Part shown: positions 1-36,944 of the stretch, in pieces
Position numbering within the stretch: the stretch's first letter is position 1
How the letters are laid out: the number at the start of each line of letters is the position of its first letter
From: Hyphomicrobiales bacterium
GTDB taxonomy: Bacteria > Pseudomonadota > Alphaproteobacteria > Rhizobiales > JAJFHB01
Length of the DNA stretch: 36,944 nucleotides
Assembly: GCA_021775615.1 (NCBI GenBank)
Contig: JAJFHL010000018.1
Location: 1-36,944, forward strand
Reading direction: 5' to 3'
The notes under the pieces: generated by a model
Told to the model about the DNA's origin: nothing
Databases searched by the model: none
What the model saw: only the letters and a program-made list of their open reading frames with translations
Program-made: the position numbers and the translations under genes

Positions 1-335
<335 letters not shown>

Positions 336-339
<4 letters not shown>

Positions 340-1607
340 GCGAGCGCCTGCCCGATGAGGACGCCGTCCCGCATGCCGGTGATCTCAAGGTCGACAAGCG
401 CGCCGGGCACGCCGGAGACATCGGAACCGGCGAGCTCCACGCCGACGAACTGTTCCGTCCGGCCGCTTGTTGCGGTCTCCATCAGCACCGGCAGGCGGCG
501 ACCCTGCAGTCTCGCCATCAGACCGTCAATCCGCTGCGTCCCGGCCGCTCGCAGCCGCCGCGCGCGATCCTTGATCATGTCGCCGGGCACCTGCGGCATC
601 CGCGCCGCCGGCGTTCCCGGGCGCGGCGAATAGGGAAACACATGCAGGAAGCTCAGGCCGCATTCTTCGACCAGCCGTTCGGTGTTGGCGAACATCTCCT
701 GCGTTTCGGTCGGGAACCCGGCGATCAGGTCGGCGCCGAACACCATGTCGGCGCGCAACGCGCGAATGCGGGCGCAAAACGCGATCGAGTCCTCGCGGGC
801 ATGACGCCGCTTCATACGCTTGAGGATCATGTTGTCGCCGGACTGCAGCGAGAGATGGAGATGCGGCATCAGACGCTCTTCTTCGGCAACCGCGCGGAGC
901 AATGCGTCATCCGCTTCGATGGAATCGATCGAGGACAGGCGCAGCCGCGGCAGCTCACGCACTTCTGAGAGCACCGAGCGCACCAGGCGCCCAAGCGTCT
1001 GGTTCCCCGGCAGGTCACGGCCGTAAGCGGTCATGTCGACGCCGGTCAGAACCACTTCGTTGGTGCCGTTCTCCACCAGGCGGCGTACCTGCGCCACCAC
1101 ATCGCCGGCCGGCACCGAACGCGAATTGCCACGGCCATAGGGGATAATGCAGAATGTGCAGCGATGATCGCAGCCGTTCTGGATCTGCACGAAGGCACGG
1201 GCCCGGCCCTCAAAACCGTCGATCATGTGCAATGCCGTCTCGCGCACCGACATGATGTCGTTGACGCGCACGCGCTCTTCGCGCGCCACACCGAAGTCCT
1301 CTGCCCGGTAGTGCTCCGGCTTCAGCTTCTCGTCATTGCCCAGCACCAGATCCACTTCCGGCATGGCGGAAAAGCTCGCCGGCTCGATCTGTGCGGCGCA
1401 GCCGGTAACGATGATCTTGGCGTCAGGATTGGTCCGCCGCGCCTTGCGGATCGCCTGACGCGCCTGGCGCTGAGCTTCCGCGGTCACCGCACAGGTGTTG
1501 ACGATGACCGCGTCCTCCAGTCCGCCGGCCTCCGCGTGCCCCCGCATGACTTCCGATTCATAGGCATTCAGCCGGCAGCCAAAGGTGAGAATCTGATGCG
1601 CACCCAT
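336..1607 (-). CDS. mtaB: MtaB, tRNA t6A37 methylthiotransferase
   Basis: A radical-SAM methylthiotransferase that converts t6A37 to ms2t6A37 in tRNAs reading ANN codons. The 423-residue protein has the family layout. An N-terminal methylthiotransferase domain carries three cluster cysteines (FGCRLN, VNTCAV and VTGCAAQ; C11, C39, C70). A radical-SAM core follows with CDHRCTFC (C146, C150, C153), and a C-terminal TRAM-like region lies from about residue 360. CRLN rather than CQMN near the N-terminus separates MtaB from MiaB and RimO. The start is either ATG at 1607, sharing one base with the dapF stop, or GTG three bases upstream. The stop overlaps the ftsY start, so dapF, mtaB and ftsY look translationally coupled. 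Confidence 0.93.
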
Positions 1608-2485
1608 CACACCGCCTCGGCATGAAGCAGGCGTTCGTCGAGGACACCGTCGTAGTCATAGACATAAGGGCCGGTCATCAGGATGTGGTCGTCTGCCTCG
1701 CGCCACTCGATGTGGAGTGTACCGCCCGGCAGGGAAACATTGACGGCGCGCCCCGTGAGCGTCTTGCGGGCGGAGGCAACGGCGGCGGCGCAGGCCGCGG
1801 TGCCGCAGGCGCGTGTCAGCCCGACGCCGCGCTCCCACACCTTGAGGGTCACGGCGTCCGGCGCGGTCACATGAGCCAGCGAAATATTGGCGCGTTCCGG
1901 AAAGATCGGATGGTTCTCGAGCAGCGGCCCGAACCGCTCCAGATCGTAGGCTTCTACATCGTCGACCCAGAAGATGCAATGCGGGTTGCCGACATTGACC
2001 ACGCTGGGGCTGTGCAGGAGGGGGGCATCGATCGGCCCGACCTGCAGCTCGATACGGCGCGTATCGTAGAACTCCTCGGCCAGCGGGATCTGGTCCCACC
2101 TGAGACGCGGTGCCCCGATATCGGCGGTGATCAGGCCGTCACCGGCCCGCGTACAGCGCAGCATGCCGCCAGGCGACCCAATGCGAACTTCAGGCTTTCC
2201 GGTCTCGGCAATCAGAATGTCCGCAATGCAGCGCGTCGCATTTCCGCAGGCCTCGACTTCGCCACCATCCCAGTTCCAGATCCGCATATAGGCATCCGAG
2301 CCGGCGTCACGCGGCGGTCCGAATATGATCAGCTGATCGCATCCAACACCGCTGTCCCGGTCGGCAATGGCCCGAACCTGCTCTTCGCTCAGCGAAATGT
2401 CGCGCGCACGGGCATCGATCACGACAAAGTCGTTGCCGAGGCCGTTCATCTTGCGGAACGGGATCTGTGCGGGCATATCATTCAT
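1607..2485 (-). CDS. dapF: DapF, diaminopimelate epimerase
   Basis: Interconverts LL- and meso-diaminopimelate in lysine and peptidoglycan synthesis. It is cofactor-independent and works with two cysteines as acid and base. Both are visible: C80 in ACGNATRC and C227 in ACGTAAC. The N-terminal signature FRKMNGLGNDFVVID is intact. The longest frame begins at a TTG at 2521, but the ATG at 2485 (MNDMPAQIPF) gives the normal family N-terminus and 292 residues, so I chose it. No strong ribosome binding site is visible. The gene heads the dapF-mtaB-ftsY unit. Confidence 0.95.
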   Translation of the reverse strand: MNDMPAQIPFRKMNGLGNDFVVIDARARDISLSEEQVRAIADRDSGVGCDQLIIFGPPRDAGSDAYMRIWNWDGGEVEACGNATRCIADILIAETGKPEVRIGSPGGMLRCTRAGDGLITADIGAPRLRWDQIPLAEEFYDTRRIELQVGPIDAPLLHSPSVVNVGNPHCIFWVDDVEAYDLERFGPLLENHPIFPERANISLAHVTAPDAVTLKVWERGVGLTRACGTAACAAAVASARKTLTGRAVNVSLPGGTLHIEWREADDHILMTGPYVYDYDGVLDERLLHAEAV

Positions 2486-2549
2486 AGGCGCGTTATATGG
2501 TGAAACGGGAACCGACCACAAGCACTGAACCCGATGGAGCTTTCACCTG

Positions 2550-3101
2550 TCAGGGCTTCAGTAAGCTGCTAAAGGAATAGGGAATTCCCGGGTGATCGGC
2601 CGGTAGGCGGGATTTGTCCGGGCTGGCCGGATCATAGGCCACGGTTGGCAGGTTGACGAAGCTGGCCCGCTCATCGCCGACGTTCATCACACCGTGCACC
2701 ACGAAGGGCGGGATGGTGAGCACGCACGGGAAATCACTCCCAAGGTCAAACTCGTTCACCATGCCGTAGGTTCCGCTGTCCGGCCTCAGGTCACACAGCA
2801 CAACCTTGAACCTGCCATTTGTGTAGGCCAGGCGATCGTCCTGGCGCTTATGATACACCCAGGCACGAATTGACTGTGGTTCGGCGAAGACCTGATAGAC
2901 ATGCACAATCGGATCGATCGGCCCGTCCCGCGTGGTGAGCAGCTCGATCAGTTCGCCTCGGTCATCACTGTGTTTGATCAGGGGATCGACAATCACACCC
3001 TCGATAAGCGGATCGATCCCATATGTCTTTTGCGGCCCGGTGGTGTTCTCCCATGGGGCATCGTCGACAAATTCGTCAAGGCTCGGCGCTTTGCGCGTCA
3101 T
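2550..3101 (-). CDS. RmlC-like cupin (dTDP-4-dehydrorhamnose 3,5-epimerase family), atypical active site
   Basis: A single-domain cupin of about 183 residues resembling RmlC. The recognisable blocks are DPLIKHSDDRGELIEL near the start, IRAWVYHKRQDD, CDLRPDSGTYG, IPPFVVHGV and YDPASPDKSRL..DHPGI near the end. In true RmlC the motif RGLHYQ carries the catalytic His and a later Tyr is the acid. Here the corresponding stretch reads RAWVYHK, so the His is displaced or absent, and I see no clear equivalent of the Tyr. The gene may therefore act on another NDP-sugar or bind without epimerising. It is divergent from a glycosyltransferase, which fits a surface-sugar role. An upstream in-frame ATG at 3167 would add 22 residues with no family match. 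Confidence 0.72.
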   Translation of the reverse strand: MTRKAPSLDEFVDDAPWENTTGPQKTYGIDPLIEGVIVDPLIKHSDDRGELIELLTTRDGPIDPIVHVYQVFAEPQSIRAWVYHKRQDDRLAYTNGRFKVVLCDLRPDSGTYGMVNEFDLGSDFPCVLTIPPFVVHGVMNVGDERASFVNLPTVAYDPASPDKSRLPADHPGIPYSFSSLLKP

Positions 3102-3176
3102 GCAACTCAACTCGCAATACTCAGTGACTAACGCCCCGGCCACCAACCGCCGCAAACCCGCGACCATTGATCTTAG

Positions 3177-3204
3177 TTGATCAAATACATGCCACTAACA
3201 TATT
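3177..3204 (+). promoter_or_regulatory. Possible promoter for the glycosyltransferase
   Basis: An AT-rich patch in otherwise GC-rich DNA holds TTGATC, a 16-base spacer and CATATT, an acceptable sigma70-like pair directed at the downstream glycosyltransferase. It would give a 5' leader of about 150 bases before the TTG start at 3362. Inferred from sequence only. Confidence 0.3.
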
Positions 3205-3361
3205 GTGGCAACACAAATTATGGCGCATGCACACAGGCTCGTCACATGGTCTTTTGCGCGGACGGGCATTTACGTCGATCCCATCTTCGGTAACAGGCGG
3301 TGCCTCACGGCCAACGCTGGAAGCCATGGCCAACCGCACGTCAGTCTGCAGGAGGCAGGAA

Positions 3362-4243
3362 TTGAAGCTTGTCATGACACTGCTGGTTCGCGACGAGGCG
3401 GACATCGTGCGCGACAACATCGAATTTCATCTTTCCCACGGCGTCGACTTCGTCGTGGCGACCGACAACGGCTCGCGCGACGAGACCGCCGACATCCTTG
3501 CTGAGTACGAGCGCCAGGGCACCCTCAAACTGCTGCACCAGCCAGAGCACAACTTCGCGCAGAGTGATTGGGTTACGCGTATGGCGTTTCTGGCCCGCGA
3601 CCACTACGGTGCCGACTGGATCCTGAACAATGATGCCGATGAATTCTGGTGGCCGCTCCATGGCGACCTGAAGCACGAGCTGCACAGTGCTACACAGGGT
3701 GTCTTAAATTGTCAGAGACAGAACATGCTGTACGCATTTGACACCGAGACCGATGACCCCTGGTACAGACGCCTGATCTATGCAGCATCGGATCAGCAAC
3801 CCCTTCCTCCGGCGAACACCGCGCCGCGCGATCGGTTGCCTGATCCGCTATACTACTACCGCCTGCGGCAGAAGGTCCTGGCGTCCGCCGACGGATTGAC
3901 GCGCGTCGGCATGGGGAACCATGCGGTCAAGCATGAAAGTCCGGTCCCCGAATACGCTTCGCGCATACGCATTTATCACTTCCCGGTCAGATCACGTGCG
4001 CATCTGCGCCGGAAGATCATAAACGGAGGCGAAGCTGTCGCTCGCAACACTGACCTGCCGGTCAAAACCGCCAGCCACTGGCGCAGGTGGCACTCAGATC
4101 TCTCGCAACACAATGATATCGACCGGATCATGACGCAAATCCTTCCCGATACCGGCCGGCTGCAAGGCGACATTGCCGCTGGCCGTCTGGTCGAGGATCC
4201 AACACTTGCCGATTGTCTGTCAGCCCTGCGGTCAACCCGATAA
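3362..4243 (+). CDS. Glycosyltransferase, family 2-like (Glyco_tranf_2_4 type)
   Basis: A cytoplasmic transferase of 293 residues expected to move a sugar onto a glycan or lipid acceptor; donor and acceptor are unknown. The protein starts MKLVMTLLVRDEADIVRDNI, the usual opening of this family. It then has ATDNGSRDET (nucleotide-sugar strand) and LNNDADEFWWP, a DxDE-type metal and substrate motif at about residues 92-101. The frame is open from 3167, which would add 65 residues with no family character. I place the start at TTG 3362 because an exact AGGAGG (3350-3355) lies six bases upstream and the product then aligns with the family N-terminus. It is divergent from the RmlC-like gene and convergent with the DapB homologue. 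Confidence 0.85.
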   Translation: MKLVMTLLVRDEADIVRDNIEFHLSHGVDFVVATDNGSRDETADILAEYERQGTLKLLHQPEHNFAQSDWVTRMAFLARDHYGADWILNNDADEFWWPLHGDLKHELHSATQGVLNCQRQNMLYAFDTETDDPWYRRLIYAASDQQPLPPANTAPRDRLPDPLYYYRLRQKVLASADGLTRVGMGNHAVKHESPVPEYASRIRIYHFPVRSRAHLRRKIINGGEAVARNTDLPVKTASHWRRWHSDLSQHNDIDRIMTQILPDTGRLQGDIAAGRLVEDPTLADCLSALRSTR

Positions 4244-4266
4244 CCGCGCATCCGGGAAAGGCGCAA

Positions 4267-5067
4267 TCAGCCGCCCTCATCAAACAGCAGCTTGTCGAGC
4301 CCCCGGATCAGGCCGGTGATGTTCTGCACCTTCCGTGCGGCCAGCAGGCTGCCATCGACGAATATCCCGTCGTCCTCGCCCATTTCGTGACGCAGGCGCA
4401 GGCGCTCGCCGGGCATGCCGAAGAGAACTTCGACCGATGCGGTCTGGCCGGGCAGGCGGACCGCGTGCACCCGCGTCCCGGCCACATCGGCCCCAAGCGA
4501 CGCAATGTCGCCGACATGCTGCTCGGGTGAAAGTTCGTGCTCGGGCCGCCTGACCTCCCCCATCAGTTCGGCCAGTTCGCGCGCCGTGCCGCTCGGCACG
4601 TCCGGTTTCGAGGCCTTGCAGTATTCCAGCACCGTCCAGTGCGGAATGTGCTCCGCAGCCATCAGGGCAAATCGCTGCAGCAGGGCCGCCGTGAGGGCGA
4701 AGTTGCCGGTGACCAGCCCGATGCCTGCCTCTCGTGCGGCGGCATCGAGCCGATCGAACTCTTCGCCCGTGAACCCGGTTGTGCCGATCACCACCGGGAT
4801 CGAACGCGAGACCGCCGCCATGACATGCTTCATGCGGACGTCTGGATGGGTGTAGTCGATCAGCACGTCTGGGCGCCGCGCCAGGGCCTCTTCGATGTCA
4901 CCGCTCACGGTGACACCGCAGGGCGCCTCGCCGATGGCTTCCCCGATGTCCTCCCCTTTCGCCTTTCTCGCAACCGCACTGTCCAAAGTGAGATCATCCG
5001 CCGCCAGAACCCCGCGCACCAGGCAACGGCCAACCCCGCCGGTCGCTCCGCCGATACAAATCTTCAT
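4267..5067 (-). CDS. Dihydrodipicolinate reductase (DapB) homologue with altered catalytic motif
   Basis: A 266-residue member of the DapB fold. The N-terminal Rossmann motif is GGATGGVGR (residues 6-14), followed by DYTHPDVRMKHV and VVIGTTGFT, and the C-terminal domain retains KPDVPSGTA (154-162). In DapB the segment before this reads E-x-H-H-R-H-K, whose His pair and Lys act on the substrate. Here it reads EYCKASK, so both His are replaced (C150, K151) while K154 remains. The protein is therefore either a DapB with unusual chemistry or a paralogue with a different substrate. It lies 18 bases downstream of a serine hydrolase on the same strand, not in a lysine operon. I would not assign the symbol dapB without evidence. 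Confidence 0.75.
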   Translation of the reverse strand: MKICIGGATGGVGRCLVRGVLAADDLTLDSAVARKAKGEDIGEAIGEAPCGVTVSGDIEEALARRPDVLIDYTHPDVRMKHVMAAVSRSIPVVIGTTGFTGEEFDRLDAAAREAGIGLVTGNFALTAALLQRFALMAAEHIPHWTVLEYCKASKPDVPSGTARELAELMGEVRRPEHELSPEQHVGDIASLGADVAGTRVHAVRLPGQTASVEVLFGMPGERLRLRHEMGEDDGIFVDGSLLAARKVQNITGLIRGLDKLLFDEGG

Positions 5068-5085
5068 TGCACAACTCCCCGCTGC

Positions 5086-6300
5086 TCAGTCGATTAAAGC
5101 CTGATAGGCCAGAACCCGCAATTCGCGCCGCAGCGGATAGGCGCTCGACGGCAGAAGCTGGGTCATGAAAATGACCGTCATGTCCTCCACGGGGTCGATC
5201 CAGAAGGCGGTGCTGGCCGCTCCGCCCCAGGCATACTCGCCCGGTGTGCCCATTATGTTGGCGCGCGCCGGATCGAGCATGACGGAAACGCCGAACCCGA
5301 AACCGACGCCCTCGAACCGGCTCTCGCCGAAGGTCGGCTGGCCCATATCGGCCATGTCGCCGCCAAGGTGGTTCGCGGTCATGAACTCGACGGTCTTGCG
5401 GCCGAGCAGCCGGACCCCGTCCAGTTCCCCTCCGCGCCGCAGCAACTCGGTGAACCGGAAGAAGTCATCGACCGTCGAAAGCAACCCGCCGCCGCCGGAA
5501 AACAGCATCACGGGATCTTCGTAAGATGTTTTAGCGGCGGGTTCGACACGTTCGATGCCACCACCATCGGCTTGTCGGTAAAGCGAGGCCAAGCGGTCAC
5601 GCTTTTCATCTGAGATGGAGAACGCGGTATCGGTCATACCGAGCGGCTGGAATATCCGCTCATCGAAGCACCGGTCGAGGGCCTGTCCCGACCAGATCTC
5701 GATGAGCCGGCCGAGCACGTCGAAGGAGACGCCGTAGTTCCAGCGTGCCCCCGGCTGATGCGCCAGGGGCAGTTCCGCCAGCGCCGCGACGGTTTCCGCC
5801 AGCGGCTGCTTGCCGGGATTGAACTCGATCCCCTGGCGCCGGTAATACTCGCCAAGCGGTGTCTCGTCGAGAAACCCGTAGGTGAACCCCGCCGTATGAG
5901 TGAGCAGATCACGCACGGTGATGGGCCGCTCCGCCGGTTCGGTGTGCATCATGGTGCCATGACCGGAAACATAGACGGACATGGCTTCGAACTCGGGGAG
6001 GAAGCGGGCAATCGGATCATCGAGCTGAAACCGGCCCTCCTCATAGAGCATCATGGCCGCCACCGCGGCGACCGGTTTGGTCATGGAATAGATCCTGAAG
6101 ATGGCGTCCCGGGAAATCTCCCGCCCCGTCTCGACATCTGAATACCCGCAGTGATCCAGCAACGCGATTTCCCCGCGCCGCGCCACCAGCGTCAGCGCAC
6201 AGGGCAGCCTGCCGCTCTCGACATAACCGCGCATCCAGTCGCCCACTCTTGCCAGACGGGTGCCGCACAGACCGAGATCATTCGCCTTCGCCGATGCCAT
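5086..6300 (-). CDS. Serine hydrolase of the class C beta-lactamase / EstB esterase family
   Basis: A 404-residue penicillin-binding-protein-fold hydrolase. The nucleophile motif SxxK is SMTK (S72, K75) in FRIYSMTKPVAAV. The second motif is YGVS at residue 189 (a YxS form of YxN). A C-terminal WGGAAST block replaces the KTG triad as in EstB-type esterases. No signal peptide is evident, so it is probably cytoplasmic and more likely an esterase or transesterase than a beta-lactamase. It precedes the DapB homologue by 18 bases and the two are likely co-transcribed. The gene is divergent from ffh across a 329-base intergenic region. Confidence 0.88.
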   Translation of the reverse strand: MASAKANDLGLCGTRLARVGDWMRGYVESGRLPCALTLVARRGEIALLDHCGYSDVETGREISRDAIFRIYSMTKPVAAVAAMMLYEEGRFQLDDPIARFLPEFEAMSVYVSGHGTMMHTEPAERPITVRDLLTHTAGFTYGFLDETPLGEYYRRQGIEFNPGKQPLAETVAALAELPLAHQPGARWNYGVSFDVLGRLIEIWSGQALDRCFDERIFQPLGMTDTAFSISDEKRDRLASLYRQADGGGIERVEPAAKTSYEDPVMLFSGGGGLLSTVDDFFRFTELLRRGGELDGVRLLGRKTVEFMTANHLGGDMADMGQPTFGESRFEGVGFGFGVSVMLDPARANIMGTPGEYAWGGAASTAFWIDPVEDMTVIFMTQLLPSSAYPLRRELRVLAYQALID

Positions 6301-6395
6301 GATGACTTGCCTCCACCGTGAAGGCGCTTACCTACTGCACTAGGGTCGTCGCGGCAACGCTGCCAAGCGCCCCCGCGGCGACGCCGCCAAGCACA

Positions 6396-6424
6396 TTGAC
6401 AGCCATGCGCCCGATAAGTATGGT
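6396..6424 (+). promoter_or_regulatory. Likely sigma70 promoter of the ffh-rpsP-rimM-trmD unit
   Basis: An exact TTGACA (6396-6401), a 17-base spacer and TATGGT (6419-6424) form a near-consensus housekeeping promoter pointing towards ffh. Transcription would start near 6431 and leave a leader of about 200 bases. It is the best promoter match I noticed in the window. Confidence 0.6.
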
Positions 6425-6629
6425 CCGCGCCGTTCCTGAAGGCGCATGATCGTCGTCAGGCCGCCCTGCACATGGAGCATCCGGCGAACGGATCATCCGG
6501 GAGGCAGGGGGGTCAACACCCGCCAGCGAGTTTCGCCCGCGGGTGCATTTTGCGTTGAGCTGGTCTTTGCGCCAAACTGATCTGAGACCTGATGACAGGC
6601 CGCCGAAGGAACCGAAGAGAAACGAGCAT
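6425..6629 (+). other. Structured 5' leader of ffh
   Basis: The intergenic stretch 6301-6629 has no convincing gene. Within the presumed leader there is a nested fold: CCCTGC (6464-6469) can pair with GCAGGG (6504-6509), enclosing a hairpin ATCCG/CGGAT (6479-6483 with 6489-6493). I looked for the conserved 4.5S SRP RNA tip (GGAAGGAAGCAGC) and did not find it, so I do not call ffs here. Its role, if any, is unknown. Confidence 0.35.
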
Positions 6630-8132
6630 ATGTTTGAGACCCTATCAGACCGCCTCGGCGGCATATTCGACAAGCTCACCAGACGCGGCGCGCTCTCCGA
6701 CGCCGACGTCGCCGCCGCCATGCGCGAGGTGCGCCGTGCCCTGATCGAAGCCGATGTGGCGCTCGAGGTGGTGCGCGACTTTATCGAAAGGGTCAAGGAA
6801 CAAGCGGTCGGCCAGGAGGTGGTCAAGTCGGTCACTCCGGGCCAGATGGTCGTCAAGATCGTCAACGACGCGCTTGTGGAGACCCTCGGCGCGGATGCCG
6901 CCGGCGTCGACCTCAACGCGCCCGCGCCCGTCGCCATCATGATGGTCGGCCTGCAGGGATCCGGCAAGACGACGACCACCGCCAAGATCGCCAAACGGCT
7001 CAACGAGCGCGACAAGCGCAAAGTGCTGATGGCGTCCCTCGACGTGCGCCGCCCGGCGGCCCAGGAACAGCTGCGTGTGCTGGGCGAGCAGATCGGCGTC
7101 GACACCCTGCCGATCGTCGAGAACCAACTGCCGCGCGACATCACCCGGCGCGCCATGGATGCCGCCCGCCTCGGCGGTTACGACGTGGTCATGCTCGACA
7201 CCGCCGGCCGGCTGCATATCGACGACGAACTGATGCGCGAGACCGAAGAGGTCCGCGATCTCGCCACCCCGCACGAAACCCTCCTGGTTGCCGATGCCCT
7301 CACCGGCCAGGACGCGGTCAACGTTGCGCGCACCTTCAACGAGCGTATCGATGTCACCGGCATCGTTCTGACCCGCATCGACGGTGACGGACGCGGCGGC
7401 GCCGCCCTTTCCATGCGCGCCGTCACCGGCAAGCCGATCAAGCTGATGGGCACCGGCGAGAAGATCGACGAGCTGGAAGACTTCCATCCCGACCGCATCG
7501 CCAACCGTATCCTCGGCATGGGCGATGTGGTGTCGCTGGTCGAGCGGGCCGCCGAGACGATCGACGCCGAAAAGGCGGAGAAGATCGCCAGGAAGATGAA
7601 GAAGGGCACCTTCGACCTGGAGGACCTTTCCGAACAGTTGACGCAGATGCAGAAGATCGGCGGCATGTCGGGCGTGCTCGGCATGCTGCCCGGCATCGGC
7701 AAGATGAAGAAGCAGCTCGAGGACGCCGATCTCGACAATCTCATCATTAAGCGCCAAATGGCGATCATTTCGTCAATGACGCCGAAGGAGCGCAAGGCGC
7801 CGAAGATGCTCAACGCGTCGCGCAAAAAGCGCGTTGCGGCCGGCTCGGGCACTTCCGTGCAGGACATCAACCGGCTTTTGAAGATGCACCGCCAGATGGC
7901 GGACATGATGAAGAAGATGGGCAAGGGCAAAGGCATGTTCGCCAATATGTTCGGCGGCGGTATGCCCGACCCTTCGCAGATGAACCCGGAAGACCTGCCC
8001 CCCGAACTCACCCAGGGCGGAGCGCCCGGCCAGCCGTTCCCGCCTCCCGGCATGCCCGGCCTGCCCGGCCTCGGCGGCTCACTCCCCGGTCTCGGCGGTG
8101 GCATGCCGAAATTCCCGGTGAAGAAGAAATAG
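6630..8132 (+). CDS. ffh: Ffh, signal recognition particle GTPase (SRP54)
   Basis: The protein subunit of SRP, which binds 4.5S RNA and signal sequences and docks with FtsY. The 500-residue product has a helical N domain and a G domain with GLQGSGKT (107-114), DTAGR (190-194) and TRIDGDGRGG (from 248; Arg replaces the usual Lys of TKxD). The methionine-rich M domain includes MTPKER, LNASRKKRVAAGSGTS and a MHRQMADMMKKMGKGKG tract. The tail is Pro/Gly-rich (GMPGLPGLGG). The frame is open from 6543, but the ATG at 6630 gives MFETLSDRLGGIF, the standard Ffh N-terminus. It leads the rpsP-rimM-trmD series. Confidence 0.97.
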   Translation: MFETLSDRLGGIFDKLTRRGALSDADVAAAMREVRRALIEADVALEVVRDFIERVKEQAVGQEVVKSVTPGQMVVKIVNDALVETLGADAAGVDLNAPAPVAIMMVGLQGSGKTTTTAKIAKRLNERDKRKVLMASLDVRRPAAQEQLRVLGEQIGVDTLPIVENQLPRDITRRAMDAARLGGYDVVMLDTAGRLHIDDELMRETEEVRDLATPHETLLVADALTGQDAVNVARTFNERIDVTGIVLTRIDGDGRGGAALSMRAVTGKPIKLMGTGEKIDELEDFHPDRIANRILGMGDVVSLVERAAETIDAEKAEKIARKMKKGTFDLEDLSEQLTQMQKIGGMSGVLGMLPGIGKMKKQLEDADLDNLIIKRQMAIISSMTPKERKAPKMLNASRKKRVAAGSGTSVQDINRLLKMHRQMADMMKKMGKGKGMFANMFGGGMPDPSQMNPEDLPPELTQGGAPGQPFPPPGMPGLPGLGGSLPGLGGGMPKFPVKKK

Positions 8133-8201
8133 CGGCGGACCTCCGCCATGGAAACAATCGAAGAAACAACCGAACCTCGCTTATTAGGAGACTGAAACAC
8201 C

Positions 8202-8705
8202 ATGTCACTCAAAATCAGACTTGCCCGGGGCGGCACCAAGAAACGCCCGTTCTACCGTATCGTTATCGCCGACGTGCGCTCGCCGCGCGACGGCCGGTTC
8301 ATCGAGAAGATCGGCACCTACAATCCGCTGCTTCCGAAGGACTCGGCCGAGCGCATCACCATGGACGAAGACCGGGTGAAACACTGGCTCTCCGTCGGCG
8401 CGCGGCCGACCGACCGGGTGCACCGGTTCCTCGATGCCGCCGGTCTCCTGAAGCGTGAAGCGCGCAACAACCCGCAGAAGGCTCTGCCGGGCAAGAAGCG
8501 CGTGGAGCGCGAAGAAGCCGAGCGCCAGAAGGCCGAAGACACCGCCAAGGAAGCAGCCGATGCCGCCGCTGCCGAAGCGGAAGCGCCTGCGGAGGAAGCT
8601 CCTGCAGAGGAAGCCCCCGCCGAAGAGGCCGCAGCCGAGGAAGCGCCTGCCGAGGCAGCCCCTGCCGAAGAGGCGGCGGCCGAGGAAGAGACCACAGAAA
8701 GCTGA
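8202..8705 (+). CDS. rpsP: Ribosomal protein S16 with long Ala/Glu tail
   Basis: Small-subunit protein S16, needed for 30S assembly. Residues 1 to about 85 are the conserved core ([24 protein letters not shown], then IGTYNPL and [13 protein letters not shown]). The protein is 167 residues, roughly twice the usual bacterial length, because of a tail of about 80 residues. The tail is first Lys/Arg/Glu-rich and then built from repeated Ala-Pro-Ala-Glu-Glu units. Extended tails occur in alphaproteobacterial S16, and this is a long low-complexity one. AGGAG at 8186-8190 precedes the ATG by 11 bases. rimM follows after five bases. Confidence 0.97.
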
Positions 8706-8710
8706 TTTCT

Positions 8711-9241
8711 GTGGCCGCACGCGGCGATACGCGCCTGTGCCTCGGCGCCATTGCCGGCGCCCACGGCGTACGCGGCGATGTGCGGTTGAAGACCTTCACC
8801 GAAGACCCGCTCGACATCGCGGCCTATGGGCCGCTGTCGAGCGAGGACGGCAAGCGGCGGTTCGAAATCGCCAAGCTGCGCGAGGCCAAGGACCACGTCG
8901 TCGCCACTGTCGCCGGCATCGCCACGCGTGAAGAAGCGTTGGCGTTGAAGGGCACCCGGCTTTATGTGGATCGTGACCGGCTGCCGGAACCGGAAGACGA
9001 GGACACCTGGTACCATGCCGATCTGATCGGGCTCGAAGCCCGGCTGGAAGACGGCTCGGCGCTCGGTGTAATCAAGGCGGTGCAAGACTATGGCGCCGGC
9101 GATCTGCTCGAGATTGAACTGACGGCGGGCGGCACACCGGTGCTCATTCCGTTCACGTCAGAGACCGTGCCGACTGTCGACATTTCCGCCGGCACGGTTA
9201 CGGTGGTGCCGCCGGAAGGACTGCTAGACCAAGAGGAGTAG
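8711..9241 (+). CDS. rimM: RimM, 16S rRNA processing / 30S maturation factor
   Basis: Binds S19 and helps mature the head of the 30S subunit. The 176-residue protein has the N-terminal RimM barrel ([25 protein letters not shown] at about 9-33), a linker and a C-terminal PRC-barrel ([18 protein letters not shown], then [14 protein letters not shown]). The start is GTG, five bases after the rpsP stop, so its ribosome binding site must lie within the rpsP 3' end. The position between rpsP and trmD is the classical one. Confidence 0.95.
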
Positions 9242-9315
9242 GCTGCGAACACGGCGTGGGAGGCACGGGTCGACCCCGGCAGCCTCCGGCAAGGTGGACC
9301 AGGCCTCGAGACACC

Positions 9316-10014
9316 ATGTGGACCGCATCCGTCCTGACCCTGTTCCCTGAAATGTTTCCGGGCCCCCTCGGCGCCTCGCTCGCCGGCAAGGCGCTCGATG
9401 CCGGCCTGTGGTCGCTCGATGCGGTCAGTATCCGCGACTTCGCGACCGACAAACACCGCACGGTCGACGACACGCCGGCCGGCGGCGGGCCTGGCATGGT
9501 GATGCGCGCCGACGTCCTCGCCGCCGCCATCGACGGCACCCGGACGCCAGGCGACGACCGCCCCGCCTACTATCTTTCCCCGCGCGGCACGCCGCTGACC
9601 CAGTCTCTCGCCCGCGAGCTTGCCGCCGGCCCCGGCATCCTCCTGCTCTGCGGCCGCTTCGAAGGCATCGACGAGCGCGTGATCGAGGGCCGCAACCTGC
9701 AAGAACTGAGTCTCGGCGACTTCGTGCTGTCCGGCGGCGAGATCGCCGCCATGGCGGTCATCGACGCCGCGGTGCGGCTCCTGCCCGGCGTCATGGGGGC
9801 GGAAGCCTCTGGCGCGGAAGAAAGTTTCGAACAGGGGCTGCTGGAGTATCCGCACTACACCCGCCCGCAAGAGTGGGAGGGCCACGTTATCCCGGAAGTC
9901 CTCACATCCGGCAATCACGCAAAGATCGCAGCATGGCGCCGCGAACAGGCGGAGCGCATCACACGGGAACGCCGGCCTGACTTGTCAGTGAAGCGGAACC
10001 AAACGGAACGATAG
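9316..10014 (+). CDS. trmD: TrmD, tRNA (guanine37-N1)-methyltransferase
   Basis: Methylates G37 of tRNAs with G36 using SAM, which prevents +1 frameshifting. The 232-residue protein shows the trefoil-knot motifs [15 protein letters not shown] and [16 protein letters not shown] and the C-terminal [22 protein letters not shown] block. The frame is open from 9256, but the ATG at 9316 gives [16 protein letters not shown], the family N-terminus. The usual next gene, rplS, is not here: the following gene is convergent only 14 bases away, and rplS lies 9.8 kb downstream. Confidence 0.96.
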
Positions 10015-10028
10015 GGTTCCAGACGCTG

Positions 10029-10724
10029 TCACGCCGCCCGCGTCCGCGGGATGCGGTTCTCGGCCCAGCGGAAGATCAGCACGATGACGCCGGTCAGGCA
10101 GATATAGATGCCGGCGAGGAAGATCAGCGGTTCGTAGATCCGGTAGGTTTCCTGGCGCACGATGGTGCCCACCCCGTAGACCTCGAAGATGGTGATGGTG
10201 GCGGCGAGCGGCGTCGATTTGAGCGTCAGCACCATTTCTCCCGCCAGGGTCGGGAAGACGTTCTGCAGCGCCCTTGGCAGCCACACCCGCCGCAGCACCG
10301 TGAAGGGATGCATGCCGAAGGCGCGCGCCGCTTCCAGTTCGCCCCGGGGCACGCCGCGAAAGGCGCCGCGCATCACCTCGCCTTCATAGCCCGCCACCGA
10401 AATGGTGAAGGCGAAGATGGCATAGGGGAACGCGTCGCGCAGGACCGGCCAGAGGAACGATTCCCGGATGCCCGGGATCGATGGGAACAGCGAGCCGAGC
10501 CCGTAATAGATCAGCCACAGCTGGATCAGGAGCGGGGTGCCGCGGATCACCGTGCAGAACGCCCGCGCCGCCCAGGCCAGCGGCTTCGGCCCGGTGACCT
10601 GCACCAGCCCGATCGGGATCGCCAGGGCCATGCCGAAGAACAGGGACAGCCCGAGCAGTTGCAGGGTCAAAAACAGCCCGTCGACGAATTTGGGGGCATA
10701 TTCTGGGAGCCAGTACCACTGCAT
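10029..10724 (-). CDS. Polar amino-acid ABC transporter permease (HisM-like)
   Basis: An inner-membrane permease of 231 residues from the His/Arg/Lys/octopine uptake family. Hydrophobic segments begin at about residues 16, 50, 95, 150 and 195. The cytoplasmic EAA loop (GELEAARAFGMHPFTVLRRVWLP) contacts the ATPase, and FCTVIRGTPLLIQLWLIYYGLG is the family N-terminal signature. It is the last gene of a four-gene minus-strand operon and follows the other permease by 12 bases. Substrate cannot be fixed from sequence; a cationic amino acid or opine is most likely. Confidence 0.9.
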   Translation of the reverse strand: MQWYWLPEYAPKFVDGLFLTLQLLGLSLFFGMALAIPIGLVQVTGPKPLAWAARAFCTVIRGTPLLIQLWLIYYGLGSLFPSIPGIRESFLWPVLRDAFPYAIFAFTISVAGYEGEVMRGAFRGVPRGELEAARAFGMHPFTVLRRVWLPRALQNVFPTLAGEMVLTLKSTPLAATITIFEVYGVGTIVRQETYRIYEPLIFLAGIYICLTGVIVLIFRWAENRIPRTRAA

Positions 10725-10736
10725 GTGCCGGCCCCC

Positions 10737-11465
10737 TCAGCTCAGTTCCGGCTGGCCGCGCCGGTAATAGCGTTCGATCCACCGGATGACCACGTTGGAG
10801 ACCAGCGTCAGCATCAAATAGAGCAGCGCGGCGATCACATAGAACATGAAATAGGATTTGGTGGCGCCGGCAGCCTGCCGGGTTTCCAGCGCCAGCTCCG
10901 AGAAGCCGACAACCGCGAGCAGTGCGGTGTCCTTGGTGACGATCAGCCAGAGATTGGCGAGGCCGGGGATGGCAAAGGGGATCATGGCGGGAATGACGAT
11001 GCGGCGGTGGCGCTGCCACCAGGTCATTCCGAAGGCGGCGCCCGCTTCGACCTGGCCCGGCGGCACCGCCAGCATGGCGCCGCGCAGCACCTCGGTCGCA
11101 TAGGCGCCCTGCACGAACCCGAGCACATAGATGCCGGCGGCAAGTCCTGAGATATCGACCCGCTCGGCCCCCATGGCTTCGAGCGCCTGGTTCAACAGGT
11201 CGGTGCCGGCGTAGTAGAGGAGAAGGATGAGGACGAGTTCGGGAACCGCGCGGATGAAGGTGGTGTAGATTTCCAGGGACCAGCGCAGAACCGGGCCGCC
11301 GTAGATCTTGCCCAGCGCCCCTCCGAGCCCGAGCAGAAGCCCCAGAATGTAGGCGCCGAGTGCGATTTGGATGGTGTTGAAAAGGCCGCGCAGCAGGTTC
11401 CCGCCCCAGCCGGGCGGTGAGAGCGCCAGCAGCTCCCAGTTCACTCCCCCCAAAATCGCATCCAT
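10737..11465 (-). CDS. Polar amino-acid ABC transporter permease (HisQ-like)
   Basis: The partner permease, 242 residues, with NLLRGLFNTIQIALGAYILGLLLGL at the N-terminal membrane segment, YTTFIRAVPELVLILLLYYAG, and the EAA loop GQVEAGAAFGMTWWQRHRRIVIP. It should form the membrane heterodimer with the HisM-like protein. A strong hairpin lies between it and the upstream binding-protein gene, which would favour higher expression of the binding protein. Confidence 0.9.
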   Translation of the reverse strand: MDAILGGVNWELLALSPPGWGGNLLRGLFNTIQIALGAYILGLLLGLGGALGKIYGGPVLRWSLEIYTTFIRAVPELVLILLLYYAGTDLLNQALEAMGAERVDISGLAAGIYVLGFVQGAYATEVLRGAMLAVPPGQVEAGAAFGMTWWQRHRRIVIPAMIPFAIPGLANLWLIVTKDTALLAVVGFSELALETRQAAGATKSYFMFYVIAALLYLMLTLVSNVVIRWIERYYRRGQPELS

Positions 11466-11492
11466 ACGGAGCTAGACTCTAATGTTGGGAGC

Positions 11493-11522
11493 TTCGGGAC
11501 CGGTTCCCCAACCGGCCCCGAA
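11493..11522 (-). promoter_or_regulatory. Intercistronic 13-bp hairpin after the binding-protein gene
   Basis: TTCGGGACCGGTT (11493-11505) and AACCGGCCCCGAA (11510-11522) pair over 13 positions, with one G-U wobble on the minus-strand RNA and a four-base loop. No U-tract follows, so it is more likely an mRNA-stabilising 3' hairpin or partial terminator than a full terminator. Such elements commonly sit between a periplasmic binding-protein gene and its permeases. Confidence 0.75.
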
Positions 11523-11533
11523 ACCCGGATTGA

Positions 11534-12313
11534 TCAGCTGCCGCTGCCGTAGATATCGAAGTCGAAATACTTTTTCGAGATCGCATCGAACGTACCGTCG
11601 GCACGGATCTTCGCGATCGCGGCGTTGAACTTGGCGCGCAGTTCGTCGTCGCCCTTGCGCATGCCACCGCCGACGCCCGGTCCGAACACGGCGACGTCTT
11701 CCAGGTTGCCCTTGACTTCACAGCACTGCCCGGAATCGCTCTTGAGGAACGGGCTCATGGCGAGCGAGTCGCCTACCACCGCGTCGATGCGGCCGGCCAC
11801 CAGGTCCTGATTGTGCTCGTCGAAGGTCTGGTAGGTCTTGACGCTGTCGGCCATGCTCTGCAGGTGCTTTTCGGCATAGTTGGCGTGCGTGGTCGAAACC
11901 TGAACGCCGACAATCTTGCCTTTGACGCTGTCGGGCGTGCCATCGATGGCCGAGGACTTCGGCGCAACGATCACGGCCGGGGTGTTGTAGTATTTGTCGG
12001 AGAAATCGATTGTCTTCATGCGTTCTTCGGTGATCGACATGGACGAGATGATGACATCGAACTTCTTGGCCAGAAGCGCAGGGATAATACCGTCCCAGGA
12101 AACTTCCACCCATTCGCATTTTTCGTTCATTGCCGCGCAGATCGCGTTTCCGATTTCGATCTCCCAGCCTTTCCAGTTGCCGTCGGCGCCTTTTTCGGCG
12201 AACGGCGGATAGGGCTCGGCGGCAACGCCGAACTTGATGTCGGCGGAGGCGGGCGCGGCGCTCACCGCAAAGGCCACCACGGCCGCCGCAAACAGTTTGA
12301 AGATTGTTTTCAT
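11534..12313 (-). CDS. Periplasmic polar amino-acid binding protein (SBP_bac_3)
   Basis: Captures the substrate in the periplasm and delivers it to the HisQM-like permeases. The 259-residue precursor has a clear signal peptide (MKTIFKLFAAAVVAFAVSAAPASA, cleavage before DIKFG). The family pattern follows: AAEPYPPFAEKGADG, GWEIEIGNAICAAM, DGIIPALLAKKFDVIISSMSITEERMKTIDFSDKYY and a C-terminal KYFDFDIYG. A cysteine pair flanks the CEWVEVSWDG region. It is preceded by the ATPase gene with 44 bases between, including a small CACCC/GGGTG hairpin (12331-12345). Similarity is to lysine/arginine/ornithine and octopine-type binders. Confidence 0.93.
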   Translation of the reverse strand: MKTIFKLFAAAVVAFAVSAAPASADIKFGVAAEPYPPFAEKGADGNWKGWEIEIGNAICAAMNEKCEWVEVSWDGIIPALLAKKFDVIISSMSITEERMKTIDFSDKYYNTPAVIVAPKSSAIDGTPDSVKGKIVGVQVSTTHANYAEKHLQSMADSVKTYQTFDEHNQDLVAGRIDAVVGDSLAMSPFLKSDSGQCCEVKGNLEDVAVFGPGVGGGMRKGDDELRAKFNAAIAKIRADGTFDAISKKYFDFDIYGSGS

Positions 12314-12357
12314 TTCTTACTCTCCCTGATCACCCTTGGCGGGTGCTTTTTGGTTGG

Positions 12358-13164
12358 TCAGTGGACCGAGCTTACAAAGTTCTTGCATCTCTCGCTAGAC
12401 GGTTCGAAAAACACGCGCTTCGGTGGCCCCTGTTCCTCGACAAGTCCCTGATGCAGAAAGATCACGTTGCTTGAGACGTCGCGTGCGAATTTCATCTCAT
12501 GGGTCACCAGGATCATGGTGCGTCCCTCTTCCGCCAGATCGCGGATGACTTTCAGAACCTCGCCGACCAGTTCCGGGTCGAGTGCCGAGGTCGGCTCGTC
12601 GAACAGCATGACCGAGGGCTCGATGGCCAGCGCCCGGGCGATGGCGGCGCGCTGCTGCTGTCCGCCCGAAAGAAACGCCGGATACTCGTCGCGCTTTTCC
12701 CAAAGCCCGACCCGGTTGAGGATCTGTTCGGCCCGTTCGCGGGCCTCCGCCTTCGGCGTCTTGAGCACATGTACCGGCGCTTCCATGACATTCTGCAGAA
12801 CCGTCATGTGCGCCCACAGGTTGAAGCTCTGGAACACCATGCCGAGTCGGGTGCGGATGCGCTCCACCTGCCGCATGTCGGCGGGCACGAGATTGCCCTT
12901 GCCCTTGGGCTTGAAGCGCACCTCCTCGCCAGAAACCATGATCCGGCCCTTGCTCGGCAGTTCAAGCAGATTGATGCAGCGCAGGAACGTGCTCTTCCCC
13001 GACCCGCTGGCCCCGATGACCGAAACCACATCGCCCTCATGCGCATTCATCGAAATGCCCTTGAGAACTTCCAGAGCGCCAAAGCTTTTGTGCAAATCGT
13101 CGACGGTAACGGCGGGCTGCGGCGTGCCCGTGGTTTCAGGCACGCTGGCGGTAGAAGTGGTCAT
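12358..13164 (-). CDS. Polar amino-acid ABC transporter ATPase (HisP-like)
   Basis: The energy-coupling subunit of the transporter, 268 residues. Walker A is GASGSGKST (51-59), the signature is LSGGQQQR (165-172), Walker B is VMLFDEP (185-191), and the D-loop SALDPE and switch VTHEM follow. The insert KGKGNLVPADMRQVERIRTRLGMVFQSFNLW is typical of HisP/OccP-type ATPases for basic amino acids. It is the first gene of the operon, so the promoter should lie in 13165-13261. Confidence 0.93.
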   Translation of the reverse strand: MTTSTASVPETTGTPQPAVTVDDLHKSFGALEVLKGISMNAHEGDVVSVIGASGSGKSTFLRCINLLELPSKGRIMVSGEEVRFKPKGKGNLVPADMRQVERIRTRLGMVFQSFNLWAHMTVLQNVMEAPVHVLKTPKAEARERAEQILNRVGLWEKRDEYPAFLSGGQQQRAAIARALAIEPSVMLFDEPTSALDPELVGEVLKVIRDLAEEGRTMILVTHEMKFARDVSSNVIFLHQGLVEEQGPPKRVFFEPSSERCKNFVSSVH

Positions 13165-13261
13165 GCACGCACATCCCCTTGCTGTGACGTGCCATCATGC
13201 TACCTCTTGGATAGGACGAGCGCAAACGACATGTATGACGCCGGGGCGGCCGCGAGGCCCG

Positions 13262-13810
13262 TTAACGGCTCCACTTGATCGAGCAGCCCATGCTGGGCGT
13301 TTGCGTTTCCGGCCCCGTGCCGGTCTCCGCGATCTGCCGCATTGCGTTGAGGAGTTCCGGTGTCCTGTCCGACGCCTCGCCCATGCGGGCATCATCGAGC
13401 CGGCCGCGATATTGCAGCTCACCGTCACTGTTCAAACCGAAGAAGTCGGGCGTGCAGACCGCATTGTAACTGCGCCCGACAGACTGATCCTCGTCGACCA
13501 GATAGGGGAACGTAAACCCGTGTTGTTCGGCGAAGCGCTTCATGTTGGGCGGTGCATCGGCCGGCACATCGACATAGTCATTCGACATCACCGCCAGCAC
13601 ATTGATCCCTTCTGCCTGCAACACCTTAACGTCCTCGACCAGGCGGTCGGCGATCGCCTTCACATAGGGGCAGTGATTGCAGATGAAGGCGATGAGCAGG
13701 CCCTTTCCGCCCAGATGCTCGGACATCCGGTAGCTGCGTCCGTCCGGGTCGGCAAGCGTGAAGTCGGGTGCTTTCCAGCCGAAATCGCAAATTGGTGTAT
13801 CGAGAAGCAT
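13262..13810 (-). CDS. Thioredoxin-fold redoxin (peroxiredoxin-like, AhpC/TSA type)
   Basis: A cytoplasmic thioredoxin-fold protein of 182 residues. FICNHCPYVKAIADRL provides a CxxC pair at about residues 43-46, and the surrounding APDFTLADPDGRSYRMSEHLGGKGLLIAF is characteristic of the PRX-like group; VCTPDFFGL follows later. A GGAGGG at 13817-13822 lies six bases before the ATG at 13810, which decides this start over the longer frame from 13921. Likely role: thiol-dependent reduction of peroxides or disulfides; partner unknown. It is divergent from the HerA-like gene. Confidence 0.85.
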   Translation of the reverse strand: MLLDTPICDFGWKAPDFTLADPDGRSYRMSEHLGGKGLLIAFICNHCPYVKAIADRLVEDVKVLQAEGINVLAVMSNDYVDVPADAPPNMKRFAEQHGFTFPYLVDEDQSVGRSYNAVCTPDFFGLNSDGELQYRGRLDDARMGEASDRTPELLNAMRQIAETGTGPETQTPSMGCSIKWSR

Positions 13811-13996
13811 ATCGGGCCCTCCACGGCGGAACGATGATGGACTGTCGTCGCCAAACGACCCGACGTCAAGACGGGCCGCAACAGGTATGGCCGCGCAGCC
13901 AACCTGCCGTAAACACTCCATTAGTTAATCGAAGTTAGCCTATGCGTGTAGGAGTGCTCGCGTAACAACGCAGCCAGCATCTGCTGGGGCAAAAAG

Positions 13997-15943
13997 ATGC
14001 ATGAAAACATAATGGCTGAGGCCAATCTCAGCACATCACACGCGCTCGGCCAGATCACCGAGATCACCGGCAGCACGGCCACCGTGCTGCTGCACGAGGC
14101 ATTCGCACCTGTTTGCCCGCCCATCGGCTCAGTTCTGACCGTCAAGACGCGCAGTTCCATCGTGTTGTGCCTGACGACCGCGATGCAGATGCCGCAAACC
14201 GGGGACGGCAGCGAGAACCTTTCAGGCCGCACCATTGCGGTTGAACTCGTCGGCGAGCTCCCAAAGGACTCCAAAGGCGAATTATGCTCATTCCAGCGCG
14301 GCGTTTCCACCTATCCCAAACTCGCAGATGACGTCCATGCCGCATCGGCCGATATCCTGCGCCGAGCCTATCAGTTCGACAGCGAAACAACCGTCGAGGT
14401 CGGGGTCGTCCATCAGGACACGTCCATTCCCGCCGCCGTCAAGGTCGATGACCTCCTGGGCAAGCATTTCGCCATTGTCGGCTCCACCGGGACCGGCAAA
14501 TCCTGCACCACGGCCCTGATCCTGCGCCAGGTGCTGAGCAAGCATCCCAACGCCCATGTCGTTCTGCTTGATCCTCACAGTGAATATGAGAAGTGTTTCG
14601 GCGACGCCGCCGAGGTTGCCCAACTCAATTCTCTGCGGCTGCCATACTGGTTTCTGACCTTCGAAGAGATCATCGAGGTTCTGGTCGGCCGCCGACCGGA
14701 CAACGTCGCGGAAATCGAAATTCTGCGCGATCTCATTCCCGCGGCCAAGTACCAGTACGGATCGGCCCAGCGCGGCGGAGGCGGCGGACGCCAGAGGCTC
14801 AGCGGTGCATTCGCAAAATTCTCGGTCGATGTGCCGGTGCCGTACCGGATGTCCGACCTGACCGCATTGCTCGACAACGAAATGGGCAAGCTTGAGAAGA
14901 AAAACGAACTTGGTCCCTACAAACGGCTGCGCGCCCGGATCGAGACCCTGTGCTTCGATCCGCGTTACGCGTTCATGTTCGGCAGCCTGACAGTCGAGGA
15001 CAATCTGAAGGACGTGCTGAAACAGATCTTCCGTGTGCCCGTGTCCGGAAAACCGATATCCATCGTTCAGCTCACCGGCGTCCCTTCGGAAATCGTGAAC
15101 GTGGTGGTTTCCGTGCTGGCGCGGCTCGCGTTCGATCTGGCGCTGTGGAGCGAAGGCAAGGTGCCCATCACCTTTGTCTGCGAAGAAGCGCACCGGTACA
15201 TTCCCAGGGACATCAAAGCCGGCGGCTTCGAGCCGACCAAGGAGGCGCTCTCGCGAATCGCGAAAGAAGGCCGCAAGTACGGTATATCCCTGTGCATCGT
15301 CTCCCAGCGGCCCGGGGATCTCGATCCGACCATCCTTTCGCAATGCTCGACCCTGATCGCCATGCGGCTGTCCAGCGACAGCGACCAGAGGATTGTTCAA
15401 TCGGCTCTTTCGGACGCCGCCAGCAGCCTGCTTGAATCCCTGCCGGCGCTGGGGACGAGAGAGGCCATAATTTTCGGCGAAGGCGTCGCTCTTCCATCGC
15501 GGGTGAGGCTCTCCGAACTCCCCGCCGACGCGCTGCCCGCGGGCAACTCGAACATCTTTTCGGAAGGCTGGTCGAAGGATATCTCCGACGATGCGTTCCT
15601 GGACGAGGTCATCGGCCGCTGGCGTTCCGTCGACCAGTCCGCCAAGACCGCTGCGAAGGCGCCCGAGATTATGCCTGACGCCGCCGCGCCACCGGCGATG
15701 CCGAACGGGCTGCCCGAAACCGTTGATCGCCGAGCGGCGCCCGGGGCGCAGGTCGTCGACAAGTCACATCTTCGCAGGCGGGCAACGGATATCGCCGGAA
15801 CCGACTACGTTCCCCCGCCTCAACCGATGCCGGAGCCCCCGCCCGCGCCTCCGCCCGCCGAACCGGTCGTGCCCGCACCGGAAGCGGCCGGATCACCCGC
15901 TCTGCGCAAGCTGGCGCAACGGGTCAAGAACCTCACCAGCTGA
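13997..15943 (+). CDS. HerA/FtsK-type DUF87 ATPase, stand-alone
   Basis: A hexameric-translocase-type ATPase of 648 residues. An N-terminal HAS-like barrel (about 14-110) is followed by Walker A GSTGTGKS (162-169), the LLDPHSEY strand (190-197), Walker B ITFVCEEAHRYIP (E396, E397) and the SQRP sensor (436-439). The last 90 residues are Ala/Pro-rich and look disordered. HerA usually works with the NurA nuclease in DNA-end processing, and bacterial homologues also occur in defence pairs. No nuclease, SIR2 or DUF4297-like gene is adjacent here, so the function stays open. The start may be ATG 13997 (GGGG eight bases upstream) or ATG 14012. Confidence 0.88.
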   Translation: MHENIMAEANLSTSHALGQITEITGSTATVLLHEAFAPVCPPIGSVLTVKTRSSIVLCLTTAMQMPQTGDGSENLSGRTIAVELVGELPKDSKGELCSFQRGVSTYPKLADDVHAASADILRRAYQFDSETTVEVGVVHQDTSIPAAVKVDDLLGKHFAIVGSTGTGKSCTTALILRQVLSKHPNAHVVLLDPHSEYEKCFGDAAEVAQLNSLRLPYWFLTFEEIIEVLVGRRPDNVAEIEILRDLIPAAKYQYGSAQRGGGGGRQRLSGAFAKFSVDVPVPYRMSDLTALLDNEMGKLEKKNELGPYKRLRARIETLCFDPRYAFMFGSLTVEDNLKDVLKQIFRVPVSGKPISIVQLTGVPSEIVNVVVSVLARLAFDLALWSEGKVPITFVCEEAHRYIPRDIKAGGFEPTKEALSRIAKEGRKYGISLCIVSQRPGDLDPTILSQCSTLIAMRLSSDSDQRIVQSALSDAASSLLESLPALGTREAIIFGEGVALPSRVRLSELPADALPAGNSNIFSEGWSKDISDDAFLDEVIGRWRSVDQSAKTAAKAPEIMPDAAAPPAMPNGLPETVDRRAAPGAQVVDKSHLRRRATDIAGTDYVPPPQPMPEPPPAPPPAEPVVPAPEAAGSPALRKLAQRVKNLTS

Positions 15944-16026
15944 GCGGCCGGAGGGCTCACTCACTGCCCTGAGACGGCCGCGCGACGGCCCTTTCCAAAA
16001 CGCGGTTCGTCGCCCCGCTCACGAAT

Positions 16027-16581
16027 TTACGCCGCGACAAAGGTCAGCCTCGGCCACCGCCGTGCCCACCCTTTGGCGGCAAGCCGTGCGGCGTAGAGAT
16101 CCTGTTTGTGCGAGAAGGCCGACGTCGGGCGAACGATGAGCCGAACCAGATCATCGACGCCGTGCGGCGCGATCACCTCGATCCGGCCGCCTGCGATCCG
16201 GGCGGCAATCGCGGTCGCGGTTTCCGGCCAGCAGCGAATTGCATCCTCAGTGTCGCGATATGGCGGATCGCCGTTCTGCTCGTGCATGCGCGCCTGATTG
16301 CGGACTTGCCACGGCACGTCGGGCATATGCGCGCGCAAACGGCTCTCGATGGCGAGGTCCTGCGAAGCGTAAGCGCTCTCAGCATCGAAATAGACCACAT
16401 CGGCATCGCTGCCCGCCGCAACGGTCACCTCGTAACCGTGAAGACAATCCCAAACGGCGTTTCTGATCGCGCCGGCGCCGATCCACGCATCGCGAAGGCC
16501 GAGGGCCTCCACTGCTTTCAGCGGATCCGTGATAGGCGGTTGGCTTGAAATGAATGCGCCAATGTCCTGGCTGGTTTTCAT
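16027..16581 (-). CDS. Nucleotidyltransferase family protein (COG3575 / NTP_transf_6 type)
   Basis: A 184-residue predicted nucleotidyltransferase. The family blocks are WIGAGAIRNAVWDCLHGYE (about 33-51) and SDADVVYFD (about 58-66), which supplies the metal-binding aspartates, then a C-terminal PTSAFSHKQDLYAARLAAKGW. Substrate is unknown for this family. The longer frame from 16668 is unlikely: the ATG at 16581 follows a GAGG-containing sequence and gives MKTSQDIGAFI. It is the last gene of a minus-strand operon with the DUF6687-like and OYE-type genes and is convergent with the HerA-like ATPase. Confidence 0.82.
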   Translation of the reverse strand: MKTSQDIGAFISSQPPITDPLKAVEALGLRDAWIGAGAIRNAVWDCLHGYEVTVAAGSDADVVYFDAESAYASQDLAIESRLRAHMPDVPWQVRNQARMHEQNGDPPYRDTEDAIRCWPETATAIAARIAGGRIEVIAPHGVDDLVRLIVRPTSAFSHKQDLYAARLAAKGWARRWPRLTFVAA

Positions 16582-16618
16582 TTCAGGACCTCTCAGTGAC
16601 AGGCGATGAGCACCACCT

Positions 16619-17611
16619 TCACGCATGGCCTGAGGAGGCAACTGTGTATGGGTTCCAGTCAACCTCACCCTCCTCCAGGCTCCTGCACAGGCGGGTCACG
16701 ACGGTCTCGAGATCGAGACTGCTGGCTTTGCCGTCAACCGGTCGCATCACCGGCGTGATGTTGGAAGAGCCGTCATAGACCCACAGTGTGCCGTCACGCT
16801 CCAGTTCGTTCAGTTCACCGCACAACGGTTGCAGATTGACCCGCAGGGGATGGCGCTCGGACACGAATTTCACCCAGGTTTCGTAGCGGTACCGGAACCA
16901 GTAGTTCCGCCCCTGCTGAAACAGGACGCGCGCCCTGTCGGTGCGGCTGTAGATCGCCATCTGGTGCAACGGACCGAGTGTCTCGGCCGCAAACTGACTG
17001 TAGGCCTGGGCCGGCAGGTCTTCGGGTATCTGCACAACCGCCAGATCGTGCGCCTCATCCTCGTCGATACGGATCAGGCCCTGGTCCAGCCATTGCTCGC
17101 TTGCCTCCAGAAACCGGTCTTCGTCGCGCCACAACTCTTCGAATTGCCCGATATCGTCGATCAGCCGCGGCACCGCCGGAAGCACCGCCTCGTAGACGCT
17201 CGCCGCGTGTTCCGCATAGTCGGGGTTGTCCGGCACTTCGCCCACCAGCCGGGCAAGCGCAAAGTTCGCACGGACGCTGTCGCGCTCGCGGTAGCGACCG
17301 AAATCGCCCGCGGTGGCGACATCGACGAACCGCTCCCGGTGGGCGAGGGCAAACTCCGGGTCGAGCAGTGCGTAGATGCCAAACAGCCCGTCCTCGTCGA
17401 AATGGTTGTTGGAGACGTATTCCACATCGCCTGGAACCAACCCCGCGTCGATACAGTCGAGAACGATCTCGACGGAAGTATCGCGCAGCCATTCATCAGG
17501 GGTCGGGCTCGCCGGCCAGTGCGAAAGCACGAGGACGGAGTTTTCCTGAGCCGCTCCATCGACGATGATGTTCTTTTTCGTACCCAGCGTGTGAAACGGG
17601 TGGAATTGCAT
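16619..17611 (-). CDS. Conserved protein of unknown function (DUF6687-like)
   Basis: A 330-residue soluble protein with no assigned reaction. I recognise the pattern of the DUF6687 group from memory: an N-terminal NIIVDGAAQENSVLVLSHWP, then VSNNHFDEDGLFGIYALLDPE and FVDVATAGDFGRYRERDSVRANFAL. The HFDEDG motif recalls the metal-binding HxDxDG/DHH motifs of phosphoesterases, but I cannot show a full DHH domain. It begins nine bases after the OYE-type gene and ends 37 bases before the nucleotidyltransferase, so the three are probably co-transcribed. Confidence 0.6.
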   Translation of the reverse strand: MQFHPFHTLGTKKNIIVDGAAQENSVLVLSHWPASPTPDEWLRDTSVEIVLDCIDAGLVPGDVEYVSNNHFDEDGLFGIYALLDPEFALAHRERFVDVATAGDFGRYRERDSVRANFALARLVGEVPDNPDYAEHAASVYEAVLPAVPRLIDDIGQFEELWRDEDRFLEASEQWLDQGLIRIDEDEAHDLAVVQIPEDLPAQAYSQFAAETLGPLHQMAIYSRTDRARVLFQQGRNYWFRYRYETWVKFVSERHPLRVNLQPLCGELNELERDGTLWVYDGSSNITPVMRPVDGKASSLDLETVVTRLCRSLEEGEVDWNPYTVASSGHA

Positions 17612-17620
17612 GATTTCTTC

Positions 17621-19579
17621 CTAGATCTCCCATCCGGCCTTCAGGCCTTCATACACCGCCTCCTCCGCGGTGCGCGGGGCGAGACAGTCGCCGATGCCAA
17701 TGACTTCGGCGTCATGATCCTCCAGCGCGTCGAGCAGGCCCGACACCGGCTCATGGCCCTGGGAGAGCACCAGCGTGTCGACGCCTTCGATGAGGATCGG
17801 CTCCTCGCCGGCGGTGTGTTGCAGATAAACCGTATCCCCATCGGCGCCGTAGAGCCGGACATAGGGAATGGTCTCGACGCCGAGCCCGTGCAGTTTTGCC
17901 GCCGCCATATCGCGCACATACCACGGCATCAGCTCGCCGGCATGAAGGCCGTTGACCGCGAGGCGCACATGGCAGCCGCTTTCGGCAAGCATCTGCGCCA
18001 GCCCCATGCCGATCCAGTCGGAGCGCCAGTCGGCGATGACCACAGACGCCCCCACATTGACCTGATCGCGCAACACGCCCCAGGCGTCCACCACATGGGC
18101 GTCCTCGCCGAACTCCACATGGGGCGGCATGAAGGGCCGCCCGCCGGTGGCAACGATGACAGCGTCGGGCGCCTCCCGCTCAATCAGGCCCAGGTCCGCT
18201 TCGCTCTTGAGGCGCACATCGACACCTGCCTGCTCCATTTCATGCGCCAGGTTGGTAACGATGCCGCCGAACTCGCTGCGGCCGGGAAGCAACTGGGCCA
18301 GAAGCGCCTGGCCGCCGAGTTGTGGCGCGGCCTCATGGAGCGTCACCTCATGTCCGCGCCGCGCCGCCACCGAGGCCGCCTTCATGCCGCCCGGCCCGCC
18401 GCCCACGACCATCACTTTCCTGGACGCCTGTGCCGGTTCCAAGGTGCCATAGGTCAGTTCCCGCCCGGTTTCGGGATGCTGGATGCAGGAAATCGGATAG
18501 CCCTTGTGGAAGTGCCCGATGCAGGCCTGGTTGCAGGCGATGCAGGCACGGATGTCGTCGACCCGCCCGGCTTCCGCCTTCCTCGCCATCTCCGGATCGC
18601 AGATCATCGCCCGGGTCATGCCGCACATGTCGGCCTGGCCCGAAGCCACCACCTGTTCGGCTTCATGCGGCTGGTTGATGCGGCCCGCCACCAGCACCGG
18701 GATCGCCACTTTCGCCTTAACGGCGGCAGCGAAAGGCGCCACATAGGCGTTGCCGACGGCCATCGGCGGCACGATATGGGTCGCCCCGCCAAGCGAAGCC
18801 GATGTGCCGGCGATGACGCTGACATAGTCGAGGCGCGATTCCAGGGCTGCGATCGCCTCAAGCGTCAAATCTTCGGTGAGGCCCTCGGGATCCTTCTCGT
18901 CGCCTGAGATCCGCATGCCGATGACCAGATCCGGACCGGCGGCGGTGCGCATTGCATCGAGCACCTCGCGGAAGAACCGCAACCGGTTGTCGAGATCGCC
19001 GCCATAGGCGTCGTCGCGGCGGTTGACCAGCCGATTGAGGAATTGCGCCGGCAGATAACCATGGCTGGCGACCAGCTCGACCCCGTCGATCCCGGCCTGT
19101 TTGGCCCGTGCCGCGGCGGCGGCATAGCCCGCAACCACCTCGGCGATCATCGCCGCGGTCATGGCGCGCGGGATCACGTGATAGCGTTCCGACGGCGACA
19201 CCGACGGCGCCCAGGCCACCATCGCGGTGCCATCCGACGATTCCATGATTTCGCGTCCCGGATGGAACAGCTGGGCGAAAACCTTCGTGCCATGGGCATG
19301 CAGCCGGTCGGCAAGCCTTGCATAGCCTTCGATGGCCCTGTCGGTGTCGAGCATCAGGATGTGGGAGGAATAGCGCGCCGTATCGTGCACGCCGGCGACC
19401 TGGACGCAGATCAGCCCGGCACCGCCCCTGGCCCGCGCCTCCTGGTAGGCGATCAGCGCCTCGTTCACGGTGCCGTCGGTCGGGATCGTGGTGTCGTGGC
19501 CGGTTGAGAGAATGCGGTTCTTGATCTCCACCGCGCCGATGGTGATGGGGGAGAACAGGTTTGGGAAACTTGCAGTCAT
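17621..19579 (-). CDS. OYE/TMADH-family iron-sulfur flavoprotein (2,4-dienoyl-CoA reductase-like)
   Basis: A three-part flavoenzyme of about 652 residues. The N-terminal FMN TIM barrel includes GVELVASHGYLPAQFLNRLVNRRDD.YGG (H173). A 4Fe-4S motif C-x2-C-x3-C-x11-C follows (C346, C349, C353, C365), then a C-terminal FAD/NAD(P) module beginning VMVVGGGPGG (393-398). Relatives include 2,4-dienoyl-CoA reductase, trimethylamine dehydrogenase and N-methylproline (stachydrine-pathway) demethylases, and sequence alone does not choose between them. The frame is open upstream to 19687; I chose MTASFPNLFSPITIG because it matches the family N-terminus. It heads the operon with the DUF6687-like gene and is divergent from rplS. 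Confidence 0.87.
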   Translation of the reverse strand: MTASFPNLFSPITIGAVEIKNRILSTGHDTTIPTDGTVNEALIAYQEARARGGAGLICVQVAGVHDTARYSSHILMLDTDRAIEGYARLADRLHAHGTKVFAQLFHPGREIMESSDGTAMVAWAPSVSPSERYHVIPRAMTAAMIAEVVAGYAAAAARAKQAGIDGVELVASHGYLPAQFLNRLVNRRDDAYGGDLDNRLRFFREVLDAMRTAAGPDLVIGMRISGDEKDPEGLTEDLTLEAIAALESRLDYVSVIAGTSASLGGATHIVPPMAVGNAYVAPFAAAVKAKVAIPVLVAGRINQPHEAEQVVASGQADMCGMTRAMICDPEMARKAEAGRVDDIRACIACNQACIGHFHKGYPISCIQHPETGRELTYGTLEPAQASRKVMVVGGGPGGMKAASVAARRGHEVTLHEAAPQLGGQALLAQLLPGRSEFGGIVTNLAHEMEQAGVDVRLKSEADLGLIEREAPDAVIVATGGRPFMPPHVEFGEDAHVVDAWGVLRDQVNVGASVVIADWRSDWIGMGLAQMLAESGCHVRLAVNGLHAGELMPWYVRDMAAAKLHGLGVETIPYVRLYGADGDTVYLQHTAGEEPILIEGVDTLVLSQGHEPVSGLLDALEDHDAEVIGIGDCLAPRTAEEAVYEGLKAGWEI

Positions 19580-19806
19580 GTCGAACAATCTCGATATAGT
19601 GTGCCGCACCTGCAAGGTAGCCGCTTGCTGTGCCGCCGAAAAGCCGTCGATTTTGCCGAATTCAAATGCGCATTCAGGCATCGACAAACGTTGTGCTTTG
19701 CGTTATGGAAAGCACCGAATTTCTCAAGCGCTTTCCCTTTGAGGTAGATCAGCGGCTCTCGTGTTTTAGCGGCGCCCGGCGCTTGTGACCAAAGAGGTTT
19801 TCAAAA

Positions 19807-20223
19807 ATGAACGTGATCGAACAGATCGAACAGGAAGAGGCTGCCCGCATTGACGAGATCCGCAAGGTCCCGGACTTCGCTCCCGGCGACACGGTGCAGG
19901 TCAACGTCAAGGTGAAGGAAGGTCAGCGCGAGCGCGTGCAGGCCTTCGAGGGTGTGGTCATTGCGCGCAATGGCGGTGGCCTCAACCAAAGCTTCACGGT
20001 CCGCAAGATTTCCTACGGCGAGGGCGTTGAGCGCGTGTTTCCGCTCTACAGCCCGATGATCGACTCGGTCAAGGTGCTGCGCCGCGGCAAGGTGCGGCGC
20101 GCCAAGCTCTATTACCTGCGTGGCCGTCGCGGCAAGTCCGCCCGGATCGCCGAGCGTCAGGACTTCCGGCGCAAGGAAGGCACCAAAGGCAAGGCCCCCG
20201 AGGCCGCGGCCGCCAAGGAATAG
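19807..20223 (+). CDS. rplS: Ribosomal protein L19
   Basis: Large-subunit protein L19, at the 30S-50S interface, 138 residues. Diagnostic blocks are [56 protein letters not shown], and [19 protein letters not shown], with an Ala/Lys-rich tail. AAGAGG lies 11 bases before the ATG. The gene is normally the last of rpsP-rimM-trmD-rplS, but here it is separated from trmD by nine genes, mostly on the opposite strand. It therefore needs its own promoter in 19580-19806; I could not pick one with confidence. Confidence 0.97.
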
Positions 20224-20373
20224 CAGCCCGGCCACGGCCACCTGCTTTCGCGATTTGGAACGCATCCGTTCGCATCCCGCCAGGGCGCGGGCATGCATGG
20301 CTATTGATGCGCAGCCATAAGCTGTGGCACATCAGGGTCGCAGAACCCGATGCCAGCCAACGAGGGACCTCAC

Positions 20374-21780
20374 ATGTCTCAACCGCGCACGCTCTACGAC
20401 AAGATCTGGGACGATCACCTGGTGCATGAAGCCGACGACGGCACCTGTCTGCTCTATATCGACCGGCACCTTGTTCACGAAGTGACCAGCCCACAGGCGT
20501 TTGAGGGTCTGCGCATGACCGGCCGCACCGCGCGGGCGCCGGAGAAGACCCTTGCGGTGGTCGATCACAACGTGCCGACCACCGACCGGTCCAAGGGCAT
20601 TGACGATCCGGAATCGAAGCTGCAGGTGGATACGCTGGCGGAAAACTGCGCCGAGTTCGGCATCGAGTACTTCAACGAAGTCGATCTGCGCCAGGGCATC
20701 GTCCACATCATCGGCCCGGAGCAGGGCTTTACCCTGCCCGGTACGACCATCGTCAGCGGCGACAGTCACACATCGACCCACGGCGCGTTCGGCAACCTCG
20801 CCCATGGCATCGGCACCTCGGAGGTCGAGCACGTGCTGGCGACCCAGACCCTGATCCAGAAGAAGGCCAGGAACATGCGGGTCACCGTCGACGGCGAACT
20901 GCCCGACGGCGTCACCGCGAAGGACATCATCCTCGCCATTATCGGCGAGATCGGCACCGCCGGCGGCACCGGCCATGTCATCGAATATGCCGGCGATACG
21001 ATCCGCGCTCTTTCCATGGAAGGCCGCATGACGGTCTGCAACATGACGATTGAAGGCGGCGCCCGCGCCGGCCTCATTGCGCCGGACGAAAAGACCTTCG
21101 CTTACCTGAAGGGCCGGCCCCGCGCACCGCAAGGGGCCGAGTGGGATCGTGCGGTCGCCTATTGGCAGACGCTGTCGAGTGACGAAGGCGCCCATTTCGA
21201 CGCTGAGATAAAGCTCGACGCCACCAACCTGCCGCCCATCGTCACCTGGGGCACCAGCCCGCAAGACGTGACCTCGGTCACCGGCGCCGTGCCGGATCCC
21301 GCAAGCGTCGATGATGAAGCCAGGCGCAATGCCATGCAGCGCTCGCTCGACTATATGGGGCTGACGCCCGGCACCAGGATCACCGACATCCCGGTCGAGC
21401 GGGTCTTCATCGGCTCGTGCACCAACGGCCGTATCGAGGATCTGCGGGCCGCCGCCAAGGTGGTGGAAGGCAAAACCGTCAACGCCAAGGTCAGCGCCAT
21501 GGTGGTGCCGGGATCGGGCATCGTGAAGGCCCAGGCCGAAGAAGAAGGCCTCGACAAGGTCTTCACCGCCGCCGGCTTCGAATGGCGCGAGCCGGGCTGC
21601 TCCATGTGCCTCGCCATGAACGCCGACAAGCTCGCGCCGCAGGAGCGTTGCGCGTCGACCTCCAACCGGAATTTCGAAGGCCGCCAGGGCCGCGGCGGGC
21701 GCACCCATCTGGTGTCGCCGATCATGGCGGCGGCGGCAGCGGTTGCCGGACATTTCGTCGACATCCGCGACTTCGTCTGA
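20374..21780 (+). CDS. leuC: LeuC, 3-isopropylmalate dehydratase large subunit
   Basis: With LeuD it isomerises 2- to 3-isopropylmalate in leucine synthesis. The 468-residue protein carries the three 4Fe-4S ligands of the aconitase superfamily: C349 in GSCTNGR and C409/C412 in [21 protein letters not shown] and [13 protein letters not shown] are also intact. The ATG at 20374 ([17 protein letters not shown]) is preceded by GAGGGAC; the ATG eight codons upstream is less likely. The 150-base gap after rplS holds a small ATGGCT/AGCCAT inverted repeat (20297-20318) but no clear leader peptide. leuD is 3 kb downstream. Confidence 0.97.
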
Positions 21781-21785
21781 GGCCC

Positions 21786-22577
21786 ATGGCCGGCACGCGT
21801 TATGCACTGACCGGCAAGGTCGCGTTCATCACCGGCGGCACCAGCGGCATCAATCTCGCCATTGCCGAACGCTTCGGCCGCGAAGGCATGCAGGTCGCGG
21901 TGCTGAGCCGCAGCCAGGACAAGGTCGACAGCGCGGTCGAAAGGCTCAAGTCGATCGGCGCGAACGCCATCGGCTTTGCCGCCGACGTGCGCGACTACGA
22001 CGCCCTCGAGGCCGCCATGGCCGAAACCGCCACATCGCTTGGGCCGATCGATGCATTGATCGCAGGCGCCGCCGGCAACTTTCTGTGTCCCGCCGAGGAC
22101 CTGTCGCCCAACGGCTTCAAGGCGGTGATCGACATTGACCTGCTCGGCACGTTCTATGCCGCGCGCGCCGCCTTCCAGCACATGACCAAGCCGGGCGCTT
22201 CGGTTCTGGCGATTTCCGCCGGCCAGTCGCTCGTGCCGATCCCCAACCAGATCCACGCCAACGCCGCCAAGGCCGGCGTCAACATGGTGATCCAGACCCT
22301 TGCCAATGAATGGGGCGTGCACGGGATCCGCGCCAACGTGCTTATACCAGGCCCCATCGAAGGCACCGAAGGAATCCGCCGCCTGGTGCCCGACGAGGCC
22401 GCCAAGCGCCATGTGACCGCATCGATACCGCTCGGGCGTTTCGGCGAAACCGGCGAAGTTGCCGATCTTGCGGCCTTCCTGGTGTCGGACGCCGCTGCCT
22501 ATATCACCGGCGCGGTCATTCCGTGCGACGGCGGCGCCCTGCTGACCCGCGCCCGGCTCTCTCCGGTAAAAAGCTGA
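21786..22577 (+). CDS. SDR oxidoreductase resembling peroxisomal-type 2,4-dienoyl-CoA reductase
   Basis: A 263-residue short-chain dehydrogenase starting five bases after leuC. The cofactor motif is TGGTSGINLAIA, followed by AGAAGNFL (NAAG-like). The catalytic segment reads QIHANAAKAGVNMV: the Lys is present, but the usual YxxxK Tyr position is Ala with a His just before. This Q-x-HA-x(3)-K pattern, with GPIEGTEGIRRL and ITGAVIPCDGGALLT, matches what I recall of DECR2-type enoyl reductases, so I infer an acyl-CoA substrate. The in-frame ORF extends upstream into leuC, but the ATG at 21786 is the sensible start. It has no evident role in leucine synthesis. Confidence 0.85.
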   Translation: MAGTRYALTGKVAFITGGTSGINLAIAERFGREGMQVAVLSRSQDKVDSAVERLKSIGANAIGFAADVRDYDALEAAMAETATSLGPIDALIAGAAGNFLCPAEDLSPNGFKAVIDIDLLGTFYAARAAFQHMTKPGASVLAISAGQSLVPIPNQIHANAAKAGVNMVIQTLANEWGVHGIRANVLIPGPIEGTEGIRRLVPDEAAKRHVTASIPLGRFGETGEVADLAAFLVSDAAAYITGAVIPCDGGALLTRARLSPVKS

Positions 22578-22751
22578 TATCTGCGGACTTCGATCCCAGT
22601 CCTGAAGCCGGCCCTTTCTCCCGGCACGGCATCGCAAAAGACAAACCAGACAACTTTTCGGCCACCACGGCCATATCTTGAATTGACTTGGCGCCATCGC
22701 GTACCGCACTGTTGCAGCGACGACATTATCTGGGAGGAGATGCCGTAAACA

Positions 22752-23306
22752 ATGCGATTTTTATGCGCACTAACGATTGCCTTCTTGGGCCTCTATCTGC
22801 CCGGCGGACCTGGCGCGAAAGCGCAGGCCCTGCTGCTGAGCGACCTCGCCGATGGCGGCCGGCTGTTACCCGCCGGCACCTACAAGATCGGCAACCGCCG
22901 CATGCGCTGCGGCAATGCCAAGACCCTGATCAGCTCCAAGTTCTGGGACTATGGCGGCGCTCTGCCGGGCCTCATCATCCTCAATCCGCACAAGATGAAC
23001 ACTCTGCCCCGGCGGATGCGCATGTTTGTCTATGAGCACGAGTGCGCCCACCAGACCGTTGGCGCCAACGAGGCCAGGGCCGATTGCACCGCCATCACGA
23101 AGGGCAAACGCCAGGGCTGGCTCAAGCGCCGCGACGTGCAGCACATCTGCCAGCGCCTGTTCATACATTCCAAGGGCGACAAGTATCATCTGCCGGGCCC
23201 GCAGCGTTGCAGACAGTTGATGCAATGCTATGACGGCCGCTCGACAACGGTGACCGCAAACCGGACCACGCAGCAGAACCCGCGTCAGAGCCGCGAGATC
23301 AAGTAG
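22752..23306 (+). CDS. Secreted zincin-like protein with HExxH motif
   Basis: An unrecognised 184-residue protein. Residues 1-24 form a signal peptide (MRFLCALTIAFLGLYLPGG, cleavage near AKA). The centre contains YEHECAHQTVGANEARADC: HECAH (96-100) is a zinc-peptidase HExxH motif, and E107 and D111 are suitably placed for further ligands. Several cysteines (C53, C98, C112 and more in the C-terminal half) suggest disulfides in the periplasm. GGGAGGAG lies about 12 bases before the ATG. No relation to the flanking leucine genes is evident. Protease activity is inferred from the motif only. Confidence 0.7.
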   Translation: MRFLCALTIAFLGLYLPGGPGAKAQALLLSDLADGGRLLPAGTYKIGNRRMRCGNAKTLISSKFWDYGGALPGLIILNPHKMNTLPRRMRMFVYEHECAHQTVGANEARADCTAITKGKRQGWLKRRDVQHICQRLFIHSKGDKYHLPGPQRCRQLMQCYDGRSTTVTANRTTQQNPRQSREIK

Positions 23307-23334
23307 CGGTCCTGCGCGGCTGAAGGTCGAAGTG

Positions 23335-23565
23335 ATGAACACCTCACGGGAAGAACGCTACGAGGCCGCCGCGCAGAAGGCACGCGCCGAATTGCGGCGG
23401 ATTGAGCAGCAATCGGAAAAGGTTCTCGGCGCGCCGTCGGTGAAGGGCGATGCGCAGGATGAAGACGACCCCATCGAGCGCCTCGGCAAACGCATCGGAT
23501 TCGGCCTCTCCATCCTCCTTGGCGTCTATGTCGCCTGGTGGTTCTGGGACCAGTTTTTCAACTAG
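23335..23565 (+). CDS. Small single-pass membrane protein, unknown function
   Basis: A 76-residue product with a charged, probably helical N-terminal half (REERYEAAAQKARAELRRIEQQ) and one C-terminal membrane segment (IGFGLSILLGVYVAWWFWDQFF). The topology suggests an N-in anchor with a short coiled coil, but I do not recognise the family. A GTG one codon upstream (23332) is an alternative start. It follows the zincin-like gene by 28 bases and ends exactly where a palindromic repeat cluster begins. Confidence 0.55.
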   Translation: MNTSREERYEAAAQKARAELRRIEQQSEKVLGAPSVKGDAQDEDDPIERLGKRIGFGLSILLGVYVAWWFWDQFFN

Positions 23566-23612
23566 ATCACGATCGACTTAGGTTGAATCACCTAAGTCGA
23601 TAAAACGTGATC
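23565..23612. repeat. Nested palindrome just after the small membrane protein gene
   Basis: An inner perfect 11-bp stem, TCGACTTAGGT/ACCTAAGTCGA (23573-23583 with 23590-23600, six-base loop), lies inside an outer 7-bp stem GATCACG/CGTGATC (23565-23571 with 23606-23612). It starts on the last base of the stop codon. It may end transcription, and it resembles interspersed palindromic elements of rhizobial genomes; the latter is from memory. Confidence 0.7.
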
Positions 23613-23625
23613 GATTCCAGTATGA

Positions 23626-23677
23626 TAGAGCGGGATCGGACGGAAAACCGGTATCCACTTTTCCTGATCCCGCTCTA
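23626..23677. repeat. Interspersed palindromic repeat, copy 1
   Basis: A 52-base element bounded by perfect 12-bp inverted repeats TAGAGCGGGATC and GATCCCGCTCTA, with an inner part containing GGAAAACCGG. The 50 bases 23629-23678 are identical to 32866-32915. It lies between the palindrome above and the convergent EamA gene, so it could serve as a bidirectional terminator. Confidence 0.88.
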
Positions 23678-23697
23678 GCGTTGGAAGCTTTCGCACC

Positions 23698-24618
23698 TCA
23701 GTTCTGACCCGGCTGCAACCGTCGCGCCTTGCCGCGCTTGAGGCCGAGCCGGTGCTCGCGGTAGATGATGAACAGGCCGGCGGCGATGACCAGGGTGGCG
23801 CCGGCCAGGACCGTCACACTCGGCACCTCGGCGAACACCACAAAACCAATCGCCAGCCCCCAGATCATCGACGCATATTCGAACGGCGCAATGGTGGACG
23901 CGTCCGCATGGCGGTAGCACTCGGTGAGGAAAATCTGCCCGACGCCGCCGAACACGCCAGCACCGACCAAAAGCGCAGCCTCAAATGCGTTGGGGACGGC
24001 CCAGCCGAACGGCGCACTTGCCAGACTGAGCACCATGATGGCGAGCGTGAAGTAGAAGATGATCGACTGGGTGCTCTCGGTGGCGACCAGTTCGCGGATC
24101 TGGATCATCGCCAGGGCAACGCAGAAGGCCGAGCCGAGCGCCAGCAGGGCGCCGACCGTGGCGCCGTCGCTCATCAACCCCTGATCAAGCGCCGCAAGCC
24201 GAGGCCACAGGATCACAAGAACGCCGAGAAAACCGACCACGGCGGCGCTCCAGCGATGGATCCGCATGGTCTCGCCCAGCATCGCGACGGCGAGCACAAG
24301 GGTGATGATCGGGGCAGCGAAGCCGATGGCGAGAGCTTCGGGCAGCGGCAGTAGCTTGAGCGCGGAGAACCACAGCACCATGGCCATGCCGCCGGCGACC
24401 GTCCGCTTCAGGTGACCCTTCAGGTTGCGGGTTCTCAACGCGCCCGAAAGCCTGCCCCTCAGGCCGAAATAGACAACCAGCGGGATCAATGCGAACAGCG
24501 ACCGGGAAAACACGATTTCGCCGGTCGGCACCGTCGGCAGTGCCTTGATGCAGGCAACCATGACGGCGAAGGACAATGTCGCCGCGATCTTGAGCCCTAT
24601 GCCGAGTGTCGGGTTCAC
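23698..24618 (-). CDS. EamA/DMT-family transporter
   Basis: A ten-helix inner-membrane transporter of 306 residues with the two EamA repeats. The first repeat includes GEIVFSRSLFALIPLVVYF and LPEALAIGFAAPIITLVLAV, and the second STIAPFEYASMIWGLAIGFVVF. Family members export or import amino acids, purines, S-adenosylmethionine and other small metabolites; the substrate here is unknown. The frame is open to 24909, but the first 97 residues have no membrane character. I place the start at GTG 24618 (VNPTLGIGLKIAATLSFAVM), with GGAAGG upstream. It is divergent from leuD. Confidence 0.82.
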   Translation of the reverse strand: MNPTLGIGLKIAATLSFAVMVACIKALPTVPTGEIVFSRSLFALIPLVVYFGLRGRLSGALRTRNLKGHLKRTVAGGMAMVLWFSALKLLPLPEALAIGFAAPIITLVLAVAMLGETMRIHRWSAAVVGFLGVLVILWPRLAALDQGLMSDGATVGALLALGSAFCVALAMIQIRELVATESTQSIIFYFTLAIMVLSLASAPFGWAVPNAFEAALLVGAGVFGGVGQIFLTECYRHADASTIAPFEYASMIWGLAIGFVVFAEVPSVTVLAGATLVIAAGLFIIYREHRLGLKRGKARRLQPGQN

Positions 24619-24802
24619 TCGAAGCCGCCTTCCGGTTTGCTGTGACGTCCAGGGTTTGTGGCCATACGGGATTATGATTGCAGTTGCAACTAAGCCCCGC
24701 TGAGGGTTGGCGTGCGCCCGGGAATGCGCTAAACCGCTCAATGAAAACAACACCTCTTGATCGCGCGCCTCACGAGGCCCGCGTTTGTTGGACGATACAC
24801 CC

Positions 24803-25408
24803 ATGGACAAGTTTACCGAGCTGACCGGCATCGCCGCGCCATTGCCGATGATCAATATCGACACCGACATGATCATTCCGAAACAGTTCCTCAAAACCAT
24901 CAAGCGCACCGGGCTCGGCAGGAACCTGTTCGACGAGATGCGCTATGACGACGACGGCAACGAGATTCCTGATTTCGTGCTCAACAGGCAGGCCTACCGC
25001 TCAGCGCAAATCCTGGTGGCCGGCGAGAACTTCGGCTGCGGCTCGTCGCGCGAACACGCGCCCTGGGCGCTGCTCGATTTCGGCATCCGCTGCGTCATCG
25101 CACCGTCCTTCGCCGACATTTTCTACAACAACTGTTTCAAGAACGGCATCCTGCCCATCGCCCTGCCTCAGGAAGAGGTCGACAAGCTCATGGACGACGC
25201 CGAACGCGGCGCCAACGCCACGGTGACTGTGGATCTGGTGAACCAGGAAATCCGTGGTCCCGACGGCGGAACGATTTCGTTCGATCTCGACCCGTTCCGC
25301 AAGCAGTGCCTGCTCGAAGGACTCGACGATATCGGCCTGACCCTGAAGCACGCCGACGCCATTTCGACTTACGAAAGCAAACAGGCGGACGCGCGGCCCT
25401 GGGCCTGA
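24803..25408 (+). CDS. leuD: LeuD, 3-isopropylmalate dehydratase small subunit
   Basis: The swivelling domain partner of LeuC, 201 residues. The blocks [39 protein letters not shown] and [20 protein letters not shown] are all typical. The ATG at 24803 ([16 protein letters not shown]) is the family start; the frame extends six codons further to a TTG. leuB follows after 43 bases. Its separation from leuC by four genes is unusual for alphaproteobacteria, where leuC and leuD are often close neighbours. Confidence 0.96.
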
Positions 25409-25451
25409 CGCGGCCCCACACGCACACTCTTTCAAGAGGTTCCAATCGCTT

Positions 25452-26576
25452 ATGGCGACGTTCAATCTGCTTCTTCTGCCGGGTGACGGCATCGGCCCGG
25501 AGGTCATGGGCGAGGTTTCACGCATCATCGACTGGCTCAATGCGCGTTCGAACACCACCGGCGCCAGTTTCAAAACCGAACATGCCCTTGTCGGCGGTTG
25601 CGCCTTCGAGGCGGAAGGGGCGCCGGTCAGCGACGCAACCGTCGCCAAGGCGCAGAATGCAGACGCGGTGCTGCTCGGCGCCGTGGGCGGCCCCAAGTGG
25701 GACAGCCTGCCGTTTGAAAACAAGCCCGAGCGCGGCCTGTTGCGCCTGCGCAAGGACCTCGAGCTCTACGCCAACCTGCGCCCCGCCCTGTGCTATTCGG
25801 CCCTCGCCGACGCATCATCGCTCAAGCGCGAACTGGTCGAGGGACTGGACATTCTGATCGTCCGCGAACTGACCGGCGGCGTCTATTTCGGCGAGCCGCG
25901 CGGCATCGAGGATTTGGGCAACGGCGAGCGCCGCGGCATCAATACCCAAGTCTACACCACCAGCGAGATCCGCCGGGTGGCTCGGGTGGCGTTCGATCTG
26001 GCAAGCAAGCGTTCCGCCAAGCTCTGCTCGGTCGAAAAGTCCAATGTCATGGAGTCGGGTGTCCTGTGGCGCGAGGAAGTGACCTGGGTGCACGACAACG
26101 AATATGCCGACGCCGGCATCGAGTTCTCCCACATGCTGGCCGACAACTGCGCCATGCAGCTCGTGCGCTACCCGAAGCAGTTCGATGTCATCGTCACCGA
26201 CAACCTGTTCGGCGACATGCTGTCGGACGCCGCCGCAATGCTGACCGGATCGCTCGGCATGTTGCCGTCGGCCTCGCTTGGCGACGCCGACGAGAACGGC
26301 CGGCGCAAGGCGCTTTACGAGCCGGTGCACGGCACCGCGCCCGACATTGCCGGCCAGGGCCTGGCCAATCCGCTCGCCATGATCGGCAGTTTCGCCATGG
26401 CCCTGAAGTATTCCTGCGAGATGGGTGAAGAGGCCGACCGGCTCGATCAGGCGATCGCCAACACACTCGCCAAGGGCCTGCGCACGGCGGACATCGCAGG
26501 CGAAGGCGACGACAGGGCATCCACCGAGGAAATGGGATCGGCGGTGATCGCCGAACTCGAGGCGCTTTCGGCCTAG
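25452..26576 (+). CDS. leuB: LeuB, 3-isopropylmalate dehydrogenase
   Basis: NAD-dependent oxidative decarboxylation of 3-isopropylmalate in leucine synthesis. The 374-residue protein shows [12 protein letters not shown], the substrate loop [33 protein letters not shown], the [27 protein letters not shown] signature and the adenine-site [32 protein letters not shown] lies upstream of the ATG. The molybdenum hydroxylase genes start 57 bases later on the same strand and might be read through. Confidence 0.97.
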
Positions 26577-26633
26577 CGGCGGAGCGGTCTCGCACTTACA
26601 TAACAGTGAACAACACCAAGGAGACAACGCGCC

Positions 26634-27494
26634 ATGCGCTACGAAGCTCCCAGCACCATCGATCAGGCGGTTGAGATCCTCAGCCAGGCCGACGGCATCA
26701 CCCGCGTACTCGCGGGCGGCACCGACGTCATCGTGCAGATGCGTTCCGGCATGGTCGAGCCCGATCTGGTGGTCGACATCAAACGCATCGACGCCATGCA
26801 TGAGATCACGCCTGAAGATGGCGGTTTCCGGGTGGGCGCCGCGGTTTCGGGCGCCCAGCTTGGCGAGCATGACGGCGTCAAGGCGCTGTGGCCCGGCGTG
26901 GTCGAGGCGACTGAGCTGATCGGTTCGACCCAGGTCCAGGGCCGCGCCACCATGGTCGGCAACCTCTGCAACGCATCGCCCGCCGCCGACAGCGTGCCGG
27001 CGCTGGTCACCGCCGGCGCAATCGTTTCGATTGTCGGTCCCGGCGGCGCCAGGCGCGAGATCCCCGCCTATGAAGTCACCACCGGCCCCGGCAAGACGTC
27101 TCTCGAAAAAGGAGAGATCGTCGAATCGATCCTCCTGCCCGCAAGGCCGGCCCGGTCCGGCGACGCCTATCTGCGGTTCATCCCGCGCACCGAAATGGAC
27201 ATCGCCGTGGTCGGCGCCGGGGTCGCGCTTACGCTCCATCCCGACGGTACCTGCGCCGAGGCGAAGGTCGCGCTCGGCGCGGTGGCCGAGGTTGTTCTCC
27301 TCGTCGAACCGGCGGCAAGCGCCATCGTCGGCACGCGCCTTGAAGACGAAGCGCTCGATGCGCTCGCCGCGGCGGCCTCTGCCGCCTGCCGGCCGATCGA
27401 CGACAAGCGCGGCACGATCGAGTTCCGCACCAAGGTTGCAGGCGTGCTCGCAAGGCGGGCTGCGGTCATTGCCCATGACAGGGCGCGAGGTTAA
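26634..27494 (+). CDS. Molybdenum hydroxylase FAD subunit (CoxM/CutM type)
   Basis: The medium subunit of a xanthine-dehydrogenase-family hydroxylase, 286 residues. It passes electrons from the 2Fe-2S centres to its FAD and then to an acceptor. FAD-binding motifs are LAGGTDVIVQM (about 23-33) and GRATMVGNLCNASPAADSVPALVTAGA (about 103-129). AAGGAGA precedes the ATG by eight bases. It is the first gene of a tightly packed M-S-L-moaD-like unit, with three bases to the next gene. Confidence 0.93.
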   Translation: MRYEAPSTIDQAVEILSQADGITRVLAGGTDVIVQMRSGMVEPDLVVDIKRIDAMHEITPEDGGFRVGAAVSGAQLGEHDGVKALWPGVVEATELIGSTQVQGRATMVGNLCNASPAADSVPALVTAGAIVSIVGPGGARREIPAYEVTTGPGKTSLEKGEIVESILLPARPARSGDAYLRFIPRTEMDIAVVGAGVALTLHPDGTCAEAKVALGAVAEVVLLVEPAASAIVGTRLEDEALDALAAAASAACRPIDDKRGTIEFRTKVAGVLARRAAVIAHDRARG

Positions 27495-27497
27495 GTC

Positions 27498-27974
27498 ATG
27501 TCTCAGATTCACGTATCCACCACCATCAACGGCGATCCGGCGGAGTTCCTCTGCGAGCCGGACGAAACCCTGCTCGACGTTCTGCGCGATCGTCTCGGGC
27601 TGACCGGCTCCAAGGAAGGCTGCGGATCGGGCGATTGCGGCGCCTGTTCGGTGACCGTCGACGACCGGCTGGTCTGCTCCTGCCTGATGCTTGGCGCCGA
27701 GGCGGACGGCCGCGACATCGGCACCATCGAGGGATTGGCTGAAGGCGAGCACCTGCACCCCCTGCAGCGCAAGTTTCTCGACCATGCGGCCCTGCAATGC
27801 GGCGTCTGCACGCCGGGATTCCTGGTTGCCGCAAAAGCGCTGCTCGACCACAATCCGGACCCAAGCGAAACCGAAGTGCGCTACTGGCTTGCCGGCAATC
27901 TATGCCGCTGCACCGGTTATGATAAGATTGTTCGCGCCGTGCTCGACACGGCCGCCGAAATGAAGGGAGCCTGA
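27498..27974 (+). CDS. Molybdenum hydroxylase 2Fe-2S subunit (CoxS type)
   Basis: The small electron-transfer subunit, 158 residues. The plant-type ferredoxin cluster motif is GCGSGDCGACSV (C42, C47, C50) with C62. The second, all-helical cluster domain uses CGVC (C101, C104) and CRC (C136, C138) in NLCRCTGYDKIVRAV. All eight ligands are present, so both clusters should assemble. One base separates its stop from the large-subunit ATG. Confidence 0.95.
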   Translation: MSQIHVSTTINGDPAEFLCEPDETLLDVLRDRLGLTGSKEGCGSGDCGACSVTVDDRLVCSCLMLGAEADGRDIGTIEGLAEGEHLHPLQRKFLDHAALQCGVCTPGFLVAAKALLDHNPDPSETEVRYWLAGNLCRCTGYDKIVRAVLDTAAEMKGA

Positions 27975-27975
27975 C

Positions 27976-30246
27976 ATGCTGGATAAAGCGAAAGACGCAG
28001 TCATCGATCGTGAATTCAAGCTCGTCGGCTCCAGGCCGGTGCGCCCCGACGGTGTCGACAAGGTGACCGGCCGCGCCCGGTTCGGCGCCGACATTTCTGC
28101 CCCCGGCATGCTCGTCGGCAAAGTGCTGCGCTCGCCGCATGCCCACGCCCGGATTCACTCCATCGACATCCATGCCGCCCTCCAGGTTCCCGGCGTAAAG
28201 GCCGTGGTGACCCGCGATGATTTCGCCGAGAACGCCAAGCACAAGGACGTTCTGTGCAACGTGATGGCGCGCGACAAGGCACTTTACGAAGGCCACGCGG
28301 TGGCCGCAGTGGCGGCGACCAGTGCGGCTGCCGCCCGCAAGGCGCTCAAGCTCATCAAGATCGATTACGACATCCTGCCTCACGTCACCGATGTGGACGA
28401 GGCGATGCGCGATGACGCACCGCTTCTGCACGACGACATGATCACATCTGGCGTCGATCCGGCGCCCGAGAAACCGTCAAACGTCGCCCGGCGCTTTGAA
28501 TTCGGTCATGGCGATGTCGACGACGGTTTCGCCAAGGCCGACGTGGTCATTGAGCGCGAATTCAAGACAGAGGCGGCGCATCAGGCCTATATCGAACCCC
28601 ATGCCTGCCTCGCCAGTCTGACCGAAGACGGCCATGGCGAGCTGTTCTGCTGCACCCAGGGCCATTATGCGGTGCGCGATATCTGCGCTTCCCTGTGCGG
28701 TCTGGAAGTCTCCAAGCTGCGCGTCACCGCCTCGGAGATCGGCGGCGGCTTCGGCGGCAAGACAACGGTTTTTCTCGAGCCGCTGGCGCTCGTGCTGTCG
28801 CGCAAGACCGGCCGCCCGGTCAAGATGGTGATGAGCCGCGACGAGGTGTTCCGCGCATCGGGTCCCACCGCAAGCACATCCTCTTCGATCAAGATCGGCG
28901 CCACCCGGGACGGCAGGATCACCGCCGGCCAGGGTGAATTCCGCTATCAGGGCGGCGCCTTCACCGGTTCTCCGGTGCAGTTTGGCGCCATGTGCGCCTT
29001 TGCCTGCTATGCGCTCGATAACGTCAAGACCGTCGGCTATGACGTGGTGACCAACCGGCCCAAGCAGGCGGCCTACCGGGCGCCGGGCGCGCCCATGGCG
29101 GCCTTCGCGGTGGAAAGCGTCATCGAAGAGCTCGCCGTCAAGCTCGGCATCGATCCGATCGAATTCCGCCTCAAGAACGCGGCCCAGGAAGGTGACAAGT
29201 CGTCCTACGGCCCGACCTTCCCGCGGATCGGCCTGATCGAGACCCTCGAAGCCGCAAAGGCCCATGAGCACTATTCCGCTCCGCTCGGCCCCAATCAGGG
29301 TCGCGGCGTGGCGTCCGGTTACTGGTTCAACTTCGGCGGCGCCACGTCCGTCTCCCTCAACATCCATCCCGACGGCACCGTCGCGCTGGTGGTCGGCACA
29401 CCCGATATCGGCGGCTCGCGCGCCTCAATGACGCTTATGGCGGCCGAAGAGCTCGGCATCCCCTATGACAAGGTCAATTGCATTGTCGCCGACACCGCTT
29501 CGCTCGGCCTCAACGAGACCAGCCACGGCAGCCGGGTGACCTTCGCTTCAGGCCTTGCCACAATCGAAGCGGCCCGCAACGCCAAGACGGAAATGTGCGC
29601 CCGCGCCGCGATGATCTGGGAGATTTCCGAAGAAGCCGTGACCTGGGAGGACGGCCATGCCAAGCCTGCCGGGGCCAATGCCGGCGACTTCGAGCCCATG
29701 TCGCTCGCCGACATCGCCAAGATCGCCGAGAAGACCGGCGGTCCCATTTCGGGCCATTTCGAGAAGAACCCGGCCGGCGCCGGCGCCAGTTTCGCCACCC
29801 ATATCGTCGATGTGGAAGTCGATCCCGAAACCGGACGCGTCGAGGTCAAGCGCTTCACCGCCGTTCAGGACGCCGGCAAGGCGATCCACCCGTCTTACGT
29901 CGAAGGCCAGTTCCAGGGCGGCGCCGTCCAGGGCGTCGGCTGGGCGCTCAACGAGGAATATGTCTACGGCCCCGACGGCAAGATGCAGAACGCCGGTTTC
30001 CTCGACTACCGTGTGCCGGTCTGTTCCGACCTGCCGATGATCGACACGGTGATCGTCGAGGTGCCGAACCCGGGCCACCCCTATGGGGTGCGCGGCGTCG
30101 GCGAGACCGGCATCGTGCCGCCCATGGCGGCGGTCGCCAATGCCCTGTCGGCGGCAGCCGGCGTGCGCATGACCGAATTGCCCATGTCGCCGCCCAAGGT
30201 GTTGAGGGCGATTGACGACACGCGCCCGTCGATCGCGGCAGAGTAG
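27976..30246 (+). CDS. Molybdenum hydroxylase large subunit (molybdopterin-cytosine-dinucleotide type)
   Basis: The catalytic subunit, 756 residues, expected to hydroxylate an aldehyde, heterocycle or similar carbon centre. GGGFGGKT (256-263), the active-site loop AYRAPGAPM (366-374) and the catalytic Glu in RGVGETG (E710) are intact. The loop is neither AYRCSFR of true CO dehydrogenase nor AYRGAGR of the form-II group, so CO oxidation is unlikely despite the coxM-S-L order. The substrate cannot be read from sequence. No coxD/E/F/G maturation gene is adjacent; the next gene is MoaD-like. Confidence 0.93.
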   Translation: MLDKAKDAVIDREFKLVGSRPVRPDGVDKVTGRARFGADISAPGMLVGKVLRSPHAHARIHSIDIHAALQVPGVKAVVTRDDFAENAKHKDVLCNVMARDKALYEGHAVAAVAATSAAAARKALKLIKIDYDILPHVTDVDEAMRDDAPLLHDDMITSGVDPAPEKPSNVARRFEFGHGDVDDGFAKADVVIEREFKTEAAHQAYIEPHACLASLTEDGHGELFCCTQGHYAVRDICASLCGLEVSKLRVTASEIGGGFGGKTTVFLEPLALVLSRKTGRPVKMVMSRDEVFRASGPTASTSSSIKIGATRDGRITAGQGEFRYQGGAFTGSPVQFGAMCAFACYALDNVKTVGYDVVTNRPKQAAYRAPGAPMAAFAVESVIEELAVKLGIDPIEFRLKNAAQEGDKSSYGPTFPRIGLIETLEAAKAHEHYSAPLGPNQGRGVASGYWFNFGGATSVSLNIHPDGTVALVVGTPDIGGSRASMTLMAAEELGIPYDKVNCIVADTASLGLNETSHGSRVTFASGLATIEAARNAKTEMCARAAMIWEISEEAVTWEDGHAKPAGANAGDFEPMSLADIAKIAEKTGGPISGHFEKNPAGAGASFATHIVDVEVDPETGRVEVKRFTAVQDAGKAIHPSYVEGQFQGGAVQGVGWALNEEYVYGPDGKMQNAGFLDYRVPVCSDLPMIDTVIVEVPNPGHPYGVRGVGETGIVPPMAAVANALSAAAGVRMTELPMSPPKVLRAIDDTRPSIAAE

Positions 30247-30249
30247 GCC

Positions 30250-30495
30250 ATGGTCCAGGTCGGCCTCTGGGGATCTCTCAAAGCCGCCGTCGGCGGCGTC
30301 GACACGGTCGAGGTCGAGGCCGCCAACATCCGCCAGTTGCTGAACCGTCTTTCCGAAGCCCATCCCGGCCTGGCGCCGGTCATCGAAAAGGGCGTCGCCG
30401 TCTCCATTGACGGCGAGATCCACCAGGACAACTGGTTCGCCGAGATCCCGCCGGGAAGCGAAGTCTACGTCCTGCCCCATATGGAAGGCGGTTGA
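30250..30495 (+). CDS. MoaD/ThiS-like small sulfur-carrier protein
   Basis: An 81-residue beta-grasp protein ending in Gly-Gly (HMEGG), the tail that MoeB/ThiF-type enzymes adenylate and thiocarboxylate. Blocks are VGLWGSLKAAVGG, RQLLNRLSEAHPGLAPVIEKGVAVSIDGE and IPPGSEVYVLPHMEGG. It begins three bases after the hydroxylase large-subunit stop and is clearly in the same operon. A dedicated carrier could serve molybdopterin synthesis or insertion of the terminal sulfido ligand of the Mo centre. No MoaE-like partner is seen in the window. Confidence 0.85.
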   Translation: MVQVGLWGSLKAAVGGVDTVEVEAANIRQLLNRLSEAHPGLAPVIEKGVAVSIDGEIHQDNWFAEIPPGSEVYVLPHMEGG

Positions 30496-30535
30496 GCGTC
30501 AGGAGTGGGCCGGTGCAGATTTACCGCATAACCCC

Positions 30536-31882
30536 CTAAATCAGGCTTTTCATATCGGCAGAGAACGTCGGAAACGCGAACGGCGACGCCTTCAGATCGC
30601 TTGCCGCTATGCCGTGGCGCATGGCAAGCGCGAAGAGGTGGATCAATTCCTCGCCCTGGTGGCCGACCATATGGGCGCCGACGATCTTGTCGCTCGCCTC
30701 GTCGACCAGCACCTTTGACCAGGCGACCGTCTCTGCGTAGGTCCTGGTGGAGAACCAGCCGGCCATGTCCGACGTGGTGACCTTGACCTTCAGCCCCTGT
30801 TCGCCGGCTTCCTTCTCGGTCAGGCCGACCGTGCTCAACGCCGGAACCGTGTAGACGGCGCTCGGGTTTGCCGCATAGTCGGGTTTCTCGGTGGGGCCGT
30901 TGACGATGTTGTGACCGACGATACGCCCTTCGTAGGTTGCGACCGGCGAAAGCTGCGCGGAGTGAACCAGTGCGTCGCCGGCAACCCAGACAGATGGGTT
31001 CGACGTCGAACGAAGATACTCGTCCACTTCAACGCGAATGCCGTCATGTTTGACATTGCCGGCATCGAGATCGAGACCGTCCACATTGGCGATCCGTCCA
31101 GCGCCGTTGACCACTCTGTCCGCAACGGTTTCCTGGTCACCCCCGTCGTGCTGGTAAGACACTTTGAGCTTGCCGTTCGACTTGGCGATTTCCTGGACCG
31201 TCACGCCGGTCTTGACCGTGACGCCGAGCCGCTCGGTTTCGCCCCGGATCGCCGCGACCGCATCTGCGTCCATGCGTGGCAGAAGTTGCGGCAGCGCTTC
31301 CAGTATCGTCACCCTGGTGCCGGCACGGGCGTAGACATGGCTGAATTCCATGGCAATGACACCGCCGCCGATAAAGACCACCTCGTCAGGCTGGCGGCGT
31401 TCGGACAGCACATCGTCGGACGTGATCATGAGTTCCGCACCGGGAATCGGCAGAGGCCTTGGCTTCGAGCCGGTGGCGATGACGATGTTGTCACCCTCGA
31501 TAACCGTACCGTCAACGTCGACCTGGTTGGGACCGGTGAACTTCGCACGGCCACGGAAAACCGTGCCGCGCTTCTCCGCCACGTCATGCATGTTCTCAGG
31601 TATCGCCGCGATCAGGTCCTTTTCGCGGTCGATCAGTTTGCCCCAATCGAGCTTCGGCTTGCCCACCTCTATGCCGTGGACCGGTGCGAGTTCGATCTCG
31701 TGCAATGCATGGGCCGCGGCGACAAGGACCTTTTTCGGCGTGCAGCCACGGTTCGGGCAGGTTCCGCCGAAATCCAGCATCTCGATGAATGCGATGCTCT
31801 TTCCCGCGTCGTGTGCAATGGCGGAAACGCCAAAGCCGGCATTGCCGCCTCCGATAATGACAACGTCGAAACGGCTGGTCAT
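30536..31882 (-). CDS. FAD-dependent pyridine nucleotide-disulfide oxidoreductase
   Basis: A glutathione-reductase/mercuric-reductase-like flavoprotein of 448 residues. FAD motif IIGGGNAGFG (9-18), redox cysteines GGTCPNRGCTPKK (C42, C47), NAD(P) motif FIGGGVIAMEFSHVYARAG, and the second FAD motif ..NPSVWVAGDAL are present. At the C-terminus the classical HPT..E dimer-interface motif reads PFAFPTFSADMK, so the catalytic His is replaced by Phe. This points away from glutathione or lipoamide reduction and towards a less-defined subgroup. It is convergent with the MoaD-like gene. Confidence 0.88.
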   Translation of the reverse strand: MTSRFDVVIIGGGNAGFGVSAIAHDAGKSIAFIEMLDFGGTCPNRGCTPKKVLVAAAHALHEIELAPVHGIEVGKPKLDWGKLIDREKDLIAAIPENMHDVAEKRGTVFRGRAKFTGPNQVDVDGTVIEGDNIVIATGSKPRPLPIPGAELMITSDDVLSERRQPDEVVFIGGGVIAMEFSHVYARAGTRVTILEALPQLLPRMDADAVAAIRGETERLGVTVKTGVTVQEIAKSNGKLKVSYQHDGGDQETVADRVVNGAGRIANVDGLDLDAGNVKHDGIRVEVDEYLRSTSNPSVWVAGDALVHSAQLSPVATYEGRIVGHNIVNGPTEKPDYAANPSAVYTVPALSTVGLTEKEAGEQGLKVKVTTSDMAGWFSTRTYAETVAWSKVLVDEASDKIVGAHMVGHQGEELIHLFALAMRHGIAASDLKASPFAFPTFSADMKSLI

Positions 31883-31979
31883 GGTCTTTCTCCTTCAAAC
31901 GGTTCCACAATCATGATGCGTGTGCAGCCGAAAGGTTACAAGACGCCTGCGCCAGACTGAGCCGGTGGGGTCGGCTTGC

Positions 31980-32774
31980 CTACGGCGCCATCGCCACCGG
32001 CAATGAGATTTCGCGCAAGAGCTTTCGACGGATGGCGGCGGCGTAGTCAGCAAAGGTGTTGGCGGTCATGACGAAGGACCCTTGGCCGCCGGTGACATTG
32101 GAGCGGAAATAGCGGCCAAGGGCGCGGTCGCCATCGAGAATTGCGAGGCCGTTGATCACCACCCCCTGCGCGACGATCAGATCGCGCATGGCGCCCGGCT
32201 GTGACCCTGAATTGTTGCGCCCGTCCCCGGACACATCGATCACCCGGCGGGTCCCGCGAAACCCGTTCTCCTCGAACAGGGTGAACGCCATCTTCAAGGC
32301 GCGCGATATGGCGGTGCCATTACCGACGAAATGTCTCGGGCTGGTTTCGATGGCATGGGCAAAACGCTCGGCCGATGCGGCATCGCGAACGTGTGTCCAG
32401 TTCACCGCGATGCGCTGCTGCAGGCCGACACCCCACTGCATCAGGACAACGGCGATGCCGTTTTCGCCGGCCCCCCGGATCGCGGCAAGTACGCTGGGGT
32501 CGCGAAAGGCATTCGCCAGCCCCAGCATCTGCAGGGCGAACTCGCCGGTGCTGACGCTCACCGACGTGTCGACGGCGAGCACCAGTTCCAGCGCGACTGG
32601 CTGACGGTACCGAGCCGGACGGGCCCCTGCCGGGTTCGCAATCTCCGCTCGGGCAATCTCTGCCGGCCCGGTTTGGTTTGATCGGTCGTCGGCACGCCCG
32701 GTCGGCACGACGTACAGACCGTACGCCAGGGCGAGGGCGATGCGGACGGCACTCCTAGTATGCGATGTGTTCAT
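31980..32774 (-). CDS. Secreted DUF1194 (von Willebrand factor A-like) protein
   Basis: A 264-residue exported protein with a VWA-like fold. The ATG at 32774 (MNTSHTRSAVRIALALAYGLYVV) gives an N-terminal signal or anchor, cleavable near GRADD. The metal-binding MIDAS motif is DTSVS (D69, S71, S73), followed by RRVIDVSGDGRNNSG (second metal loop) and ASPR/GNGTAIS. DUF1194 proteins are common in alphaproteobacteria and their function is not known to me. The longer frame to 32825 lacks a sensible signal peptide start. Confidence 0.85.
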   Translation of the reverse strand: MNTSHTRSAVRIALALAYGLYVVPTGRADDRSNQTGPAEIARAEIANPAGARPARYRQPVALELVLAVDTSVSVSTGEFALQMLGLANAFRDPSVLAAIRGAGENGIAVVLMQWGVGLQQRIAVNWTHVRDAASAERFAHAIETSPRHFVGNGTAISRALKMAFTLFEENGFRGTRRVIDVSGDGRNNSGSQPGAMRDLIVAQGVVINGLAILDGDRALGRYFRSNVTGGQGSFVMTANTFADYAAAIRRKLLREISLPVAMAP

Positions 32775-32865
32775 ATGAGCGAGGAAACCACACATTCCCG
32801 ATGTCCGGCAAGAATGCGGAAGCACCGTTTATCGGTTTCGAGCAATCACCCAGTTCACATGCTGC

Positions 32866-32915
32866 AGCGGGATCGGACGGAAAACCGGTATCCACTTTTC
32901 CTGATCCCGCTCTAG
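32866..32915. repeat. Interspersed palindromic repeat, copy 2
   Basis: Fifty bases identical to 23629-23678, including the inner GGAAAACCGG and the right inverted arm GATCCCGCTCTA. The left arm lacks the outer TAG of copy 1. It lies only 32 bases before the start codon of the PNPOx-fold gene, so here it is in a promoter or leader position rather than at a gene end. Confidence 0.9.
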
Positions 32916-32947
32916 ACTGCTCCATGGAACCGAGGAAGGGCATTGCC

Positions 32948-33604
32948 ATGACCGAGTTTTACGGCGAGGCGCACCGGGCGCTTCAGGACAGCTTTGACAG
33001 CCGCCGGCTGGCCGACACGCTGAAGGACCGGGTGATGCGCACCGCCCTCAGCGAGACCGACAAGCGGTTCATCGCGGCGGGCGACATGTTCTTTCTCTCC
33101 ACGGTCGATCACAACGGCTGGCCGAGTGTCTCCTACAAGGGCGGGCCCAAGGGCTTTGTAGAGGTGGTCGACGACAACACCCTTGCCTTCCCGTCTTATG
33201 ACGGCAACGGCATGTTCTATTCCGTGGGCAACATCGCCGAAAGCGCCAGGCTCGGCATGCTGTTCATCGACTTCGAGCGCCCACGGCGGCTGAGACTGCA
33301 TGGCACCGGCACGGTGTCGCTCGACGACCCTCTGATAGCCGACTACCCGGGCGCCCACCTGATCGTCCGCGTCGCCCTGGAAAACATCTTCACCAACTGC
33401 GGCCGCTACATCCACAAATACGACAAGCTGGCGCCGTCGGAATACATTCCCGACGAGAGGGCGCAGGCGCCGGTGCCGGACTGGAAGCGGGTCGACTTCC
33501 TGCGCGAGGCATTGCCCGAAAAGGACCGCGACGACGTCGACAAGGCCGGCGACGTGATGACCGAAGCCGAATACCGTAAGGATTTCTGGCGTGGGCTGGA
33601 ATAG
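32948..33604 (+). CDS. Pyridoxamine 5'-phosphate oxidase-fold flavoprotein
   Basis: A 218-residue split-barrel protein probably binding FMN or F420-like flavin. The blocks FLSTVDHNGWPSVSYKGGPKGFVEVVDDNTLAFPSYDGNGMFYSVGNI and RLRLHGTGTVS are typical of this family. AGGAAGG (32933-32939) lies eight bases before the ATG at 32948, which decides the start over the upstream frame that would run through the palindromic repeat. Reaction unknown; members are often annotated as general stress or flavin-dependent reductases. It is convergent with the second EamA transporter. Confidence 0.85.
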   Translation: MTEFYGEAHRALQDSFDSRRLADTLKDRVMRTALSETDKRFIAAGDMFFLSTVDHNGWPSVSYKGGPKGFVEVVDDNTLAFPSYDGNGMFYSVGNIAESARLGMLFIDFERPRRLRLHGTGTVSLDDPLIADYPGAHLIVRVALENIFTNCGRYIHKYDKLAPSEYIPDERAQAPVPDWKRVDFLREALPEKDRDDVDKAGDVMTEAEYRKDFWRGLE

Positions 33605-33647
33605 CGGCGAGGAGGTTGCAGCGCGGTTCTCTGCTTCATGACATCGC

Positions 33648-34601
33648 TTACGCGGAACCGGCTTCTTCGACCGGCCCACTTTTCGAGGATCGCGCCGCCA
33701 CGAGCAGGCCGGCCGCCGTGATGAGGATCATTCCGGCGATGGTCAGCAGATCGGGCGTCTCGGAGAAGAATACGAAGCCCCACATGGCGGCCGACACCAG
33801 ATAGGCATAGTCGAAGGTGGCAATGATCGGCGGCGCGGCAATTTGGTAGGCGCGCGCGACGCCGACGAAGTAAGCCGCCGAGAGCGCGCCGAGGAGCGCC
33901 ATCAATCCCCACTCCCGCACTCCCATCAGCGCCCAATCTCCGAGCAGGAACGGGAATGCCGCCTTCGTATCGGTTCCAAGGCCAATGAGAGCGAGCAGGC
34001 CCGTGGCGATCAGGCCGGCAACGAGAAACGAGGTATGCAGGGCGAGGGCCAGTGTCAGGGGCGCCTCGTCCCGGCATTTGCTGCGGGTGAGAACCATGGC
34101 GAGCGCATAGAATGCGGCGCCCAGCAGCGGCAGTAGCGTGAACCACGAAAAGGCATCGGTGCCGGGCTTCAAGATGGCGATGACGCCGAGAAAGCCGAGC
34201 AGGACACCGCCCCATTGGCGGCCGGTCACCGGCTCGCCGATCAGCACAGCCGAGAGCAGGGCAATCATGATCGGGTTGGTGTAGACCGCGACCGCCGCCA
34301 CGGACAGGCTGAGCACGGGAAGCGCGGCGTAAAAGGCGAGCCATGTGAGGAGCAGGAGGACGCTGCGAACAAGGGCCCACTTCGGTGACCGTGGCCTCAG
34401 ACCGACGCCGGTTGCGAGCAACACCGCAATGATGATCGGGATGGCGACAGCCGAGCGCGCGGCAAAGACCTGCCACACCGTTATGTTCGCACTGACGAGC
34501 TTCACCACGGCATCCGCGAAGGCCATCGTCAGGACCGACGCCAGGATGATCACGACACCTTGAGCCGTTTGATCGGGCCTCGCTTGTCCCCTGTCCGCCA
34601 T
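33648..34601 (-). CDS. EamA/DMT-family transporter (second copy)
   Basis: A ten-helix inner-membrane carrier of 317 residues. Repeat 1 shows WQVFAARSAVAIPIII and SLSVAAVAVYTNPIMIALLSAVLIGEPV, and repeat 2 IATFDYAYLVSAAMWGFVFFSETP. It is clearly related to, but not a recent duplicate of, the transporter at 23698-24618. I chose ATG 34601 (MADRGQARPDQ) over the ATG at 34646. It is divergent from a LysR regulator, which often means the regulator controls it. The substrate is unknown. Confidence 0.85.
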   Translation of the reverse strand: MADRGQARPDQTAQGVVIILASVLTMAFADAVVKLVSANITVWQVFAARSAVAIPIIIAVLLATGVGLRPRSPKWALVRSVLLLLTWLAFYAALPVLSLSVAAVAVYTNPIMIALLSAVLIGEPVTGRQWGGVLLGFLGVIAILKPGTDAFSWFTLLPLLGAAFYALAMVLTRSKCRDEAPLTLALALHTSFLVAGLIATGLLALIGLGTDTKAAFPFLLGDWALMGVREWGLMALLGALSAAYFVGVARAYQIAAPPIIATFDYAYLVSAAMWGFVFFSETPDLLTIAGMILITAAGLLVAARSSKSGPVEEAGSA

Positions 34602-34749
34602 CGCCTGTCCCCAGTGACCGTTCTTACGTGTGGCCTGTGCAACCACAGCCGTGACAGGCCCTCAACCGCATGGCTCCGCTATCGTAGCGGGGTGCACATT
34701 GTTTAAAAAGATATTGAGCTTGCACCATTTTGCTGTGAAAATTCGAATA

Positions 34750-35667
34750 ATGGCGCGTACACCGGTCAGTGGAATTGAAGTGTTTCTGGCAATTGTCCAG
34801 GAGGGGTCGCTGCGTGCCGCGGCCCGGTCGCTTGGCGTCGGAGCGCCGGCCGTCAGCCATCAGCTCAAAGCGCTCGAACGCAGGATCGGCGTTGATCTTC
34901 TGGTGCGCACGACCCGGTCGATCGAACTCACCGATGCGGGGCGTACGTTGCTTGCAGGGGCCGCGCCCGCATTCAAGCAAATCGTTGATGCGGTTGAAGG
35001 CACCCGGGCCATCGGCAAGTCCACCACCGGCACCCTGCGGCTAACCATGCCAAGAAGCGCCTACAAGCTGATCATTGCACCGGTACTTTCAGATTTTCAG
35101 GCGCAGTATCCGCATGTGTGTCTGGATATGTCCATCAACGAAGGCCTCGTCGATATTGTCAGAGACGGGTTTCACGCAGGGATCCGCCTGCAGGGCCGGC
35201 TGACTGCGGGCATGGTCGCGGTGCGCCTGACCGAGCCGCTCGTTCCTTGCTATTCCGCGGCGCCGTCCTATCTCGCGGCCCATGGGCGGCCGCAGCATCC
35301 GCGCGATCTTTTGAGCCACAAGTGCGTTCGCTACAAATCCGTCACCGCCAAGCGAATCTGGGACTGGCAATTCGCCGAAGACGGACAGGTCAAGACCGTC
35401 GACCCACCCACGCGGCTCATTTTCGACAGCATGCAATCTGTTACCAAAGCCGTGCGTGACGGTCATGGGATCGGGTGGTCACTGCGGGCGGTCATTGAGA
35501 ATGATCTTCGATCCGGTGCACTGGAAACGGTTCTCGATCCATACGTGGCGAAATTGTCCGCGTACCATCTCTATTATCCGGAGCAGAACCGGCGGCTTGA
35601 ACTGTTGCGCCTCTTCATCGACTTTCTGGCCTCAAAACGAGAGAGTCCCGCCGAGCCGTTCGTCTAG
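34750..35667 (+). CDS. LysR-family transcriptional regulator
   Basis: A DNA-binding regulator of 305 residues. The N-terminal winged helix (residues 6-64) reads GIEVFLAIVQEGSLRAAARSLGVGAPAVSHQLKALERRIGV, followed by a periplasmic-binding-like effector domain from about residue 90. The frame is open from 34630, but the ATG at 34750 gives the normal LysR N-terminus. The 148-base region shared with the divergent EamA gene is AT-rich close to the LysR start (34699-34749) and probably holds both promoters and the operator. The effector is unknown. Confidence 0.92.
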   Translation: MARTPVSGIEVFLAIVQEGSLRAAARSLGVGAPAVSHQLKALERRIGVDLLVRTTRSIELTDAGRTLLAGAAPAFKQIVDAVEGTRAIGKSTTGTLRLTMPRSAYKLIIAPVLSDFQAQYPHVCLDMSINEGLVDIVRDGFHAGIRLQGRLTAGMVAVRLTEPLVPCYSAAPSYLAAHGRPQHPRDLLSHKCVRYKSVTAKRIWDWQFAEDGQVKTVDPPTRLIFDSMQSVTKAVRDGHGIGWSLRAVIENDLRSGALETVLDPYVAKLSAYHLYYPEQNRRLELLRLFIDFLASKRESPAEPFV

Positions 35668-35699
35668 GCGCAGAGGCGTTGCTGCATGTTCTGGGAGAT

Positions 35700-35785
35700 T
35701 GGTGGGCAGGGGAGGAATTCGCACCTCCACAGCGCATAGGCGGGTGTTTTACAGACACTTGGGCTCACTCGTGCCCAGCCTACCC
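35700..35785 (-). tRNA. tRNA-Tyr(GTA), divergent
   Basis: An 86-base cloverleaf with encoded CCA. Acceptor GGGTAGG/CCTGCCC pairs fully (one G-U). The D stem is GGGC/GCCC. The anticodon arm has four of five pairs and loop CTGTAAA, so the anticodon is GTA (Tyr). The variable arm of 14 bases has a short CGC/GCG stem, as expected for class II. The T stem GGAGG/CCTCC encloses an eight-base loop TGCGAATT instead of seven-base TTCRANN, so position 55 is G. These departures make it a low-scoring but structured gene. It could be an acquired extra copy or a decaying one. Confidence 0.65.
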
Positions 35786-35900
35786 TTTCTGTCGCACCGC
35801 ACTTTGGGATGGTCGCAGACGGTTTCGCACTCCGTCGCGAGGTGTCGGACCACGCCGCGCCGGACTCGACCGGATGTTGCCGCACGGCTATTCTTGCTCG

Positions 35901-36236
35901 ATGACCTATTTCCTGTATGGCACCCTGGCGTTCGCTCTTTGGCTGAACTGCGCCGCCACGTATCATCTCGTCCGGTCGCATGCCTATGACCGCCAGCAAA
36001 AGACCTGGCAGATTGTCATCATCTGGCTTGTGCCGGTTTTCGGCGCCCTGCTGATCCTGTCGGTCATGTCCGGTCGCCAGCCGCGCAAGCCCGCAAACGA
36101 CGCACAGACCGGCATACTCGGAACGGTATTCGCCACAGTGTTCCTGTCGGGCCTTCTCGCCCCGGGCGGGCAGGGCGCTGAAAGTGGCGAGACCTCAAGC
36201 ATTGACGTCGGCGGGTTCGACGGCGGTGGCCAGTAA
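35901..36236 (+). CDS. Small membrane protein with PLDc_N-like segment, unknown function
   Basis: An unrecognised 111-residue protein. Two or three hydrophobic segments are seen: residues 2-20 (TYFLYGTLAFALWLNCAA), QIVIIWLVPVFGALLILSVM at about 37-56 and a weaker one near 75-92. The pattern of a polar linker before WxxVIIWLVPVFGALL recalls the PLDc_N type of short membrane protein; this is a weak resemblance. The frame is open upstream through the tRNA-Tyr region, but the ATG at 35901 is the sensible start. The tail is Gly/Ser-rich. Confidence 0.55.
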   Translation: MTYFLYGTLAFALWLNCAATYHLVRSHAYDRQQKTWQIVIIWLVPVFGALLILSVMSGRQPRKPANDAQTGILGTVFATVFLSGLLAPGGQGAESGETSSIDVGGFDGGGQ

Positions 36237-36271
36237 CGGAACCACCTCAAACAAAAAGAAGGGACGCACCC

Positions 36272-36706
36272 ATGACCGAAACCAATCCGCGCAGCCAGGT
36301 GACGCTCGCCACTGAAACCATCCACAACCCCAAGGAACCGCGCCACTTCATGCGCATCAAGCCGGCCGGACGCCGGGTCCGCATCCTGCGCCACGGCAAG
36401 GTGCTGGCGGAGTCCGCGGCGGCCCTCAGGGTGATCGAAGCCGGCCGCGACATCTACGATCCGGTTCTCTATCTGCCGCGGTCGGACGTCAAGGCCGCCC
36501 TGGCACCGGCAGAGAAGGACCGGACCTACTGCCCGATCAAGGGTCACGCTTCGTACTTCGATCTTCTCGGCGAGGACGGCAGCGTCGAACAGCCCGAGAT
36601 TGCCTGGAGCTACGAAGACGCCCTCGACTGCGCCGCCGAGTTCAAGGACCACATCGCCTTCTACGCCAGCCATGTGGTGATCGAGGAACATCCGCTCGAA
36701 ATCTGA
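36272..36706 (+). CDS. DUF427 domain protein
   Basis: A 144-residue soluble protein with the DUF427 pattern: RVRILRHGKVLAESAAALRVIE, DPVLYLPRSDVKAALAP, then TYCPIKGHASYFDLLGEDG and AWSYEDALDCAAEFKDHIAFYASHVVIEEHP. Cys and Lys of CPIKG are conserved in the family, whose biochemical role is unknown. A GAAGGGACG sequence precedes the ATG. Its stop codon is four bases from the 3' end of the convergent tRNA-His-like gene. Confidence 0.9.
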   Translation: MTETNPRSQVTLATETIHNPKEPRHFMRIKPAGRRVRILRHGKVLAESAAALRVIEAGRDIYDPVLYLPRSDVKAALAPAEKDRTYCPIKGHASYFDLLGEDGSVEQPEIAWSYEDALDCAAEFKDHIAFYASHVVIEEHPLEI

Positions 36707-36710
36707 TGTC

Positions 36711-36785
36711 TGGTCCTGGGCCGGGGAATCGAACCTCGTCCTCCGCAGTCACAGTGCAGCGTGCAACCAGTTCTCCTGACCCAGG
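36711..36785 (-). tRNA. tRNA-His(GTG)-like gene
   Basis: A 75-base element with encoded CCA. Acceptor CCTGGGT/GCCCAGG pairs over seven positions (one G-U). Anticodon stem CTGCA/TGCGG encloses CTGTGAC, giving anticodon GTG (His). T arm CGAGG-TTCGATT-CCCCG has one A-C mismatch. The D loop keeps A14 and G18G19, but the D stem GGAG/GCAC has only one pair. There is no G at -1 and position 73 is A, which agrees with the known alphaproteobacterial exception for tRNA-His. It is separated by two bases from the next tRNA-like unit. Confidence 0.6.
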
Positions 36786-36787
36786 AT

Positions 36788-36869
36788 TGGACCGCGCGGC
36801 AGTATTCGAACCTGCATTTTCAACTCCGTTACGCTTACCAGGGTAGAAGCCCGTTGCGGTTACGCGCGG
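36788..36869 (-). tRNA. tRNA-like gene, possible Arg(TCT), with no normal D arm
   Basis: An 82-base unit with encoded CCA and T73. The acceptor CCGCGCG/CGCGCGG is a perfect seven-pair stem. The T arm is GCAGG-TTCGAAT-ACTGC with one G-A mismatch. The best anticodon arm is ACGGG-CTTCTAC-CCTGG (TCT, Arg; four pairs including one G-U). This leaves only eight bases where the D arm should be and a 22-base variable region. An alternative local hairpin GCTT/AAGC overlaps this arm, so the anticodon assignment is uncertain. One base separates it from the next unit. Confidence 0.45.
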
Positions 36870-36870
36870 C

Positions 36871-36944
36871 TGGAGCCTCTGACAGGACTCGAACCTGCAT
36901 CTTCCTTCCGATTACCCTGCTCCGCGTTCGTAGCGCGGGGGGAT
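36871..36944 (-). tRNA. tRNA-like gene, possible Arg(ACG), 5' part outside the window
   Basis: The 3' part of another tRNA unit with encoded CCA and T73. T arm GCAGG-TTCGAGT-CCTGT is complete (one G-U). Anticodon arm CCGCG-CTACGAA-CGCGG has five perfect pairs and anticodon ACG (Arg). The variable region is 23 bases, far longer than the four or five of normal tRNA-Arg. The acceptor 3' strand is CAGAGGC; its partner and most of the D arm lie beyond the right end, so acceptor pairing cannot be checked. Confidence 0.55.

What the first reader, a model, noticed from the sequence alone, without database searches (positions are those of the whole stretch)
36788..36869. Possible D-armless bacterial tRNA
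With a perfect seven-pair acceptor and the T arm fixed, only eight bases remain between acceptor and anticodon stem, comparable to D-replacement loops of some mitochondrial tRNAs. I found no alternative 5' end, because the neighbouring unit's CCA is one base away. Either this is a decayed gene or a truly reduced tRNA.
Basis: partly seen in the sequence, partly recalled or inferred. Interest (0 to 1): 0.6.

Follow-up and report, generated by a model that had tools for sequence, protein, structure and literature searches.

The report
D-armless phage arginine tRNA family
This stretch encodes an arginine transfer RNA with no D arm; the missing D loop has moved to the other side of the anticodon arm, and the same fold occurs in hundreds of phage sequences where tRNA finders overlook it, although bacterial tRNAs are thought always to be cloverleaves.

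Summary
Window 36788-36869(-) has a perfect 7-bp acceptor, a T arm, an anticodon arm with UCU (Arg) and only 8 nt where the D arm should be. It is not just a decayed cloverleaf. A V-region pattern plus scans blind to that motif found over 200 distinct relatives, mostly in phage tRNA arrays; 213 of 215 carry Arg anticodons. An alignment of 30 supports a conserved fold: the connector pairs with the V region through two short covarying helices, and the bulge between them, UAA-nn-GG-A, matches a canonical D loop (A14 A15 n n G18 G19 A20), A20 being the arginine identity base. So the D loop is relocated 3' of the anticodon arm. A model built without window sequences finds this unit (E 1.6e-12) and its truncated Arg(ACG) neighbour (E 6.8e-16). 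In phage arrays D-armless and canonical Arg(ACG) almost never coexist (2 loci with both; 60 and 65 with one; p 5e-10), suggesting the same decoding job. Named phages carry it, mostly unannotated (phiCbK, XacN1, Vibrio PG07). The window copy, in a Hyphomicrobiales genome, is probably phage-derived and has one damaged T-stem pair. Charging and translation were not tested.

The parts
36788..36869 (-). Unit B, the finding: D-armless tRNA-Arg(UCU), 82 nt including encoded CCA
36863..36869 (-). acceptor 5' strand CCGCGCG
   Evidence: 7/7 pairs with 36792-36798; this helix is 100% paired with changes on both sides at all 7 pairs in 30 relatives
36855..36862 (-). 8-nt connector TAACCGCA in place of the D arm: U8, then A9-A10-C11 (helix P2 5' strand) and C12-G13-C14 (helix P3 5' strand)
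36838..36854 (-). anticodon arm ACGGG CTTCTAC CCTGG; anticodon UCU at 36845-36847; outer pair A.G not formed
36832..36834 (-). GCG, 3' strand of helix P3, pairs with C12-G13-C14
   Evidence: family P3 86.7% paired, with compensatory changes
36825..36831 (-). relocated D loop UAACGGA (equivalent to A14 A15 n G18 G19 A20)
   Evidence: alignment A4; motif-blind scan, 81 of 81 D-less Arg(ACG) carry UAR-n1-3-GG, 78 with A after GG; equivalence to A20
36822..36824 (-). GTT, 3' strand of helix P2, pairs with A9-A10-C11
   Evidence: family P2 98.9% paired, with compensatory changes
36799..36815 (-). T arm GCAGG TTCGAAT ACTGC; last pair G53:A61 mismatched (the only such sequence of 30)
36788..36798 (-). 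acceptor 3' strand CGCGCGG, discriminator U73, CCA
36871..36944 (-). Unit A: D-armless tRNA-Arg(ACG) of the 7-nt-connector subtype, 5' acceptor cut off by the end of the contig
   Evidence: 72.1 bits, E 6.8e-16; 77% identical over its 74 nt to the unannotated S. meliloti unit
36711..36785 (-). Unit C: tRNA-His(GTG) with a D region of normal length but hardly any D-stem pairing
   Evidence: 24.8 bits, below Rfam's tRNA cut-off

Best explanation
The unit is a member of a widespread, previously undescribed (as far as the searched literature goes) family of D-armless arginine tRNAs, carried mainly by tailed phages in their tRNA arrays. SHOWN by comparison: acceptor, anticodon and T arms are kept; the D arm is replaced by a 7-8-nt connector; the connector pairs with the enlarged variable region by short covarying helices; the 3' side of these helices carries a bulge UAA-nn-GG-A, nearly invariant also in scans that did not ask for it; nearly all members have Arg anticodons (ACG, UCU, UCG, CCU, CCG, GCG); and a phage array has either the D-armless or the canonical Arg(ACG), almost never both. 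INFERRED: the bulge is the D loop, relocated 3' of the anticodon arm, whose GG makes the usual elbow contacts with the T loop (G18-Psi55, G19-C56) while the following A presents A20 to arginyl-tRNA synthetase. The RNA is then charged by host ArgRS and decodes CGN or AGR codons during infection, doing the job of the cloverleaf isoacceptor. The window copies (UCU, and ACG next to it) are an integrated, partly decaying remnant of such an array in a Hyphomicrobiales bacterium; the same ACG-UCU-His order is found in Rhizobium rosettiformans and on an S. meliloti megaplasmid.
For: Independent detection of both window units by a model without window sequences. RNAalifold finds the D-less fold, P2 and most of P3 included, unaided. 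Full structure: 96.7% of cells paired, 208 cells with changes on both sides against 54 in shuffles, slid controls 37-46% paired; P2+P3 alone 92.8% paired against 75.9% shuffled and 22-34% slid; 7-nt subtype P3 73.6% paired, covariation score 0.33 against 0.06. 213 of 215 class-A sequences have Arg anticodons although the first pattern said nothing of the anticodon. Motif-blind ACG scan: 81 of 83 structured hits D-less, all 81 with UAR-n-GG. Base after GG is A in 195/203 canonical phage Arg tRNAs against 357/4039 non-Arg ones, and in 78/81 blind D-less ACG units. Exclusion of D-less and canonical ACG: 2/60/65/87, Fisher p 5e-10; UCU 2/20/84/108, p 0.001. Arrays of 20-27 other tRNAs have the D-less gene as their only Arg or only ACG gene, e.g. 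L117, L093, L160. Prophage context in Devosia elaeis: integrase and tape-measure protein. Array synteny. E. coli HisS, EF-Tu and ribosomes accept an artificial D-armless tRNA-His (PMC11551756).
Against: No expression, processing, charging or ribosome data. The contact of the relocated D loop with the T loop is inferred from invariant bases, not from covariation. The window copy has a G53:A61 mismatch and an A.G outer anticodon-stem pair. P2 is not resolved in the 7-nt-connector subtype. Exclusion counts treat related phage loci as independent, and fetched loci often hold only part of an array.
Confidence: 0.85

Rival explanations
1. It is a decaying canonical tRNA-Arg that happens to have lost its D arm.
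For: The window copy has a G53:A61 mismatch, its His neighbour has a broken D stem, and the equivalent Arg(UCU) gene in two related arrays is a normal cloverleaf.
Against: The same D-less layout with covarying helices is shared with more than 200 distinct sequences having intact stems; the model without window sequences still finds it at E 1.6e-12. Decay can apply only to this copy, not to the architecture.
Confidence: 0.12
2. The family is a tRNA mimic that does not decode: a decoy or sponge for host nucleases or for a synthetase, or a regulatory RNA.
For: Function untested; phage tRNAs are known to serve in counter-defence (PMC10264068, PMC11555353); a related element in T5-like phages has lost the anticodon loop.
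Against: Several Arg isoacceptors (ACG, UCU, UCG, CCU, CCG, GCG) with normal anticodon loops, the A20 equivalent and encoded CCA are kept; mutual exclusion with the canonical isoacceptor fits a shared decoding job.
Confidence: 0.1
3. The unit is an ordinary class II (long variable arm) or normal tRNA whose 5' end was misplaced.
For: The V region is long (22 nt), and one-strand folding gives other structures.
Against: The acceptor is 7/7 at exactly one 5' end, which is one base from the upstream CCA; the V region does not form its own stem but pairs with the connector; the blind Tyr control shows 70 true class II tRNAs keep a D region while 81 of 83 ACG hits do not.
Confidence: 0.02

Closest known systems
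Canonical phage/bacterial tRNA-Arg (cloverleaf)
   Same: 7-bp acceptor, CCA, T arm, 7-nt anticodon loop with Arg anticodons, U8, D-loop-like A A n n G G A including the A20 identity base, place in phage tRNA arrays, U/G/A at position 73
   Different: no D arm; connector of 7-8 nt; D loop lies 3' of the anticodon arm, as a bulge in a helix between connector and V region; missed by ARAGORN (5 of 201 overlapped) and by Rfam tRNA
Metazoan mitochondrial D-armless tRNA-Ser(GCU) and nematode/mite truncated mt-tRNAs
   Same: short connector between acceptor and anticodon stem, T arm kept
   Different: those are Ser or organelle-specific, shorter, and have lost the D loop altogether (PMC7609411, PMC4033280); here 79-85 nt, Arg, phage/bacterial, D-loop sequence kept but moved
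mini HisT, an artificial D-armless tRNA-His used in evolved E. coli (PMC11551756)
   Different: engineered, not natural, no relocated D loop
tmRNA tRNA-like domain
   Same: from general knowledge: D loop without a normal D stem, contacting the T loop
   Different: no mRNA-like part, no tag reading frame, anticodon present; its D segment lies 5', here it lies 3' of the anticodon arm
Permuted or split archaeal/algal tRNA genes
   Same: rearranged order of tRNA parts
   Different: those mature into a cloverleaf after processing; here the rearrangement is within a continuous gene flanked by its own acceptor strands and CCA

Membership tests
canonical cloverleaf tRNA (RF00005) | 7-bp acceptor plus CCA | tested here: met
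   7/7; family helix 100% paired
canonical cloverleaf tRNA (RF00005) | 5' D arm (3-4 bp stem and loop between acceptor and anticodon arm) | tested here: not met
   8-nt connector; RNAalifold on 30 and on 29 relatives finds no D arm
canonical cloverleaf tRNA (RF00005) | score above the family's gathering threshold | tested here: not met
   no hit for unit B even at E<=1; unit A 20 bits against 29
tRNA-Arg by function | Arg anticodon in a 7-nt loop with U33 and purine 37 | tested here: met
   CTTCTAC, anticodon UCU; 213/215 of the family have Arg anticodons
tRNA-Arg by function | A20 identity base after G18G19 | tested here: met
   GGA in the relocated loop; A in 195/203 canonical phage Arg tRNAs against 9% of others. 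Positional equivalence is inferred
tRNA-Arg by function | aminoacylation with Arg and use by the ribosome | not testable with these tools
   needs charging assay and translation
D-armless family defined here (connector:V helices, UAR-n-GG-A bulge) | P2 and P3 paired, bulge motif present, T arm | tested here: met
   AAC:GTT, CGC:GCG, TAACGGA in unit B; model R3 without window sequences E 1.6e-12
mitochondrial D-armless tRNA-Ser | organelle, Ser anticodon, no D loop | tested here: not met
   bacterial contig, Arg anticodon, D-loop motif present
tmRNA | tag reading frame and two-piece or long body | tested here: not met
   82-nt unit; ARAGORN reports no tmRNA in the window
phage tRNA array | close-packed tRNA genes in a phage or prophage | tested here: inconclusive
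   relatives sit in phage arrays and in a prophage; the window shows three packed units at a contig end beside ordinary bacterial genes, so its own element cannot be seen

The most novel reading that the evidence does not exclude
Phages have evolved a second tRNA architecture, with the D loop transplanted to the 3' side of the anticodon arm and the elbow rebuilt from there, and keep it for arginine because it stays a good substrate of ArgRS and the ribosome while escaping host enzymes that recognise or cleave cloverleaf tRNA-Arg.
Probability: 0.25. Interest if true: 0.95.

Novelty: new variant of a known kind. Interest (0 to 1): 0.87.

Why it matters
[quoted passage not shown] This family would be a natural exception working in bacterial cells. 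It is common in phages, is overlooked by tRNA finders, and is present in cultured laboratory phages (phiCbK of Caulobacter crescentus among them), so it can be tested at once. It shows how a tRNA can keep elbow and synthetase contacts with its parts in another order, bears on how phages supply or protect Arg decoding, and offers a natural scaffold for orthogonal tRNAs. Phage tRNA sets counted as lacking Arg(ACG) are probably miscounted.

Tried and rejected
Single-sequence folding of the window units: uninformative. BLAST of the array against plasmids and phages: mostly T-arm matches, but it gave the S. meliloti array. A 3-sequence model over 397 genomes of the order: normal tRNAs score up to 40 bits, and only one true relative outside the own genome appeared (Devosia). 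My first idea that the Tyr/His/Arg set is a protection kit against colicin-type anticodon nucleases was dropped as the main explanation: the phage relatives are Arg only. A possible second D-less architecture with the connector pairing inside a V-arm loop (some UCU, Tyr, Cys) was not significant against shuffling (4.19 against 3.90, maximum 4.35). My first P3 column choice for the 7-nt subtype was off by one and was corrected. T5-like phages share the V/T-arm sequence but have no usable anticodon loop and, in Epseptimavirus members, a broken acceptor, so they are not counted. Literature searches for a described D-armless bacterial or phage tRNA found none; only open-licence papers were searched.

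Full report
OBSERVATION. The unit is exactly as described. On the minus strand 36869-36788 reads CCGCGCG / TAACCGCA / ACGGG CTTCTAC CCTGG / TAAGCGTAACGGAGTTGAAAAT / GCAGG TTCGAAT ACTGC / CGCGCGG / T CCA. The upstream neighbour (36871-36944, cut by the contig end: the window is the whole of contig C80) and the downstream tRNA-His (36711-36785) lie one to two bases away. ARAGORN sees only the His unit; Rfam sees none at its cut-off and does not list unit B even at E<=1.

HOMOLOGUES. An S. meliloti megaplasmid (CP050513, L051) carries an array, without listed genes in PLSDB, in the same order: D-less Arg(ACG), canonical Arg(UCU), His(GTG), with a Tyr(GTA) unit like that at window 35.7 kb just upstream. 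Rhizobium rosettiformans (L213) has Arg(ACG, D-less)-Arg(UCU)-His-Trp in a longer array. In the window both Arg units are D-less. A prophage of Devosia elaeis (integrase and tape-measure protein nearby) has a solitary D-less Arg(UCU). The window genome is in the same order as Devosia elaeis: G258:C77 is 49,714 bases with the hit at 3556, as is contig LVVY01000077.

PHAGES. Nearly all of its 85 matches have a 7/7 acceptor 80-84 nt upstream, and all of the 69 distinct units have Arg anticodons, one after correcting a one-base parsing offset. Dinucleotide shuffles of the same loci gave none. In the genome collection 11 of 18 matches were true (acceptor 6-7 of 7) and the other 7 had at most 6, none with the rest of the architecture. 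Scans that ask only for an anticodon loop and a T loop 26-34 nt apart gave 81 D-less of 83 structured hits for ACG and 91 of 101 for UCU, but 14 of 84 for the Tyr control. In all, 215 distinct class-A sequences; 213 are Arg. The two exceptions have CTT and GAT anticodons.

FOLD. Thirty 8-nt-connector members including window unit B and phiCbK align almost without gaps. RNAalifold, unaided, returns acceptor, anticodon and T arms and the connector:V helices. P2 (A9-N10-N11 with N-N-U) is 98.9% paired, with G-C, A-U and U-A at 10 and C-G, U-A, A-U at 11. P3 (C12-N13-N14 with N-N-G) is 86.7% paired, with G-C, C-G, A-U at 13. P2+P3: 34 cells with changes on both sides against 10 in shuffles; slid controls pair 22-34%. 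The 7-nt subtype (29 sequences) has C11-G38 and a covarying 12-37 pair (20 C-G, 7 G-C, 1 A-U); P2 is not resolved there. Caveat: related sequences inflate shuffle tests, and the first pattern fixed GTAA and GGA; the blind scans do not share that bias. A single phage sequence (L161) folds to this structure as its minimum free energy.

RELOCATED D LOOP. Between the 3' strands of P3 and P2 lies UAA-n(1-3)-GG-A. In canonical tRNA the D loop reads A14 R15 n n G18 G19 n20. In canonical phage Arg tRNAs of the same loci the base after GG is A in 195 of 203, against 357 of 4039 in other isotypes: this is A20, a known major identity element for E. coli arginyl-tRNA synthetase (established knowledge, not tested here). 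In blind D-less ACG hits it is A in 78 of 81. I infer that the D loop has moved, together with its GG and A20, from 5' to 3' of the anticodon arm, and that the connector strand holds it in place by pairing with both of its flanks.

FUNCTION. In 214 phage loci with at least 8 ARAGORN tRNAs, D-less and canonical Arg(ACG) occur together in 2, D-less alone in 60, canonical alone in 65, neither in 87 (p 5e-10); for UCU 2, 20, 84, 108 (p 0.001). Arrays with 20 or more tRNAs have the D-less gene as sole Arg gene (for example L093, L127, L160) or sole CGN reader (L117, L088). This fits a tRNA that decodes. [quoted passage not shown] Why the fold persists is open: tolerance, or escape from host nucleases; nothing here decides between them.

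NAMED PHAGES. phiCbK and Ccr10 (ACG), XacN1 (ACG), RHph_I1_18 (ACG), Vibrio PG07 (ACG), Pseudomonas Bitten and Boevelstad (UCU), Microbacterium Pumpernickel (UCU), Streptomyces Mildred21 (UCG; annotated as tRNA-Phe). In the others no feature is annotated at the site.

THIS COPY. Found by a model that contains no window sequence (58.6 bits, E 1.6e-12; unit A 72.1 bits, E 6.8e-16). It is the only one of 30 with a broken G53:C61 pair, and its outer anticodon-stem pair is A.G, as about a third of the family also lack that pair. It may be slowly decaying; the architecture is not decay.

NOVELTY. Reviews of non-canonical tRNAs list D-armless forms only in metazoan mitochondria (PMC7609411, PMC4033280). 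Only open-licence papers could be searched.

Noticed in passing
window 35703-35790 (-): tRNA-Tyr(GTA)-like unit not called by ARAGORN: D stem present but D loop without GG, conserved A27.C43 mismatch, 8-nt T loop; its S. meliloti relative (L051 about 3866-3948) shares these oddities and has C1-G72.
   Followed up: partly
L033 (own genome C373) 1881-2680: A second tRNA cluster: two Ser, Leu(GAG, TAA, CAG) and a D-less-looking Tyr(GTA) with a 10-nt connector (CCCTCC) and GGAGGG in a 31-nt V region, between FtsH-like and SbcD-like genes (names by eye).
   Followed up: partly
L339, L375, L348, L443, L118 and others: Possible second D-less architecture (UCU, Tyr, Cys) with 9-10-nt connectors complementary to a stretch inside a V-arm loop, which would be a pseudoknot; shuffling test not significant in this small set.
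   Followed up: partly
L223 1470-1544, L224 970-1044, L528-L530: T5-like phages of E. coli and Salmonella carry a conserved relative of the V region and T arm (a 33-nt match, about 97% identical in the listed records) without a usable 7-nt anticodon loop; acceptor intact in Tequintavirus, broken in Epseptimavirus. Possibly a non-decoding derivative.
   Followed up: partly
L520 401-476 (Streptomyces phage Mildred21): D-less Arg(UCG) annotated in the record as tRNA-Phe(gaa).
   Followed up: yes
window 36711-36785 (-): tRNA-His with almost no D-stem pairing and discriminator A; relatives in S. meliloti and R. rosettiformans also look irregular.
   Followed up: no
L157 10999 (phage): A D-less unit with anticodon CTT (Lys codon) beside D-less Arg CCT, TCG and TCT: a one-base anticodon change that could be a reassigned tRNA or an error.
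   Followed up: no
window 6501-6553 (+): Rfam ffh sRNA match (58.3 bits), ordinary.
   Followed up: no
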